NCBI RefSeq assembly: GCF_003025035.1 | Contig: NZ_PYJN01000001.1 | Location: forward strand, 118,501 to 182,500 | Length of the DNA: 64,000 bases | Source: Rhizobium sp. SEMIA4064 | GTDB taxonomy: Bacteria > Pseudomonadota > Alphaproteobacteria > Rhizobiales > Rhizobiaceae | Reading direction: 5' to 3' | In this document: positions 1 to 64,000 of the stretch, piece after piece | How the letters are laid out: every line of letters begins with the position of its first letter | How positions within the stretch are numbered: the first letter of the stretch is position 1 | Position numbers and translations under genes: made by a program | The notes under the pieces: model-generated | The model's database searches: none | What the model saw: only the letters and a program-made list of their open reading frames with translations | Told to the model about the DNA's origin: nothing

Positions 1-1064
<1,064 letters not shown>

Positions 1065-1301
1065 TTATCGCTGGCTTAGCTCCTGTTGCGCCAACTGACC
1101 TGCGGTTCACGCTGGCTCGTTACCATAGACCCGCTGCCCGGTCATCCTGGAATGCCGGGAAAACCAGTCCCGGCGTATATAAAGTTTGGCTTTGACAGAG
1201 AGAGCCGCAACGATTAAGGGGACCGGCTGATAATTTCCCTTAAAACGCCGGCTTCCCCGGCATTGCCGAATCTTTATTCGGCCATTCATGAGGCTTTGAC
1301 A

Positions 1302-1682
1302 GTGGCGAAAGCGGAACTTGGAACAAAACGTACCGATCCAGATACCGGCAAGAAGTTCTATGACCTGAACCGGGACCCGATCGTCTCGCCCTACACCGGC
1401 AAGTCCTGGCCCTTGTCCTTCTTCGAGGAAACCTCCGCTTCCAAGGAAGTTCCGGAAGAAGACGAAGTGGCTGAAGTCGATACCGAAAACACGGAAGTCG
1501 AACTCGTATCGCTCGAAGATGCCGATGAGGCTGCTACCGGCGACGATATTCCGGACATGGGCGATGACGATGTCGAAATCGGCGACGATGACGACGACAC
1601 CTTCCTCGAAGCCGACGAAGACGAAGATGACGACGACATGAGCGACATCATCGGCGTCACCGGCGACGACGACGACGTTTGA
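1302..1682 (+). CDS. TIGR02300 family protein (FYDLN acid domain)
   Basis: A 126-residue alphaproteobacterial protein of unknown function. The N-terminal 40 residues carry the family signature (AKAELGTKR, then KKFYDLNRDPIVSPYTG). The rest is extremely acidic, with long Asp/Glu runs to the C-terminus, and is probably disordered. I chose the GTG at 1302 because family members start MAKAELGTKR; an ATG-like extension to 1263 adds 13 unrelated residues. It is divergent from aroA. tRNA-Ala follows about 150 bases downstream. Metal or nucleic-acid-mimic roles are conceivable but unproven. Confidence 0.88.
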   Translation: MAKAELGTKRTDPDTGKKFYDLNRDPIVSPYTGKSWPLSFFEETSASKEVPEEDEVAEVDTENTEVELVSLEDADEAATGDDIPDMGDDDVEIGDDDDDTFLEADEDEDDDDMSDIIGVTGDDDDV

Positions 1683-1833
1683 TTTGCGAACAATCGGCCC
1701 GGTGAACAAGAAAAGTTTTCCGGGCCGAAAATTTCGGCTTGCTATCTGCAAAAACCAGAAGTAATAAGCCGCCACCCCGACGGGCGAAGCGCTCGGAAGG
1801 GACCCAGGGCCGGTCAAACGGCACCACCTTGAT

Positions 1834-1909
<76 letters not shown>

Positions 1910-2094
1910 CGCTTCGCCCTTACGGGCTTCGCGTGGCGCAGCCGCAGGAAACCGTTAGGCCGAAGCAGTGCCCGGCAAAGCCCGCAGGGCGACGACGGGC
2001 TTAAATCTCAATTACAAGCTTTGCGTAAGACAGCCACGGGAAACCGTTAAGCCAGTATGCTCGACATGATTCGCGGAGCGTGACGGCAAGCCTG
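1910..2094. other. tRNA-Ala trailer with a short direct repeat
   Basis: No gene is supported here. The motif GGAAACCGTTA(A/G)GCC occurs near 1949 and again near 2039. A CGCCC/GGGC hairpin follows the tRNA. An apparent reading frame starting inside the tRNA (1865-2050) is arginine-rich and is an artefact of tRNA-derived sequence. Confidence 0.4.
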
Positions 2095-2337
2095 ATGTGG
2101 TATGTTTACATTCTCCAGAGCGTCGATTTTCCCGAACAGCAATATACTGGATCTACGTCGGATCTTAAGCGGCGACTTGCGGATCACAATGCCGGCAAAT
2201 CAAGTCATACAGCAAAATTCGCGCCCTGGATTTTGCTCTGGTATTCCGCTTTTCCAGACAAATACAGAGCACTGGAATTTGAAACATATTTGAAATCTCA
2301 TTCTGGCAGGGCGTTTGCGAAGAAGAGACTTATTTGA
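2095..2337 (+). CDS. GIY-YIG nuclease superfamily protein (UPF0213/YhbQ type)
   Basis: An 80-residue single-domain GIY-YIG protein. It starts MWYVYILQS (the GIY-equivalent strand is VYI), followed by YTGSTSDLKRRLADHN and LEFETYLKS. The conserved Arg in KRRL and Glu in LEFE match the nuclease core. Stand-alone members of this size are common in Rhizobiales and their cellular role is not established. The ATG at 2095 matches family starts; a GTG at 2080 in the same frame, just after GGAG at 2075-2078, is an alternative. It lies shortly after tRNA-Ala, but no integrase or tRNA duplication accompanies it. Confidence 0.85.
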   Translation: MWYVYILQSVDFPEQQYTGSTSDLKRRLADHNAGKSSHTAKFAPWILLWYSAFPDKYRALEFETYLKSHSGRAFAKKRLI

Positions 2338-2706
2338 TCGGATTCGTTTGCCGATGAGGCGGAAGTCGGTCTCGCCTTTAACGAAACTACCCTTGCCAGT
2401 ACCTGTATCGATTGGCGCTCAGATCGCTGCCAAAAACTAGGCGGATTCTGATGCGTCACGTCATCTCGATGTCTACTATCCGACGCCTCATATTCAAGTA
2501 TCCTCATTATTCACAGGGGCGTGTTATTGACTGTCGAGGCATAATCGAGTAGGGGTGCGTGCCTTTTTTAAGGCATTGAAAATATACAATTTTTTGGAAT
2601 CACATTGAATATTTTTCGAATTTGCGTCGCGAACGAAGGTGAGAAACACTTGTCAAGTGGCGTGATTCGACATACAAAATCAACATCCTGTTGATGACAG
2701 GAGCCT
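2338..2706. other. AT-richer gene-poor stretch
   Basis: No coding region is convincing. Base composition is clearly lower in GC than the flanks, especially at 2560-2640 with several A/T runs. This suggests an intergenic remnant or acquired segment. I see no terminal repeats or transposase fragments. Confidence 0.4.
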
Positions 2707-2732
2707 AAAAGGCCCCCACCGCAATGGGGGCC
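2707..2732 (-). terminator. Intrinsic terminator of the 42-residue protein gene
   Basis: The stem GGCCCCCA (2711-2718) pairs with TGGGGGCC (2725-2732) around a six-base loop. In the minus direction it is followed by TTTT. It lies 34 bases past the stop codon of the small gene at 2766-2894. Confidence 0.8.
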
Positions 2733-2765
2733 CCAATCCAGGCACAAGTCTAGGGGAAGTCTGGG

Positions 2766-2894
2766 TTAAACCGTAGTCGCGCGGCAACGCGGCCAGCGGC
2801 GGCAGTGCGAACAAACATGTTCCCACTGGCCCAGACGGAACCGCCAGTAGTCAGCAACTGACACTGGGCGGAATGCGGGACATGATATTCTCAT
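2766..2894 (-). CDS. Small 42-residue protein with a CSHC motif, unknown function
   Basis: The product is short and basic/aromatic. It starts MRISCPAFRPVS and ends in WPRCRATTV. The middle holds DYWRFRLGQWE followed by a CxxC pair (CSHC) and one further Cys near the end, which could bind a metal. It has no signal peptide or membrane segment. The start is set by an excellent Shine-Dalgarno site (AAAGGAGAGGG, 2897-2907) six bases before the ATG. A longer frame from 2957 has a weaker site. A dedicated promoter and terminator enclose it, so it appears monocistronic. I do not recognise the family. Confidence 0.6.
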   Translation of the reverse strand: MRISCPAFRPVSVADYWRFRLGQWEHVCSHCRRWPRCRATTV

Positions 2895-2900
2895 ATCCCT

Positions 2901-2925
2901 CTCCTTTCTCTTTAAGAGCAAGGAG
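2901..2925 (-). promoter_or_regulatory. Shine-Dalgarno-sequestering hairpin
   Basis: On the minus strand CTCCTT (2925-2920) pairs with AAGGAG (2906-2901), the ribosome binding site of the 42-residue gene. The inner stem CTCT/AGAG (2918-2915 with 2911-2908) closes a TAA loop, with one G-A mismatch between the stems. The geometry would block ribosome access and suggests translational control. Confidence 0.55.
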
Positions 2926-3028
2926 GACCCGCTCTCACCAGTCCTTCGGCGCTTCATGCGACGAAGCTAAACCTCCCTGGTTGCTACCAAGAATGCCGCC
3001 TGAATGCTGCGGACAAGTGATGCCAATC

Positions 3029-3057
3029 TAATACTAGCATCGTGGCTTAGAGGCAAG
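3029..3057 (-). promoter_or_regulatory. Predicted promoter of the 42-residue gene
   Basis: On the minus strand CTTGCC (3057-3052) and GTATTA (3034-3029) are spaced by 17 bases. The first is close to the alphaproteobacterial -35 consensus CTTGAC. Transcription from about 3022 would give a leader of roughly 130 bases. Confidence 0.35.
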
Positions 3058-3477
3058 GTGAGCCTGCGTGGGATGCCTCTAATTCCCCAGTAATTCCTCA
3101 TAGAGGGGCATTTGACTATAGATTCACTATTTACCGAGTCTAGTAGAAAGGCTCTCAGCGGGGCTGTATGTCAATTTTATTGCCGTGCCGCACTTGTTCT
3201 GGCGGCGGCACTCAGCTAGCGATTCGACTTCTCGTGGCATCGAGGGAGCAATTTAACGGTTTCAACATAAGAACAGTTCTTCGTATCCCGATTAGACCCT
3301 AAGGCTGATTGATCCGCGGTTTCCCTGACAGCACTTACCCTGCATCCCGCACCCCTTCTCCCCGCCCACCCAACCAAAATCGCCACATTGCAGCGCACAA
3401 AAATCTGCTAGGAAAAAACGAATCGTTTTCTGCTGTTGCTCTTGAGAGCTCCAGCTCGACACGCCCGAGGATGCATC
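3058..3477. other. Gene-free stretch between the small protein gene and ydcF
   Basis: Overlapping frames on both strands at 3292-3698 show no domain and have the composition of shadows of the ydcF region. I see no RNA gene or repeat. Confidence 0.4.
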
Positions 3478-4269
3478 TTGTTCGTTTTTTCGAAACTGGT
3501 CTGGATTTTTGGTCAGCCGCTGTCGCTGGCTTTTTTCTTCGGTGTATTGGGCCTGATCGGCAGCCTTGTTCGCAGGCGCTTTCTTGCGATCGTCTCGTCG
3601 CTGCTGTCGGTCCTGATCCTGTTCGTCGCGCTTTATACGACCGCCGGCGCCTATATCGTGCAGGGGCTGGAGGAGCGGTTTCCGCATCCGGCGGCTGATC
3701 CTGCCGATCTCAAATGTATGATCGTTCTCGGCGGTGCCACGCAGAATGAGGTGACGACGGCGCGGGGTGGGTATGAGCTCGATTCGGCTGGCGATCGTCT
3801 CATCGAGACGTTGCGGCTGGCGCAGAAGTTTCCGCAGGCACGTATCGTCGTCTCCGGCGGCGATGGTTCGATCAGTGGCAATTACGAGGGGGATGCGGTC
3901 ATTTCTGAGCGCTTCTTTGTTGCGCTCGGCCTCTCGAAGGATCGGCTTGTCGAGGACACGACCTCGCGCACCACCTTTGAGAATGCGGTCAACACCAAGC
4001 AGCTCCTGGCGCAGAACGGTCTTTCCGGTTGCCTGTTGATCACATCAGGCTTCCACATGCCGCGCTCCATGGGCATTTTCCGCAAGCAAGGCATCGATGT
4101 TGTCCCCTGGCCGGTCGATTACCGCAGCACGGGCAAGGAAACGCTGGGCTTCGATTTCACCCAGCCGTCGCTGAATGCGCAGTTGCTGGCGACGGGCGTC
4201 CGCGAATGGATCGGTCTCGTCGGCTATTACGCCGCCGGCCGTACCTCGGCGCTGTATCCCGGCCCCTAA
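3478..4269 (+). CDS. YdcF family (DUF218) membrane-anchored protein
   Basis: A 263-residue protein with two N-terminal membrane segments (about 9-28 and 34-55) followed by a DUF218 domain. Family motifs are CMIVLGGATQNE, IVVSGGDGS, DTTSRTTFENA and TSGFHMPRS. In the ElyC/SanA/YdcF family this domain faces the periplasm and is linked to envelope maintenance; the chemistry is not established. I placed the start at the TTG at 3478, seven bases after GAGG (3467-3470), because it gives MFVFSKLVW directly before the first membrane segment. A TTG at 3436 would add 14 unlikely residues. Confidence 0.85.
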   Translation: MFVFSKLVWIFGQPLSLAFFFGVLGLIGSLVRRRFLAIVSSLLSVLILFVALYTTAGAYIVQGLEERFPHPAADPADLKCMIVLGGATQNEVTTARGGYELDSAGDRLIETLRLAQKFPQARIVVSGGDGSISGNYEGDAVISERFFVALGLSKDRLVEDTTSRTTFENAVNTKQLLAQNGLSGCLLITSGFHMPRSMGIFRKQGIDVVPWPVDYRSTGKETLGFDFTQPSLNAQLLATGVREWIGLVGYYAAGRTSALYPGP

Positions 4270-4319
4270 CTACGTGGCCCAGCCCGTAACTACATGGCTG
4301 GCCCTTTCGGCCATAACAC

Positions 4320-4802
4320 CTATTTTTTCGCGACGGTGACGAATTTCACGCCGCGGACGCGGACGGTGATTTCACAAGGGTCACCCTCGGTGCGGTCGCA
4401 GAAGTGCGGGTGCATTTTCATGACCAGCACCATGTTGCCGAAGCGCTGGATGAAATCGTAGCCATAGATCCGTGCGGTGGCGACGAGAATATAGCCGCCC
4501 TCGGCGACATGGATGTAGAAGTTGTACGGGCAGCCCTCGTCGGTGCAGTCGGGGCCCTTTTCTCCCTTGCAGGTAAGCTCGCCCTCGTTGACGACGATGT
4601 CGGTCAGCGTGTCGTTGTTGATGTCCCGTTCGGTGGCGAAACCGTCGCCGAAGCTCGCCTGGCCCTCGCAACGCTTGGTGAAGTGTTCCTTCTCGAAGGC
4701 CACCGGATCTTGCACCAGCGATTGCTGCGCTTGCGCCACGACGGGCATGATCACGAGCGCGATGAGATTCAGGATCACGATCAGCAGGGATTTCACCGGC
4801 AT
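4320..4802 (-). CDS. Exported protein of unknown function
   Basis: A 160-residue protein with a clear Sec signal peptide (hydrophobic residues 4-22, cleavage probably after AQA near 26). The mature part has Cys residues in CEGQ, TCKGEKGPDC, EGC, FC and DPC, which suggests disulfides in the periplasm. NNDTLTDIVV resembles an FG-GAP/VCBS-like loop. No enzyme motif is visible. It is convergent with ydcF and divergent from the UPF0126 gene. Confidence 0.7.
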   Translation of the reverse strand: MPVKSLLIVILNLIALVIMPVVAQAQQSLVQDPVAFEKEHFTKRCEGQASFGDGFATERDINNDTLTDIVVNEGELTCKGEKGPDCTDEGCPYNFYIHVAEGGYILVATARIYGYDFIQRFGNMVLVMKMHPHFCDRTEGDPCEITVRVRGVKFVTVAKK

Positions 4803-4938
4803 TTCCTCTTGAAGGCGCAGGATCGGCCGCAGGGTTGTGGCGACCGCTGCGCCATCTTTGCACCTGCCTGCTTGCGCGGCCCTTGCCGCCGTGATTCACT
4901 TCGTCGAAAATCGCGCCGGCACTCTCCTGGAGCCTCGA

Positions 4939-5574
4939 ATGTCGCTTCTTTCGTTTCTCGACTATGCCGGCGTCGCCCTCTTTGCCGCGACCGGCGCGCT
5001 GTCGGCCTCGCGCAAGCAGCTCGATCTGATTGGTTTCCTGTTTCTCGCGGCGGTCACCGGGATCGGCGGCGGTACGCTCAGGGATATCATCCTCGGCCGC
5101 GTGCCGGTCTTCTGGGTGCTGAACCCCACCTATATCATCATCTGCGCCATAGCCGGCGTGCTCGTCTTCTTCACCGCGCATCTGTTCGAATCGCGCTACC
5201 GGCTGCTGATCTGGCTGGATGCGATCGGTCTGTCGGCCTATTGCGTCATGGGCGCGGCCAAGGGCATGGCGGCGACGGGCTCTCCAACGGTTGCCATCGT
5301 CACCGGCGCGCTGACGGCAACCTTTGGCGGCATCCTGCGCGATCTCCTAGCAAACGAGCCCTCGGTGCTGCTGCGGCCGGAAATCTATGTGACCGCCGCG
5401 CTCGTCGGCGCTGGCGTCTTCACCGCTGCCAACGCCACCACCATGCCGCTCTATGCCTCAGCGGCACTTGGCGTCACCGCAGCCTTTATCGTACGCGGCG
5501 GCGCACTCTGGTTCGGCTGGACCTTCCCGACTTACCATCATAAGCCCGGCCGGCATCCCGACGATGTGATGTGA
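4939..5574 (+). CDS. UPF0126/TRIC-type trimeric intracellular cation channel family protein
   Basis: A 211-residue inner-membrane protein of about seven hydrophobic segments built from two repeats. The diagnostic glycine motifs are GIGGGTLRDIILGRVPVFW and FGGILRDLLANEPSVL. Bacterial members form TRIC-like channels; E. coli YicG has been linked to glycine uptake, so the substrate here cannot be fixed. The ATG at 4939 has GGAG six bases upstream and starts right before the first segment. An extension to 4837 is not supported. Confidence 0.88.
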   Translation: MSLLSFLDYAGVALFAATGALSASRKQLDLIGFLFLAAVTGIGGGTLRDIILGRVPVFWVLNPTYIIICAIAGVLVFFTAHLFESRYRLLIWLDAIGLSAYCVMGAAKGMAATGSPTVAIVTGALTATFGGILRDLLANEPSVLLRPEIYVTAALVGAGVFTAANATTMPLYASAALGVTAAFIVRGGALWFGWTFPTYHHKPGRHPDDVM

Positions 5575-5578
5575 AATG

Positions 5579-5650
5579 GGAGGCAGTAGGAATTAGCCAG
5601 TAGGCAGTAGCAAACGGCTGGATGACAGCTCTACTGCCGACTGCCTATCA
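5579..5650. repeat. GGCAGTAG-type short repeats and inverted copy
   Basis: AGGCAGTAG occurs twice (about 5582 and 5603) and an inverted form (CTACTGCCGACTGCCT) at about 5630. The element sits between convergent genes and could act as a bidirectional terminator. Confidence 0.45.
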
Positions 5651-6064
5651 CTGCTTGCGGCGCAGGCGAATGACCACGTCGACATGGGCGATTTCCATGC
5701 CCCTCGGCGGTTCCGGCAGATTGCCGATCGTCAGATTGCTGATCGGAATATCCAGCACTTCGTTCTGGCCTTCGATGAAGAAGTGGTGGTGGTCGGACAC
5801 GTTGGTGTCGAAATAGGTCTTGGTGCTTTCGACGGCGAGCACGCGGATCAGGCCGGCCTCGGTGAACTGATGCAACGTGTTGTAGACGGTGGCGAGCGAA
5901 ACCGGCACGCCGGCGGTGACCGCCTCTTCGTGCAGTTCCTCGACGGTTAAGTGGCGGTCGCCCTTGGCGAAGAGAAGGTCGCCTAGTGCGACACGTTGTC
6001 GGGTCGGTCTCAGGCCTGCGCTGCGCAGCCTGGTTTCGATCGCGATTTCGGCCTCTTCCGCCAT
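5648..6064 (-). CDS. irr: Irr, iron response regulator of the Fur superfamily
   Basis: A 138-residue transcription factor. In rhizobia Irr represses or activates iron and haem genes when iron is scarce and is inactivated by haem. The winged-helix part includes LRPTRQRVALGDLL (about 18-31) and the recognition region SLATVYNTLHQF (56-67). The HHH triplet at 92-94 matches the histidine cluster that binds haem in rhizobial Irr. The Bradyrhizobium haem regulatory GCP motif at the N-terminus is missing, as in other Rhizobiaceae. It is divergent from fabA across about 300 bases. Confidence 0.93.
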   Translation of the reverse strand: MAEEAEIAIETRLRSAGLRPTRQRVALGDLLFAKGDRHLTVEELHEEAVTAGVPVSLATVYNTLHQFTEAGLIRVLAVESTKTYFDTNVSDHHHFFIEGQNEVLDIPISNLTIGNLPEPPRGMEIAHVDVVIRLRRKQ

Positions 6065-6362
6065 TCAGGGAACTCCGGATTCCTGATCTCTATAAATCTT
6101 TACTAAGCCATATAACTTTTGCCTGGATTGCTTTCAATAGTTTCGATGGGGTGGGAAGGCGGCCAAAAGCCGTAAAAAGAAGGTTCTTGGCGCATTTGCC
6201 TCTGGTAGCAACCCTGGCCTTCCTGTATGCGACCACCACATAACAGTGAAGTGTGTCCGATAGGGCGATGGAATGCGAGCGTCATGCTTGCGCTTCATTT
6301 TCTGTCGATCTTACACTAAAGCTTCACATCAATCGGCATTTGCGCGGGGGAAACGGAACTTT
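6065..6362. other. irr-fabA divergent intergenic region
   Basis: About 300 bases with no credible gene. It should hold promoters for irr (minus) and fabAB-fabI (plus). I could not identify an unambiguous iron control element. Confidence 0.4.
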
Positions 6363-6878
6363 ATGACGACGAGACAATCCAGCTTCAACTATGAGGAAAT
6401 CCTGTCCTGCGGCCGCGGCGAACTGTTCGGCCCGGGCAATGCGCAGCTTCCCTTGCCGCCGATGCTGATGGTCCATCGCATTACAGATATTTCCGAAACC
6501 GGTGGCGCCTTCGACAAGGGCTACATTCGCGCCGAATACGACGTGCGTCCCGACGACTGGTACTTCCCCTGCCATTTTGCCGGCAATCCGATCATGCCGG
6601 GCTGCCTCGGCCTTGATGGCATGTGGCAGTTGACCGGCTTCTTCCTCGGCTGGCTCGGCGAGCCCGGCCGTGGCATGGCGCTGTCCACGGGCGAAGTGAA
6701 GTTCAAGGGCATGGTTCGTCCGGATACCAAGCTTCTCGAATACGGCATCGACTTCAAGCGCGTCATGCGCGGCCGCCTCGTCCTCGGCACCGCCGACGGC
6801 TGGCTGAAGGCCGATGGCGAGGTCATCTATCAGGCGACAGACCTGCGCGTAGGCCTGTCCAAGGACAAGACTGCCTGA
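6363..6878 (+). CDS. fabA: 3-hydroxydecanoyl-ACP dehydratase/isomerase
   Basis: FabA dehydrates 3-hydroxydecanoyl-ACP and isomerises trans-2- to cis-3-decenoyl-ACP, the branch point of unsaturated fatty acid synthesis. The protein has 171 residues, the usual length. The hotdog fold carries catalytic His71 ([15 protein letters not shown]) and Asp85 (LGLDGMWQ). The ATG at 6363 follows GGAAAC and gives [10 protein letters not shown], as in relatives. It is first of the fabA-fabB-fabI run; fabB follows after 52 bases. Confidence 0.97.
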
Positions 6879-6930
6879 GCTGCGGCACCGCCGCCCCACA
6901 AAGACAGAGCTTTTAGAAAAGGTCATCGAC

Positions 6931-8154
6931 ATGAGACGGGTAGTAGTTACGGGTCTGGGTATTGTCTCTTCGATTGGAAACGATGCGCAGGAAGTCACCG
7001 CCTCGCTGCGCGAAGCCAAGTCGGGCATTTCTTTCTCCTCCGATTTCGCCGAACACGGTTTCAAGTGCCAGGTCTGGGGCTCGCCGAAGATCGACACGAC
7101 GGATCTGGTCGACCGCCGCGCCATGCGCTTCCTGTCGCAGGGCGGCGCGTGGAACCACGTCGCCATGAAGCAGGCGATTGCCGATAGCGGCCTCGAAGAG
7201 AGCGACATCAGCAATGAGCGCACCGGCATCATCATGGGCTCGGGTGGTCCGTCGACCCGTACGCTGATCGAAGCCGCCGATATCACCCGCAAGAACAACA
7301 GCCCGAAGCGCATCGGCCCCTTCGCCGTGCCGAAGTCGATGTCGTCGACGGCATCGGCGACGCTTGCCACCTGGTTCAAGATTCACGGCGTCAACTATTC
7401 TATTTCCTCGGCCTGCTCGACCTCGGCGCACTGCATCGGCAATGCCGCCGAGATGATCCAGTGGGGCAAGCAGGACGTCATGTTCGCCGGCGGCCACGAA
7501 GATCTCGACTGGACGATGTCGAACCTCTTCGACGCCATGGGCGCCATGTCCTCCGACTTCAACGAAAATCACCCGGAAACCGCTTCGCGCGCCTATGACG
7601 CCAAGCGCGATGGCTTCGTCATCGCCGGCGGCGCCGGCGTGCTGGTGCTGGAAGAGCTGGAACATGCCAAGGCGCGCGGCGCCAAGATCTACGCCGAAAT
7701 CGTCGGCTACGGCGCCACTTCGGACGGCTACGACATGGTCGCGCCGTCGGGCGAGGGCGCTATGCGCTGCATGCGTCAGGCACTCGCGACCGTGAAGGGC
7801 GATATCGACTACATCAACACCCACGGCACCTCGACGCCTGTCGGCGACAGCAAGGAAATCGGCGCCATTCGCGAGGTATTCGGAGCCAAGATCCCGCCGA
7901 TCCAGTCGACCAAGTCGCTGACGGGCCATTCGCTCGGCGCAGCCGGCGTGCAGGAATCGATCTACTCGATCCTGATGATGCAGGAGCGCTTCATCGGCGA
8001 AAGCGCTCATATCACCGAACTCGACCCGGAATTCGAAGGTGTGCCGATCGTGCGCAAGCGCATCGACAATGCCAAGATCGACACGGCTCTTTCCAATTCC
8101 TTCGGCTTCGGCGGCACCAACGCGACGCTCGTATTCCAGCGCTATAACGGATAA
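6931..8154 (+). CDS. fabB: 3-oxoacyl-ACP synthase I
   Basis: FabB condenses malonyl-ACP with acyl-ACP, including the cis-3-decenoyl product of FabA. At 407 residues it is a full-length thiolase-fold KAS. The triad is Cys162 ([10 protein letters not shown]), His298 ([11 protein letters not shown]) and His333 (TGHSLGAAG). The C-terminal GFGGTN motif is present. Only four bases separate its stop from the fabI start, which points to translational coupling. Confidence 0.97.
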
Positions 8155-8158
8155 GGCA

Positions 8159-8965
8159 ATGACGGGAATCATGCAGGGTAAGCGCGGCCTCATCATGGGC
8201 GTCGCAAACAATCATTCGATTGCCTGGGGTATTTCAAAGGCGCTTGCTGCCGAAGGCGCGGAACTGGCTTTCACATTCCAGGGCGAGGCGCTCGGCAAGC
8301 GCGTCAAGCCGCTTGCTGCCGAAGTTGGCTCCGATTTCCTTCTGCCTTGCGATGTCGAAGATATCGCTTCAGTCGATTCCGTCTTCGACCAGATCAAGGA
8401 ACGCTGGGGCAGGCTGGACTTCATCGTCCATGCCATCGGCTTTTCCGATAAGGCCGAGCTAAAGGGTCTCTACGCCAACACCACGCGCGATAATTTCACT
8501 CGCACCATGGTGATCTCCTGCTTCTCCTTCACCGAGATCGCCAAGCGCGCCGCCGAGCTGATGGTCGAAGGCGGCAGCATGCTGACGCTGACCTATAACG
8601 GCTCGACGCGCGTCATCCCGAACTACAACGTCATGGGCGTCGCCAAGGCGGCCCTGGAAGCCTCCGTGCGTTATCTCGCCGCCGATTACGGCCCGCGCGG
8701 CATCCGCGTCAACGCCATCTCCGCCGGCCCGATCCGAACGCTCGCCGGCGCCGGCATTTCCGACGCCCGCGCCATTCTCTCGTGGAACCAGCGCAACGCG
8801 CCGCTGCGCAAGTCGGTCACCATAGACAATGTCGGCTCGTCGTCGCTCTATCTCTTGTCCGATCTATCGGCTGGCGTCACCGGTGAAATTCATTTTGTCG
8901 ATGCCGGCTACAACATCACCTCGATGCCGACGCTGGAAACGCTGTCGAGCGCGGACGCCGAGTAA
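8159..8965 (+). CDS. fabI: Enoyl-ACP reductase (NADH)
   Basis: FabI reduces trans-2-enoyl-ACP, the last step of each elongation cycle. The 268-residue SDR-type protein has the nucleotide region MGVANNHSIAWG. Its catalytic residues Tyr156 and Lys163 (YNVMGVAK) fall at the same numbers as in E. coli, with Tyr146 in LTYNGS. Two ATGs (8159 and 8171) are possible; the first is used because it lies closest to the fabB stop. An intrinsic terminator follows at 9025. Confidence 0.95.
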   Translation: MTGIMQGKRGLIMGVANNHSIAWGISKALAAEGAELAFTFQGEALGKRVKPLAAEVGSDFLLPCDVEDIASVDSVFDQIKERWGRLDFIVHAIGFSDKAELKGLYANTTRDNFTRTMVISCFSFTEIAKRAAELMVEGGSMLTLTYNGSTRVIPNYNVMGVAKAALEASVRYLAADYGPRGIRVNAISAGPIRTLAGAGISDARAILSWNQRNAPLRKSVTIDNVGSSSLYLLSDLSAGVTGEIHFVDAGYNITSMPTLETLSSADAE

Positions 8966-9024
8966 ATTTCCGACATCCGGATACCGAGGCCGTCGCCTCG
9001 ACTGTGCAAATCTGCAATATATTG

Positions 9025-9052
9025 GGGCCGCTGCGAGCGGCCCTAGTTTTTT
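9025..9052 (+). terminator. Intrinsic terminator after fabI
   Basis: GGGCCGCT (9025-9032) pairs with AGCGGCCC (9036-9043) around GCG, followed by TAG and T6 (9047-9052). The T run merges with the TTGGAGG ribosome binding site (9051-9057) of the next gene. Confidence 0.8.
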
Positions 9053-9062
9053 GGAGGCCCGC

Positions 9063-9416
9063 GTGTCGCATCAGATTTGTATCTTCTGCCGCACGTCGGA
9101 ACTGACCATCCTCACCGAAAATTCGGCTAACTTCGCGATCAGAGACAAATTCCCGGTTAGGCCGCTGCACACACTGATCATTCCCAAGCGCCATGTGACC
9201 GATATTTTTGCGACCGATGCGCAAGAGCGTGAAGCCATCCACGAACTTGCCATGCAGTGCCGAGAGGCAATCGGCACAGAGGACGCATCCGTCAGCGGAT
9301 TCAATTTCGGCTCGAATATTGGCCGTGCAGCCGGTCAGAAAATCTTTCACGCACATGTCCACCTGATCCCGCGCCGTCTGGGTGAGGTGGAGCTGCCGGC
9401 AGCGCGACTGGACTGA
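9063..9416 (+). CDS. HIT family (histidine triad) nucleotide-binding protein
   Basis: A 117-residue member of the HIT superfamily, which hydrolyses or transfers nucleotides linked to phosphate, sulfate or amines. The triad is His96/His98/His100 (HAHVHLIPR). An N-terminal CxxC-like pair (CIFCR) is typical of zinc-containing HIT proteins. The GTG start at 9063 is fixed by TTGGAGG five bases upstream; a longer frame running back into fabI is spurious. Confidence 0.9.
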   Translation: MSHQICIFCRTSELTILTENSANFAIRDKFPVRPLHTLIIPKRHVTDIFATDAQEREAIHELAMQCREAIGTEDASVSGFNFGSNIGRAAGQKIFHAHVHLIPRRLGEVELPAARLD

Positions 9417-9439
9417 GCGGCTGTGCTGCCGCAAACATT

Positions 9440-9667
9440 GTGAATGCTGATGACACCCTCGGTTTCGACAGGTTCGCCTTTCACCGGATTTTCGCGCGGT
9501 TGGATGCGAAGAACATCGGATCCATCGGCGTCGTCGAACGGCTTGGTCTGCGGCGCGAGGCGCATCTGATCGAAAACGATCGCTTCAACGGCATCTGGGG
9601 CGACGAATATGTCTATGCCGTGCTGAGCCGCGAATGGGCCTCCAAGGCGCCGAATCGGGCGCGTTAA
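9440..9667 (+). pseudogene. GNAT acetyltransferase remnant (C-terminal part)
   Basis: About 75 codons resemble only the C-terminal third of RimJ-type GNAT acetyltransferases: RIFARLDAKNIGSIGVVERLG (acetyl-CoA loop end), LGLRREAHLIEND and DEYVYAVLSREW. The N-terminal strands and the pantetheine-binding part are missing. No Shine-Dalgarno site precedes the GTG. A decayed gene after deletion of its 5' part is the simplest reading. Confidence 0.65.
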
Positions 9668-9824
9668 TCTTCATTCGATAAGATTTTACGAAAATTTTAG
9701 GTTAATTCTATCTTGCCGGGGATGGCCCGTTACGACCGGCCGGAATTCCGATACAAGGCAGGCATTCAACAGTATTTCCTGCATGTCCATCGGCATTCAT
9801 TGACCATTTACGGGAACCCCAGCC

Positions 9825-11045
9825 GTGAACACCATAACTGTTGCCAATCCCAAGCCGTTCGATCCATTGGATGAGACGGCGTCGCTCGACGCTGCTGCCA
9901 CCACAAGGGCATTAGGCCCGGATGTATTGCGCGCGCTCGCCATCCTGCTCGTCATGCTCGTGCATCTTCCGGCGGAGGCGACTCCATTGCCGCTGGCCGG
10001 AATCAGGCCCTATGGCTGGATCGGTGTCGACATATTCTTTGTGCTGAGCGGCTATCTCATCGGAACCCAACTGATGGCGGAAGCCGCGCGCAGCAACGCC
10101 GTCGACTTCAAGGCCTTTTACCTGCGCCGGGCATTCCGCATATTGCCGGCCTTTCTGCTGGTGCTTGCCTTCTATACGTTCATTCCCTCCCTGCGTGACG
10201 CGCCGACGATGCAATCGGCCTGGCGGTTCCTGACCTTCACGGCCAATTTCGGGCTCGATCCGCGCTTCGGCGCCACATTCACCGAAGCTTGGTCGCTAAG
10301 CGTCGAGGAACATTTCTATCTCGTCCTGCCGGTTCTCGTCGTCTTGCTGAAGCGGCGCGCTACAGTGGTCTTCATCGCCTTTCTGGTTGCGACAATCGTC
10401 ATGGCCGGCATGGGCCTGAGATTTGCCCTCTGGCAGAACCAAGTCAGCCCTGCTGCGGAAATGCACGCCTACAGGGCAGCGCTCGCAGTCTATCTGAGGG
10501 ACGTTTATTATCCGACTTACAATCGACTGGACGGGTTGACCTTCGGCGTCGTTCTCGCCGCGATCCGGCTGTTCAAGCCATTGTTATGGGAAAGATACAT
10601 GCCGCCATATCTCGCGCTCGGCATCGGCGGCATGTTCGTGACAGCGGCGCTCGTGGTCTTCTCGGTCCGCGGGCCTTTTGCGGAAACCAATTTGCCGCTT
10701 GTGTTTCAGCCTCTTCCAGGGGCGGTGGTCGGCTTTCCGCTTTTCTCGGCGGGCGTGGCGTTCATTCTCGGTGCGCTGCTGGACCTGCAGCCCAGGATCG
10801 GGCGCTGGCATCTTCCAGCGATATCAGGTATCGCGACGCTCTCCTACAGCCTCTATCTGACCCACAAGGGCGTCTACCATCTCGACCAGATGGTGTTCGG
10901 TAAGGACAATCTTCAGGGGCTTTCCGGCTTCGTCATCTATCTCGCCACCTGCTTCATCGTGGCGGCAACGCTGTGGTTTCTCGTCGAAAGAAACTTCCTG
11001 ATCCTGCGGGATCACCTGATGCCTCGCTCGAACCGAACCAGCTAA
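9825..11045 (+). CDS. Acyltransferase 3 family membrane protein (OafA/ExoZ type)
   Basis: A 406-residue polytopic protein with about ten membrane helices. Family marks are LRALAILLVMLVHL, WIGVDIFFVLSGYLIG, FYLRRAFRILPAF and EAWSLSVEEHFYLV. Members O-acetylate or succinylate surface polysaccharides, Nod factors and other glycans. The acceptor cannot be told here, as no glycan cluster surrounds it. The start is a GTG at 9825 in a poor Shine-Dalgarno context, so the N-terminus is uncertain. Confidence 0.88.
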   Translation: MNTITVANPKPFDPLDETASLDAAATTRALGPDVLRALAILLVMLVHLPAEATPLPLAGIRPYGWIGVDIFFVLSGYLIGTQLMAEAARSNAVDFKAFYLRRAFRILPAFLLVLAFYTFIPSLRDAPTMQSAWRFLTFTANFGLDPRFGATFTEAWSLSVEEHFYLVLPVLVVLLKRRATVVFIAFLVATIVMAGMGLRFALWQNQVSPAAEMHAYRAALAVYLRDVYYPTYNRLDGLTFGVVLAAIRLFKPLLWERYMPPYLALGIGGMFVTAALVVFSVRGPFAETNLPLVFQPLPGAVVGFPLFSAGVAFILGALLDLQPRIGRWHLPAISGIATLSYSLYLTHKGVYHLDQMVFGKDNLQGLSGFVIYLATCFIVAATLWFLVERNFLILRDHLMPRSNRTS

Positions 11046-11056
11046 ATCCCACGCAT

Positions 11057-11086
11057 TAAAAAGGCGGCCAATCGGCCGCCTTCAGC
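11057..11086. terminator. Bidirectional terminator between acyltransferase and rsmC-like gene
   Basis: AAGGCGGCC (11061-11069) pairs with GGCCGCCTT (11074-11082) around four bases. A/T runs flank it on the left. It separates two convergent genes. Confidence 0.75.
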
Positions 11087-11088
11087 GC

Positions 11089-12105
11089 TTATTTCTTTGC
11101 CCACAGCGCCCTGAAGCGCGCGTTGCGGCAGGTCTCGCCATGCTCGCGGAAATTTTCCGCCAGCACCGGTTCATAGGGGAGGCCGCGATTGGCGACCAGC
11201 ATCAGGCGGCCGCCGCCGCGCAGTGCCGAGGATGCCGCCTTGATCATTGCCTGGCCGAGCGAAGGCTCGGCGGCATGGCCCTCGTGAAATGGCGGGTTCA
11301 TGATCACCAGATCGTATTTGTCCTTGACCGGCTCGCTTGCCAGATCGTGCCAGAAGAAGCGCTGGGCGACCTTCGGGCAATTTTCAAGGAGATTGGCGCG
11401 GGCGGCCTCCAATGCGTTGTAGTGGGCCTCGTAGAGGTCAAGGCGCGCGATCCGCGGCGATTTGGTCGCCAGTTCCACGGAAAGATAGCCCCAGCCGGCG
11501 CCGAAATCGGCGGCGTCGCCGGAAAAATCGGTCGGCAGGCGCGATGCCAGCAGTTCCGAGCCAGCGTCGATGCGATCATGCGAGAACATGCCGGCAGCAG
11601 TGGTGAACCGGCCGTCGATGCGCGTAGCAGGCTTCGCCAGTTGCGCTGCCGGAGCGCTTGTGTCGGCCGGACGCGTAAACCAGAAGGCCACGCCGTGGTA
11701 TTTCGGCATGTGCTCGACATCCAGGCCAAAACCTTCGATGCGCTTGCGTAGCGGCTGAATGCCGTCTTCCTTGCCGCCGGCGACGACGATCAGCCCGCCC
11801 GCCTTCACGCGCTTCAGCGCCTCGGCAATATGGGCTTCGTTTTCGCCCTTGTGCTTGGTGCTGAGCACCAGCGCGCCGTCATAATCCCTATCTTCGATTT
11901 CCGGCGTCACATTGACACGCTGCGCCTGCAGTTGGCGATAGAAGGGACGGAAACCCTGGACGGCGGAAAGCTCGGCGGCAAAATCGCCTGGCAGCGCAAA
12001 GCCCGCCTCGGCGCCAAGAAACAGGATCTGCTTGCCCTCGCCAGGCGCGGCAACAGTGCCGGAAGCAAAAGGATGGAACAGGGTCTTCAGGGCATCGCGG
12101 CTCAT
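11089..12105 (-). CDS. RsmC/RlmG-type rRNA (guanine-N2) methyltransferase
   Basis: A 338-residue protein with the two-domain layout of RsmC: a degenerate N-terminal methyltransferase half and an active C-terminal half. SAM motif I is DFGAGWGYLS (about 200-209), the acidic residue is in DLYEAHYNALEAA, and the N2-guanine motif IV is NPPFHEG (270-276). RsmC methylates 16S rRNA G1207. Whether this member acts on 16S or 23S cannot be decided from sequence. It is convergent with the acyltransferase gene. Confidence 0.85.
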   Translation of the reverse strand: MSRDALKTLFHPFASGTVAAPGEGKQILFLGAEAGFALPGDFAAELSAVQGFRPFYRQLQAQRVNVTPEIEDRDYDGALVLSTKHKGENEAHIAEALKRVKAGGLIVVAGGKEDGIQPLRKRIEGFGLDVEHMPKYHGVAFWFTRPADTSAPAAQLAKPATRIDGRFTTAAGMFSHDRIDAGSELLASRLPTDFSGDAADFGAGWGYLSVELATKSPRIARLDLYEAHYNALEAARANLLENCPKVAQRFFWHDLASEPVKDKYDLVIMNPPFHEGHAAEPSLGQAMIKAASSALRGGGRLMLVANRGLPYEPVLAENFREHGETCRNARFRALWAKK

Positions 12106-12174
12106 GGGCGTGATCTCGTCATGGAAATGGGTTTCGTCTGTCGGATATGCGCGGCATTTTCTACTTCGCGCCTG

Positions 12175-12229
12175 CCTCTCACCCTAGCCCTTTCCCGGGT
12201 TGGAACGGGGAGAGGGTTAGGGTGAGGGG
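12175..12229. repeat. CCTCTCACCCTA palindromic interspersed repeat
   Basis: The left arm CCTCTCACCCTAGCCC and right arm GGGTTAGGGTGAGGGG form a long imperfect inverted repeat. It lies between the start of the rsmC-like gene and the end of pnp. Related CCCTCACCCTCACC sequence recurs at 34815. Confidence 0.7.
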
Positions 12230-12324
12230 CCGGGCACTTAGTTTCTACAAAAATGGTCGGCACCGATAATATAAAAAGGGCGCGGAAAAGATCCCGCGCC
12301 CCGAAACGTGCGTGAAGGCGCAGC

Positions 12325-14463
12325 TTATTCGGCCGCGTCGTCCTTCTTCTTTTCGGCAGCGATTTCCTGGCCGGTTGCCTGATCGACAACCTTCATGGAC
12401 AGGCGAACCTTGCCGCGCTCGTCGAAGCCGAGGAGCTTGACCCAGACCTTGTCGCCTTCCTTGACGACGTCGGTCGTCTTGGCAACGCGCTCGGAGGCGA
12501 GCTGCGAGATGTGGACGAGGCCGTCGCGGGCGCCGAAGAAGTTGACGAAAGCGCCGAAATCAGCGGTCTTAACGACCGTGCCTTCGTAGATCTGACCGAC
12601 TTCCGGCTCGGCAACGATCGAGTGGATCCACTTGCGGGCCGCTTCGATTTCCTTGCCGGAGGACGAGGCGATCTTGACGGTGCCGTCGTCTTCGATGTTG
12701 ATCTTGGCGCCGGTCTTTTCGACGATTTCGCGGATGACCTTGCCGCCGGAGCCGATGACTTCTCGGATCTTGTCGACCGGGATGTTCATGACTTCGATGC
12801 GCGGTGCGAATTCGCCGAGCTGGCCGCGGCTTTCGGTGATTGCCTTGGACATTTCGCCGAGGATGTGGGCACGACCGCCCTGTGCCTGGCCGAGCGCAAC
12901 CTTCATGATCTCTTCGGTGATGCCGGCGATCTTGATGTCCATCTGCAGCGAGGTGATGCCGTCGGCGGTGCCGGCGACCTTGAAGTCCATGTCGCCGAGG
13001 TGGTCTTCGTCACCGAGAATGTCGGAGAGAACGGCGAAGCGATCGCCTTCCAGGATCAGACCCATGGCGATGCCGGCAACCGGCTTGGCCAGCGGAACGC
13101 CGGCGTCCATCAGAGCGAGCGAGGTGCCGCAAACCGTTGCCATTGAGGACGAGCCATTCGACTCGGTGATCTCGGAAACGACGCGCAGCGTGTAGGGGAA
13201 CTGTTCCGCCGTCGGCAGCATCGGGCGGATAGCGCGCCATGCGAGCTTGCCGTGACCGATTTCGCGACGACCCGGGGAACCCATGCGGCCGGTTTCGCCA
13301 ACGGAGTAGGGAGGGAAGTTGTAATGGAGCAGGAAGCGCTCCTTGTACATGCCCGTCAGGCTGTCGACATACTGTTCGTCTTCGCCGGTGCCGAGCGTGG
13401 CGACGACGATTGCCTGCGTTTCACCGCGGGTAAACAGCGCCGAACCATGCGTGCGCGGCAGAAGGCCGACTTCCGAAACGATCGGGCGAACGGTCGACAG
13501 GTCGCGGCCGTCGATGCGGCTCGAGGTGTCGAGGATGTTCCAGCGAACGATCTTCGCCTGCAGGTGCTTGAAGATGGCGCCGACTTCTTCGGCCGTGTAC
13601 TTGGCTTCGCCTTCCTCGGGAAGGAAGTGGGCCTTGACCTTCGCCTTGACGGCGTCGACGGCAGCGTAGCGATCGGCCTTTTGGGTGATCTTGTACGCGG
13701 TACGCAGTTCGGCTTCAGCGAGGCCGAGCATCTCGGTTTCGAGTGCGGAATAATCTTCCGGCGAGAAATCGCGCGGTTCCTTGGCGGCAACTTCGGCGAG
13801 CTTGATGATCGCGTCGATTACCGGCTGGAAGCCGCGATGACCGAACATGACAGCGCCGAGCATGACGTCTTCCGGCAGTTCCTTGGCTTCGGACTCGACC
13901 ATCAGAACGGCTTCTTGCGTGCCGGCGACGACGAGGTCGAGGCTCGATTCCTCCATCTCGTCGAGATGCGGGTTGAGCACGTATTCGCCGTTGATGTAGC
14001 CGACGCGGGCGCCACCGATCGGGCCCATGAACGGAACGCCGGAGAGCGTCAGCGCTGCCGAGGTGGCGACCATCGACAGGATATCCGGATTGTTTTCGAG
14101 GTCATGCTGGATGACGGTGACGACAACCTGCGTGTCGTTCTTGTAGCCTTCCGGGAAAAGCGGGCGGATCGGACGGTCGATCAGGCGGGAAACGAGGGTT
14201 TCGTTTTCGCTCGGGCGTCCTTCGCGCTTGAAATAGCCGCCGGGGATCTTGCCGGCTGCATAGGTCTTTTCCTGGTAGTTGACGGTGAGCGGGAAGAAAT
14301 CCTGGCCCGGCTTCGGCGACTTGGCGGAAACGACGGTGGCGAGAACAACGGTTTCGCCGTAGGTCGCGATGACGGCGCCATCGGCCTGGCGGGCGATCTT
14401 GCCGGTCTCGAGCTTCAGCGGGCGGCCGGCCCACTCGATTTCGACGGTATGGATATCGAACAT
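12325..14463 (-). CDS. pnp: Polyribonucleotide nucleotidyltransferase (PNPase)
   Basis: PNPase degrades RNA 3' to 5' by phosphorolysis and is a degradosome partner. The 712-residue protein has two RNase PH cores joined by an alpha-helical domain, then KH (about 555-610, [18 protein letters not shown]) and S1 (about 622-690, [17 protein letters not shown]) RNA-binding domains. The start [11 protein letters not shown] at 14463 follows AAGGAC. It is downstream of rpsO on the same strand, the classic rpsO-pnp order. Confidence 0.98.
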
Positions 14464-14748
14464 ATCTTGTCCTTGCGTAGTGCGGGAAAAGGCGCCGTCG
14501 TCCGTATCGGCAAGGCGCATCTTCAACCGCACGAAATGTGACGCATCACGGGCAAGACAACGAGAGGCTTTCAAAGGTCGGCCGAAGCATGAAGCTTCGG
14601 CTGAAAGCATCCGGCAATCCTGCCCCATGACAGGTCAACGGTTGGTGTTGGCAGAACCGGCCCATCCGGCCTGCCGGCTGTCTCACATCGCGCAAACGGA
14701 AAACGCGACGGAAACAAGTCTGATGGGTTTCAAACCCTTCATAAGCAT

Positions 14749-14778
14749 CCGGCGGACGTTCACGCGAACGCCCGCCGG
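14749..14778 (-). terminator. rpsO-pnp intercistronic hairpin
   Basis: CCGGCGGACGTTC pairs with GAACGCCCGCCGG (one mismatch) around ACGC, directly after the rpsO stop. No T run follows in the minus direction, so it may act as an mRNA-stabilising or processing hairpin as well as a weak terminator. Confidence 0.55.
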
Positions 14779-14785
14779 AAAATTA

Positions 14786-15055
14786 CTAGCGACGGATACC
14801 GAGGCTGGAGATCAGCTTGGTATAACGGCCTTCGTCCTTCTTCTTGAGGTAGTCAAGAAGCGAGCGCCGGCTGGAAACCATCGTCAGGAGGCCACGGCGG
14901 GAGTGATTGTCCTTCTTGTGGTCCTTGAAGTGGTCGGTGAGGTTGTTGATGCGCTCGGTCAGGATCGCAACCTGGACTTCCGGAGAACCGGTGTCGCCTT
15001 CGGCAGTAGCGTATTCCTTGATCAGCGCAGCCTTGCGCTCAGCAGTAATCGACAT
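14786..15055 (-). CDS. rpsO: 30S ribosomal protein S15
   Basis: S15 binds 16S rRNA and nucleates platform assembly. The protein has 89 residues, starting [16 protein letters not shown], with the conserved [33 protein letters not shown] and RRSLLDYLK segments. The start at 15055 follows AGAAAGGACC. It lies between the exported hydrolase gene and pnp. Confidence 0.98.
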
Positions 15056-15207
15056 CGGATGGTCCTTTCTATGAGAGGAAATAATGTCGCCAAACGCCGG
15101 GATGTCGTCCAGCATTGGCCGCGAATGCAATCGGGCAGGCCCGATGCTGGCGCTGCCTATAAACCAAATGAGCGCCAATGGAAAGAGGGTTCTCCCCTGG
15201 GCGGTTT

Positions 15208-16059
15208 TCAGCGCCCCGCCATCGCATCGCGGATCATCGCATCGTAACCCTCGGGATCTTGCAGCATGGCGAAATGGCTAGCGTCCTTCAGGATAACGAG
15301 CTTTGCGCCGGGAATGTCCTTCGCCATCATCTGTGTGTGGTCGAGCTTGATCGCCTCGTCATGGTCGCCGATGGCAAGCGTGACAGGCACCGTTATCTTT
15401 CCAAGGTCGGCTGCCGTCCATGCCGGTTGCGTCTCCCACATCTGCGAGATCTGATCGACGAAAGCCTTGTATTCATTCGGTGTTGGCGACAGCTTCCTGT
15501 AATAGTCGCCGGCGACATTGATGTAGTCGTTGAAGGTTTTGTTGTTCAGGACGTCAGGTTTCAGGCCGTCGGTCGTCACATTTGCCGCCTGGGCGATCAC
15601 ACGCGTCAGTTTGTCGGGGTATTTCATCGCCATGTCGATGCCGATGATGCCGCCATCCGACCATCCGACCAGCGTCACCTTGCCAATCTTCAAATAGTCC
15701 AGCAGCGCGGCGTAGTCCGAGGTCATCAGATCGTAGCCGAAGGGCTGCTGGCTGCGCGTTGAGCGGCCATGCCCGCGGCTGTCGGCAACGACGACCAGAT
15801 GATCTCTCGCGAAATCGGCAACCTGACGGCCCCAGACGTCGGCATTTCCGAGTCCGCCATGGATGAAGAGGATCGGGTCGCCTGCACCATATTCGGCATA
15901 ATACATCTTGATGTCGTTGACATCGGCCATGCCGCTCGTCTTCGGCTGCGGCATCGGCGGAAAAGCCGGCAGCCCGGCCCAGCGCTCGCCGGAATGCGCG
16001 CTCACTACTGTGAGGAACAACGAAAGGACTGCCAGTATTCCGATGGTAATTCTGCGCAT
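15208..16059 (-). CDS. Exported alpha/beta-hydrolase
   Basis: A 283-residue hydrolase with an N-terminal signal peptide (about 1-22) and then the alpha/beta fold. It shows the oxyanion motif [10 protein letters not shown] (about 68), the nucleophile elbow GWSDGG with Ser134, an acid in IGDHDEA and His in KDASHFAML. Substrate unknown; esterase or lipase-like. The ATG at 16059 has AAGGGAGAG upstream and avoids an eight-residue extension. It is unusual in standing between truB and rpsO, which are normally adjacent. Confidence 0.85.
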
Positions 16060-16148
16060 GTTCTCTCCCTTGAGGGCCGTCATGGCCCGTCGGGAGCATA
16101 TCGCATCGCCATTACCCGCAATAGCTGTATTTTCCGGCTGGCCGAAAC

Positions 16149-17081
16149 TCAGCCGAAGACGCGCTTCGGCCGAAATTCGCCCTGGCCGATTTCGCCGATG
16201 GCGATCAGCTTGCCGCGCGCCGTGGCATAGGCCTCGCTCTCGGCGACCGGCGCATCGCGCCCACGCACGAGAATGGGATTGCCCATCTTCAGGCGATGCG
16301 CCTGGTCGTCGTTGATGACGAGATGCGGCAGTGCTGACAGTGCTTCCGCCGTATCGATCAACAGAGCGTCGAGGGCGGCGAGCCGTTCGTCCGCATCCTC
16401 GATAGCCTCAAGTGCGACGAGATCGGCGAGCGGCACCATCGCCTCCTCGGCGAAGGGTGCCACGAAGCTGCGGCGCAGGCCGGAAATATGGCCGTAGCAA
16501 CCGAGATCGCGGCCGAAATCGCGGGCAAGCGCCCGGACATAGGTGCCCTTGCCGCACTCCACTTCGAAATGCGCCGTATTGGCATCGGGGCAGGCGAGCA
16601 GCGTCAGGCGGAAAATTTCCACCTCGCGCGACGGAATTTCAACCGTTTCGCCATCGCGGGCCAGATCATAGGCGCGCTCGCCAGCGATCTTGATCGCGGA
16701 AAACTGCGGCGGGATCTGCTGGATGACGCCCGTATATTTCGGCAGCAGCGCGCGAATATCCTCTTCGCTCGGACGTTTGTCCGAAGTCTCGGTTGCTTCG
16801 CCTTCGAGGTCGTCCGTGGTGCGTTCTTCGCCCCAGGTGACGGTGAATTCATAGATCTTCCGGCCGTCCATGACATAGGGAACGGTCTTGGTGGCGTCGC
16901 CAAGGGCGATCGGCAGCATGCCGGAGGCAAGCGGATCGAGCGTGCCGGCATGGCCCGCCTTTTGCGCCTTGAACAGCCATTTGATCTTGGAAACGGCCTC
17001 TGTCGAGCCGAAGTCTACCGGCTTGTCGAGGATCAGCCAGCCCGAGATCGGACGGCCTTTGGGCTTGCGTGGTTTGGACAT
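16149..17081 (-). CDS. truB: tRNA pseudouridine(55) synthase
   Basis: TruB makes the T-loop pseudouridine 55 in tRNAs. The 310-residue protein has the catalytic motif [11 protein letters not shown] with Asp49, then [18 protein letters not shown] and the [10 protein letters not shown] motif. The N-terminal [14 protein letters not shown] is family-typical. The gene follows rbfA after 12 bases in the rimP-nusA-infB-rbfA-truB order. Confidence 0.97.
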
Positions 17082-17093
17082 TCTCTGTCTCTG

Positions 17094-17513
17094 TTATCGA
17101 TCTTCGTCGGTGTCGGTATTGCCGTCTTCGAGGTCGCGTTGGACCTCCGGCGAGCGCAGCAGCGCGTCGATCTTCTGGTAGTTGTCGAAGCTGGTATCGT
17201 CGCGGAAACGGACTTCAGGCATGTATTTCATCTGCCGAAGCTGCGGCCCGAGACGGCCACGGATGAATTTCGCATGGCGATTGAGCGTTTCGATGACGAT
17301 CTGATGATCGGCGACGCCGAGCGGTGTCACATAGGCGGTGGCGATCTTCAGATCCGGCGACATGCGCACTTCGGAAATGGAGATCACGGTGCGCTCGATC
17401 AGGTCGTCGCGCACTTCGCCGCGCTGCAGAACCTGAGTGATCGCGGCGCGCACCTGCTCGCCGACGCGAAGCATGCGCTGCGAGGGCGCGGAAGAAGTTG
17501 GTCTTGTTGCCAT
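17094..17513 (-). CDS. rbfA: Ribosome-binding factor A
   Basis: RbfA binds the 30S subunit and helps 16S rRNA 5'-end maturation and cold adaptation. The 139-residue protein has the KH-like core ([21 protein letters not shown], then [19 protein letters not shown]). The acidic C-terminal tail ([12 protein letters not shown]) is longer than in E. coli. The start ATG at 17513 ([14 protein letters not shown]) follows a weak purine stretch, and the infB-rbfA gap holds a strong hairpin. Confidence 0.95.
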
Positions 17514-17534
17514 TTGTCTTGGTCCCAAAAGGTT

Positions 17535-17564
17535 CGGGCGCCGGACTGGATGTTCCGGCGCCCG
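17535..17564 (-). terminator. infB-rbfA intercistronic hairpin
   Basis: GGGCGCCGGA (17536-17545) pairs perfectly with TCCGGCGCCC (17554-17563), extended by a C-G pair. In the minus direction it is followed by AACCTTTT. Because rbfA continues downstream, it may be a partial terminator or an RNase processing site. Confidence 0.55.
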
Positions 17565-17589
17565 TCCCAATATTTCAATCTATCCTGCC

Positions 17590-20331
17590 TTACAGCGTAC
17601 GGGTGATGTGCTCGACGCGGAAGCACTCGATCGTGTCGCCGGCGCGAATGTCTTCGTAGTTCTCGAAGGCCATACCGCATTCCTGGCCGACATTGACTTC
17701 GGAGACTTCGTCCTTGAAGCGCTTGAGCGTCTTGAGCTTGCCTTCGTGGATGACGACGTTGTCGCGTACCAGACGAACACCGACGCCGCGCTCGACCTTG
17801 CCTTCGGTGACGCGGCAACCCGCGACCTTGCCGACCTTCGTGATGTTGAACACCTCGAGGATTTCGGCGTTGCCGAGGAAGGTCTCGCGACGTTCCGGAG
17901 ACAGCAGGCCCGACATCGCCGCCTTCACGTCATCGACGAGATCGTAGATGATGTTGTAGTAGCGGATTTCGATGCCTTCGCGCTCGGCGAACTGACGTGC
18001 CTGAGCGTTGGCGCGGACGTTGAAGCCGATGATGGCCGCATTGGAGGCTTCGGCCAGCGACACGTCGGACTCGGTGATGCCGCCTGCGCCCGAATGGACG
18101 ATGCGGGCACGAACTTCGTCGGTGCCGAGCTTGTCGAGCGCGCCGGCAATGGCTTCGATCGAGCCCTGCACGTCGCCCTTGATCACCAGCGGGAATTCCT
18201 TCACGCCGACGCTCTGTAGCTGGGTCATCATCTGTTCAAGCGAACCGCGCTGGCCGGACTGACGGGCAGCGGCCTTGTCGCGGGCCAGACGCTGACGATA
18301 TTCGGAAATCTCGCGAGCGCGGCTTTCGCTTTCGACGACAGCGAACTTGTCGCCCGCCGCCGGCGTGCCCGACAGACCGAGAACCTCGACCGGCGTCGCC
18401 GGCGTCGCTTCCTTCACATGCTCGCCCTTGTCGTTGATCAGTGCGCGCACACGGCCCCACTGGTCGCCGGCAACGACGATCTGACCCGGACGCAACGTGC
18501 CCTTCTGAACGAGGACGGTGGCAACGGAGCCACGGCCACGATCGAGCTGGGCTTCGATGACGGTGCCTTCTGCCGTGCGGTTCGGATTGGCCTTGAGATC
18601 AAGGATTTCCGACTGCAACAGGATGGCTTCGAGCAGCTTGTCGAGGTTGGTGCGGTTCTTCGCGGAAACTTCCACGTCGAGCACTTCACCGCCCATGGAT
18701 TCGACGAAGACCTCGTACTGCAGCAGTTCCGTGCGGACCTTCTGCGGATTGGCTTCATGCTTGTCGATCTTGTTGATCGCAACGATGATCGGAACACCGG
18801 CCGCCTTGGCGTGGTTGATCGATTCGATCGTCTGCGGCATCACGCTGTCGTCAGCCGCAACCACCAGGATGGCGATGTCGGTCGCTTGAGCGCCGCGGGC
18901 ACGCATTGCCGTGAAGGCGGCGTGACCGGGAGTGTCGATGAAGGTGATCTTCTGACCGTTCTGCTCGACCTGATAGGCGCCGATATGCTGGGTGATGCCA
19001 CCGGCTTCGCCGGCCACCACGTTGGCGTGGCGGATGGCGTCGAGCAACGAGGTCTTGCCGTGGTCGACGTGACCCATGATGGTGACGACGGGCGGACGGG
19101 AAATCATTTCGCCGTCTTCGTCGACAACGTTGAAGATGCCTTGTTCGATATCCGATTCCGAAACGCGCTTGACGGTATGGCCGAATTCGCCGGCGATGAG
19201 CTCGGCCAGATCGGCGTCGATGACGTCGCCCGGCTTCATCATCTGGCCTTCCTTCATCAGGAACTTGATGACGTCGACGGCGCGTTCGGACATGCGCTGG
19301 GACAGTTCCTGAATGGTGATGGTTTCGGGCAGCACGACTTCGCGCGAAATCTTCTCGCGCGTTTCCTGCATCTGGCTGCGGCGGAACTTTTCCTGACGGC
19401 GGCGCATGGCCGAAAGCGAACGGCCGCGGGCGCTGCCGTCTTCGTCGACGTCGGCCGTCGTCACTGTCAGCTTGCCGCGGCGGCGTTCCTCGTCCGTCTT
19501 CGGACGCGTGGTGACCGGCTTTGCCGGTTCGGGGCGGACGACCTTGCCGCGAGCAGGGCCACCACGCGGCGGGCCGCGATCGTCGTCTTCTTGGTTGAGC
19601 CGGCGGCGGTTGGCGGGCGCTTCCGCGGCGGGAGCGCCGGGGCGTGCAGCCTGGGGAGCCGCATCCGGGCGACGGGCAACGACGGGCGCTGCGGCCGGCT
19701 GAACCGTGGGCTTCGGTGCTTCCACCTTGGCTTCGACCGGTGCGGGCGCCTCGACCTTGGCTTCTGCGGCGCGGGCAGCCTCTTCGGCGGCGCGGTGGGC
19801 AGCTTCGGCCTGTTCAGCGATGCGGCGTGCTTCTTCTTCCTGCTGGCGGCGAGCCTCTTCCTCGGCGCGGCGGACCGCATCGGCGGCATCGCGTGCCTGG
19901 GCTTCGGCAAGTGCGCGGCGTCGCGCATCCATTTCGCCGGCCGACAGATGGTTGAGAACCACCGGTCGCGACGAGCGGTCTTGCTGCAGACGCTGCTGGT
20001 TGTTCTGGTTGGATTGCTGCGGCCGCTGCTGCTGGCCACCCGGCTGATGAATGCGCGGAGCCGGCTGCGGCGGGCGCGGCGGCTGCGGTGTCGGTTCCGC
20101 GACGCGCGTTACGGATGCCGTCGCGGCAGCCGTCGTTGTCGTCGGGGTGATCATCGGCTTTTCGTCTTCGGGGCGTAGCGGGCGGCGCTTACGAGTTTCG
20201 ACCACGACCGCCTTGGTGCGACCGCGGCCTATGTCCTGGCGCACAGTGCCCTGGTTCACGCCTGAGGGCTTCAGGGTGAGGGTCTTCTTACCCGAAACAC
20301 TCAGCGTCTTGTCGTCTTTACTATCGGTCAT
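17590..20331 (-). CDS. infB: Translation initiation factor IF-2
   Basis: IF-2 is the GTPase that brings initiator tRNA to the 30S subunit and promotes 50S joining. The protein has 913 residues. About 330 N-terminal residues are low-complexity: a Pro/Gln-rich part (80-115), an Ala/Glu/Arg coiled-coil-like part (130-195) and an Arg/Gly part. The GTPase core starts near 412 with G1 GHVDHGKT (420-427), DTPGH and NKID. Domains II-IV complete the C-terminal half. It lies between ylxR and rbfA. Confidence 0.98.
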
Positions 20332-20432
20332 TCCGTTCCCGTTCCTTCGGACAGGGTACGGAATCGTCCGTCAGACCCTGTCGTTCAATGCATGTACCTT
20401 AATGAGGCGTCCGGTATCGACCGGTGACCGCG

Positions 20433-21125
20433 TCATTGTTTTCGCCGGCCAGCGCCGCCCGTTGCCCGGGACTGACCGCCGTTGCGGTACCGTTCGAGCA
20501 GGTTTGCGCGCTTCACTACACCCTCTCCTGCCTGCCCTGCAAGCGCTGCGGCATGGATAAAAGCGTTCTGGCCCATCAGTTCTTCCATTTCCGCCTCCGT
20601 GAAGACACGGAATGACGGTATTTCCTTTTCAGTCTCCATACCAAGATGCCAGGCCTTGCGTGCCTGGTCGATCTTGCGAACGCCGTCGGCGGCAGCATCC
20701 ATCGCATGGAACACGGCAAGTGCCGAGCCGTTGCGAACGGCGCCATCGACCTTCGACGAGCCGCTGACGAACTGGCCCGCCTTGCGCGCCATGTTCATCA
20801 TCCCGGCGAGTTGCGCTGCAAGAAGGCGGTCGACGGTGGCGCCGAGATCGCTCGGTGCCGTCACCTCCGCCTTCAGGGCGCGAGAAAACAGTTTCTTCGC
20901 CACTGCCTTGTCCACCAGCGTCCGGTCGAGTTTGACCCAGCAGCCGCGTCCCGGCAGTTGCCGCTTCAGATCGGGAACCACGGTCCCGTCCGGAGCGGCT
21001 ACGAAGCGGATCAGCTCATCCGGTGATCCGCTTTCGCGTGTTACGATGCACATACGGCCGTTCAGGTCGCCACCGCTGAGATCGTCGTCTTCAGGCGATG
21101 CGTCCGGTCCCCCGGTGCTCATCAT
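20433..21125 (-). CDS. YlxR/DUF448-type RNA-binding protein with L7Ae-like C-terminal domain
   Basis: A 230-residue fusion. The N-terminal YlxR domain has RMCIVTRESGSPDELIRFV and PGRGCWVKLDRTLVDKAVAKKLFSRAL, the GRGxW(Y) loop being diagnostic. The second half (about 95-185) has the ribosomal L7Ae/YlxQ-like features NMARKAGQFVSGSSKVDGAV and AVFHAMDAAADG. Both parts suggest RNA binding. The gene starts inside the nusA stop (ATGA overlap), so it is probably translationally coupled. YlxR proteins have been proposed as nucleoid or RNase P modulators; the role here is open. Confidence 0.9.
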   Translation of the reverse strand: MMSTGGPDASPEDDDLSGGDLNGRMCIVTRESGSPDELIRFVAAPDGTVVPDLKRQLPGRGCWVKLDRTLVDKAVAKKLFSRALKAEVTAPSDLGATVDRLLAAQLAGMMNMARKAGQFVSGSSKVDGAVRNGSALAVFHAMDAAADGVRKIDQARKAWHLGMETEKEIPSFRVFTEAEMEELMGQNAFIHAAALAGQAGEGVVKRANLLERYRNGGQSRATGGAGRRKQ

Positions 21126-22726
21126 GCTTCCTGCTCGGCCTCATCCTCCGTTGCCTCTTCCGCCTCGGAGGCGAGATCGGCTTCGGTGATCCAGCCGGCC
21201 AGCAGGCGGGCCTGCACGACCATCTGCTCGGCCTCGACGCGCGACACTTCGAGCTTCGAGAACAGGCCTTCGAACTTCTTCGTTTCGCCGTTCTTGCGTT
21301 CGGTCCAGCCGACGAGATCGTCGGCGGCGCAGCCCGCAAAGTCCTCGATCGTCTTGATGCCGTCCTCGCCGAGGGCGACCATCATCTGTGCGGTCATGCC
21401 GTTGATCTGGCGCAGCTCGTCGGAAACGCCGAGCGTCTTGCGCTTCTCGTCCATTTCGGCTTCCAGGCGCTCCAGATATTCGCGGGCGCGATCCTGGATT
21501 TCCTGGGCGGTCTCTTCGTCGAAACCGTCGATAGACGAAATTTCGTCAAGATCGACATAGGCCAGTTCTTCGACGGCGGCAAAGCCTTCGGAGGCCAGAA
21601 CCTGGCCGACCATTTCGTCGACGTCGAGCGCATCCATGAACAGGTTGGTACGCTCGTTGAATTCCTTCTGACGGCGTTCCGATTCCTCGGCCTCCGTCAT
21701 GATGTCGATGTCCCAGCCGGTCAACTGCGAGGCGAGACGGACGTTCTGGCCGCGGCGGCCGATGGCCAGCGAGAGCTGCTCGTCCGGAACCACGACTTCG
21801 ATGCGCTCTGCATCCTCATCGAGAACGACCTTGGCGACTTCCGCCGGCTGCAGCGCGTTGACGACGAAGTTCGCCGGTTCGTTGGACCACGGAATGATGT
21901 CGATCTTTTCGCCCTGCAGCTCGCCGACGACGGCCTGAACGCGCGAACCGCGCATACCGACGCAGGCGCCGACCGGATCGATCGACGAGTCGTTCGAAAT
22001 GACGGCGATCTTGGCGCGCGAGCCCGGATCGCGGGCAACCGACTTCACCTGGATGATGCCATCGTAGATTTCCGGCACTTCCATGGTGAAGAGCTTGACC
22101 ATGAACTGCGGATGCGTGCGCGACAGGAAGATCTGCGGGCCGCGCTGTTCGCGGCGCACGTCGTAGACGTAAGCGCGAACGCGGTCGCCGTAGCGGAAGT
22201 TTTCACGCGGGATCATCTCGTCGCGGCGGATGATGCCTTCGCCGCGGCCGAGGTCGACGATGACATTGCCGTATTCGACGCGCTTGACCGTGCCGTTGAC
22301 GATTTCGCCGACGCGATCCTTGAACTCGTCGAACTGGCGGTCACGCTCGGCTTCGCGCACCTTCTGCACGATGACCTGCTTGGCCGACTGGGCGGCAATA
22401 CGGCCGAAATCCATCGGCGGCAGCGGATCGGCAATGAAATCGCCGAGGGCGGCGTCGGGGTTGCGGTCGCGAGCCAGTTCCAGCGGGATCTGCGTGGAAT
22501 AGTCCTCGGCCTTTTCGACGACTTCGAGCAGGCGCTGCAGACGGATTTCGCCGGTCTTCGGATTGATGTCGGCGCGGATGTTCGACTCCGTGCCGTAACG
22601 CGAGCGCGCGGCCTTCTGGATCGCGTCCGCCATAGCGGCAAGCACGATCTCGCGGTCGATGACCTTTTCGCGCGCCACTGCATCTGCGATCTGCAGAAGT
22701 TCTAGCCGGTTCGCACTGACTGCCAT
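21122..22726 (-). CDS. nusA: Transcription termination/antitermination factor NusA
   Basis: NusA binds RNA polymerase and modulates pausing, termination and antitermination. The 534-residue protein has the N-terminal polymerase-binding domain (1-125), S1 (about 135-200, [21 protein letters not shown]), and two KH domains ([15 protein letters not shown], then [19 protein letters not shown]). Two C-terminal acidic helix-hairpin-helix repeats precede a tail rich in Glu/Ala. It is second in the rimP-nusA-ylxR-infB operon. Confidence 0.97.
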
Positions 22727-22789
22727 TGTCTTTAGTCTCCGTCTTCCTGCCGTGGGGGTTCCCGTCCCGTACGGCGGTTCGTTGATCGG

Positions 22790-23395
22790 TTATTCTTCTT
22801 CGTCCGCTTCGTTCTGGTTCGCAGCCTCGGCTTTCGCCAGCTTGTCGGCGCGCAGTGCATCGCGGATGAGGTCGTCCGTCAGGATCAGCTTGGCATCGGC
22901 CAGCGTGCTGAACGGAATGGTCACCTTCGGCTCTTCGCCGTAGGCAACCTGGTCGCGCTCGATCGTAAAACCATCGGCGCTGACATCGGCGATCTTGCCA
23001 CGGAACCGCTTGCGGTTATCCACCAGGATCGAGGTCTCGCACTTGATGAGATGACCGATCCAGCGGCTGAAATCCGACTTGCGCACCATCGGGCGATCAA
23101 TGCCGGGCGAAGACACTTCCAGATGATACGCTTTATCGATCGGATCTTCCACATCCAGCACCGGCGAAATCGCCGTCGAGACCTCTTCGCAATCCTCGAC
23201 GGTCATTGTGCCGTCGTTGCGCTCGGTCATGATCTGCAATGTCAGGCCGTTCTGATTGAGAAGGCGCGCGCGCACCAGACGGAAGCCCATGCCCACAAGC
23301 ACAGGCTCGATGATGGCGGCAATCCGCTGGTCGAGGCCGGTTTCGACGATCAGCCGCGGTTCATTGGCATTGTCTGCGTTTGTCTCTTCCGACAA
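22790..23395 (-). CDS. rimP: Ribosome maturation factor RimP
   Basis: RimP assists 30S assembly. The 201-residue protein shows [41 protein letters not shown] and [19 protein letters not shown], then an SH3-like C-terminal domain and an acidic tail. I chose TTG at 23395 ([14 protein letters not shown]) because AGGAG lies seven bases upstream and relatives begin with a similar Ser/Asn-rich stretch. The ATG at 23422 would add nine residues and bypass that site. Confidence 0.93.
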
Positions 23396-23436
23396 GCGTT
23401 CACTCCTGCATTGTGCATGCATTTGGAGATCGAGCT

Positions 23437-23470
23437 AATAAAAAAGAGCGGGTCCTTGCGGCCCACTCTT
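23437..23470 (-). terminator. Terminator-like hairpin in the rimP-nusA leader
   Basis: On the minus strand AAGAGTGGG pairs with CCCGCTCTT (one mismatch) around nine bases, directly followed by a T6 run. It ends about 41 bases before the rimP start. It is either an attenuator of the rimP-nusA-infB operon or the end of a short upstream transcript. Confidence 0.6.
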
Positions 23471-23676
23471 CATCACACGATCAAGAATTTGATGCCGATA
23501 TAAGCCCGTTCCCGTCAAATTGCAAGGTCTTCGCACGCAAAGCCGGCTTTGCGGATTATTTCCGGAATTCTGTAGCAGGTGCCGTTAAGTTTTCCGGGCG
23601 TCATGGACGGCAACTTTGCGCCGATAGCGGTCATCGCTATTTTTTTGCCGACGACGGGCGCGAAGACGATGCTCAC
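23471..23676. other. Divergent intergenic region between rimP and the MarR operon
   Basis: No gene is seen. Unlike E. coli, no tRNA-fMet precedes rimP. The rimP operon promoter should lie here on the minus strand, but I could not assign it firmly. Confidence 0.35.
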
Positions 23677-23705
23677 TTGAAATTACATTAGCGCTAATGT
23701 AATTT
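23677..23705 (+). promoter_or_regulatory. Promoter with embedded 26-bp perfect palindrome (MarR operator)
   Basis: TTGAAA (23677-23682) and TAATTT (23700-23705) are spaced by 17 bases. A perfect palindrome with half-site AAATTACATTAGC fills 23680-23705, so it covers the whole promoter core. This is the expected target of the MarR protein encoded eight bases downstream. Confidence 0.75.
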
Positions 23706-23712
23706 GCTTATC

Positions 23713-24189
23713 ATGAATAACAAAGACAGGCCCGGTTTGGGCGAACTCCTCCGTTATGTCAGCGAACTTGTCGACCAAGGCGCGGCCGAGCGGTATCGGG
23801 CACTCGATATCGACTATCGCCCCCGCTACACACCCGTGTTGCGCGCCCTCAGCGCCGGAGCCGTTACCGTGACCGACATTACGAGCGCCAGCAGCCTCAC
23901 CCAAGGGGCGATTAGCCAAACCGTTAGCCTGATGCTGAAGGACGGATTGGTCGTTCGGCATGCATTGGATGACGGGCGGAAGAGCGGCCTCAAGCTGACC
24001 AAGCGCGGCTCCGAACTTCTGAAGAGGCTGGAACCTCATTGGGAAACGACGTTCCGTGCCATCCGCGAGCTTGAGGCGGAGATCGGGTTTCCGGTCCTGA
24101 AAGTTCTGGGAAACCTCGCGACTGCCTTGGAAAGACAGGGCTTTGCGGATCGATTGGCGGACGCCGAAAAGTGCGGGAGAGATTCATGA
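23713..24189 (+). CDS. MarR family transcriptional regulator
   Basis: A 158-residue winged-helix regulator. The DNA-binding part runs about 45-110: VLRALSAGAVTVTDITSASSLTQGAISQTVSLMLKDGLV, then the wing HALDDGRKSGLKLTKRG. The ATG at 23713 begins only eight bases after the predicted -10 box and has no Shine-Dalgarno site, so the mRNA may be leaderless. Its stop overlaps the next start (ATGA). The palindrome over its promoter implies autorepression of the three-gene operon, relieved by an unknown ligand. Confidence 0.9.
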   Translation: MNNKDRPGLGELLRYVSELVDQGAAERYRALDIDYRPRYTPVLRALSAGAVTVTDITSASSLTQGAISQTVSLMLKDGLVVRHALDDGRKSGLKLTKRGSELLKRLEPHWETTFRAIRELEAEIGFPVLKVLGNLATALERQGFADRLADAEKCGRDS

Positions 24190-24953
24190 CTGGGAACGCC
24201 GAGATCACAACCGCCAAAAACTGGTTCGACAAGGGGGGCAGCGCCTACGCGTTGTTCAGACCCGAATATCCCGCGGGACTTTCGACGTTCCTGGCGCAGA
24301 CCGTCGGCGGGCGGGGTTGCGCTGTCGATGTCGGATGCGGAAACGGGCAACTGACGCGACAGCTCGCGGACCAATTCAAGAGGGTGATCGGCATCGATCC
24401 CAGCGAAGACCAGATCGCCAACGCGCACCGGCACGCCAACGTGGCGTATCTCTGCGCACCTGCGGAACAACTTCCGCTGCCTAACGGAAGCGCGAGTTTG
24501 ATAACCGCGGCACAGGCGGCCCATTGGTTCGACCGCCCGCGATTCTACGAGGAGGCACGGCGTGTAGCAGATGACGGCGCGGTCATCGCGTTGATCAGCT
24601 ACGACGTCATGCGGCTCGCGCCTTCTGACCTTCAGGATCGGTTCAATAGCTTCTACCACGATGAAATCGGCCCCTACTGGCCGCCGGAGCGCAGGCTTGT
24701 GGACTCTGGATATTCCGACATCGAGTTTCCGTTCGAGGAGATATCGTATCCCGAAATGACCATAGATCGTGTCTGGGAACTCGGAGAATTGCTGGGTTAT
24801 CTGTCGACTTGGTCCGCCGTCCGGCGCGTAAATGAGGCTGGGCGGGGCGACATCCTAGAAAACTTCTTCCGCGATATCTCGGCGATCTGGGGCAGCCCCA
24901 CAAGCAAGCTGCCGATTTCCTGGCCGATCAACATGCGATTGGGGAAACTATGA
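24186..24953 (+). CDS. Class I SAM-dependent methyltransferase
   Basis: A 255-residue small-molecule methyltransferase. SAM motif I is AVDVGCGNGQLTRQLA (about 46-61), motif II is VIGIDPSEDQI, then LPLPNGSASLITAAQAAHWFD and an EEARRVADDGAVIALISYDV post-motif. The QAAHWFD element and the long C-terminal cap resemble the trans-aconitate/Crg1-type family, a resemblance by eye only. The ATG at 24186 follows GGGAGAG and overlaps the MarR stop; its own stop overlaps the next start. Function within the operon: probable modification of a toxic acid or related metabolite (inference). Confidence 0.85.
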   Translation: MTGNAEITTAKNWFDKGGSAYALFRPEYPAGLSTFLAQTVGGRGCAVDVGCGNGQLTRQLADQFKRVIGIDPSEDQIANAHRHANVAYLCAPAEQLPLPNGSASLITAAQAAHWFDRPRFYEEARRVADDGAVIALISYDVMRLAPSDLQDRFNSFYHDEIGPYWPPERRLVDSGYSDIEFPFEEISYPEMTIDRVWELGELLGYLSTWSAVRRVNEAGRGDILENFFRDISAIWGSPTSKLPISWPINMRLGKL

Positions 24954-25396
24954 GCCAGTCCAACACATTACCTCTGCTCTCTGTCGGACTGCGTCATACG
25001 GAACGCCTTTCCGTTGCTCCAATTCACACTGTGCCTGAGATCGACGAATCTTGGCCTGGCTTCCGTGACATGCCGCCAGTGCTGGCGACGGCAATGATGA
25101 TCGCCTTCATCGAGCAAACATGCGTGCAGGCCCTGCGGCCTTTCCTCAGCTCGGGGCAACGCACAGTTGGCACTCATGTCGATGTCAGTCACGTCGCCGC
25201 AACACCTGTCGGGATGACCGTCACGGCCGAAATAGAGTTGATCGAGATCGAGGGAAGGTCGCTCCTGTTCAAGGTAACCTGCCGCGACGATGCCGGTGTC
25301 ATCGGAGAGGGAACGCACCGACGCGCCATCATTGAGATGGATCGCTTCATGAAGAGACTTGGCGAGAAGTCTGCAGCGGCAACAACGCATCCTTGA
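24950..25396 (+). CDS. FlK-like hotdog thioesterase
   Basis: A 148-residue hotdog protein resembling fluoroacetyl-CoA thioesterase FlK. FlK of Streptomyces cattleya uses Thr42, Glu50 and His76. Here Thr47, Glu55 and His81 (PPVLATAMMIAFIE, then HVDVSHVAATPVG) have exactly the same spacing. Related proteins of unknown substrate are widespread, so fluoroacetyl-CoA specificity is not shown. It is third in the MarR operon, with an ATGA overlap to the methyltransferase. Confidence 0.82.
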   Translation: MSQSNTLPLLSVGLRHTERLSVAPIHTVPEIDESWPGFRDMPPVLATAMMIAFIEQTCVQALRPFLSSGQRTVGTHVDVSHVAATPVGMTVTAEIELIEIEGRSLLFKVTCRDDAGVIGEGTHRRAIIEMDRFMKRLGEKSAAATTHP

Positions 25397-25451
25397 AGGT
25401 GCTCACGCCAAGACGCTAGTCTGCTTCGGGCCGAAAGCCGCCAAATTCCGC

Positions 25452-26693
25452 TTATTTCAGCACGCCGAGCATCGAGCTGTCGGGATAGCAGGTGGGCTTG
25501 CGGCCGCTCTTTTCCTGCCATTGGCCGATCGATCGGCGGGTCTTGTAGCCCGGCAATCCGTCGGTGCCGCCGACATCGTATCCCTTGTGCTCCAAGGTCA
25601 CCTGCATGCCGGCGACGTCGGAGCGCAGCATCTTGCCGACATCGCCCCATTGGCCCTGGAAGGCGCCGGAGCCATAGGCGATGCGGTCGGCGAGATTGCC
25701 GATGTAGAGGCCGTAGAGATCGGAATTATTGTATTCCTTGATGACGTAGAAATTCGGCGTGACGATGAATTCCGGCCCGTCGCGGCCGGCCGGCACGAGC
25801 ATCATGCCATTCGCGCGTAGCTCATCGGACGGAAAAGTCTTGCCGGAAATCCTGGCGATACCGAGCGAGGTCCAATGCGAAATCGGCTTGGCGAGATCCG
25901 GCCCCTCCTGCGCGCAGGAAACATTTTCCGGGATCGTCACTTCGTAGCCCCAACCGCGGCCGCGCTGCCAGCCCTTCTGAACTAAATAGTTGGCTATGGA
26001 AGCGAGCGTATCCGGCACCGACGTCCAGATATTGCGATGGCCGTCGCCGTCGAAATCAACAGCATATTTCAGATAGCTGGTCGGCATGAACTGCGGCTGG
26101 CCGAGCGCGCCGGCCCAGGAGCCCATGAACTGATCGGGCGTGACGTCGCCATGCTCAAGAATGCTGAGCGCTGCGATGAGTTCGGTGCGGAACATCTCCT
26201 TGCGCGTCGACATGAAGGCCTTGGTCGCCAGCACCTGGATCGCCGAATTCGGCAGTTTCGCCGCTCCGAAGCCGGTCTCGCGACCCCAGATCGCCAGCAC
26301 GATCGGCCCAGGCACGCCGTAGACCTTCTCGATCCTTTTCAGCGTCGGACCATATTGTGAAGCGAAGCTACGCCCGGTCGCCGCCAGCTTCTGCAGCCGC
26401 GCCTCGTTGAAATAGGGGGCGGGCGAGGAGAATTCCGCCTGCGTCTGCGGCTGTTCCTTCGGCTTTGGAAAACCCGGCGGCACGAGATCCGGCAGATCCC
26501 AATTCAGCGTTATGCCGGAAAAAGCGGCCTTGAAGGTCTTTTCAGAAATGCCGTCCTTCTGCGCTTCCGGCCAGAGGTTCTGTTGCACCCAGCTTTGGAA
26601 CTGCGCTTCGACATCGGCTTTTGAGGCGGCGAGGGCGGGGAGAGGGAGGAGGATGCAAAGGAGCGAAAGGAAGCAAAGAATCTGCCGCACCAC
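25452..26693 (-). CDS. Lytic murein transglycosylase (MltB type) with peptidoglycan-binding domain
   Basis: The enzyme cleaves the MurNAc-GlcNAc bond of peptidoglycan with formation of anhydro-MurNAc. A hydrophobic signal (ILCFLSLLCILLPLPALA) ends at an AxA site. The SLT_2 domain holds the catalytic Glu in WGRETGFG and the segments MGSWAGALGQPQFMPTSY and DFDGDGHRNIW. The last 60 residues form a PG_binding_1 domain (GTDGLPGYKTRRSIGQWQ). A GTG at 26693 or 26690 is the probable start. The frame extends to 26963 only through an interspersed repeat. A following recR on the same strand is typical for Rhizobiaceae. Confidence 0.9.
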   Translation of the reverse strand: MVRQILCFLSLLCILLPLPALAASKADVEAQFQSWVQQNLWPEAQKDGISEKTFKAAFSGITLNWDLPDLVPPGFPKPKEQPQTQAEFSSPAPYFNEARLQKLAATGRSFASQYGPTLKRIEKVYGVPGPIVLAIWGRETGFGAAKLPNSAIQVLATKAFMSTRKEMFRTELIAALSILEHGDVTPDQFMGSWAGALGQPQFMPTSYLKYAVDFDGDGHRNIWTSVPDTLASIANYLVQKGWQRGRGWGYEVTIPENVSCAQEGPDLAKPISHWTSLGIARISGKTFPSDELRANGMMLVPAGRDGPEFIVTPNFYVIKEYNNSDLYGLYIGNLADRIAYGSGAFQGQWGDVGKMLRSDVAGMQVTLEHKGYDVGGTDGLPGYKTRRSIGQWQEKSGRKPTCYPDSSMLGVLK

Positions 26694-26698
26694 TGATA

Positions 26699-26745
26699 CC
26701 CCCCTCTGTCCCTTTCGGGACATCTCCCCCACAAGGGGGGAGATC
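26699..26745. repeat. Interspersed palindromic repeat, copy A
   Basis: CCCCCCTCTGTCCC, a TTTCGGGACATC middle and ACAAGGGGGGAGATC. It abuts the lytic transglycosylase start codon. Copy B, inverted, lies about 90 bases away. Confidence 0.75.
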
Positions 26746-26838
26746 GTTGGGAGTTTGCCGCGCCTTTCGCGAACCCGATATGCTTTAGTCTCTTCGGAGA
26801 CAATCGCGATTTGAGGTAGAGCGGTGCCACAGGCTATC

Positions 26839-26883
26839 GATCTCCCCCCTTGTGGGGGAGATGCCTGAAAGGGCAGAGGGGGG
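26839..26883. repeat. Interspersed palindromic repeat, copy B (inverted)
   Basis: The reverse complement of this segment matches 26699-26745 at nearly every base except in the middle. The two copies in opposite orientation could form a very long hairpin in the recR-transglycosylase gap. Confidence 0.75.
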
Positions 26884-26959
26884 TTGCGAGGAGCACTGGC
26901 GACGAGCGCCTTGAGCGCGAGCGAAAGGCAATGTCCTTGCGCCAATCCGTTTTCCTCCT

Positions 26960-27565
26960 TCAAATCGCCGTTCGCGCCCGCAGCGCCGCCGTCAGGGTGC
27001 CTTCGTCGAGATAGTCGAGTTCGCCACCGACTGGTACGCCATGGGCGAGGCGAGTGATTTTTACCTCCAGGCCGGCGAGTTGGTCGGTTATATAGTGTGC
27101 TGTGGTTTGCCCTTCGACCGTCGCATTGACGGCGATGATGATCTCGCGGACACCGCCCTCGCCGACCCGTTCGATCAGGCCGCGGATGTTGAGATCATCA
27201 GGGCCGATGCCGTCGAGCGGCGACAGCACGCCGCCAAGTACGTGATAGGCGGCGTTCATCGCGCCGGCGCGTTCCAGCGCCCAGAGGTCGGCGACATCCT
27301 CGACAACGATGATGACGGACTGATCGCGCCGGTCGTCGGTGCAGACGGTGCAGGGATCGACGGTATCGACATTGCCGCAGTGCGAGCAGATCTTCACCTT
27401 GTCGTAGGCGTCGCCCATGGCATGGGAAAGAGGGCCAAGCAACTGATCCTTCTTCTTGATCAGGTGCAATGCCGCGCGTCGCGCCGAGCGTGGGCCGAGG
27501 CCCGGCACTTTTGCCAGGAGCTGGATGAGTTTTTCGATTTCGGGGCCGGTGACTCGCTTTGCCAT
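26960..27565 (-). CDS. recR: Recombination protein RecR
   Basis: RecR works with RecF and RecO to load RecA at gaps. The 201-residue protein has the N-terminal helix-hairpin-helix ([17 protein letters not shown]), the zinc finger Cys60-x2-Cys63 ... Cys72-x2-Cys75, and a Toprim domain ([15 protein letters not shown], then [18 protein letters not shown]). It is divergent from the MOSC gene. ybaB and dnaX, its usual partners, lie 1.8 kb away beyond three inserted genes. Confidence 0.97.
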
Positions 27566-27622
27566 GGGAGGCTTTTAGCTCATATGCTGACGGAACGGAA
27601 TCGCGGAAGGGATGATCGCCCT

Positions 27623-28240
27623 ATGAAAATTCTGGCCGTCTGCATCGGCGCCGCCGAAAAACTTCCCGGCAAGAGCTACAGGACCGGCATCTATAAGCAT
27701 GCGGTCGGCGGTGCGGTCATGATCGACGCCGAGGGTATCATCGGCGACGCTATCTGCAATGGCGAACATCACGGCGGACCCGATCAGGCCGTCTATGTCG
27801 AGGGTTCGCTGACGCTGGATTGGTGGTCGAACGAATTGGGGCGCCGGCTGGAATACGGTACGTTCGGCGAAAATATCGTCATCGAGGGGCTCGATAACCG
27901 CGAGGTCGCGGTGGGTGACAGATTCATAGCAGACGATCTAGTTCTGGAGGTGACCTCCGCCCGCATCCCCTGTGCGACCTTCGCGGCGAAGATGGGCGAT
28001 CCGAAATTCGCCAAGCGCTATATGCAAGCCGGCCGTCCCGGCATCTATTGCCGCGTCATCAAAAACGGCACGGCTGCCGCCGGAATGCCGGTGACCTATA
28101 GTCCCTATGCCGGCGCCAAGGTCACCATGCCGGAATTGATGGCGACCTTCGGCAGACGTTTGTCCCCGGAGGATCGGGTGCGTTATCTCTCCGCGCCTAT
28201 TCATTACAAGCTCAGAGCGCTTCTCGATGACAATCCCTAA
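27623..28240 (+). CDS. MOSC domain protein (YiiM type)
   Basis: A 205-residue MOSC protein. The MOSC motifs are HHGGPDQAVYVEG, TFGENIVIEGLD, the sulfur-carrier Cys in ARIPCATFAAKMGDPKF and RPGIYCRVIKNG. Relatives bind molybdenum cofactor or act in 6-N-hydroxylaminopurine resistance. The ATG at 27623 (MKILAVCIGAAEKLPGKSY) is where homologues start. Its stop overlaps the convergent hydrolase stop by three bases. Confidence 0.88.
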   Translation: MKILAVCIGAAEKLPGKSYRTGIYKHAVGGAVMIDAEGIIGDAICNGEHHGGPDQAVYVEGSLTLDWWSNELGRRLEYGTFGENIVIEGLDNREVAVGDRFIADDLVLEVTSARIPCATFAAKMGDPKFAKRYMQAGRPGIYCRVIKNGTAAAGMPVTYSPYAGAKVTMPELMATFGRRLSPEDRVRYLSAPIHYKLRALLDDNP

Positions 28241-28773
28241 GCAAGCCCGGTGTAAAACCGTTCGAATAGCGCCTGCCCTTCCGGCCAATCGCCGATACCG
28301 GAATTCGCATTGATGTGGCCGAGCGCGCCGGCATCGATCAATTCGCTGCCCCAGACAGCAGCACTTTCCGTCGCATAGTCGAACGAGCCGAAGGGATCGT
28401 TGGTGCTTGCGATGAGAAGCGAGGGAAACGGCAATCGTTGGCGCGGCGGATTGGCGAAGCTCGGGGCCTCCGTCAGATAGACGTCGCCCGTGGGATCTGG
28501 CGCGGAGACGAGGAAAGCACCGAGGATTTTTGCCGATGCGGAGGCCGCCCAGTGCGCGACCAACTGGCAGGCGAGGCTGTGGACGACAAGGATAGGCAGC
28601 GTCCTGGAACGGCTGATCTCCCGGTCGAGCGCGGCGAGCCAATCCGTCAATTCCGGCCTGTCCCAACTCGCCGGCTGAAAGCGGCGCATCTCGGGATTCT
28701 GCCGCTCCCACAGGGTTTGCCAGTGACCTTCCCCCGAACCGCCAAGGCCGGGCAGGACGATGATATCCCTCAT
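28237..28773 (-). CDS. RBBP9/YdeN family alpha/beta-hydrolase
   Basis: A 178-residue small serine hydrolase. The N-terminal IIVLPGLGGSGEGHWQTLWE and WDRPELTDWLAAL are typical for RBBP9/YdeN proteins. The triad is Ser66 (VVHSLACQ), Asp126 (STNDPFGS) and His153 (GALGHINANSG). Physiological substrate unknown. The ATG at 28773 has AGAGGAAAG upstream. It is divergent from the Lrp gene. Confidence 0.88.
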   Translation of the reverse strand: MRDIIVLPGLGGSGEGHWQTLWERQNPEMRRFQPASWDRPELTDWLAALDREISRSRTLPILVVHSLACQLVAHWAASASAKILGAFLVSAPDPTGDVYLTEAPSFANPPRQRLPFPSLLIASTNDPFGSFDYATESAAVWGSELIDAGALGHINANSGIGDWPEGQALFERFYTGLA

Positions 28774-28884
28774 GTCTTTCCTCTCGCACTGTGTTGACGG
28801 AGGGAAATTGACACGCTGCATCGCCGGTTGACATCACAAACCATCGGATAAAACTTGCGCCAGCCGATGAATTCAAGGTGCGAG

Positions 28885-29361
28885 ATGGAAAGCTTCGAGA
28901 AGGACCTGGACCCGACCGATCTGTCGATGATCGAGATTTTGCAAGGTGATGGGCGGATTTCCGTATCGGAACTCGGCCGCCGGGTCGGGCTTTCGCAGCC
29001 CGCCGCGTCCGAACGTCTCAAGCGCCTTGAGGAGCGCGGCATCATTGCCGGCTACCGCGCCGTCGTCGATCCCGCTGCCGTCGGCCTCGGCATGATGGCG
29101 ATCGTCCGGCTGCGGACGACCCATGAGCATATACGCCCCTGCCTGAAACAATTTTCGGAGATGCCGCAGATTATCGAGGTCCTGCGGCTGACCGGCGAGG
29201 ATTGTTTCCTACTCAAGGTGCTGGTGCCGACACCATCAGACCTTGAAACCATCGTCGATTCCATCGCTCGCTACGGCGCGGTGACCACGTCGCTGGTGCT
29301 GCGGAACGAGCCGGCGAAACCGATCGGCCGCGAGCTCATCCGCAAGACGATGGTGCGTTGA
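28885..29361 (+). CDS. Lrp/AsnC family transcriptional regulator
   Basis: A 158-residue regulator. The helix-turn-helix is LSMIEILQGDGRISVSELGRRVGLSQPAASERLKRLEERGII (about 14-55), and the RAM ligand/oligomerisation domain follows (MMAIVRLRTTHEH, then VLRLTGEDCFLLKVLV). ATG at 28885 follows AAGG by about eight bases; 28867 and a TTG at 28855 are alternatives. It is divergent from the RBBP9-like hydrolase, its likely target. Confidence 0.9.
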   Translation: MESFEKDLDPTDLSMIEILQGDGRISVSELGRRVGLSQPAASERLKRLEERGIIAGYRAVVDPAAVGLGMMAIVRLRTTHEHIRPCLKQFSEMPQIIEVLRLTGEDCFLLKVLVPTPSDLETIVDSIARYGAVTTSLVLRNEPAKPIGRELIRKTMVR

Positions 29362-29373
29362 ACGGAGCGCTTC

Positions 29374-29697
29374 TCAGAAAGGCAGCTTGAAACCGGGCGG
29401 GATCGGCAGGCCGGCGGTCAGTTCGCGGGTCTTTTCGGCGGCCAGTGCTTCGGCCTTTTCCTGGGCGTCCTTATTGGCAGCGACGATCAGGTCCTCGAGG
29501 ATTTCGACATCGTCTTCCTTGAAGAGCGACGGATCGATCTTGAGGGACAGCATCTGGCTCTTGCCGTTCACAGTGACGGTAACGAGGCCGCCGCCGGCTT
29601 TGCCTTCGGCCCGGATGTCGGCGATTTCCGCCTGCATCTTTTCCATCTTGGCCTGCATTTCCTTCACTTTGCCCATCATGCCCATGATGTCGCGCAT
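29374..29697 (-). CDS. ybaB: YbaB/EbfC nucleoid-associated protein
   Basis: A 107-residue DNA-binding protein of the YbaB/EbfC family. It has a Met/Lys-rich N-terminal helix ([21 protein letters not shown]), the core [23 protein letters not shown] and a C-terminal [11 protein letters not shown]. It is 108 bases downstream of dnaX on the same strand, the conserved dnaX-ybaB pair. Confidence 0.95.
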
Positions 29698-29805
29698 CGT
29701 TGCTGGTCCTTTTTTCTCGTCTTTGTCTTGTTATTTTGGGTTACAATCCAGGTCGAAAACCGCTTTCCGTTTTATAGTACGGCTCTTCGATTTGATATCA
29801 TACCC

Positions 29806-31692
29806 TTAGAATTCGATATCATCGCCCGGCAGGATATCGCCGTCGACGGATTCGGCAGTCGCCGGAGCGGCCACTTGTTCCTCTTCTTCCGGATCGGGCG
29901 CCCGCACGCGAACGTCGATGATCTTTGCGCCCGGAAATTGCGATAGGATTGCGGCGACATCAGGGTCCTGGCGGGCATCGGCGACCCGCTGCTGCTGCGC
30001 GTTCGCCTCGGCCTCCACAAGCGTCGGCTCGCCTTCCTCGCGGCTGAGGCTGACGATCCAATGGATGCCGGTCCATTCCTTCAGCTTGACGGCAAGCTCG
30101 TTCAGCAGCGTTGTCGGCGCACCCGGCGCCAAGCTGACGTCGAGCCGGCCTGGCTCCAGCCGCACCGGGCGAACGAAGCTGCGCACCAGCGCCTTCACTT
30201 TCGGATCGCGCTTCTGGCCGGCAAGTTCCGCGATATCGGCCATCGAATTGACGGGGACGAGCGGCTTCGGCGCTTCGGCGGGTTTCGGCTCGATTCGGCC
30301 GATAACAGGGCTCGCTTGCGGCTGCGTATTCGGAACCGAGCGCAGCATGGCGACCGGTGCTGCCGGCGACGGGGCGGGCCGCGATGGTGCGGTTTCGACC
30401 GCACGCGCCATGACATTGCCCTGATAGGAGACCGGTGTTCCCATGCCGTTGCCAGCCGACGAAATGGGCGAAGGACGCGTTCCGCCGCTATTGCCATCCG
30501 AAAATTCGGCAAGTCGCCGCGCTGCGTCTTCCGGCGCCGGCAGATGGGCGGCATGGGCCAGGCGGATCAGCACCATTTCAGCGGCGCCGGCCGTGCGGGC
30601 AGCAGTTTCAGTCTCCGGAATGCCCTTCAGCAGCATCTGCCAGAAACGCGACAGCGTCGTAACCGCGACACCTTGCGCGAATTCGACTGCCTTCGTGCGC
30701 TCGACCTCGCTCAGCGACGGATCGTCGGCAGCATCGGGCACATATTTCAGGCGGGTGACGAGATGGGTGAAATCGGCAAGGTCGGTCAGCACGACGACAG
30801 GATTGGCGCCGGCTTCATACTGGCTGTTGAATTCCGCCAGTGCGGCGGCGACATCGCCCTTGATGATATGGTGGAAGAGATCGACGATGCGCGCACGATC
30901 GGCAAGCCCCAGCATCGAGCGGACGGCATCCGCCGCAACCACACCGCTGCCATGGGCGATGGCCTGATCGAGCAGTGACAACCCATCGCGGGCCGAGCCT
31001 TCGGCGGCCCGGGCGATCATGGCGAGCGCTTCCGGCTCAGCCTCGATGCCTTCCTTGGCGGCGATGGTGGTGAACAAGCCGACGAGATCGGAAGCGCTGA
31101 TGCGGCGCAGGTCGAAGCGCTGGCAGCGCGAGAGCACCGTGATCGGCACCTTGCGGATTTCGGTGGTGGCGAAGATGAATTTCACATGCTCGGGCGGCTC
31201 TTCCAGCGTCTTCAGCAACCCGTTGAAGGCGGCCGTCGACAGCATGTGCACTTCGTCGATGATATAGACCTTGTAGCGCGCCGAAACCGGGCGATAGCGC
31301 ACCTGCTCGATGATCTCTCTGATGTCGTCGATGCCGGTATGCGAGGCAGCGTCCATCTCGATGACATCGACATGCCGGCCTTCCATGATCGCCTGGCAAT
31401 GCAGGCCGGGCTCACGCAGGTCGATGGTCGGACGGTCGATTTCGGCGGTCTTGTAGTTGAGGGCGCGCGCAAGGATGCGGGCCGTCGTTGTCTTGCCGAC
31501 ACCGCGCACGCCGGTCAGCATATAGGCCTGGGCAATACGGCCGGTCTCGAACGCATTGGTCAGCGTCCGAACCATCGGCTCTTGCCCGACCATCAGGTCG
31601 GTAAAATCCTTGGGCCGGTATTTGCGGGCCAACACCCGGTAACCGGTGCCGGTCGAAGCGGCATCTTTTGCTTGTCGCTCGGTGTCGCTCAT
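29806..31692 (-). CDS. dnaX: DNA polymerase III subunits gamma/tau
   Basis: DnaX is the ATPase of the clamp loader. The 628-residue protein has Walker A GVRGVGKTTTA (61-71), Walker B YIIDEVHMLS, the SRC sensor motif (VLSRCQRFDL) and domain III. It then has a Pro/Ala-rich linker (about 420-520) and a tau-specific C-terminal region. The zinc module region (LNYKTAEIDRPTIDLREPGLHCQAIMEG, read as two parts) keeps only one cysteine. The start MSDTERQAKD at 31692 excludes an extension through the SRP RNA gene. Confidence 0.96.
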   Translation of the reverse strand: MSDTERQAKDAASTGTGYRVLARKYRPKDFTDLMVGQEPMVRTLTNAFETGRIAQAYMLTGVRGVGKTTTARILARALNYKTAEIDRPTIDLREPGLHCQAIMEGRHVDVIEMDAASHTGIDDIREIIEQVRYRPVSARYKVYIIDEVHMLSTAAFNGLLKTLEEPPEHVKFIFATTEIRKVPITVLSRCQRFDLRRISASDLVGLFTTIAAKEGIEAEPEALAMIARAAEGSARDGLSLLDQAIAHGSGVVAADAVRSMLGLADRARIVDLFHHIIKGDVAAALAEFNSQYEAGANPVVVLTDLADFTHLVTRLKYVPDAADDPSLSEVERTKAVEFAQGVAVTTLSRFWQMLLKGIPETETAARTAGAAEMVLIRLAHAAHLPAPEDAARRLAEFSDGNSGGTRPSPISSAGNGMGTPVSYQGNVMARAVETAPSRPAPSPAAPVAMLRSVPNTQPQASPVIGRIEPKPAEAPKPLVPVNSMADIAELAGQKRDPKVKALVRSFVRPVRLEPGRLDVSLAPGAPTTLLNELAVKLKEWTGIHWIVSLSREEGEPTLVEAEANAQQQRVADARQDPDVAAILSQFPGAKIIDVRVRAPDPEEEEQVAAPATAESVDGDILPGDDIEF

Positions 31693-31738
31693 TGCCCTGC
31701 TTATTGCCCGCTGAAAGCCGGGCCTTGCTTTCGGAAAG

Positions 31739-31837
31739 GGTGGGAGGCTGGCACGATGACCCGTGCCGGGCTCGTTAGGGCTGCTTCCTTCCGGACCTGA
31801 CCCGGTTGGCGAGTGGCTCGTCCACCACCAACCTCCC
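31739..31837 (-). ncRNA. ffs: Signal recognition particle RNA, small bacterial type (4.5S)
   Basis: The minus strand carries the universally conserved SRP domain IV: GGTCAGGTCCGGAAGGAAGC (about 31800-31778), which binds Ffh. The ends pair (GGGAGG at 31837-31832 with CCTCCC at 31747-31742), and GGCACG.../CGTGCC forms the lower internal stem. Length is about 99 bases. It lies just upstream of dnaX, the usual alphaproteobacterial location. Exact ends are estimated. Confidence 0.93.
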
Positions 31838-31927
31838 GGATGCACATATCGGCAATATCGGCATCAAAAGCAAGCCAAGCTCAAAAAAAACTGCTAAACA
31901 TTTGATAAAACATCGGAGGAAGACCCA

Positions 31928-32338
31928 TTGCAGGATTTTGCGCTCGACGATCGTCTGGCGAATGACAGCGTTTCCGTCGCTGTTACCGGCCTTTGCGACG
32001 TGCGGCTGATGAAGGATCGCCGCTGGCCATGGCTTGTGTTAATCCCCCGGCGGCCCGGCATATCGGAAATATTCGAGCTGACGCCGCTCGATCAGGTTCT
32101 GCTAACCTTCGAGACCAACAAGGTCGGTGCTGCCTTGAAGACGGTAACGGGAGCGACAAAAATCAACATCGGGGCCCTTGGAAATATCGTCCGTCAGCTT
32201 CATGTTCATGTCATTGCGCGGTTCGAAGGGGATGCGAACTGGCCCGGCCCGATCTGGGGCTATGGCAAGGCGGAACCCTATGCGGACGCAGACATGAACA
32301 GCTTCATAGCCAAGTTGCGGGACACGCTTTCACAATGA
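31928..32338 (+). CDS. HIT family protein (HIT-like, QLHVHV type)
   Basis: A 136-residue HIT protein. The motif QLHVHVIARF near 90 gives the paired histidines, and WPWLVLIPRRPGISEIFEL is typical of this subgroup. TTG at 31928 is supported by GGAGGA seven bases upstream. Its stop overlaps the nudC start (ATGA), so two nucleotide-processing enzymes are co-translated. Confidence 0.87.
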   Translation: MQDFALDDRLANDSVSVAVTGLCDVRLMKDRRWPWLVLIPRRPGISEIFELTPLDQVLLTFETNKVGAALKTVTGATKINIGALGNIVRQLHVHVIARFEGDANWPGPIWGYGKAEPYADADMNSFIAKLRDTLSQ

Positions 32339-33294
32339 ACCATTCCATATTCTCTACGGATGCCCCCCACCCGGAAGCCAGCAGCCTTACCGCCTTTGCG
32401 GAAAATCAGCTTAATCGGGATGCCGAGCACCGCGACGAGGAATCGATCAAGCACGCGCTCGCCAAGGAAGGCACGCATATCCTGGCATTTGCCCAGGATC
32501 GGCTTGTTTTGAAGCATGATGGGCAGGTGCTCGATCCGCTGTTTGCCCGCTACGAGCTGCAGGAGCTTGATCCGGACTGGGAAGCGGCGGTGTTGCTTGG
32601 CTACCGCAGGACCGGCGAGCCGCGGCTGGCCGTTCCGGTGCGCATCAATGCCGACGAACTCGCCAGCCATTACAAGCCCGCCGACATGCGCGCGCTCTGG
32701 CGCGATCACCTGCTCGAAGGCGAAATCCTTGGCGAAGCGGCGCAAGGCATGAGCCTTATCCGCTGGAACGGCGACAACCGCTTCTGCGGCCGGTGCGGCT
32801 CGGTCATGGAGCTCCGCATCGGCGGCTATAAGCGCGTCTGCACGGCCTGCGAACACATGATCTTCCCGCGCACCGATCCGGTCGTCATCATGCTGACGAT
32901 CGACGAGGAGAAAAATCTCTGCTTGCTCGGCCGCAGCCATCATTTCGCGCCCGGCATGTATTCCTGTCTGGCCGGTTTCGTCGAACCGGGCGAAACCATC
33001 GAAAATGCCGTGCGCCGCGAGACGCACGAGGAGTCCGGCATCCACATCGGCCGCGTTCGCTACCATGCCTCGCAGCCCTGGCCGATGCCACATTCCCTGA
33101 TGATCGGCTGCTATGCCGAGGCAAAGTCGAGGGAGATCCATATCGATGCGAACGAGCTTGACGATTGCCGCTGGTTCACGCCGGAAGAGACGCTCGCCAT
33201 GCTCGATCGTGTCTCGGCCTCCGGCAACACCTCTCCACCCAAGGGCGCCATCGCCCATCGCCTGATGCGCGACTGGGTGGAGTGGAAGCGATAG
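32335..33294 (+). CDS. nudC: NAD+ diphosphatase / RNA de-NADding hydrolase NudC
   Basis: NudC hydrolyses NAD(H) to NMN(H) and AMP and removes NAD caps from RNA. The 319-residue protein has a zinc ribbon (Cys151, Cys154, Cys169, Cys172) and the Nudix box GFVEPGETIENAVRRETHEESGI split from residue 214. It also has the NudC-specific SQPWPMPHS motif (about 246-254). The start overlaps the HIT gene stop. Confidence 0.95.
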   Translation: MNHSIFSTDAPHPEASSLTAFAENQLNRDAEHRDEESIKHALAKEGTHILAFAQDRLVLKHDGQVLDPLFARYELQELDPDWEAAVLLGYRRTGEPRLAVPVRINADELASHYKPADMRALWRDHLLEGEILGEAAQGMSLIRWNGDNRFCGRCGSVMELRIGGYKRVCTACEHMIFPRTDPVVIMLTIDEEKNLCLLGRSHHFAPGMYSCLAGFVEPGETIENAVRRETHEESGIHIGRVRYHASQPWPMPHSLMIGCYAEAKSREIHIDANELDDCRWFTPEETLAMLDRVSASGNTSPPKGAIAHRLMRDWVEWKR

Positions 33295-33303
33295 GCGCTT
33301 GTC

Positions 33304-33990
33304 ATGGCGCGCTCGGAACGGCTGCTAACCCTGCTGCAGACGCTCAGGCGCTACCGACGGCCTGTCAGCGGCGCGACGCTTGCCGAGGAGACCGGCGTCA
33401 GCCTGCGCACGCTCTATCGTGATATCGCCAGCCTCCAGACGCAAGGCGCCATGATCGAAGGCGAACCGGGCATCGGCTATGTCCTGAAGCCAGGCTTCAT
33501 GCTGCCGCCGATGATGTTTTCGCAGGATGAGATTGAAGCGCTGGTGCTGGGATCGAGATGGGTCGCCCGCGCAACCGATTCGCGATTGGCAGCAGCCGGA
33601 GCTGACGCTCTTGCCAAGATCGCCGCCGTGCTGCCGGCCGAAATGCGCGAGGCGGTCGACCAGGCGGCAGTGGTCGTGGCGACGCGGCGTATCACCGAGG
33701 ACAAGGCCGATCTTTCCCTCATGCGCAAGGCGATCCGCACGGAGCGCATGGTGCAATTGACCTATGGCGACGTGAACGGCGCCATTTCGACCCGCCGTAT
33801 CTGGCCCTTCGCGCTCGGTTATTTCGACAATGCGCGCATCATCATGGCCTGGTGCGAGCTGCGCCAGGATTTTCGCCATTTCCGCGCCGACCGCATCGTC
33901 GATTTCGCGGTGCTGGAAGCGCGCTATCCACGACGTCGTATTACCCTTGCCAGGGAATGGCATGCCCGGGAGGGCATGGTTCACGATTGA
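33304..33990 (+). CDS. YafY/DeoR-like HTH regulator with WYL domain
   Basis: A 228-residue regulator. The helix-turn-helix is RLLTLLQTLRRYRRPVSGATLAEETGVSLRTLYRDIASL (about 6-44), followed by the linker GIGYVLKPGFMLPPMMFS. The WYL-like domain (about 140-205) shows RMVQLTYGD and RRIWPFALGYFDNARIIMAWCELR. Such regulators in Rhizobiales often sit beside glyoxalase-fold genes, as here. Confidence 0.88.
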   Translation: MARSERLLTLLQTLRRYRRPVSGATLAEETGVSLRTLYRDIASLQTQGAMIEGEPGIGYVLKPGFMLPPMMFSQDEIEALVLGSRWVARATDSRLAAAGADALAKIAAVLPAEMREAVDQAAVVVATRRITEDKADLSLMRKAIRTERMVQLTYGDVNGAISTRRIWPFALGYFDNARIIMAWCELRQDFRHFRADRIVDFAVLEARYPRRRITLAREWHAREGMVHD

Positions 33991-34074
33991 TTTTCACCGA
34001 TAACACTACTGCCAGAAACTGTCAGTAGGCAGGACTATGATGGGCACCATCCCAAGCAGGAAGGAGGACCGATC

Positions 34075-34311
34075 ATGGCAAGCAACGCTTTCATCGTCAC
34101 GAAACAAACGCATCGCGGCATCATCGAGGCGCGCAAAGGCAAAGATCTTTCTATGCCGGCATGGCCGGTCCGCCTTCTGCGGGTTGCGCTTGGCTATTTC
34201 GCCCATGGCCGAGATCGACTCGATATCGAGGGCGTGCCGGATTCAATGAAGCGCGATCTGGGCTTTCTGGACGGTCATGCCCCGTACCGTGAGGAAAACC
34301 GGATGCGTTAA
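34075..34311 (+). CDS. Small protein of unknown function (78 residues)
   Basis: The frame has a strong ribosome binding site (AAGGAGG at 34060-34066) before the ATG. The C-terminal stretch DSMKRDLGFLDGHAPYREE weakly recalls the RDLG helix of DUF1127/YjiS proteins, but the arginine-rich core of that family is lacking. It lies between a WYL regulator and a VOC protein. Function unknown. Confidence 0.6.
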   Translation: MASNAFIVTKQTHRGIIEARKGKDLSMPAWPVRLLRVALGYFAHGRDRLDIEGVPDSMKRDLGFLDGHAPYREENRMR

Positions 34312-34426
34312 AGACGCATCTTCATCCGACCATCCGCTGACAAAGCCATCCCCGGCAGGCTCTGCCCTGTCTGCCGGACCGCATCCTTCATGCCCTTATA
34401 TCCCCTAAACCAAGAGGAATATCCAA

Positions 34427-34795
34427 ATGACCAGCCCGAATCTCATCATTTTCTACGTCAAGGATCCGGCCGAAAGCGTGCCTTTCTATCGCGACCTGCT
34501 CGGCCGCGAGCCGGCCGTTGCCGCGCCGAATTTCGCTGCCTTCCCGCTCGACAATGGCTTCACCCTCGGCCTCTGGCGCCGCAGCAATGTCGAACCGCAA
34601 CCGTCAGCTATCGGCAACCGCGGCGAACTCGCCTTCATGGTCGAGGGCGATGGTGCGGTCGCGGAGCATTATAAGGACTGGAAATCCCGTGGCCTGCCAA
34701 TCGCGCAGGAATTGACGACAATGGATTTCGGCCCAACCTTCGTCGTGCTCGATCCGGATGGCCATCGTCTCAGGGTTTGTGAGCCGGATAAGTAA
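34427..34795 (+). CDS. VOC (glyoxalase/dioxygenase fold) family protein
   Basis: A 122-residue single VOC module pair. It begins LIIFYVKDPAESVPFYRDLLGREPAV and ends FVVLDPDGHRLRVCEPDK. Metal-site histidines are not conserved at the first position, so enzymatic activity is uncertain; related proteins include antibiotic-binding and methylmalonyl-type members. The upstream WYL regulator is a plausible controller. Confidence 0.85.
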   Translation: MTSPNLIIFYVKDPAESVPFYRDLLGREPAVAAPNFAAFPLDNGFTLGLWRRSNVEPQPSAIGNRGELAFMVEGDGAVAEHYKDWKSRGLPIAQELTTMDFGPTFVVLDPDGHRLRVCEPDK

Positions 34796-34814
34796 GGCCC
34801 CAATTGCGGCTCTG

Positions 34815-34854
34815 CCCCTCACCCTCACCCTCTCCCCGCAAGCGGGGCGAGGGG
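34815..34854. repeat. CCCTCACCCTCACC interspersed repeat
   Basis: CCCCTCACCCTCACCC followed by a CTCCCCGC/GCGGGGCGAG hairpin. It resembles the element at 12175. Confidence 0.7.
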
Positions 34855-34913
34855 ACGACCTCGGGCTGTCGCTGAGCTCGATGATGGAAGGGAGGCTGCA
34901 GGTGTCTCTATCC

Positions 34914-34939
34914 CCTTCTCCCCGCAAGCGGGGAGAAGG
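34914..34939. repeat. Perfect 12-bp hairpin repeat unit
   Basis: CCTTCTCCCCGC pairs perfectly with GCGGGGAGAAGG around AA. The flanking GGCCGCCCTTCGACAAGCTC and GATGAGGGG are typical of rhizobial intergenic mosaic elements. The region 34796-35124 holds no gene. Confidence 0.7.
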
Positions 34940-35124
34940 TGGCCGCCCTTCGACAAGCTCAGGAGGCCGGATGAGGGGCTAATACGGCGACTAGGATCGT
35001 TCCAACTGAAGCAGCGGTTGTTGCCTAGTGTATCCCTGTAAAACGCCTAAGCATGCAGCTCGAGTTGACTTGCGGCATTTGGAGAAGAGACTGATCGATA
35101 AATTCAGAGTCATGCGAGGAACAA

Positions 35125-35523
35125 TTGCTGCATCATATTTCATTCGGCGTCTCGGATATCGAGAAGGCCGCCGCGTTCTACGACGCCGCCTTCGCGCCGC
35201 TCGGCTATGTCAGGGTTTGGGAAGACTTGAACCCCGGCGATCCCGACCAGGCGATCGGATATGGGCCGCCCGGCGATGGCGATAAGTTCGCCATCAAATT
35301 GCGGGGCAAGGAGGCTTGCGCTCCTGGCTCGGGCTTTCACCTCGCCTTTGGCGCGCCAAGCCGTGATGCCGTCGTCTCATTTCACAAAGCGGCGCTCGCT
35401 CATGGCGGCAAGGACAACGGGCCGCCTGGTCTTCGGCTTCATTACGGGCCGAACTATTTCGCAGCCTTTGTTATCGATCCGGATGGACACCGTATCGAGG
35501 TCGTCACCAAGGCTGCGGATTAG
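35125..35523 (+). CDS. VOC family protein
   Basis: A 132-residue glyoxalase-fold protein. It begins LHHISFGVSDIEKAAAFYDAAFAPLGY, contains FHLAFGAPSRDAVVSFHKAAL and ends AFVIDPDGHRIEVVTK. His in the LHHI strand and Glu in the last strand suit a metal site. The start is a TTG at 35125 with GAGGA four bases upstream; homologues begin at the same point. No neighbour indicates the substrate. Confidence 0.83.
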   Translation: MLHHISFGVSDIEKAAAFYDAAFAPLGYVRVWEDLNPGDPDQAIGYGPPGDGDKFAIKLRGKEACAPGSGFHLAFGAPSRDAVVSFHKAALAHGGKDNGPPGLRLHYGPNYFAAFVIDPDGHRIEVVTKAAD

Positions 35524-35559
35524 CTAACGATGGAAATGTAGCGATCCAGCCACCCGCCC

Positions 35560-35702
35560 TAGTGGTTCGAGGCTCCAGCCCTTATGGGCTTCCGCACCTC
35601 ACCATGAGGGCTAACCCTTTGCGCCAACAACGATACTTGCTCCACCTCATCCTGAGGAGCGTAGCCCGTCGGGCGGAGCCTCGAAGGATCGAGGTGGCCT
35701 CC
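35560..35702. repeat. Mosaic intergenic repeat (GGTTCGAGGCTC / CCTCATCCTGAGGA type)
   Basis: Contains GGTTCGAGGCTC, CCTCACCATGAGG (an inverted unit), CCTCATCCTGAGGAGC, GGAGCCTCGAAGGATC and CGAGGTGGCC. GAGGCTC and GAGCCTC are inverted ends about 110 bases apart. Elements of this kind are dispersed in Rhizobiales genomes. It lies downstream of both a VOC gene and pheA. Confidence 0.65.
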
Positions 35703-35716
35703 GAAACGATCCGGGC

Positions 35717-36571
35717 TTACAGATCACCCCGCATCGGATGGCCCTTGTAGACGCCGAGGATGCGGACCTTTTCGGAGAAGAACCGCAATTCCTCCAGCGC
35801 GCGGCGCACATGCGCGTCGGAGGGATGGCCCTCGATGTCGGCGTAGAACTGCGTCGCTACAAAACGGCCGCCGAGCTGATAGCTTTCGAGCTTGGTCATA
35901 TTGATGCCGTTGGTCGCAAAGCCACCCAGGGCCTTGTAGAGCGCAGCCGGAATGTTGCGGACGTTGAAGACAAACGTAGTGACGATCTTTTCCTCGGCCG
36001 AGCTGCGCTGAGCCCAATTCTCGTCTCGCGACAGGATGACGAAGCGCGTGACGTTGCTTTCGGTGTCCTCGACATTTTCCGCAACGATTTCCAGCCCATA
36101 GAGATCGGCCGCCAGTCGCGGCGCCAGCGCCGCCATGGTGCGGTCGCCGGTTTCCTGCACGAGCTTGGCAGCACCCGCCGTGTCGCCGGCGATGATTGGT
36201 TTCCAGCCGTTGGCGCGCACCACCTTGCGGCATTGGCCAAGCGCATGGATGTGGCTGTGCACCGTGCGGATCTCTTCCTTCTTCACACCCGGCAGAACCA
36301 TGAGCTGGAAGTGGATCGGCATGAAATATTCGCCGACGATATGCAGCCGCGATTCCGGCAGCAGATGATGGATATCGGCAACGCGGCCGGCGATCGTGTT
36401 CTCGATCGGGATCATGCCGAGATCGGCATCGCCATTATCGACGGCGGTGAAGGCGTCCTCGAAGGTCTGGCAAGGCAGCGGTTCCATCGTCGGGAACATG
36501 TCACGGCAGGCCATGTCGGAATTGGCGCCGTAGTCGCCCTGGAAAGAGATCTTGTTGGTCTTGCTGATCAT
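35717..36571 (-). CDS. pheA: Prephenate dehydratase
   Basis: The enzyme converts prephenate to phenylpyruvate for phenylalanine synthesis. The 284-residue protein has the catalytic periplasmic-binding-like domain (1-185) with IPIENTIAGRV and the Thr-Arg-Phe motif at 175-177. The ACT domain follows (about 195-275) with NINMTKLESYQLGG-type phenylalanine-binding loop. No chorismate mutase domain is fused. kdsB lies 24 bases upstream on the same strand. Confidence 0.95.
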   Translation of the reverse strand: MISKTNKISFQGDYGANSDMACRDMFPTMEPLPCQTFEDAFTAVDNGDADLGMIPIENTIAGRVADIHHLLPESRLHIVGEYFMPIHFQLMVLPGVKKEEIRTVHSHIHALGQCRKVVRANGWKPIIAGDTAGAAKLVQETGDRTMAALAPRLAADLYGLEIVAENVEDTESNVTRFVILSRDENWAQRSSAEEKIVTTFVFNVRNIPAALYKALGGFATNGINMTKLESYQLGGRFVATQFYADIEGHPSDAHVRRALEELRFFSEKVRILGVYKGHPMRGDL

Positions 36572-36595
36572 TGGACTGCCTTTAGGGAAATTCCG

Positions 36596-37351
36596 TCAGA
36601 GAGAGGCGCCGGAAAGGATGCGGCGGGCCTTTTCGAGGTCGGCGGGAGTATCGACACCGAGCGGTATCGTGTCAACGATCTCGACATCGATGCGCATGCC
36701 GGCCTCCAGCGCCCGCAATTGCTCCAGTGATTCGCGCTTTTCCAGCGTCGAAGGGCCGAGGCTGACGAATTTCTCCAGCGCGGCGCGGCGATAGGTGTAG
36801 AGGCCGATGTGATGATAAAGCGGCCCGTTGCCATAAGGGGCCGTGGCGCGGGTGAAATAGAGCGCGCGCAGGCGGCTGTCCGAAATGGGCGAGCCGACAA
36901 CCTTGACGACGCTCGGCAGCGTCTTTTCTTCTTCGTCCTTGATCTCGACGGTCAGTGTGGCGATATCGACGGCCGGATCTTCCAGCGGGCGCAGCGAAGC
37001 GCGGATGGTCTCGGGATCGATGGTCGGCAGATCGCCCTGAACGTTGACGACGATCTCCGCGCGGCCCTCGGGATCCACGGCCTGCAGGGCTTCATAGATT
37101 CGGTCCGAGCCGGATTGATGATCCGTGCGCGTCATGACGACTTCGAAACCCGCATTCGCAACGGCGGCAAAGGTGTCCTCATGGTCAACAGCGACGACGA
37201 TGCGACCGATCGCCGCCTCGCGTGCGCGTTTGGCAACCTGTACGATCATGGGCAGGCCGCAAATATCGGCGAGCGGTTTACCGGGCAGGCGTGTGGAGGC
37301 CATCCGGGCCGGAATGAGTACCAGCGTCTTGTCCAAGTTGGGATCTGTCAT
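36596..37351 (-). CDS. kdsB: 3-deoxy-manno-octulosonate cytidylyltransferase (CMP-KDO synthetase)
   Basis: KdsB activates KDO with CTP for lipopolysaccharide inner-core synthesis. The 251-residue protein has [20 protein letters not shown] (about 12-30), [28 protein letters not shown] and [14 protein letters not shown]. The start at 37351 ([11 protein letters not shown]) fits homologues. It is divergent from cycM. Confidence 0.95.
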
Positions 37352-37502
37352 TGTTGGGCCTTCTATTCCCGCCGGAAAAGTGTCAAAAAGTCTCACGGTG
37401 GAGACCGTTTACAGAGTTGCAAGAAACAGTCAAAAGACATAGGTTTCGCGCGAATTCAAGATGGGCCGGCAGCCGCTGCCGGAGGCGAGGGGAGCATAGC
37501 AG

Positions 37503-38084
37503 ATGAATTCATCCTACGTGAACATGGGTGTCGGGGCACTTCTGGCCACACTTTTTGTGCTGAAGTCCGTGTCGCTCGCGTCGGGATTTATTTTCCATTC
37601 AGAGACACCGGAAAAGCCGGGCTTCGCAATTATCGCCGCTGAAGAATCGTCTGCAGGAGCAGGCGGCAAGGCAGCCGCCGCAAAGCAGGAAACGCCGATC
37701 GCGCAATTGCTGCAAAAGGCCGACGCCAAGGCTGGCGAATCGATCTTCAAGAAGTGTCAGGCCTGTCATGACGGCACCAAGGGCGGGCCGAACAAGGTCG
37801 GTCCTGACCTCTGGGGCGTCGTCGATCGTCCGATCGCCTCGCATGAAGGTTTCGCATATTCTGCCGGCATGAAGGATTTTTCTAAGGGCAGCAGCGAAAA
37901 GTGGACCTATGATCATCTCTACCACTTCCTCGAAGCGCCGAAGAAATTCGTCTCCGGAACGGCGATGGGCTTTGCCGGCCTGCCGAAGGAAGAAGATCGT
38001 GCCAATGTCATCGCCTATCTGCGCACGCTGGCCGACACGCCCGAGCCGCTGCCCGATGCGAACGCGCCGGCAGCGACGAACTAA
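37503..38084 (+). CDS. cycM: Membrane-anchored cytochrome c (CycM, c552 type)
   Basis: A 193-residue class I cytochrome c that in rhizobia passes electrons to the aa3 oxidase. An uncleaved N-terminal anchor (about 8-30) and an Ala/Gly-rich linker precede the haem domain. The haem motif is CQACH (85-89) and the Met ligand is probably Met155 in [10 protein letters not shown] strong terminator follows. Confidence 0.92.
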
Positions 38085-38104
38085 GTTGCTTCAAGCGAAT
38101 CTAT

Positions 38105-38137
38105 GCAAAAGCCCGGTCGTCTCGGCCGGGCTTTTGC
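38105..38137. terminator. Bidirectional terminator after cycM
   Basis: GCAAAAGCCCGG (38105-38116) pairs with CCGGGCTTTTGC (38126-38137). T and A runs serve both strands: cycM and the convergent AEC transporter. Confidence 0.88.
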
Positions 38138-38220
38138 ATGTCGGTCTGCCGTTCAAACGGCGGCGGGCTTACGCAAAGCAGCCAAGCACCTTTTGAGATC
38201 GCGCGCAGCCGGCCTTGTCA

Positions 38221-39165
38221 CTAGCCGAGCATATAGGCCCAAAGCGACACCGAAACTACGCCGAGGGCCGTTGTCAGCGTGATTGTCGAAGCAGCAAGGC
38301 TGTGGCCGACGCCGAAGCGATTGGCAATGAGCCAGGCGTTCACACCTGTTGGAACCGAAGACGTGAGCACCAGCGCCTTTCGCCATTCCGGGCTCAGGCC
38401 GAGAAGGTAGCCGGCCGCAAGCACGCAGGCTGGCAACAACAAAAGCTTGAAGGCCGAAGTGACGCTGGCAACGCCGAGATTACCGGAAAGCCCGTAGTGC
38501 CGCAGGGCCATGCCGAGTGAAATCAACGCGGCCGGGCCTGCTGTATTGGCGATGCTGTCGACGACGGTGCCGAGCGTTGCCGGCAAGGGAATGCCGATAA
38601 GGTGCACGACGAGCCCGGCGACAAGTCCGATGACCAGCGGATTGCGGGCGAGATTTCTGCCGACCTGATTCAGGAGTTCGCCCGTGCTTCGCCCCGTGCC
38701 GCCACTCGCCTTGCGCTCCGCCTGTTCCATCAGCATCGTGCCGGCGATCATCATGACCGGGAGATGCACGGCAATCAGGATCGACAGCGCCACGATGCCG
38801 TCGGGACCGACCACGCGGCTCACCAGCGGCAGGCCGATGAAAACATTGTTGGCGAAAGCGGACGACACTCCGGCGAGCACCCCGATCCGCGCATCCCGCC
38901 CGAACAGCCGCGTCGCCGCCAGATGACCGGCCGTCCAGGCGACCGCGACTCCGGCGAAATAGGCGATCCACAATCGAAACGGCGAAGCTCCATGAAACTG
39001 CGCGCCTGCAATGGTCTGGAAAAGCAGCAGCGGCACGGCAATCTTGAAGACGAATTCGCTCATCGCCTCGCCGACGCTGGCCGTCAATATTCCGGCACGC
39101 ACGATCAGCCAGCCGACGAGGATCAGCAGGAAAATCGGCAGGACATCGGAGAAGATTTCGGACAT
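38221..39165 (-). CDS. AEC (auxin efflux carrier) family transporter
   Basis: A 314-residue polytopic inner-membrane protein with about ten helices. It shows the AEC halves VLPIFLLILVGWLIVRAGIL and NPLVIGLVAGLVVHLIGIPLP, and PAALISLGMALRHYG. Bacterial members export or exchange malate, malonate and other acids; the substrate is open. The ATG at 39165 lacks a clear Shine-Dalgarno site, so the start is moderately sure. Confidence 0.87.
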   Translation of the reverse strand: MSEIFSDVLPIFLLILVGWLIVRAGILTASVGEAMSEFVFKIAVPLLLFQTIAGAQFHGASPFRLWIAYFAGVAVAWTAGHLAATRLFGRDARIGVLAGVSSAFANNVFIGLPLVSRVVGPDGIVALSILIAVHLPVMMIAGTMLMEQAERKASGGTGRSTGELLNQVGRNLARNPLVIGLVAGLVVHLIGIPLPATLGTVVDSIANTAGPAALISLGMALRHYGLSGNLGVASVTSAFKLLLLPACVLAAGYLLGLSPEWRKALVLTSSVPTGVNAWLIANRFGVGHSLAASTITLTTALGVVSVSLWAYMLG

Positions 39166-39259
39166 GCCGGGCGAGGAAGCTGTGACGGGATCTTGCGGAT
39201 TGATCCCAAAGTTGTAGCAGCTTGCCGCATCGTGAGAAGCCGAAAAGCGGTCGGAAACA

Positions 39260-39284
39260 AAAAAAGCGGGTTGCGCCCGCTTTT
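39260..39284 (-). terminator. Intrinsic terminator with T7 on the minus strand
   Basis: AAAAGCGGG (39262-39270) pairs with CCCGCTTTT (39276-39284) around TTGCG. In the minus direction the stem is followed by seven T. No protein gene on the minus strand lies immediately upstream, so it marks the end of the candidate RNA at 39262-39421. Confidence 0.8.
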
Positions 39285-39421
39285 CCGCATCTGGTCCCGC
39301 CGGAGTCCTCCCGGTGCACAAGCCGCCAGTTCATCCGTGGTCGGCACGCGTACCGGTGAGGCGGAAGGTATCATACCTTCCAAGAGCTGGCCGCGAATGC
39401 CTTGTCCGCATCCCATGCCAG
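39262..39421 (-). ncRNA. Candidate small RNA between the AEC transporter and adenosine kinase genes
   Basis: Minus-strand promoter-like boxes TTGTCA (39457-39452) and CTTATC (39434-39429), 17 bases apart, precede a roughly 160-base segment ending at a strong terminator. Predicted structure by eye: a 5' hairpin closed by CTGGC/GCCAG with an inner GGATGC/GCATTC stem; a perfect GGAAGGTA/TACCTTCC hairpin with TGA loop; then the terminator. I cannot assign an Rfam family. A short frame crosses it but runs through the terminator, so it is unlikely to be coding. Confidence 0.5.
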
Positions 39422-39573
39422 TTCACTTGATAAGCGTTTACAGATGGAAAGTGACAAGCAAATGACTGGTTGAGATTTAGTTACCGCGCGAGCAACCGAT
39501 TTTCCTTCCAAACTTCGGAAAAACCGCTAATACCGGATACCGGCTATCACCAATACCGGGGACCCCCTTTTTG

Positions 39574-40566
39574 ATGACTCGTTTCGATGTACTGACCGTT
39601 GGCAACGCTATCGTCGACATTATCTCCCGCTGCAACGATCAATTCCTGATCGACAACAAGATCACCAAGGCCGCGATGAATCTCATCGATGCCGATCGTG
39701 CCGAACTGCTCTATTCGCGCATGGGTCCGGCGCTCGAAGCCTCCGGCGGCAGTGCCGGCAATACGGCGGCAGGTGTTGCGAATTTTGGCGGCAGGGCAGC
39801 CTATTTCGGCAAGGTTGCGGAAGATCAGTTGGGCGAAATCTTCGCCCACGACATCCGCGCCCAGGGCGTGCACTACGAAACCAAGCCGAAGGGCACGTTC
39901 CCGCCGACCGCCCGTTCCATGATCTTCGTCACCGAGGATGGCGAGCGTTCGATGAACACCTATCTCGGCGCCTGTGTCGAGCTTGGCCCGGAAGATGTCG
40001 AGGAAGATGTCGTCGCCGCCGCCAAAGTCACCTATTTCGAAGGCTATCTCTGGGATCCGCCGCGCGCAAAGGAAGCGATTCGCGAGTGCGCCCGCATCGC
40101 CCATGCCAATGGCCGCGAAATGTCGATGACCCTGTCCGACAGCTTCTGCGTCGGCCGTTATCGCGAGGAATTCCTCGATCTCATGCGCTCGGGCACCGTC
40201 GATATCGTTTTCGCCAATCGCGATGAAGCCCTTTCGCTGTACGAGACGGACGATTTCGAGAAAGCGTTGAAGCTGATTGCGGGCGATTGCAAGATCGCAG
40301 CCGTCACCATAGGCAAGGATGGCGCCGTGATCGTACGCGGCGACGAACGCTATGTCGTCGATGCCCATCCGATCGAAGAGCGCGTCGATACGACCGGCGC
40401 CGGCGATCTTTTCGCCGCTGGCTTCCTCTTCGGCTATACGCAGAATCGCAGCCTCGAAGATTGCGGCAAGCTCGGCAACCTCGCGGCAGCCATCGTCATC
40501 GAGCAGATCGGCCCACGGCCGATGCGGTCGCTGTCGGAAGCGGCCAAGGAGACGGGGCTTCTCTAA
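39574..40566 (+). CDS. PfkB family kinase, probable adenosine kinase
   Basis: A 330-residue ribokinase-fold sugar/nucleoside kinase. It starts MTRFDVLTVGNAIVDIISRC, then the glycine motif ASGGSAGNTAAGVANFGG, and the C-terminal PfkB signature DTTGAGDLFAAGFLFG near 272 with the catalytic Asp. The N-terminal and lid features match alphaproteobacterial adenosine kinases, which make AMP from adenosine. An adjacent TTG at 39571 is an alternative start. A terminator follows. Confidence 0.88.
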   Translation: MTRFDVLTVGNAIVDIISRCNDQFLIDNKITKAAMNLIDADRAELLYSRMGPALEASGGSAGNTAAGVANFGGRAAYFGKVAEDQLGEIFAHDIRAQGVHYETKPKGTFPPTARSMIFVTEDGERSMNTYLGACVELGPEDVEEDVVAAAKVTYFEGYLWDPPRAKEAIRECARIAHANGREMSMTLSDSFCVGRYREEFLDLMRSGTVDIVFANRDEALSLYETDDFEKALKLIAGDCKIAAVTIGKDGAVIVRGDERYVVDAHPIEERVDTTGAGDLFAAGFLFGYTQNRSLEDCGKLGNLAAAIVIEQIGPRPMRSLSEAAKETGLL

Positions 40567-40597
40567 ATAGCCGCACTCATTGCTGGTGCTGACTTCG

Positions 40598-40635
40598 AAA
40601 GCCGCTTGCAGCAGATCATTGCGGGCGGCTTTTTT
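40598..40635 (+). terminator. Intrinsic terminator after the PfkB kinase gene
   Basis: AAAGCCGC (40598-40605) pairs with GCGGCTTT (40625-40632), followed by T6 in all (40630-40635). The loop is long (19 bases) and partly self-paired. Confidence 0.7.
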
Positions 40636-40644
40636 GGTTTGGCA

Positions 40645-41292
40645 TTAAAGGCGGCCAAGGAACTCTATGGTTCCGGCCTCATGGAGAATGAGTATTCCAA
40701 GGCCCATGAGGACGAACGGCACTATCAGATGTCCATAACGTCTGATCGGGGCGCCGATCGTCGGGTGATTGACGAGGAAGTGCGCGGCGGCCAGCCACAA
40801 GGCCGTCATCAGCGCAAAAACAATGGCGATGATGGCGATCTCATCGATCGTGCGCGTGGCGAAGAGCGGAGTGTAGATGCTGATATTATCGCCGCCATTC
40901 GCAATCGTCACCGCCGCGACGGCAATGATATTGCCATGCCCGATTGACGCCTTCTCATGGTCTTCCGGATCATCCTCTTCTTCACGGCCTTGCCGCAACG
41001 CCCATAGCTTCTTCAAACCGAGGAAGATCGGCACCAAGCCGAGAAGGCCGATATAGGCGGCGGGAACAACGAGAGAGATCAGGGAGGCAACGGCGCTTAC
41101 GCCACAAAGAGTGGCAATGCCCAGATATTGGCCGAGGACAATTTGCCGGGCGCGGAATTTACGGTCGGCAAAAAATCCGAGCAGGATAAAAATATCGTCC
41201 ACATTCGTCGATGCAAACAGGACGATGGCAATGCCGAGATTCCCGAACAAATAGTCCACGAGCACCGTTCCCTGCCCTGGATACCGATGCAT
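40645..41292 (-). CDS. CadD-type cadmium resistance/LysE-like membrane transporter
   Basis: A polytopic protein of about 215 residues and six helices. The CadD-family motif ASTNVDDIFILLGFFADR follows the first helix, with IVLGQYLGI, a His/Asp-rich loop (EEEDDPEDHEKASIGHG) and ANGGDNISIYTPLFA. CadD proteins export cadmium; the acidic motifs fit a divalent cation, but the substrate here is inferred. Start uncertain: ATG 41292, or a GTG a few codons downstream after AGGGA, or a GTG at 41367 overlapping the SH3 gene. Confidence 0.8.
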   Translation of the reverse strand: MHRYPGQGTVLVDYLFGNLGIAIVLFASTNVDDIFILLGFFADRKFRARQIVLGQYLGIATLCGVSAVASLISLVVPAAYIGLLGLVPIFLGLKKLWALRQGREEEDDPEDHEKASIGHGNIIAVAAVTIANGGDNISIYTPLFATRTIDEIAIIAIVFALMTALWLAAAHFLVNHPTIGAPIRRYGHLIVPFVLMGLGILILHEAGTIEFLGRL

Positions 41293-41350
41293 CACCGCAT
41301 CGAAAAAATCACGCGGTCGCGGCTGCCATGGAGCCTTGCGGGGCTTTCTT

Positions 41351-41890
41351 TTACTTGAAGGCTTCACCGGGGTAGGCGCCCCAGATTTCGGATTGCGCCA
41401 CCCAGCCTTCGGTGCCGTCGGCGGTCGCCAGGCACCAGTCGCCAGTGCATTCGCGGATATTCATCATCACGCCCGGCTGGAGCTTGGCAATGACGGTGCT
41501 CGACGGCTGCGCGTCGCGGCGCATGTTGACGAAGACCGCCTTGCCCTTGCCCTTCATCCACGGCGCGGCGATGGCCGAGCGCTGGCCGGAGAGCAAGGAC
41601 TGGTTGACCCAGCCTTCGGTGCCGTCGGCGTCACGCACGCGGCGCCAATTGTCATATTCCTGAATGATCTCGACCGGCAATCCCTGCTTGAGATAGAGCC
41701 ACGACACGGCGTAGTCCCCGCTGGGGCCGACGCGCAGGTTGACGCGCTTCGACTTCAAGGTGACGAACCTCGGCAGCGGTAATCCGCTCGGTCCCTTGGC
41801 GGCCTGGGCCGCGGCAAGATCGGCGGTGGCGCCGGCCATCATCAGGCCGATCGCAAAAGCAGCGCAGGACTTCAGGATTTTGCCACGCAT
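41351..41890 (-). CDS. Exported bacterial SH3 (DUF1058) protein
   Basis: A 179-residue periplasmic protein. The signal peptide (about 1-29) ends in AAAQA. Two SH3-like modules follow: KSKRVNLRVGPSGDYAVSWLYLKQGLPVEII with GTEGWVNQSLLSG, and KAVFVNMRRDAQPSSTVIAKLQPGVMMNI with GTEGWVAQSEIWG. Two Cys in ECTGDWC may pair. Such proteins probably bind peptidoglycan stem peptides. It ends just inside the upstream extension of the CadD-like frame. Confidence 0.88.
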   Translation of the reverse strand: MRGKILKSCAAFAIGLMMAGATADLAAAQAAKGPSGLPLPRFVTLKSKRVNLRVGPSGDYAVSWLYLKQGLPVEIIQEYDNWRRVRDADGTEGWVNQSLLSGQRSAIAAPWMKGKGKAVFVNMRRDAQPSSTVIAKLQPGVMMNIRECTGDWCLATADGTEGWVAQSEIWGAYPGEAFK

Positions 41891-42080
41891 TGGATTTCCG
41901 TTCGCTCATCATGACCAAGACGCCGTCAGGCGACTTTTTTGTTCCGGTCATCGGCAAATCCCTGCGCCTCGCGCGCGAGTTTTGTTTGTCTTCGCCTGCG
42001 GGTCTGGTAGAAATGCCCGGAACGGGAAAATTATCCTGCTTCTTGGTTAAGAACATCTGAACAAGGCATCGCCGGTCGCC

Positions 42081-43082
42081 ATGACGACGAAGAAAAAACC
42101 GAAGGTCTATATCACGCGCAAACTGCCGGATGCGGTGGAGACGCGGATGCGCGAACTCTTCGATGCCGAGCTCAACATTGACGATACGCCGCGTACCCAG
42201 GCTGAGCTTGTCGAGGCCGTCCGGTCCGCCGATGTGCTGGTGCCGACCGTCACCGACCGCATCGATGCTGCGCTGATCGAGGAAGCCGGGCCACAGATGA
42301 AGCTGATCGCCAGCTTTTCCAATGGTACCGACCATATCGACATCGAAGCCGCCGCTCGTCGGGGCATCACGGTCACCAACACGCCGAACGTTCTGACCGA
42401 AGACACGGCCGACATGACCATGGCATTGATCCTCGCCGTGCCGCGACGTCTCGCCGAAGGTGCGCGCGTGCTGACGGACAAGCCCGGCGAATGGGCCGGC
42501 TGGTCGCCCACCTGGATGCTCGGCCGCCGGATTCACGGCAAGCGTATCGGCATCGTCGGCATGGGCCGTATCGGCACCGCCGTCGCCCGCCGTGCCAAGG
42601 CTTTCGGCCTGTCGATCCACTATCACAACCGCAAGCGTGTCAGCATAACGACCGAAGACGAGCTGGAGGCGACCTATTGGGACAGCCTCGATCAGATGCT
42701 TGCCCGCGTCGATATCGTTTCCGTCAACTGCCCATCTACGCCCGCGACCTTCCATCTGATTTCGGCGCGCCGGCTCGCGCTGCTGCAGCCGACCAGCTAT
42801 ATCGTCAACACGGCGCGCGGCGATGTCATCGACGAAACGGCGCTGATCAAGATCCTGCGCGAAGGCAAGATCGCCGGCGCCGGTCTCGACGTCTTCGAGA
42901 ACGAACCGGCCGTCAATCCGAAGCTGGTAAAGCTCGCCAACGAGGGCAAGGTGGTGCTGCTGCCGCATATGAGTTCGGCCACGCTCGAAAGCCGCATCGA
43001 CATGGGCGACAAGGTCATCATCAACATCCGCGCCTTCATCGACGGCCATCGCCCACCGAACCGCGTTTTGCCATTTCGCTGA
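42081..43082 (+). CDS. D-isomer-specific 2-hydroxyacid dehydrogenase (glyoxylate/hydroxypyruvate reductase type)
   Basis: A 333-residue NAD(P)-dependent dehydrogenase. It has the substrate loop SFSNGTDHIDIEAAARRGI, the Rossmann motif GIVGMGRIGTAVARRAKAFG (about 160), the catalytic Arg in NTARGDVIDE, Glu in DVFENEP and His in LLPHMSSAT near 295. It fits glyoxylate reductase/D-glycerate dehydrogenases. Convergent with the GNAT gene. Confidence 0.92.
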   Translation: MTTKKKPKVYITRKLPDAVETRMRELFDAELNIDDTPRTQAELVEAVRSADVLVPTVTDRIDAALIEEAGPQMKLIASFSNGTDHIDIEAAARRGITVTNTPNVLTEDTADMTMALILAVPRRLAEGARVLTDKPGEWAGWSPTWMLGRRIHGKRIGIVGMGRIGTAVARRAKAFGLSIHYHNRKRVSITTEDELEATYWDSLDQMLARVDIVSVNCPSTPATFHLISARRLALLQPTSYIVNTARGDVIDETALIKILREGKIAGAGLDVFENEPAVNPKLVKLANEGKVVLLPHMSSATLESRIDMGDKVIINIRAFIDGHRPPNRVLPFR

Positions 43083-43083
43083 G

Positions 43084-43563
43084 CTAAATCAGGATCTTCC
43101 GCATCTCGATCGACGTGGTGCGATCGAAGCCGGCATGGCGGGCCTCGGCGGTTTTCTGGAATCCCCAGTTGGCAAAGGTAGTGTGATTGCCGGTCAGTTC
43201 GACTCGCGTTTCCAGCCGCAGCGCACCGAGTCCACGCTCCCGCGCAGTCCTCTCCGCGAGCCTCAGCAAGCGCCTGCCGATCCCCTTGCCCTGCGCGGCC
43301 GGTAGGACCGCGAGCTTGCCGATATAGAGGCTATCCGGTTCCGGACGGCAGAATGTGCAGCCGGCTAATCGATTGTCTTCGAAGGCCACATAGGCGATTT
43401 CGTTCTTTGCCTTTTCCCTGAGCGATTGCGAGGTCAGCGACAGCGCTGACGAGGGCGGATCGATCCGCCCGTTCATATAGGCGAAGGAGGCGAGAATGAG
43501 CGCAAGCAACTCGTCCCAGCGGTCGAAGCTGTCGTCGAGACGCTGAAGAATGATATCGGTCAT
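43084..43563 (-). CDS. GNAT family N-acetyltransferase
   Basis: A 159-residue complete GNAT fold. The core reads LYIGKLAVLPAAQGKGIGRRLLRLAERTARERGLGALRLET, with the acetyl-CoA loop QGKGIG. The N-terminal DIILQRLDDSFDRWDELLALI is family-typical. Substrate unknown. Its ATG overlaps the ThiF/MoeB stop by one base (TAATG), suggesting co-translation. Confidence 0.9.
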   Translation of the reverse strand: MTDIILQRLDDSFDRWDELLALILASFAYMNGRIDPPSSALSLTSQSLREKAKNEIAYVAFEDNRLAGCTFCRPEPDSLYIGKLAVLPAAQGKGIGRRLLRLAERTARERGLGALRLETRVELTGNHTTFANWGFQKTAEARHAGFDRTTSIEMRKILI

Positions 43564-44333
43564 TATTCCGCCGCGGCCCTGGAGCGCTTGCGGCGATAAC
43601 GGACAGTCTCGAAGCGGGCGGCAAGCCCGTCATAGAGCAGCAGCCGGCCGATGAGCGGTTCGCCGATGCCGGTGATGAGCTTGATCGCCTCCATTGCCAT
43701 CAGCGTGCCGATGACGCCGGTCAAGGCGCCGATGACGCCAGCCTCGGCGCAGGCGGGGATAAGGCCCTCCGGCGGCGGTGCCGGGAAGAGATCGCGATAG
43801 CGCGGATTGGGCAGGCCGTCGGCGTCATTCTCATAGGGTTTCAGCGTCGTCACGGACCCGTCGAAGCGTCCGACTGCGCCGGTCACGAGCGGCAGGCGCG
43901 CCGCCTCGGTCGCATCGGCAGCGGCATAGCGCGTGTCGAAATTGTCGGAGCCATCGATGACAAGGTCGAAACCGGCAAGATGTCGCGTCGCGGTATCGGG
44001 GCTGAACCGTTCCTCGAAACGGATAGTATGCACATGCGGATTGAGGCGGGCGATCGCATCCGCCGCGCTCTGCGTCTTCAACTCGCCGATCGTCCCCGTA
44101 TCGTGAATCACCTGCCGCTGCAGGTTGGAAAGCGAAACACGATCGTCATCGGCAATACCGAGCGTGCCGACACCGGCGGCGGCGAGATATTGCAGCACCG
44201 GCGTACCAAGGCCGCCGGCGCCGATGACCAGCACGCGTGCCGCCTTCAATCTTTGCTGACCGGCGCCGCCGACCTCGGGCAAGAGGATATGGCGGTGATA
44301 GCGGGCGATTTCGTCTGAGCTCAAAGGATCCAT
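43563..44333 (-). CDS. moeB: ThiF/MoeB/HesA family adenylyltransferase
   Basis: A 256-residue E1-like enzyme that adenylates the C-terminal glycine of a sulfur carrier (MoaD or ThiS). It has VLVIGAGGLGTPVLQYLAAAGVG (about 34-56), DDDRVSLSNLQRQVIH, IDGSDNFDTRYAAADA and the Cys segment LIPACAEAGVIGALTGVIG. The CxxC pairs that bind structural zinc in E. coli MoeB are absent. It is between recF and the GNAT gene. Confidence 0.85.
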   Translation of the reverse strand: MDPLSSDEIARYHRHILLPEVGGAGQQRLKAARVLVIGAGGLGTPVLQYLAAAGVGTLGIADDDRVSLSNLQRQVIHDTGTIGELKTQSAADAIARLNPHVHTIRFEERFSPDTATRHLAGFDLVIDGSDNFDTRYAAADATEAARLPLVTGAVGRFDGSVTTLKPYENDADGLPNPRYRDLFPAPPPEGLIPACAEAGVIGALTGVIGTLMAMEAIKLITGIGEPLIGRLLLYDGLAARFETVRYRRKRSRAAAE

Positions 44334-44369
44334 GCGAGCGAGCCTATCACAATTGCGGCGGAGGAGGCG

Positions 44370-45497
44370 CTAGGATTTCGTAATGCCGCCATGCGCGACG
44401 GTAAAGAATTGCGCGCGCTCGCCAAGCGCGGAAAACATCGCCTTGTCGGTGCCAGTCATGAAGGCCTGGCCGCCGAGCCCGTCGATCAGGTCGAAGAGGG
44501 CGGCGCGCCGGCCTTCGTCCAGATGCGCAGCGATTTCATCGAGCAGCAGGATCGGTGCATGGCCAGTCAGGTTGCCGACGAGGCGGGCATGGGCGAGGAC
44601 AAGGCCGACGAGTAGCGCTTTCTGTTCGCCCGTCGAGCAACGCTCCGCCTCCATACCTTTCTCACGATGACGTACCAGAAGATCGGCGCGGTGCGGGCCG
44701 TCAAGCGTGCGCCCGGCGGCCGCGTCGCGATAACGTCCCTCGCGCAGCATTTCGGCATAACTGTCCTCGAGATCGACGGCGGGGCGATCGAATTGCCCAT
44801 CAAGAAAGCCGGAGAGTTCAAGCGCGGCTGATGGAAAGGGCGTTGCTTCACGCGATTCGGCGATCAGCCGCGAGAGAAGGCCGAGCATTTCCTGCCGGGC
44901 AAGCGCCATGGCGATGCCGAGGCTCGCCATTTGCTCCTCGATGCCGGCAAGCCAGGACGGATCGAATCGGCCTTCGCCAAGCAGTTTGTTGCGGCTGCGC
45001 ATGGCGCGCTCGAAATCGCTGGCGCGGCGGCCATGTGCCGGATCGAGCGACAGCACCAGCCGGTCGAGGAAACGGCGCCGTTCGGAGGAGCCGCCAGTGA
45101 ACAGCCCGTCCATGGACGGCGTCAGCCAGAGCACGCGCAAATGGTCGGTCAACTCATCCGCGGTCTTGGCCGGTGTGCCGTTGATCCGGAGCTTGCGTGC
45201 CGTCGTCTCGTCGGTCGCGTCGACACCGGTGCCGATCTCGACTTCGCCGTCCATGCCATCAAGCTCGGCGAAGATCGAAAAGCCGCCCGATGCGTCGACG
45301 CGGGTGACATCCGCATAAGCCGCGCGCCGCAGCCCGCGCCCGGGTGAAAGGAAGGAGATTGCCTCCATCAGATTGGTCTTGCCGGCGCCGTTATCGCCGG
45401 TCAGCACCACATGCCGCTCGTCAAGCGCAAGCGACGCCGCCGCATAATTGCGGAAGTCGGTCAGCTTCAGGCGCGAGATGAAAACCTTGTGCGGCAT
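44370..45497 (-). CDS. recF: DNA replication and repair protein RecF
   Basis: RecF is an SMC-like ATPase that marks gap ends for RecOR. The 375-residue protein has ISRLKLTDFRNY at the start, Walker A GDNGAGKT (34-41), the signature STGEQKALLVGLVLAHA, and Walker B ILLLDEIAAHLD. The start at 45497 gives MPHKVFISRL. Its usual dnaA/dnaN partners are not nearby, as is common in Rhizobiales. Confidence 0.96.
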   Translation of the reverse strand: MPHKVFISRLKLTDFRNYAAASLALDERHVVLTGDNGAGKTNLMEAISFLSPGRGLRRAAYADVTRVDASGGFSIFAELDGMDGEVEIGTGVDATDETTARKLRINGTPAKTADELTDHLRVLWLTPSMDGLFTGGSSERRRFLDRLVLSLDPAHGRRASDFERAMRSRNKLLGEGRFDPSWLAGIEEQMASLGIAMALARQEMLGLLSRLIAESREATPFPSAALELSGFLDGQFDRPAVDLEDSYAEMLREGRYRDAAAGRTLDGPHRADLLVRHREKGMEAERCSTGEQKALLVGLVLAHARLVGNLTGHAPILLLDEIAAHLDEGRRAALFDLIDGLGGQAFMTGTDKAMFSALGERAQFFTVAHGGITKS

Positions 45498-45626
45498 CGG
45501 GCATCCGGATTCGTTCTGGCCAGAGAGCTATGCCGAACGATGCATAAGCGCAAGAGCCGCCCGCCATCGCCATTCCCGCCCTCCGAAAGAGCGCGCCTAT
45601 CGATCGCACGCATAGGTCGGCCGATT

Positions 45627-46103
45627 TTATCGCGGCGCATCGGGATTTCGCGACAACGCGGCCAGCAAATCGGCCAATTGGTCGGCTCGGGCATCATCCA
45701 GCTTGTCACCCACATGGCGTTGGAGCGCCGAGGCATAGACGGTCCACATGCGGGCCTGTATGGCACGACCGGCATCTGTAACAATGACCCAGCGGCCCCG
45801 ACCATCGTCAATAAATACTTCGCGCTGAACAAGGTTGGCCCTCTCCATTCTGTCGAGAAGGCGGGAAAGGTTGTGTTGCGCCAGGAGTGTACGCTGCTCG
45901 ATCTCATAAGGGCGCAACTTGCCATCTTCGGCTCGCGACAGCTCGAGCAGAACGTCATACCAGCCGAGCGGCGGCAAGTCGGCTGTCTTCAAGTCCCGTT
46001 CGATTGCTGCAAAAACAAGTTGTTGCGCACGCATGAGGCGTACCCATGCCCGCGTGATCGCGGTTGATGGCCGTGGGGCTGTGGTATCTGAACAATCGGA
46101 CAT
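45627..46103 (-). CDS. MarR family transcriptional regulator
   Basis: A 158-residue regulator with winged helix (about 50-110): WYDVLLELSRAEDGKLRPYEIEQRTLLAQHNLSRLLDRMERANLVQREVFIDDGRGRWVIVTDAGRAI. Its start codon lies inside one of two near-identical palindromes in the divergent promoter region shared with the glutathione transferase gene, so it probably represses itself and the neighbour. Confidence 0.92.
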   Translation of the reverse strand: MSDCSDTTAPRPSTAITRAWVRLMRAQQLVFAAIERDLKTADLPPLGWYDVLLELSRAEDGKLRPYEIEQRTLLAQHNLSRLLDRMERANLVQREVFIDDGRGRWVIVTDAGRAIQARMWTVYASALQRHVGDKLDDARADQLADLLAALSRNPDAPR

Positions 46104-46121
46104 AGATGCAATTACATCTAC
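46102..46121. promoter_or_regulatory. MarR operator O1
   Basis: ATAGATG and CATCTA arms around CAATTA. It covers the initiation codon of the MarR gene (minus) and ends two bases before the -35 box of the plus-strand promoter. Confidence 0.75.
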
Positions 46122-46122
46122 A

Positions 46123-46151
46123 TTGACCGATAAGGCAAGCTCTTATATAGA
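46123..46151 (+). promoter_or_regulatory. Predicted promoter of the glutathione transferase transcript
   Basis: TTGACC (46123-46128) and TATAGA (46146-46151) are spaced by 17 bases. The -10 box is overlapped by operator O2 and the -35 box is next to O1. Confidence 0.6.
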
Positions 46152-46166
46152 TGCAATTACATCTAT
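46147..46166. promoter_or_regulatory. MarR operator O2
   Basis: ATAGATG / CATCTAT, perfect seven-base arms around CAATTA. Its centre is 45 bases from that of O1, and 19 of 20 bases are identical to O1. Confidence 0.75.
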
Positions 46167-46185
46167 CTCGAGCGGAGACCTTTTC

Positions 46186-46293
46186 ATGACCCAGCATCGC
46201 CTGACAGACCCCGGCGTCGTGCTGCTGTCCATTGCGCAATTCCTGTTCGGCGACGGGCCTTGCGCGCTCCGATCCTCACTTCCAATTCGCTGA
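46186..46293 (+). CDS. Small open reading frame (35 residues) ahead of the GST gene
   Basis: It starts with ATG after CGGAGA and ends 20 bases before the GST start. The peptide (MTQHRLTDPGVVLLSIAQFLFG...) has one hydrophobic stretch and no recognised family. It may be a leader peptide or a remnant of a gene once regulated by this MarR. Confidence 0.35.
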   Translation: MTQHRLTDPGVVLLSIAQFLFGDGPCALRSSLPIR

Positions 46294-46313
46294 TTCACAG
46301 AAGGAGCTATACG

Positions 46314-46997
46314 ATGTCCGACGCCAAGCTGACCCTCATCAGCCATCACCTTTGCCCCTACGTCCAACGCGCCGCCATCGCGCTTGCCGAAAAAGGCGTG
46401 CCGTTCGAGCGTCGCTATGTCGATCTGGCGGCAAAACCCGACTGGTTTCTTGCAATTTCCCCTCTTGGCAAGGTGCCCCTGCTGATCATACGTCAGGATG
46501 ATGGTACTGACGCGGTCCTCTTCGAGAGTGCCGTCATCTGCGAATACCTGGAGGAGACCCAACCTGGCGGTCCGCTACATCCCGCCGATCCGCTCACGCG
46601 TGCCCGGCATCGCGGGTGGATCGAATTTGGTTCCTCCATCCTCTCGGACCTATGGGGATTCGAGACTGCCAAGGATGCCCAAACCTATGAGGTCAAGCGT
46701 ACGGCGCTGGTCGACAAATTCGCGCGTGTGGAAGCACAATTGGGTGAGGGGCCGTTCTTCGCCGGCACTGCATTCAGCCTCGTCGATGCTGTGTTTGCGC
46801 CGATTTTCCGCTATTTCGATGTGTTCGATATCATCGCTGCGACTGGCATATTCGCTGAGCTGCCGCGCGTCAGGTTCTGGCGTGCGTCTCTTGCTGCCCG
46901 GCAAAGCGTCAAGGACGCCGTAATGGACAACTACGGAGATCGCCTCAAGATGTTCCTTCAGAACCACGATGCGTGGCTGCTGAAACTCGCAAACTGA
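46314..46997 (+). CDS. Glutathione S-transferase family protein (Cys-type, omega-like)
   Basis: A 227-residue GST. The thioredoxin-like domain starts LTLISHHLCPYVQRAAIAL with Cys14 as likely catalytic residue, then SPLGKVPLLI and LFESAVICEYLEE (glutathione-binding Ser). The helical domain has AGTAFSLVDAVFAPIFRY. Cys-GSTs act as thiol transferases, dehydroascorbate reductases or glutathionyl-hydroquinone-type enzymes. GAAGGAG lies seven bases before the ATG. MarR control suggests response to phenolic or electrophilic compounds (inference). Confidence 0.9.
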   Translation: MSDAKLTLISHHLCPYVQRAAIALAEKGVPFERRYVDLAAKPDWFLAISPLGKVPLLIIRQDDGTDAVLFESAVICEYLEETQPGGPLHPADPLTRARHRGWIEFGSSILSDLWGFETAKDAQTYEVKRTALVDKFARVEAQLGEGPFFAGTAFSLVDAVFAPIFRYFDVFDIIAATGIFAELPRVRFWRASLAARQSVKDAVMDNYGDRLKMFLQNHDAWLLKLAN

Positions 46998-47005
46998 AAG
47001 ATCGA

Positions 47006-47026
47006 GCGCGTCATCATCTGACGCGC
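47006..47026. terminator. Hairpin after the GST gene
   Basis: GCGCGTCA (47006-47013) pairs with TGACGCGC (47019-47026). No T run follows. A second hairpin follows at 47062. Confidence 0.45.
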
Positions 47027-47061
47027 AGCCCGCCTGGATTCCACAATATGTGAGTTAGTGG

Positions 47062-47084
47062 CCGGCCGAATCATCGGCCGGTTT
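47062..47084. terminator. Terminator hairpin between GST and dnaJ
   Basis: CCGGCCGA (47062-47069) pairs with TCGGCCGG (47074-47081) around ATCA, followed by TTTC. It lies between convergent genes and may serve both. Confidence 0.6.
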
Positions 47085-47109
47085 CACGTGAAGCAATGTG
47101 ATTCGCCGC

Positions 47110-48258
47110 TTAGTCGCTGAACGTGTCGAAGAAATCCTTCATGCGGGCAAAAAAGCCCGTTGATTCGGGATTGTTGTCCTTCGAGGAGATCTGCTCGAAT
47201 TCCTGCAGCAGCTCGCGCTGGCGCTTGGTGAGCTTTTGCGGCGTTTCGATCTGGATCTGAATGTAGAGATCGCCGACCTGGCTGGAGCGCAGCACCGGCA
47301 TGCCCTTGGCCTTCAGGCGGAATTGCTTGCCGACCTGCGTGCCTTCGGGAACGGTGACGCGCGATTTCGTGCCGTCGAGTGTTGCGACGTCGAAAGTGCC
47401 CCCAAGGGCAGCCGTCGTCATCGAGATCGGCACAGCACAATAGAGATCGGCCCCATCGCGCTGGAAGAATTCATGCGGCTTGACGGAGAGGAAGATATAG
47501 AGATCGCCCGAAGGCCCGCCACGCAGGCCGGCTTCGCCTTCGCCCTGCAGGCGGATGCGCGTGCCATCCTCGATGCCGGCCGGGATGTTGACCGAAAGCG
47601 AACGCTCTTCGGTCACGCGGCCCTGACCGTGGCATTTGGTGCAGGGATCGGGAATGATCTGGCCGCGGCCATGGCAGGTCGGACAGGTGCGCTCGACCGA
47701 GAAGAAACCCTGTGCGGCCCGTACGCGGCCGGCACCCTGGCAAGTACCGCAGGTCTTCGGCTGCGTGCCCGGCTTGGCGCCGGAACCGGAGCAGACGTCG
47801 CATGTGATGGAGGTCGGCACGCGAATCTGCGCCGTCTTGCCGGTGAAGGCCTCTTCGAGCGAGATTTCCATGTTGTAGCGAAGATCGGCGCCGCGTTCGC
47901 GACCGCCGGAAGAACGCCCGCGCGAGCGTCCGCCACCCATCATCTCGCCGAAAATATCTTCGAAAATATCGGAGAAGCCACCGCCGCCGAAGCCGCCGCC
48001 ACCAAAACCGCCGCCGCCGCCCATGCCGCCATGTTCGAAGGCAGCATGGCCATAGCGATCATAGGCCGCGCGCTTCTGCGGATCCTTGAGCGTCTCGTAG
48101 GCTTCGTTGATTTCCTTGAACTTTCGCTCGGCGTCCTTATCCTCCGGGTTCTTGTCCGGATGAAATTTCATCGCCAGCTTGCGAAAAGCGCTTTTCAGCT
48201 CTTTCTCGTCTGCCGTTCTGGCGACACCCAACGTGTCGTAAAAGTCCGCTTTTGCCAT
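47110..48258 (-). CDS. dnaJ: Molecular chaperone DnaJ
   Basis: DnaJ delivers clients to DnaK and stimulates its ATPase. The 382-residue protein has the J domain with HPD at 33-35, a Gly/Phe-rich linker with [11 protein letters not shown] repeats (about 77-95), and four zinc CxxCxGxG repeats ([32 protein letters not shown]). The C-terminal substrate domains follow. It is 84 bases downstream of dnaK on the same strand. Confidence 0.98.
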
Positions 48259-48285
48259 TAAGGAATAGACCCCGGAAATGGATTT

Positions 48286-48307
48286 CCGGCTGCCCTAAGG
48301 CAGCCGG
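48286..48307 (-). terminator. dnaK-dnaJ intercistronic hairpin
   Basis: CCGGCTGCC (48286-48294) pairs perfectly with GGCAGCCGG (48299-48307) around a four-base loop. There is no T run. It probably sets the dnaK:dnaJ ratio by attenuation or mRNA processing. Confidence 0.55.
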
Positions 48308-48342
48308 ATCTGAGTTTCCGCAAAACCAGTTAAGGTTTGCGA

Positions 48343-50259
48343 TTATGCCGACCGCTTGCGGTCGTCCTCGTCCTTGATTTCCTCGTAGTCGGCGTCGACG
48401 ACATCGTCCTTGCCACCTGCCGAGGCATCAGCGGTAGAGCCTTCCGCCTGCTGGGACTCATAGATCGCTTGGCCGAGTTTCATGGAAACTTCCATGAGGG
48501 TCTGGGTCTTGGCCTTGATGTCTTCGGCATCGGGCTCGGAAGCTTCGGTTGCCGCCTTCAGTGCTGCAATCGCATCGGAGATCGCGTTGCGGTCCGCTTC
48601 GGTTACCTTGTCGCCATAATCCTTCAGCGACTTCTCGCTGGAGTGGATCAGGCTTTCGGCCTGGTTCTTGGCTTCCACGCCTTCGCGGCGCTTCTTGTCT
48701 TCGGCAGCGTGCGCTTCGGCATCCTTGACCATCTTTTCGATGTCGGCGTCAGAGAGGCCGCCCGAAGCCTGGATGCGGATCTGCTGTTCCTTGCCCGTGC
48801 CCTTGTCCTTGGCCGAAACCTGGACGATGCCGTTGGCGTCGATATCGAAGGTGACTTCGATCTGCGGAACACCACGCGGAGCCGGCGGCAGGCCAACGAG
48901 GTCGAATTGGCCGAGCAACTTGTTGTCGGCAGCCATTTCGCGCTCGCCCTGCGAAACGCGGATGGTCACGGCCGACTGGTTGTCGTCGGCGGTCGAGAAG
49001 GTCTGCGACTTCTTCGTCGGGATCGTCGTGTTACGCTCGATCAGACGGGTGAAGACGCCGCCCAGCGTTTCGATGCCGAGAGACAGCGGGGTCACGTCGA
49101 GCAGCAGAACGTCCTTGACGTCGCCCTGCAGAACGCCGGCCTGGATGGCGGCGCCGAGTGCGACGACTTCATCCGGGTTGACGCCCTTGTGCGGCTCCTT
49201 GCCGAACAGTTGCTTGACGATTTCCTGCACCTTCGGCATGCGGCTCATGCCGCCGACGAGAACGACTTCGTCGATTTCAGCGGCGGTAACGCCGGCATCC
49301 TTGAGCGCTGCCTTGCAGGGAGCGATCGTGCGCTGCACGAGATCGTCGACCAGGCTTTCCAGCTTGGCGCGGGTCAGCTTCAGCGTCAGGTGCTTCGGAC
49401 CGGTGGCGTCTGCCGTGATGAAGGGCAGGTTGATTTCGGTCTGCTGCGAAGAGGATAGTTCGATCTTGGCCTTTTCAGCAGCTTCCTTCAGGCGCTGCAG
49501 AGCGAGCTTGTCGCCCTTGAGGTCGATGCCGTTGTCCTTCTTGAATTCGGCAACGAGATATTCGACGAGACGCATGTCGAAGTCTTCACCGCCGAGGAAG
49601 GTATCGCCGTTGGTCGACTTCACTTCGAAGACGCCGTCGCCGATTTCCAGGATCGAGATATCGAAGGTGCCGCCGCCAAGGTCGTAGACAGCGATCGTCT
49701 TGCCGTCCTTCTTGTCGAGGCCGTAAGCGAGTGCAGCAGCCGTCGGCTCGTTGATGATGCGCAGAACTTCAAGACCGGCGATCCTGCCGGCATCCTTGGT
49801 TGCCTGGCGCTGCGCGTCGTTGAAGTAAGCGGGAACGGTGATGACGGCCTTTTCGACCTTTTCGCCGAGATAGGATTCGGCGGTTTCCTTCATCTTCTGA
49901 AGGATCATTGCGGAAACTTGTGCGGGCGAATAGCCCTTACCCTGCGCTTCGACCCAGGCATCGCCATTGTCGCCGCGAACGATGTTGAAAGGAACGAGAT
50001 GCTTGTCCTTCTCGACGGTCGGATCTTCGTAGCGGCGGCCGATCAGGCGCTTGACAGCGAAGAGGGTATTGGTGGGGTTGGTGACCGCCTGGCGCTTCGC
50101 CGGCTGGCCGACGAGGCGTTCACTGTCGTCCGTGAAGGCTACCATTGAGGGGGTGGTGCGGGCGCCTTCGGCATTCTCGATCACTTTCGCGTCCTTACCG
50201 TCCATGACGGCGACGCAGGAATTCGTGGTTCCAAGGTCGATACCAATTACTTTTGCCAT
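48343..50259 (-). CDS. dnaK: Molecular chaperone DnaK (Hsp70)
   Basis: The 638-residue ATP-driven chaperone starts [21 protein letters not shown]. It has the phosphate loops [14 protein letters not shown] and [13 protein letters not shown], a substrate-binding domain from about 390 ([16 protein letters not shown]) and an acidic tail ending DDRKRSA. The ATG at 50259 follows GGAGAG; a 15-residue upstream extension is unsupported. grpE is not nearby. Confidence 0.98.
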
Positions 50260-50370
50260 GTCATTCTCTCCTTGAAGCAAGCTATCGGAACCCCTGTCAG
50301 GCATTCCATTGACAGCCCCTTACGGGATGGTCTTGAGGATTGCGCAGCCATGACTGCGGTGATGCCGCGT

Positions 50371-50399
50371 ATATAAGTAGCGGTTTTACTGACTGCAAG
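50371..50399 (-). promoter_or_regulatory. Predicted dnaK promoter
   Basis: On the minus strand CTTGCA (50399-50394) and TTATAT (50376-50371) are separated by 17 bases, close to the alphaproteobacterial housekeeping consensus CTTGAC-17-CTATAT. A sigma-32 form (CTTGAA...CCCAT) was not found at this place. It implies a leader of about 105 bases. Confidence 0.45.
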
Positions 50400-50551
50400 G
50401 CAGGAAATCACCCGGAATCCAGCAAAACGAATGGTTTGTCGTCCAAATTCCACAGTGTCCCATCGAGGCGGGGAGCCTGCGGAATTTGCGCGACCATCTA
50501 TCAGATCAGCCTTGACCCGGCCATGCAAGCGGCAATGCTGAGAATCGCTTC

Positions 50552-52903
50552 TTATTGCCCCAGGATGATGTCGAGAAGCGAGGAGCGGTGCCGCCGGACC
50601 GTCGCCGTCGTCGGGCCGGGATCGCCGATATCGGCAGGCGGGATATCGTCGTCGTACCGGTCCGAGCTGTAAGGATTGTTGTCGGCAAGGCCCACGGGCG
50701 GCAGATCCTCGGGATCGTCGTTCATCGCGGCCTGGTTGACGGGTTGCTGCTGCTGGATCGGTTGCTGCGCCGGGCGCTGCCGGATCATGGGCTGGCTCTG
50801 CTGCTGCGCGCCCTGGCCGTCATCGCTGCCGGAGATGATGGCGCCGATCGTCGTCTGCTGGTCGGTGTTCGGCTGGGCTTCCGCCACCGGCAGGCCGTTG
50901 TCGATGATCTGGCCGCCGCCGAAGATCGGGGTCGGCGTCAGGCCCTTATGGGCGGCGACCATGAATTCTTTCCAGGCCTTGGCCGGCAGTCCGCCGCCCG
51001 TTACCTTCTTCATCGATTTGCCGTCGTCATTGCCGAACCAGACGCCTGTCGTCAGATGGCTGGTGAAGCCGACGAACAGCGCATCGCGGAAGGATTGCGT
51101 CGTGCCGCTCTTGCCCGCCGCCTGCCAGCCGGGAATGCGGGCGGCCTTGCCGGTTCCGAAGTTGATGACGCCGGCCATCATCGCATTCATGTTGGTGACG
51201 ACATCAGGATTCAGGACCTGCGGTGGATTGTCGAAATTTGCCTGATAGAGCACCTTGCCGGAGGCGGTCGTCACCTTGGCGATAACGTGTGGTGTCGCCT
51301 TGTAGCCGCCGTTCATGAAGGAGGCATAGGCCGAGGTCAGCTCCAGCAGCGAGACTTCCGACGTGCCGAGTGCGATCGAGGCATTGGCCTGCAGGTCGGA
51401 TTCGATGCCCAGCCGATGCGCGACCTTGACCACCTGCTCCGGTCCTACTTCGGTCGCAAGCTGGGCGGCCACCGTGTTCAGCGAATGGGCTACGGCCGTG
51501 GCGAGCGTTACCGGCCCGCTATATTTCTGCTCGTAATTCTCCGGCGCCCAATTGCCGATTTTCACCGGCACGTCGTTGCGGATGGAGTTCGGCGTCAGGC
51601 CCATCTCCAGTGCCGCGGTATAGACGAAAGGCTTGAAGGCTGAGCCCGGCTGGCGCTTGGCGGTGACGGCGCGGTTGAACTGGCTCTGCGCATAGTCCCG
51701 GCCACCCACCAATGCGCGGATCGCGCCCGTTGCGTCGACGGAGACGAGGGAGGCTTGCGAAGCGTTGAGTTTCTTACCGTCCTTGGCAAGCACATCGTTG
51801 AGCGCCTGTTCGGCCTTCTGCTCCAGCGACATGTCGATCGTGGTGTCGACGGTCAGATCCTCTTTGACGGCGCCGCCGATCAGGCCGGGAAGCTGGTCCA
51901 TGACCATATCAGCGACATAGTTCTGCGCGCCGCTCCAATAGCTCGTCGCGTGCGTCGGCGGCTGCGACATCGCCGTCTTGATATCGGCTTCGCTGATGAA
52001 GCCCTGATCGCGCATCGCCTGCAGCACGAGCTGGGCGCGAGCCTCGGCTGCGGCGGGATCGCGGGCGGGCGACAGCTTCGACGGCGCCTTGACGAGGCCG
52101 GCGAGCATGGCTGCTTCGCCGAGATTGACGTCGCGGGCCGACTTGTTGAAGTAACGTTGTGCCGCCGCCTCAACGCCATAGGCATTCGCGCCGAAGTAGA
52201 CGCGGTTCAGGTACATCGTAAGGATCTGGTCCTTGGTGTACTTGTGCTCCAGCCAGATGGCGAGCAGCACTTCCTGCACCTTGCGCTCCAGCGTGCGCTC
52301 CGGCGACAGGAAGAGGTTCTTGGCGAGCTGCTGTGTCAGCGTCGAGCCGCCCTGCACGGCATGGCCGGTCAGCACGTTCGTCACCACTGCACGGCCAAGG
52401 CCGATCGGATCGAAGCCGAAATGCGAATAGAAGCGGCGATCCTCGATGGCGACGATCGCCTTGGGAATATAGGGCGACATATCGCTCAGCGTCAGAGCTT
52501 CGCCGCCGGTCGCGCCGCGATTGGCGATGATGCTGCCGCCGAGATCGGCGATCTTGACGTTCGGCGGCCGGTCGGGAATGGCCCAGGTGCTGGCGTTCGG
52601 CATGCGCGATCCGTAATAGACCACGAGACCCGCGGCGCCGATGCCGGCCCAGATGCAGAGTACGATACCCCAATAGATCACCGAGCGGACGAAGCCGAAA
52701 AAGCCACCGCCACGCTCGCGACGCGGCTGCTTACGCCGTTTTTTGGAGCGGCGCGGTCTGTCCGGCAGAGGGTCCTCGCCGCGACCGGAAGAACGCCCGC
52801 CGCCGGCAATCCGCTCGCCCGCGCTGAAACCATCATCGCTGCGTTCGTTGCCGCTTGAAAACGAGGGTTCTATCCTCTGGCCTGATCTGCTTTTGCCTGC
52901 CAT
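50552..52903 (-). CDS. Class A penicillin-binding protein (PBP1a type)
   Basis: A 783-residue bifunctional peptidoglycan synthase. A basic cytoplasmic N-terminus (Arg/Lys-rich to about 66) precedes one membrane helix (about 72-96). The GT51 domain has catalytic Glu154 in EDRRFYSHFG and GGSTLTQQLAKNLF. The transpeptidase domain has Ser421 in GSAFK, the HSLN motif and KSGTT. The last 120 residues are Gln/Pro/Asp-rich and probably disordered. Transcribed toward dnaK. Confidence 0.95.
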   Translation of the reverse strand: MAGKSRSGQRIEPSFSSGNERSDDGFSAGERIAGGGRSSGRGEDPLPDRPRRSKKRRKQPRRERGGGFFGFVRSVIYWGIVLCIWAGIGAAGLVVYYGSRMPNASTWAIPDRPPNVKIADLGGSIIANRGATGGEALTLSDMSPYIPKAIVAIEDRRFYSHFGFDPIGLGRAVVTNVLTGHAVQGGSTLTQQLAKNLFLSPERTLERKVQEVLLAIWLEHKYTKDQILTMYLNRVYFGANAYGVEAAAQRYFNKSARDVNLGEAAMLAGLVKAPSKLSPARDPAAAEARAQLVLQAMRDQGFISEADIKTAMSQPPTHATSYWSGAQNYVADMVMDQLPGLIGGAVKEDLTVDTTIDMSLEQKAEQALNDVLAKDGKKLNASQASLVSVDATGAIRALVGGRDYAQSQFNRAVTAKRQPGSAFKPFVYTAALEMGLTPNSIRNDVPVKIGNWAPENYEQKYSGPVTLATAVAHSLNTVAAQLATEVGPEQVVKVAHRLGIESDLQANASIALGTSEVSLLELTSAYASFMNGGYKATPHVIAKVTTASGKVLYQANFDNPPQVLNPDVVTNMNAMMAGVINFGTGKAARIPGWQAAGKSGTTQSFRDALFVGFTSHLTTGVWFGNDDGKSMKKVTGGGLPAKAWKEFMVAAHKGLTPTPIFGGGQIIDNGLPVAEAQPNTDQQTTIGAIISGSDDGQGAQQQSQPMIRQRPAQQPIQQQQPVNQAAMNDDPEDLPPVGLADNNPYSSDRYDDDIPPADIGDPGPTTATVRRHRSSLLDIILGQ

Positions 52904-53158
52904 TGCGGACCGGTCGTACCCCCGATGGTTCCATATGCCGATGTCTGATGTTGGGCTGTCACGCGCCCGCTCGTCCCCCGCGCTCGCATCGCCTGGGCAT
53001 TAAAGCCCGGGTGAACTGTAAATGCGGCGATTTAAGGAGGGATTAAAAACATCTTTAACCGATCGCAGCGGCAGCATTCGTCCATCCACAACGGGTTTGT
53101 TCAAGGAACTTTTGTTTTTCTCGTGCATTCTCTCTTCATAAAATAAGAGGGCGAGCAA

Positions 53159-53347
53159 ATGAGTTCACATATCAACTTCGAGAAAGTCGGCGAAAATAAG
53201 CTGCGGGAAGTCTGGAGTGTCGAGGATTTCGTGCGGCGCCATCGGATTTGCAAGGAAGAGGAACTGCGGCTGAAGAAGCTGTTCGGCGACTTCGCCACCA
53301 AGCAGGAGCTGCTGTCGAACGCGCAGAGGCCCCCACTGTTTCGCTAG
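53159..53347 (+). CDS. Small protein of unknown function (62 residues)
   Basis: The charged helical peptide (SHINFEKVGENKLREVW, then DFVRRHRICKEEELRLKKLFGDF) starts after GAGGGCGAG. One Cys, no signal or membrane segment. The protein-like composition and good Shine-Dalgarno support coding. DUF3606-like small rhizobial proteins have a similar look, but I cannot assign it. Confidence 0.6.
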   Translation: MSSHINFEKVGENKLREVWSVEDFVRRHRICKEEELRLKKLFGDFATKQELLSNAQRPPLFR

Positions 53348-53438
53348 AGGCTGTTTCGTTAGAGCGGGTGGACAGGCCGAACCGACGTTCATCGTGGACC
53401 GCTGCGACCGGTTGGTCCATTGCGGGGGAGGCCTTATC

Positions 53439-53561
53439 GTGTGGAAACGCTTTGAATTATGGCTGATCGATCAGCTTGACCGGATTTTTGGATTGGAGCG
53501 GCTCGCTCGCCGGGCCGGCTTCTCGGCCGATGATGCGAAGCGGATTGCACGCGAGAAGTGA
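53439..53561 (+). CDS. Small protein of unknown function (40 residues)
   Basis: A GTG start seven bases after GGGGAGG encodes a basic amphipathic peptide: MWKRFELWLIDQLDRIFGLERLARRAGF (in two parts) and ending RIAREK. It lies about 90 bases after the 62-residue gene on the same strand. Recognised by its ribosome binding site and composition only. Confidence 0.45.
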   Translation: MWKRFELWLIDQLDRIFGLERLARRAGFSADDAKRIAREK

Positions 53562-53926
53562 AAGCATCTGACAGGCAGCATGAAGAAATCATCAAACGGC
53601 TCACCCGATCTATGGTGCTACCGGCCGAGGCTCATCCCTTAATTCCAGATTGTAGAAATACGCATATCGCCCCGTTTGCGAGAAAACGACCTTTGGTCTC
53701 GCTGGAACTTTATGCCTATTAAAAACTTTATCCTTACGTGAAACTCCCTGAGTCGCCGGCTACTCCATGTGGCCGGCGAATTTACCTCTTTTGAATCGTT
53801 TTGATTCTATGAAATGTGCTTGAATGTTCCATATTTTCGAATGCTCTGATTGAGGTTATAGTGGAGTTATGTGACCGTCTTGGAGGGCGGTCCCAGGCAC
53901 TTGGTAGCGCGTGAGGAGGAGTATTC
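53562..53926. other. Intergenic stretch with hairpins
   Basis: A GCCGGC/GCCGGC hairpin at about 53755-53778 may terminate the small-gene transcript. A GACCGTC/GGCGGTC hairpin lies at about 53872-53891, just upstream of the DUF982 gene. No gene is seen. Confidence 0.4.
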
Positions 53927-54169
53927 ATGCGACACATCAAATGGAGCAACCCGATCGAGATCGGTTTCGCCCATGGCAGCTTCCAGATAGTGACCGGCCC
54001 TTCCGAGGCCCTGAATTGCATGGCCAACCTCTGGCCAGATCGGCGTGGTCCGCTTTATGTGGCTGCGAGAAGCGTCTGCCGAGCTGCGATCGACGGACGG
54101 AAATCCGCCGAAGAGGCGCGTGAAATGTTCATTTCCGCGACGCGCGAGGCGCATTTGAAAACCCATTGA
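53927..54169 (+). CDS. DUF982 domain protein
   Basis: An 80-residue single-domain protein. Family marks are the TGPSEALNCMANLWPDRRGPLY segment and AARSVCRAAIDGRKSAEEAREMF. DUF982 proteins are multicopy in Rhizobiales and their role is unknown. AGGAGGAG lies before the ATG. Confidence 0.85.
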   Translation: MRHIKWSNPIEIGFAHGSFQIVTGPSEALNCMANLWPDRRGPLYVAARSVCRAAIDGRKSAEEAREMFISATREAHLKTH

Positions 54170-54336
54170 GGCAGCGCGGCGCATCGACGCCGCCTGATTA
54201 CTCAATCTTCCGAGCCGGCGAAGGCCGGCCGCTGTCGCGCAACTCCGAATGCGCGTTCTTCCTGACATCATTGATCCCGGTTTCGCCGCCATACCGATGG
54301 TTCGGCGATTTCCAGGCATAAGTGCGCAACGCGAAA

Positions 54337-54361
54337 GGCCAGCGACGCGGGGTCGCTGGCC
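54337..54361 (-). terminator. Terminator hairpin of the SH3 protein gene
   Basis: GGCCAGCGAC (54337-54346) pairs with GTCGCTGGCC (54352-54361). In the minus direction it is followed by TTT, 27 bases after the stop. Confidence 0.6.
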
Positions 54362-54387
54362 TAATCATATTGCTGTCACGTCAGCGA

Positions 54388-55230
54388 TTACCGGTTGGAG
54401 CCTCTTGGCGTCATGCGGCAATCAGGTTGCGTAACCGGGCAGGGGTCGACATGGTCGGGGCTGTATGGCCCTGGCGAACCGGCATTCGGCCGTGGATTGT
54501 TCTGCCCCTGTTGTGGTTGTGGCTGCGGTCGCGGCTGTTGCTGCTGCGGTTGTTGCTGCGGTGGCGGCCGGCGTTGCTGATCGCCCTGGCGGTTGTCGTC
54601 GCGCCGACGGTCCTGACCGCCGCCCCAGTCCTGGTTATTGTCCTGTTGTCCGCCCCAGTCGCGATTGCGGTCTCGCTGGCGGCGCCAGTCCTCATTATCC
54701 TGCTGGTCGCCCCAATCGCGGTTTCGGTACGGACGGCGATCCCAGTTGCTGTCTGAGCCGTCATCCCAACCGGGGTTACGATAAGGACGCTGGTCCCAAT
54801 TCGCATCCGGACGGCGGTAGCCCCAGCCCGGCCCGCGCCGCCAGCGATCGCGGTCGCGGTAAAAGTCGCGGCCACGGTAATAGCGATCCCAATAGTCGTC
54901 GAAGTTGAAGGTGATGGTCGGAATGCCGAGCGGCCGGTAATATTGCGGTCCGACATAGATCCGGCGCGATTGATAGGTTGCCTGAATGTACTGACCGGCG
55001 ACCCAGCCACGGCCGCCGAAGAAGGAGACGTCGCACCACGGTGTTTCGTTGAGGCAGCCGTTGATCTCCAGCGGTGTGCCGACGGGGATTCTGGTCACTG
55101 CCGGATACTGCGTGCTCGGGCCGGACCGCATATTGACGTTGGCGGTGGCAAAACCCTCTGCGGCTTCCGCGATCGCCGGTGTCGCAACGAATGCGGTCAG
55201 CGCAATTGCGGCAAGAAGCTTATGTCTCAT
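54388..55230 (-). CDS. Exported SH3 domain protein with Trp/Asp/Arg-rich repeats
   Basis: A 280-residue protein. The signal peptide (MRHKLLAAIALTAFVATPAIA) is cleaved near 22-24. A bacterial SH3 module follows (ATANVNMRSGPSTQYPAVTRIPVG, then GRGWVAGQYIQ). Residues about 125-205 are repeats around NWDxRPYRN and RDWGxQQDN. Then a Gln/Pro-rich stretch (PPPQQQPQQQQPRPQPQPQQ) and a tail with Cys pair. The ATG at 55230 follows GAAGGAGAG. Likely envelope-located; function unknown. Confidence 0.85.
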   Translation of the reverse strand: MRHKLLAAIALTAFVATPAIAEAAEGFATANVNMRSGPSTQYPAVTRIPVGTPLEINGCLNETPWCDVSFFGGRGWVAGQYIQATYQSRRIYVGPQYYRPLGIPTITFNFDDYWDRYYRGRDFYRDRDRWRRGPGWGYRRPDANWDQRPYRNPGWDDGSDSNWDRRPYRNRDWGDQQDNEDWRRQRDRNRDWGGQQDNNQDWGGGQDRRRDDNRQGDQQRRPPPQQQPQQQQPRPQPQPQQGQNNPRPNAGSPGPYSPDHVDPCPVTQPDCRMTPRGSNR

Positions 55231-55606
55231 CAATGCTCTCCTTCGCGCGTCGCCGGCAGGATGGGATCGGGCGGCGACTGCGCTGATTGCTGTTGTCCGC
55301 TTGCCCGACATCTCCGGCAAGGGACATGTGGTGCGGTTACAGGACCCGGCATGCCGTTTCCAGTTTCGATAAGATGAAAGTTAGCGCAATCACGGGATTT
55401 GGTTAGGTCCGGCGCTATTCTTCCAATCTTTTCAGCAGTTTTAGGAGAGTTTGCATGAATGCAGGTTGAACGAATACGGGTAAAACTCTCAAAATTTGTA
55501 TTAATTTTTATAAAGGCCTACTTATTATCTTGAGGGTTACCATGGCTTTAGTGAGCGAATTGCCGCGTTCTCCAGTAATATGGCGAAGAGAATAATTTTC
55601 ACCGGC
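55231..55606. other. Intergenic region upstream of the SH3 protein gene
   Basis: No gene is seen. The 55440-55560 part is AT-rich. It should contain the minus-strand promoter of the SH3 gene. Confidence 0.35.
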
Positions 55607-55635
55607 CTTGAAATCGCCACCTTGTCACCCGATAT
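55607..55635 (+). promoter_or_regulatory. Orphan promoter
   Basis: CTTGAA (55607-55612) and CGATAT (55630-55635) are spaced by 17 bases: five of six matches each to the alphaproteobacterial CTTGAC and CTATAT boxes. No plus-strand protein gene follows before a terminator. Confidence 0.5.
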
Positions 55636-55641
55636 GGTGTG

Positions 55642-55840
55642 CAGTCAGGCAGCCGGAGAATGGCGGGCGCGCTTCAAAGCGAGCCGTTTTCATTCCATGG
55701 AGATTGCGGAAGTGACGTTGACCTTGTGTTAACCTTTCGCGATCAATCTGGCTGCAGTTCCACCTTCCCTTTGACCACGGATGTACTGGCACTGATGTGA
55801 GGGTGGATGACGAAAGGCCGGTTCGCTCCGGCCTTTTTGT
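55642..55840 (+). ncRNA. Candidate small RNA between the SH3 and TolC-like genes
   Basis: A roughly 200-base segment between the orphan promoter and an intrinsic terminator. Near its 5' end GCAGCC can pair with GGCTGC about 110 bases downstream, and a GCGCTT/AAGCG hairpin lies inside. No open frame of protein-like composition is present. Identity unknown. Confidence 0.45.
55813..55838 (+). terminator. Orphan intrinsic terminator
   Basis: AAAGGCCGG (55813-55821) pairs with CCGGCCTTT (55828-55836), with a T5 run (55834-55838) and further T. The nearest upstream plus-strand protein gene ends 1.6 kb away. Confidence 0.82.
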
Positions 55841-55913
55841 TTATTGGCTGTCTGGTGGCGTGCTTTGCGGAAGCGGAGCGCGCCATTTTTAATTTGATCC
55901 CATTTTTCCGACC

Positions 55914-55946
55914 AAAGAAAAACCGCCGCGGTTGCCCGCGGCGGTT
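55914..55946 (-). terminator. Intrinsic terminator of the TolC-like gene
   Basis: AACCGCCGCGG (55921-55931) pairs with CCGCGGCGGTT (55936-55946). In the minus direction it ends in a T-rich run. Confidence 0.8.
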
Positions 55947-55982
55947 CTTATGAAAAGCGCCCGACGAAGCCGGGCGGTCTGT

Positions 55983-57437
55983 TTAGTTGACGGTCTTCTT
56001 GGCAGCGACCTTGACGACCTTGGCAGGTGCTGCGGCAACGATTGCCTTTTTGGCCGGAACATAACCGGCGCCGATATTGACGTTCAGAGAGATGTAATCG
56101 ATGGCACTCTGTGAGACAGCCTGGGCAAGGCTGTTCTGCGCATCCGAAACGTTGCGCTGTGCGTCGAGAACGTCGAGCAGCGAAGAGGCGCCGTCCTTAT
56201 AGCTTGCCGTCGAGAGTTCGAGGGCTTCCTGATAGGACTTCACCTGCGCCCGCAGTGCGGAAACCGTCTGCGCATCGCGGCTAACGGCCGACAGGGCGTT
56301 TTCGACCTGTTCGACACCAGACAGCACCGTTTGCTTCCAGACGATATACTGTTCGCGGCTGCTAGATTCGGCGCTCTTGACGTTGGCGCGCAAGGTGCCG
56401 CCATCGAAGATCGGCAGCGACAGGCTTGGGCCGAACGACCAGGTCGTCAGGCTGCCGCTGATGGACTTCGTGTGAATGTAGGACGGCGAAATCGAACCAC
56501 CGAGCGTGATCGTCGGGAAGAGCTGGGCTTCCGCTACGCCGATCTGTGCGGTTGCAGCAGCAAGGTTACGCTCGGCGACACGGATGTCGGGCCGGTTGCG
56601 GATGAGATCCGCCGGGACACCCGAATCGACACGGCCGCGGAATACCGGCTGGTTACCGCCGCTCTGCAACTGGGCGATAATGGTCTGCGACGGTACGTTG
56701 AGCAGCGTTGCGATATGATGCACCGCCTGCCGGTAGCTAATTTCGAGGCTCGGAATTGTCGAAAGCGTCTGGTTGACGAGACCTTCAGCCTGGACGACGT
56801 CGAGGCGGGAAGCAGCACCGGCATCAAGCTGGAACTTGGTCAATGCGAGCGTCTCGCGGCGAGACCTCAGGTTATCCTGCGCGATAGAAATGCGGGCCTG
56901 ATAGAGGCGGACATTGACGTAGCTGTTTGCCAGATCCTGCAGATAGGTCAGGCGAGCGACGTCGACGTTGGAATAGGCCGCATCCAGCGATGCATTGGCG
57001 CTTTCCTTGGCGCGGCGGTATTGGCCCCAGAGGTCGAGCAGCCACGAAGCCGTGAGATCGCCGCTGGTGGTGTTTCGCGTTTCGGTTTGCGTGCGCAATC
57101 CGCCCTTCTCGCCGCTGGTCGTATTACCGCCTTGCACGAGGAGGCTCGGCAGCCCGCCGGCGGCGGCGGAAACAACATTGGCCTGGGCCTGATTGATGCG
57201 TTCCAGCGACTGCTGGATGTTGAGGTTTTCTGCAAGTCCCTGCTCAACCAAGGTGTTCAGCTTCCTATCGCCGAAGGCTGTCCACCATTGCGAACTCGAG
57301 ACGTCGCTATTGATCTTCGTACCGCCCTCCGAGAACTTGCCCGCGAGGGGCATTTCCGGTGGCTTATGATCGGGGCCGCTGACGCAACCTGCCAGAAGAA
57401 GCAGCAGGGCGGGGGCGGCAGTACGAATGGATACCAT
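55983..57437 (-). CDS. TolC/OprM/NodT family outer-membrane efflux lipoprotein
   Basis: A 484-residue outer-membrane channel component of a tripartite efflux system. The lipobox LLLAGC puts the acylated Cys at 18. Two outer-membrane-factor repeats follow, each ending in typical stretches (LAENLNIQQSLERINQAQANV; TASYKDGASSLLDVLDAQRNVSDAQ in two parts). VPADLIRNRPDIRVAERNLAAATAQIGVAEAQLFP is the NodT/OprM hallmark. A Lys/Ala/Val-rich tail is unusual. No pump or adaptor gene is adjacent, so its partners are elsewhere. Start: ATG 57437 chosen over TTG 57452. Confidence 0.92.
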   Translation of the reverse strand: MVSIRTAAPALLLLLAGCVSGPDHKPPEMPLAGKFSEGGTKINSDVSSSQWWTAFGDRKLNTLVEQGLAENLNIQQSLERINQAQANVVSAAAGGLPSLLVQGGNTTSGEKGGLRTQTETRNTTSGDLTASWLLDLWGQYRRAKESANASLDAAYSNVDVARLTYLQDLANSYVNVRLYQARISIAQDNLRSRRETLALTKFQLDAGAASRLDVVQAEGLVNQTLSTIPSLEISYRQAVHHIATLLNVPSQTIIAQLQSGGNQPVFRGRVDSGVPADLIRNRPDIRVAERNLAAATAQIGVAEAQLFPTITLGGSISPSYIHTKSISGSLTTWSFGPSLSLPIFDGGTLRANVKSAESSSREQYIVWKQTVLSGVEQVENALSAVSRDAQTVSALRAQVKSYQEALELSTASYKDGASSLLDVLDAQRNVSDAQNSLAQAVSQSAIDYISLNVNIGAGYVPAKKAIVAAAPAKVVKVAAKKTVN

Positions 57438-57790
57438 CACATTATCCCACAATTCATTTTACATGGTCACTATCTTACGGAGTCAACGTGACCCCATGTG
57501 TGTCGGCGCTTCTGTCTACGCAATACCAATCAAACGAGCCGAAGCATTCGGCGTCAATCTATCAACAAGTTTGCAATAGCACAGTGCCTTTTGCGATTTT
57601 TCGCGGCGGAACACGTGTGGGAACATGACAAATAGGGGGGTTCCGGTAAAAAAATTATGAAGTGTTGCAAAAAACATACCCTACCCATTGCTACTTAAAG
57701 CAGTGAATGGTTAAGGATTCGAGATCCGACGCAACTCTGGGGCGGTCATTCCGTGCAGGTGCACGGCTAAATGACCATTCGGACGGTTCG
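57438..57790. other. Intergenic stretch between tolC-like gene and purC
   Basis: No gene is supported. The sequence at 57590-57720 is AT-richer than its surroundings. A plus-strand frame from 57707 is the shadow of purC. Confidence 0.35.
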
Positions 57791-58780
57791 TTATGGGAAG
57801 TAATGGGAGAGGCTTGCGCGAACCCGGTCGCGCGGTGTTGCACCGCGGTCGTCGGGAACGAAGGGCGTAGCCGTAATCGCTTCGTAAGCGCGGATGTACA
57901 CCTTCGAGGTCTGTTCGATCAGATCGAGCGGAATTTCGGGTATCTCGTCCTTATAAGGATCGCACCGCTCGCTCACCCAGGCGCGGACGAAATCCTTGTC
58001 GAAACTTGCAGGGCGCGCGCCCTTTTCGAAGCTCTCTTGGTAACTGTCGGCCAACCAGTAGCGGCTGCTGTCCGGCGTATGGATTTCGTCGGCGAGAAGG
58101 ATGTTGCCGTTTTCGTCGGTGCCGAACTCATATTTGGTGTCGACGAGGATCAGCCCCCGCTTGAGGGCAAGCTCCTGGCCGCGGGCGAACAAGGCCAGCG
58201 CGTAATCAGACAATGTCTGCCATTGCTCCCTCGTCAAAAGCCCTCGCTCGACGATCTGCGCCGGCGTCAGCGGTTCGTCATGGCCGCCGTCGAATTCCTT
58301 GCTGGTCGGCGTGATGATCGGCTCCGGCAGGATCTGATTGTCGCGCATGCCGTCCGGCAGGGTGATGCCGTACATCTCGCGCTGACCCTTCTTATAGAGC
58401 GTCAGGATAGAGGTGCCGGTGGTGCCGGCGAGATAGCCGCGCACGACAACCTCCACCGGCAGGATGTTTAGCCGCTTGCCGACGACCACATTGGGATCGG
58501 GATAGGCGATGACGTGGTTCGGGCAGATGTCCTTCGTCGCCTCGAACCAGTAGCGCGCCGTCTGCGTCAGTACCTGTCCTTTATATGGGATGCAGGTGAG
58601 GATGCGGTCGAAGGCGCTCAGCCGATCGGTGCTGATGATGATGCGGCTCCCGTCCGGCAGGTCATAATTCTCGCGCACCTTGCCGCGGTAATAATTGGGC
58701 AGTTCCGGAAAATGGGCTTCGGAGAGAATTCGCAACTTGGTCACCAGCAGGCTCGTGCATCCGCCCTGCGGATGCTTCAT
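57791..58780 (-). CDS. purC: Phosphoribosylaminoimidazole-succinocarboxamide synthase
   Basis: SAICAR synthase adds aspartate to CAIR in purine synthesis. The protein is about 329 residues, the longer form also seen in yeast, unlike the 237-residue E. coli type. Marks: [12 protein letters not shown] (about 30), [39 protein letters not shown] and [12 protein letters not shown]. Start: ATG 58780 after AAGGG. Relatives often begin near LRILSEA, about 15 residues later, so the N-terminus is uncertain. In this clade a second, short purC usually sits in purine clusters. Confidence 0.93.
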
Positions 58781-58862
58781 GGTTGGACCCTTAACGCATA
58801 ATACCAGAAATCGGAATCGATTTTCGGACGGGATTATCGTCATCGGTTAAGCGCGGCTGCGC

Positions 58863-60608
58863 TCAAATCCAGAACCAACCGATCAAGGCCAGTGCCAGGC
58901 CATAGCTGACAATGGTCAACAGCCAGCCGGCGCGCAGGAAGTCGGTGAAACGATAGCTGCCGATGCTCATGGTCAGCGTATTGTTATGATGACCGAACGG
59001 CGTGATGAAATCGAGCGAGGCACCGGCCGCAACCGCAATTAGATAGGCATTGGCGGAATGCCCCGCCTTGGCCGCCAGTTCGAAGGCGATCGGCGTCAGC
59101 ACGATGGCGACGGTGGCGTTGTTGACGAAAGGCGTGATCACCATCGCCAGAAACAGGATGAGCGCGACGCCGAAACCCGGCCGTTCGATCGGCACGATGG
59201 CGCCGAGCCCGCCCGCCAGCATCTCCGCCGTCCCCGATGTCGCCACTGCCGTACCGAGCGGGATCATCGCCGCCAGCATAATGATGATCGGCCAGTTGAG
59301 ATCGGCGATCGCAGCGCGCAGATTGATGAAGTTCAACAGGGCCATCGCCAGGATGACGCCTGCAAAGGCGATCTCCGGGCGAAGCAGGCCGGTAGCAGCG
59401 GCAAGCACGCCGCAGGCAAAAAGCAGAAGCGGCCAGAAGGAGCGCAACGGCGGCGTGTGGTCGTAGCTTGCGGCCAGCGGCAGGCATTCGCATTCTTCCA
59501 GCGCCTCAGCGATAGCATGCTTCGGCCCTTCCAGCTTGAGGATATCGCCGATCGAAAGCGTAAGATCGTCGAAACGGCCTTCGATGCGCGGCGAGCGCAT
59601 GGAAAGCCCGGTGATCGCGACCCCCCGCGACCGGAAAACGTCCAGCGATTGGACGCGCGAGCCGATCAAAGTGCTTTGCGGCATGACCACCGCTTCGCTG
59701 CGAATGAAATCGGACCCGTAGGGATCGGGATGGGATTCGAGCATCAGTACGCCCTTGGCCGAAAGCCTGTCGAACAGCACGTCCGGCCCTTCGGCAAGCA
59801 GAATGTCGCCGGCCTCGATCACGGTGCTTTCGGCAGGAGAGGCAAAGCGGCTGCCGCGGATCAGCGCATACGGCTGGATACCGAAAGCCCGACGGCAGTC
59901 CACCAGGCGCTGCCCGACCAAGGGGGAGCCATGCGGTATCCGGCGTTCCGCGATCATCTGCCGGTCCACGGTCCGGCCGGGGACTGCATCTTCCTCACTC
60001 GATCTGGGAAACAACCGCGGAACGGTCGCGGCAATCACAATCACGCCGACCACGGCAACCGGCAGGCCGACATAGGCGAAGTCGAAAAAATGGAAGCCGC
60101 GTCCCGTCGCCCTGAGCAGCGCGTCGCTGACCAGAAGGTTAGCCGGCGTGCCGATCAGCGACACCAATCCGCCGAGTAGTGCTGAAAACGAAATGGGGAT
60201 CAGCAATTGTCGCCGTGGAATGGCGGTGACGTCGGCGATGCGCAGCGCCACCGGCAGCGCGATGGCATAGGCGCCGATATTGTTCATGAAGATCGAGATG
60301 AAAGCCGTCAGTCCGGAGAGAGCTCCGATGATCACAAAGGACGGCGGATCTGCGGCAAGCAAGCGGTCCGCCAGCGCGCCGAAAAGCTGCGCCCGTGCCA
60401 GCACCTGCACGATCAGCAGGATTTCGATCACGGTGATCACGACCGGGCTCGCGAGGCCGGAAAACACCCCCTCTGACGAATAGAGGCCCAGCGCGTATCC
60501 CGCAAGCAGCCCGGCGATCGAGATGACCTCGATCCGGAAACGGTCAAGACAAAACAGCGCCAGCATCAGGCCCAGAAGGATCAGCAGGGATGCTTGTTCG
60601 AACGTCAT
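58863..60608 (-). CDS. SLC13/DASS-type anion transporter with two TrkA-C (RCK_C) domains
   Basis: A 581-residue permease. Membrane helices fill 1-190 and 385-581. Between them lie two RCK_C domains (about 205-290 and 295-380; e.g. PLVGQRLVDCRRAFGIQPYALIRG, then STLIGSRVQSLDVFRSRGVAITGL). Helix-loop motifs SIFMNNIGAYAIALPVAL, LIGTPANLLVSDA and TPFVNNATVAIVLTPIAF fit citrate/sulfate-type transporters such as SAC1-like proteins. Substrate open. ATG at 60608 chosen. Confidence 0.9.
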   Translation of the reverse strand: MTFEQASLLILLGLMLALFCLDRFRIEVISIAGLLAGYALGLYSSEGVFSGLASPVVITVIEILLIVQVLARAQLFGALADRLLAADPPSFVIIGALSGLTAFISIFMNNIGAYAIALPVALRIADVTAIPRRQLLIPISFSALLGGLVSLIGTPANLLVSDALLRATGRGFHFFDFAYVGLPVAVVGVIVIAATVPRLFPRSSEEDAVPGRTVDRQMIAERRIPHGSPLVGQRLVDCRRAFGIQPYALIRGSRFASPAESTVIEAGDILLAEGPDVLFDRLSAKGVLMLESHPDPYGSDFIRSEAVVMPQSTLIGSRVQSLDVFRSRGVAITGLSMRSPRIEGRFDDLTLSIGDILKLEGPKHAIAEALEECECLPLAASYDHTPPLRSFWPLLLFACGVLAAATGLLRPEIAFAGVILAMALLNFINLRAAIADLNWPIIIMLAAMIPLGTAVATSGTAEMLAGGLGAIVPIERPGFGVALILFLAMVITPFVNNATVAIVLTPIAFELAAKAGHSANAYLIAVAAGASLDFITPFGHHNNTLTMSIGSYRFTDFLRAGWLLTIVSYGLALALIGWFWI

Positions 60609-60684
60609 GGGCGGGCCCCGGAGATTCGCTAAGACCCAGAATGAACCAGCCGGCCGGTTCTGTACAGCCCCGGCGAGACCGCCG

Positions 60685-61368
60685 TCAGGCAGGCCTGCGC
60701 CAACCGCCGTTTCCGCTCCTTTCGAGGATCGGCGTCGAAAAAACGCCGACGATCCGCCCGTTCCACGGCATGCCGGTGGCATCGACCCGCTCCCGCCAGC
60801 GCTCGGATTGCAGCATGGCCACCCCGATCACGACAGGCTCGATGCCGCATGCCGCCAAAAGCTCCAGGCCGGAGACGATGGAGGCGCCGCTCGAGATCAC
60901 GTCGTCGATCAGCCCAACCCGCTTTCCTTGCAGAAGCGGCAGCATGCGCGGATCGATATAAAGCCGCTTCTCCTGGTTCGGCGTGGTGATGGAGGACAGC
61001 GAAACCGACAGATCCTCGCGATACCAGAATTTGCGCGAGGTGCCGAGCGGAACATAACGCTGATGGCCGAGAGCACGGGCAACCGCGCTTGCTAGCGTCA
61101 GCCCGAGCGTTGGCAGCCCGGCGACAACATCGACATCATGTATCGCGATGCGTGCGGCTAGCGCTTCGGCCAGCGCCTCCTGCACGGAAAAACTGGCCTG
61201 ATTGATGATCAGCGAGGCCAGCGCGTGGTCGCCATCGGCCAGCACACGGATCGGCAGACGCATTTGCCGCCTGTCGGGCAGCTCCGCCACATAGAAATCG
61301 CGGAACTCGCCGCTTGCATCAAAGCTTTGCGGCGGATGGATTTCCTGCCAGAAATCATGAGGCTGCAT
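60685..61368 (-). CDS. Phosphoribosyltransferase family protein
   Basis: A 227-residue type I PRTase. The PRPP-binding motif is VGLIDDVISSGAS (151-163), with VVAGLPTLGLTLASAVARALG upstream and RKFWYREDLSVSLSSIT as flexible loop. It resembles adenine/orotate PRTases, but the long N-terminal domain is unlike either. Its start lies 14 bases inside the end of the pseudouridine synthase gene, suggesting coupling. Confidence 0.87.
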   Translation of the reverse strand: MQPHDFWQEIHPPQSFDASGEFRDFYVAELPDRRQMRLPIRVLADGDHALASLIINQASFSVQEALAEALAARIAIHDVDVVAGLPTLGLTLASAVARALGHQRYVPLGTSRKFWYREDLSVSLSSITTPNQEKRLYIDPRMLPLLQGKRVGLIDDVISSGASIVSGLELLAACGIEPVVIGVAMLQSERWRERVDATGMPWNGRIVGVFSTPILERSGNGGWRRPA

Positions 61369-62191
61369 TGCGTCCCGCCTTCAGCCCATTTCGCCCCTTC
61401 TTTTCCAAGCCCGCACGGCGGCGAAGCCCGAGAATTTCCGCCTCCGTCAGCGCCCGGACCGCGCCTTTCGGAAGATCGCCGAGCGCGATATCGCCAAAAG
61501 CGACGCGCACCAGTCGCAGGCATTCGATGTCGAGCACCTCCAGCATCCGCCGGATCTGCCGGTTGCGCCCCTCCTTGAGCTCGACCTCGATCCAGGCATT
61601 GCGGTCACCGCTGCGCAGCAGGCGGGCGGAGATGGCGGTCAGAAGCTCCCCATCGTCAATGATTCCACGTTCCATGCGGCTCAGGAGTTCTTGGTCCATG
61701 ATGCGGTTGACCTGGACATGATAGATCTTGCTCACATGGGTGACGGGATCGAGCAACACCTGCGCCAACACGGTGTCATTGGTGAAGAGAAGCAGCCCTT
61801 CGCTTGCCTTGTCCAGCCGTCCGACCGGTGCCAAATGTCGGGCGTCGATATCCTTCAGACAGTCATAGACCGTCGGCCGGCCCTCGGGATCGTCGCGTGT
61901 CGTCACCAGCCCGCGCGGCTTGTTCAGCATGAAATAAAGCTGCTTTTCTGCTGCGATCTCGACGCCGCCGACGGCAATCCGCGCCCGGTCGAGATCGATC
62001 CAGGCGGCCGGATCGGTGATCTTGCGGCCGTCGACTGTAACGCGGCCGGCAGCGATCAATGCTTCGGCCTGGGTGCGCGAGCAATAGCCGAGCTTCGACA
62101 GCGCCCGCGGCAGCGTTACGCGCTTGCCTTCAGCCTCCGGCCGGCCTTTCGCCCCCTTGCCTGATCTCTGCGGTGCATGCCTTTGGCTCAC
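61355..62191 (-). CDS. RsuA/RluB/RluE family pseudouridine synthase
   Basis: A 278-residue rRNA pseudouridine synthase. A basic N-terminal tail is followed by an S4 domain (about 26-72, TLPRALSKLGYCSRTQAEALIAAGRVTVDG). The catalytic domain has Asp127 in GRLDKASEGLLLFTND, KIYHVQV and KEGRNRQIRRMLE. Whether it acts on 16S or 23S cannot be told; RluE-like in size. It overlaps the PRTase gene. Confidence 0.9.
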   Translation of the reverse strand: MSQRHAPQRSGKGAKGRPEAEGKRVTLPRALSKLGYCSRTQAEALIAAGRVTVDGRKITDPAAWIDLDRARIAVGGVEIAAEKQLYFMLNKPRGLVTTRDDPEGRPTVYDCLKDIDARHLAPVGRLDKASEGLLLFTNDTVLAQVLLDPVTHVSKIYHVQVNRIMDQELLSRMERGIIDDGELLTAISARLLRSGDRNAWIEVELKEGRNRQIRRMLEVLDIECLRLVRVAFGDIALGDLPKGAVRALTEAEILGLRRRAGLEKKGRNGLKAGRNAAS

Positions 62192-62545
62192 CCCGTTGCC
62201 TCGTCCTTGTTGTGTCGATGGTTAGGCGTATCGGCCCGATAAAGCACGAGGCCAATCCTTCGCACGGGGAACGTCGCGACGCAAATCGCAGCAAAGGGAA
62301 ACACACAGGAGAGACAGGGCTCGCGCCTTGTCAACGCGAGCCCTGCCGGCGGGCCGGAGCGGCGATGGGTCGGGTGCGGCGGCGCCGGGGTAGCTGTCGC
62401 CGCCCGCTCCGGAGGGGGCCGTCGCGGCGAAACCTGCATGGCCTCTGTTGCCGGAATTTTTCAGAACGGCGGAAATTTGTTACAGTTTGTATCACCGGCC
62501 GTTTCCTTGTTGTCAAAACCGCCCTTCGCCTCGCATGGATGCGTC
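62192..62545. other. Divergent intergenic region before the two-component genes
   Basis: No gene is supported. CCTGCCGGCGGGCC and CCGCCCGCTCCGG stretches at 62340-62420 can form GC-rich hairpins. It should hold promoters for both divergent units. Confidence 0.35.
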
Positions 62546-63265
62546 ATGGTTTGTGCATCGCTTCTTCTGGTCGAGGACGACCGCGAAATTCGGGCGCTTC
62601 TGGAGGAGTTCCTGAGCCGCGAAGGGTTTGCTGTCGAGGCGGTCGAAAGCGCCGCCGCCATGGATCGCGCACTCGCGAGAGGTTTTCCCGATCTCATCAT
62701 TCTCGACCTGATGCTGCCGGGCGAAGATGGGTTGTCGGCCTGCCGCCGCATACGGGCGCGCAGCCAGGTGCCGATCCTGATGCTGACTGCGAAGTCCGAT
62801 GATATCGACCGCATTCTCGGCCTTGAAATGGGCGCCGACGATTATCTCGGCAAACCCTTCAATCCGCGCGAGCTCTTGGCGCGCATCCGCGCCATCCTGC
62901 GCCGCTCCGGTCCCGAACGACCCGAGGAGGGCAGCGGCCCGCGCCGGCGCAAGAGTTTTGCGGGCCTCATCGTCGATCTCGACGGCAGGGCGATCGAGAT
63001 CGAAGGCGAGGGTCCGGTGCGCCTGACGACCGCGGAGTTCGATCTGCTCGTCTGCTTCCTGGAACGGCCGCGCCGGGTGCTGTCGCGCGACCAACTGCTC
63101 GACTGGACGCGCGGCCGTGGCGCCGATCCCTTCGATCGCACCATCGACGTGACTGTCTCGCGCCTGCGCACCAAGCTTGCGCATTATTTGCCCGATGGCG
63201 CGCAGGTCATCACCACTGTCCGCAATGCCGGCTACCTGCTGACCGTCGATGTGAGGGATGTCTGA
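62546..63265 (+). CDS. OmpR/PhoB family response regulator
   Basis: A 239-residue two-component regulator. The receiver domain has acidic pocket Glu10-Asp11-Asp12, phospho-acceptor Asp54 (LIILDLMLPG), Thr81 and Lys103. The winged-helix effector (about 140-235) has VRLTTAEFDLLVCFLERPRRVLSRDQLLD and DVTVSRLRTKL with VRNAGYLL. Start ATG 62546 (MVCASLLLVEDD). The kinase gene follows after three bases. Target genes unknown. Confidence 0.93.
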   Translation: MVCASLLLVEDDREIRALLEEFLSREGFAVEAVESAAAMDRALARGFPDLIILDLMLPGEDGLSACRRIRARSQVPILMLTAKSDDIDRILGLEMGADDYLGKPFNPRELLARIRAILRRSGPERPEEGSGPRRRKSFAGLIVDLDGRAIEIEGEGPVRLTTAEFDLLVCFLERPRRVLSRDQLLDWTRGRGADPFDRTIDVTVSRLRTKLAHYLPDGAQVITTVRNAGYLLTVDVRDV

Positions 63266-63268
63266 ACC

Positions 63269-64000
63269 ATGCTGAAACTCGGCCTCGTTTCCCGCATCAT
63301 CATGATCGTTGCCGTGGCGCTGTTCATCATCCAGCTCGCCGCCTTCGTCGCCGCCAGTTTGAAACCGGACTTGCCGCTCAACCACCAGCTATCGCCGGCG
63401 ATGCAGGTCAAGTCGGCGATGCGCCTCCTCGATGCCATTCAGCCCGAGGCGCAGGAGCAGGCCGCGCGGGCGCTGAACGCCACTGGTCTCGATCTGCGCC
63501 TGGTCGATGCCGCAGCGCCCGCGCAAAATGATGCAGCCGATCTCACTCTCGGCCGCACACTGGCCCGTGAGTTTGCCAACATGGCGTTTGGCGATCGTTA
63601 TTTCAGCTTACGCTCTCTCCCGGAACGACCGCAGGGTTGGTTTTCAGTCGGTGCTCCCGACCGAACGATAGAAGTGTCGATCGGCGTTGCCGGCGGCAAG
63701 GTTGCCGTCTTCAGCCTGGCCGATACGCCGACGGTGCGGCTGCGCGGCGTGCCGGTGGGCTTCATGGCCGGACTTCTCGGCGTGCTGGTGGCGGTGATCG
63801 CCGTCTGCGCCGTGGCGCGCGAGACGCGGCCGCTGACCAGGCTGTCACGCACCGTCAATTCCATCGGAAAGGGCCTGCAGCCGATCGATATTCCGGAGCG
63901 GGGCGCCTGCGAGCTGCGCATGCTGATCCGCGCCATCAACGGCATGCAATTGCGCATCGCTGCCTTGATCAACAACCGCACCCTGATCCTCGGGGCGATC
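63269..64000 (+). CDS. Sensor histidine kinase, partial (5' part)
   Basis: 244 codons before the window end. First membrane helix about 8-30 (IIMIVAVALFIIQLAAFVAA), then a periplasmic domain of about 130 residues, second helix about 167-187 (MAGLLGVLVAVIAVCAVA) and the start of a HAMP domain (RETRPLTRLSRTVNSIGKG). The HisKA and ATPase domains lie outside. It is the likely partner of the adjacent response regulator. Confidence 0.9.
   Translation, partial: MLKLGLVSRIIMIVAVALFIIQLAAFVAASLKPDLPLNHQLSPAMQVKSAMRLLDAIQPEAQEQAARALNATGLDLRLVDAAAPAQNDAADLTLGRTLAREFANMAFGDRYFSLRSLPERPQGWFSVGAPDRTIEVSIGVAGGKVAVFSLADTPTVRLRGVPVGFMAGLLGVLVAVIAVCAVARETRPLTRLSRTVNSIGKGLQPIDIPERGACELRMLIRAINGMQLRIAALINNRTLILGAI

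Follow-up and report, generated by a model that had tools for sequence, protein, structure and literature searches.

A tiny coding gene with a folded leader in Rhizobium sp. SEMIA4064 and its family of small, uncharacterized bacterial proteins

The micro-gene and its transcription unit

The window that we analyzed, a stretch of 64,000 nucleotides from Rhizobium sp. SEMIA4064 (contig NZ_PYJN01000001.1, positions 118,501 to 182,500), contains an interval with only short open reading frames (ORFs) between a GIY-YIG ORF that ends at 2337 and a DUF218/YdcF-like ORF whose start was called mechanically at 3436. An earlier note on this DNA had described the stretch as gene-poor and had placed a tiny gene on its minus strand, and both descriptions hold. 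The ORF occupies 2766-2894 (minus strand; ATG at 2894, stop codon at 2768-2766), and its 42-residue peptide, MRISCPAFRPVSVADYWRFRLGQWEHVCSHCRRWPRCRATTV, has a net charge of +6 and a predicted beta-hairpin fold.

Substitution patterns argue that this frame is under coding constraint. Across 13 core loci, the window included, pN/pS is 0.20 in the micro-gene frame and 0.38 to 3.2 in the remaining five frames, and pS is higher than pN in each of the 78 pairs, which are drawn from the same 13 loci and are not independent. The low ratio and the unanimous pairs are the reason that we judge the ORF to be coding, a real yet easily missed gene. The earlier note had proposed a synonymous-substitution test and had named loss of the frame, or conservation of the RNA without coding constraint, as grounds for rejection; the frame is kept and the constraint is present. 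At the DNA level, the segment has a match in only 2 of 99 other related genomes, while a protein-level search at E ≤ 0.001 matched 11 of 148 Rhizobium genomes, its own included, two of which are unconvincing (G042 and G183, corresponding to L014 and L015; no in-register start codon and an incomplete motif). An alignment search of one-per-species genomes yielded 32 named loci, which include members in Rhizobium, Phyllobacterium, Mesorhizobium, Jiella, Fulvimarina, Sinorhizobium, and Sphingomonas and reach more distant beta- and gammaproteobacteria.

The micro-gene appears to have the elements expected of an independent unit, a view that its constrained frame, its own terminator, and a plausible promoter partly support. 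The terminator that the note had read in the sequence is present at 2707-2733 on the minus strand as a GC-rich hairpin, GGGCCCCCATTGCGGTGGGGGCC (2733-2710), followed by T4 (2710-2707), and a stable hairpin with a T-rich tail is kept at all 13 core loci. A candidate promoter, TTGCCT-17-TATTAG, lies at 3028-3056 on the same strand and would give a transcript from about 3021 to 2707. This predicted transcript (~310-318 nt) folds at z -5.4, with none of 100 shuffles as stable. When the span from -210 to -85 was scanned in 12 loci, the -10 element of the best-scoring promoter ended 125-149 nt before the ATG in every one, and 8 of them have a -35 element of the TTGC/TTGT type. The 17-spaced promoter of the earlier note stands as a sequence and has counterparts at a similar distance in relatives, but promoter scores in the 12 loci do not rise above those of shuffles (Fisher p 0.12). 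Simple consensus scans flagged neither this promoter nor the 2707-2733 terminator. The 12-locus tests, here and below, exclude L006 and L025, which are near copies of other loci, and keep the homologous L010 and L024.

Past the terminator lies a conserved noncoding block (2611-2690, plus strand) with 88-97% identity to L006. Farther out, identity to L006 is 65-78%, except for 93% at 3090-3051, and a second alignment gave 63-83% for the upstream flank. Conserved downstream blocks also occur in the pairs L007/L016 (at +240 to +300) and L010/L024 (at +180 to +240), and none was found in the pair L017/L019. In the 12-locus test, complementarity between the downstream region and the leader was not unusual. 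A candidate convergent promoter, TTGTCA-17-TACAAA (2650-2678, plus strand), points into the micro-gene; we regard it as tentative because convergent promoters score no better than those on the opposite strand in the 12 loci (Fisher 0.015 versus 0.021). A DnaA-box-like sequence, TTATTCACA, is found downstream of the micro-gene at 2507-2515 on the plus strand. Sites within one mismatch of TTATCCACA occur 250-430 nt past the start codon in 7 of the 12 core loci, against 0.44 expected, an interval that was picked once the positions had been seen, and the excess is absent in the wider family (0.23 versus 0.20 per kb). TTGAC is present on the antisense strand 220-256 nt before the stop codon in 9 of the 12, and the two sets of loci overlap just partly. 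RTTGA and GAWTC motifs accompany the DnaA-box-like site and TTGAC in window positions 2500-2705 and the matching core regions. The region 2500-2705 could be an origin, a set of integrase arm sites, or a regulated promoter.

The leader RNA

The Shine-Dalgarno (SD) sequence AAGGAG lies 6 nt ahead of the ATG, and the hairpin that the earlier note had drawn around it is part of the minimum-energy fold. This hairpin, P3 (2901-2925, minus strand), reads CTCCTT (2925-2920), G, CTCT (2918-2915), a TAA loop, AGAG (2911-2908), A, and AAGGAG (2906-2901), so that the SD pairs with CTCCTT. The P3 alignment is too poor for covariation, and burial of the SD was instead judged by comparison with leaders whose upstream part was shuffled. 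For the window leader, the unpaired fraction of the SD in the ensemble is 0.20, versus 0.49 after shuffling, and 9 of 100 shuffles are as low; the means over the 13 core leaders are 0.29 and 0.45. The SD is buried in nine of these leaders (unpaired fraction 0.00-0.20, with 0-15% of shuffles as low). By the same measure, burial is not seen in L010, whose site may be out of register, L018, L019, or L022; in the predicted fold of L018, the start codon is paired in place of the SD.

The core loci have two further elements in common upstream of the final, mostly SD-holding hairpin. P1 (2944-2966, minus strand; CTTCGTCGC...GCGCCGAAG) is the best conserved helix of the leader. Across 14 leaders, 93.5% of its cells hold standard pairs, versus 27-74% when the partners are slid, and its covariation score is reached by none of 500 shuffles, which ignore relatedness; 57 of the 500 equal or exceed its count of pairs with both bases changed. 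The P2 region (2917-2943, minus strand) can form two mutually exclusive helices, one of the GGAC/GTCC type (~2943-2926) and the other GGTGAG/CTTGCT (2939-2917), the second of which overlaps P3. P1 and P2 together are 89-91% paired, and none of 500 shuffles attains their joint covariation score. P2 alone, in either form, is ~83-84% paired and lacks significant covariation (scores equaled or exceeded in 86 and 58 of 500 shuffles). A switch between P2 and P3 helices, though possible, is not supported, as P2 shows no significant covariation once separated from P1, and no trigger for an RNA switch was found. An SD-like hexamer, GGGAGG (2972-2977, minus strand), lies ~80 nt before the start codon and is present in 12 of 14 core leaders, L018 and L023 being the exceptions; by analogy with tisB, it is a possible ribosome standby site.

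A covariance model of the leader matched 7 of 148 Rhizobium genomes; every match falls at one of the seven core genes, and no other site is hit. Each of the seven had been used to train the model (14 rows), and weak matches are lost under the strict filters, so this result is informative only for the absence of other sites. Applied to 17 noncore loci, the core model found nothing at E < 0.05 (a weak match in L054 has E 0.091). Leaders nevertheless fold strongly throughout the family: the mean z is -2.02 for 66 noncore leaders and -1.81 for the 13 core leaders, versus -0.41 for controls, a set of 52 long-ORF starts called mechanically (p 1e-10 for noncore and 3e-5 for core, the members being related). 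On the basis of this difference, predicted folded leaders are supported as a trait of the whole protein family, and the fold predictions suggest that the micro-gene is probably held back by its own RNA leader.

A family of tiny basic proteins

Homology searches place the window gene in a widespread family of tiny, uncharacterized bacterial proteins. We counted 79 distinct full-length members of 25-54 residues, with start codons assigned by rule, from alpha-, beta-, and gammaproteobacteria, plasmids, and phages; their net charge ranges from 0 to +10 with a median of +6. Profile searches found the family in 17 of 148 genomes of the genus and in 14 of 398 genomes of the phylum at E ≤ 0.001. At E ≤ 0.01, the order yielded matches in 33 of 397 genomes, the last of them weak. 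Among 74 aligned members, V13, Y16, R18, R20, G22, E25, V27, H30, and R32 are invariant or nearly so. The counts leave out members above E 1e-6, the Muribaculaceae/Bacteroides loci L027-L029, in which the frame is broken ahead of the C-terminal part, and L101 (774-1574, minus strand), in which the motif sits within a 267-residue ORF; the hairpin may thus also exist as a domain. Two different members are found in tandem within ~550 bp of one genome at L046 (4671-4784 and 4983-5102) and likewise at L057 (1057-1173 and 1489-1605).

The phage cluster phrog_21154, a profile over the YxRxRxGxxExVxxHxR core, matches residues 9-37 of the window protein (E 2.2e-4) and 72 of the 74 aligned members (best E 4.6e-12). 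Pfam gave weak matches only (best E 0.007), NCBIfam gave none for the window protein and five others, and PADLOC gave one match to the family (E 0.087) that is not convincing. Searches of the PDB returned nothing by sequence at E ≤ 10 and nothing by fold at E ≤ 0.001. AlphaFold2 predicts a beta-hairpin for the window protein (66 rows; mean pLDDT 88.5, pTM 0.52), and a structural search of BFVD ranked H0092 of phage VT2-Sa first (E 0.45, probability 0.93). A predicted hairpin that is basic and has invariant Arg and Tyr residues would be suited to binding nucleic acid. We recognized no prior work on the family in the open-license PMC literature listed, in which peptide sequences are poorly searchable.

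Some members carry a C-terminal tail that resembles a sliding-clamp-binding motif. The pattern Q-[LM]-x-[LF]-(F or x-[FL]) ends 22 of the 79 members, with examples such as QLTLF, QMELF, QLSFDF, and QLSLPL; it accounts for 22 of the 36 tails of at least five residues, against 0.20 expected when each tail is shuffled. QL(S/D)LF is the published clamp motif (PMC9690074), and QLSLPL is the hexapeptide through which Hda binds the clamp (PMC3836487); forms rich in F are not as typical. Because the tails fall in only 4 of 15 clusters, they may represent few events. The window protein, which ends in CRATTV, has no clamp motif, and its core relative L021 ends in QTSLPL, which the strict pattern does not count. 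Judged by their motifs, the tailed relatives may dock on the sliding clamp.

Mobile elements, alternatives, and likeness to known systems

The association with mobile elements, like the breadth of the protein family, is missing from the earlier note. In the related genome G048, which does not have the segment, the counterparts of window positions 2354 and 3370 are only 66 bp apart, versus ~1,016 bp in the window. In genome G138, an 820-bp homologous segment occupies the same hot spot and is flanked by a serine recombinase and a 473-residue tyrosine integrase, both identified through similarity to Pfam-matched ORFs of L135 and L022. In the window, the decayed 3' end of a tyrosine integrase remains at ~3205-3319 (minus strand; in-frame stop, frame lost) and matches the nucleotide sequence of the intact integrase of L133 (7056-8477). 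A tRNA-Ala (GGC) at 1834-1909 on the plus strand is a likely insertion hot spot. Matches beside the integrases of L016 and L133 reach into the last 17-20 nt of this tRNA and the sequence that follows, with no whole tRNA at either place, as expected if they are attachment sites. The window copy is apparently what remains of an integrated mobile element with a decayed integrase. Elsewhere among the core loci, tRNA-Leu and tRNA-Arg precede the integrase of L021 and the integrase-like ORF of L022, a resolvase is present in L133 and L022, and L024 and L025 sit between a tRNA-Ser and a phage portal gene. Among 20 neighbor ORFs of core loci searched against Pfam, no mobile gene appears in those from L017, L018, and L020.

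The reading that we prefer, tentatively and at somewhat less than an even chance, is that a mobile element carries the micro-gene as cargo, that its translation is silenced in a manner somewhat resembling that of type I toxins, and that its product acts on nucleic acid or the replisome. In outline, integrative elements and prophages would carry this protein-coding gene, and its transcript would be poorly translated until the leader opens, through a standby ribosome, refolding, or RNA processing, a scheme modeled on some type I toxin mRNAs such as tisB. The encoded protein, predicted to be a basic beta-hairpin in which Y, R, R, G, E, V, and H vary little or not at all, would then target nucleic acid or the replisome, serving its element as a toxin-like or defense factor; tailed relatives may dock on the sliding clamp, and the window copy would have outlived its element. 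We favor toxin- or defense-like cargo because the basic hairpin suits nucleic acid and because of the clamp-like tails, and the occurrence of those tails in one branch is why a replisome target is proposed. The nonsignificant covariation of P2 alone and the four leaders with an open SD lower our confidence in the whole; the coding frame, the leader, the terminator, and the mobile association, as read from sequence comparisons, each merit much higher confidence.

A narrower version, possible but doubtful, is that single-hairpin microproteins of 25-54 residues, silenced by their leaders, are aimed at the replisome as a minimal system for slowing or steering host or phage replication. One branch would dock on the sliding clamp through its C-terminal QLxLF-, QLSFDF-, or QLSLPL-like tail. 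The rhizobial branch, mostly tailless, would instead lie beside the conserved noncoding block, with its DnaA-box-like site in many loci and a possible convergent promoter.

In L133, L135, and L021, the micro-gene is preceded at a distance of 210-354 bp by an integrase, and in L022, within the same range, by an integrase-like ORF recognized through an N-terminal domain match only. Together with the small, basic protein and the conserved noncoding blocks past the terminator in several pairs, these four core loci would suit an accessory DNA-binding or excision factor that works with the adjoining integrase and whose level the leader limits until excision. We consider this unlikely, however. Relatives also reside on plasmids beside defense candidates and, in two lambdoid phages, in the interval from cI to N; nothing more than a bare hairpin is predicted as the fold, and the clamp-like tails are left unaccounted for.

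The plasmid and prophage settings invite a different proposal, rather less probable still, in which the protein takes part directly in anti-phage defense as a trigger, sensor, or effector cooperating with adjoining defense genes. PADLOC candidates lie beside four of six loci tested, which were chosen as search matches rather than sampled: PDC-S06 (L081 and L084), PDC-M12A/B (L078), and PD-Lambda-2_B (L080). L019 is near HNH and MmeI-type restriction genes, and the lambdoid position belongs to the prophage immunity region. The neighbors vary from locus to locus with no fixed partner, however, two of the six loci have no strong defense neighbor (no PADLOC match for L079 and only a weak one for L085), and the family itself is without a convincing PADLOC match; small cargo genes and defense genes cluster in islands regardless. 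A VapBC or DUF1778-GNAT pair is found near L081 and L088. In Klebsiella, Enterobacter, and Serratia plasmids (L081, 4004-4099; L084, 4001-4096; L087, 4004-4099), the micro-gene converges on a gene for a 733-736-residue AAA-ATPase ~35-50 bp away, with PDC-S06 in the two tested. The lambdoid form occurs in 232 of 5,426 Escherichia coli genomes; it is unannotated in 8 of 8 E. coli records among the matches listed, and most plasmid matches listed have no annotated feature at the gene, in a gene table that is incomplete.

The earlier note had suggested a thermosensor and had taken the CSHC pair of the peptide as a metal- or redox-sensing site, and the results speak against both. The SD hairpin is real, but across 13 leaders the predicted unpaired fraction of the SD rises by at most ~0.13 between 20 and 50°C, so that pairing is almost constant, and no leader matches an Rfam family at its gathering score (searched also to E 5). 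The Rfam matches of L050 to rsmX (E 4.2) and istR (E 3.0) are at chance level, and both overlap the ORF region. CSHC is present in the window sequence, but CxxC is kept in only 3 of 13 core members, its first position being C, I, V, S, R, or A. The cysteines that are invariant across the core are C5 and C31. Among the 79 members, 28 have both an N-terminal Cys near position 5 and C31, 7 have the N-terminal one alone, none has C31 alone, and 44 have neither; with one representative from each of the 15 clusters, the co-occurrence has p 0.04, which is suggestive of a dependence of C31 on the N-terminal Cys. A disulfide or a non-CSHC metal pair is thus possible, and a sensor of either kind is nonetheless very improbable as an account of the locus. 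Another Cys pattern, CH ahead of the first strand and RCC past the second, co-occurs in nine of nine members (L064, L066-L070, L099, L113, and L114). Least probable of all is that the transcript acts as an RNA, as an antisense target or small RNA with the peptide a mere by-product: the leader is 100% identical to L006 over 2970-2931 and a conserved noncoding block lies past the terminator, but amino acids are under strong purifying selection with synonymous sites free to change, and the protein core is kept across proteobacteria, including loci in which the core leader model finds nothing.

Tiny stand-alone genes evade annotation, and this family poses the question of how mobile elements silence a possibly harmful micro-gene without a protein regulator. 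That folded leaders are family-wide while the core model does not transfer to other branches makes the question testable. If the clamp-like tail works, few replisome-directed proteins would be smaller than its bearers, which could also supply clamp-binding peptides.

Several known systems resemble parts of this arrangement. ROSE thermometers, which are included in Rfam, hold the SD in the final hairpin of a multi-hairpin leader in rhizobia, and the window leader likewise has its SD in the last of several hairpins; it differs in having no Rfam gathering match, no predicted melting between 20 and 50°C, and another downstream gene. PHROG 21154, whose function is unknown, shares its profile with the window protein but is a phage cluster, whereas the subfamily of the window gene is mostly rhizobial and has a YWRFRLGQWEHV-type core, C5 and C31, and a leader of its own. 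SocB binds the hydrophobic cleft of the clamp via a clamp-binding motif and blocks elongation (PMC9690074). Tails resembling QL(S/D)LF or the QLSLPL of Hda are the point of likeness here; the window member has no such tail, however, and clamp binding by the family is putative.

A further comparison is with type I toxin genes, with tisB/istR as the model, with which the micro-gene shares a lone small ORF, a candidate promoter, a terminator, a patchy mobile distribution, an SD predicted to be buried in most loci, and an SD-like hexamer far upstream. Most type I toxins are hydrophobic. The window product does not have this usual trait, being a basic, predicted beta-hairpin rather than a hydrophobic helix, and its toxicity and an antisense antitoxin are hypothetical. 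In tisB, a single-stranded region ~100 nt upstream serves the sequestered ribosome-binding site (PMC7708055), and GGGAGG, ~80 nt upstream in the window leader, would be its analogue.
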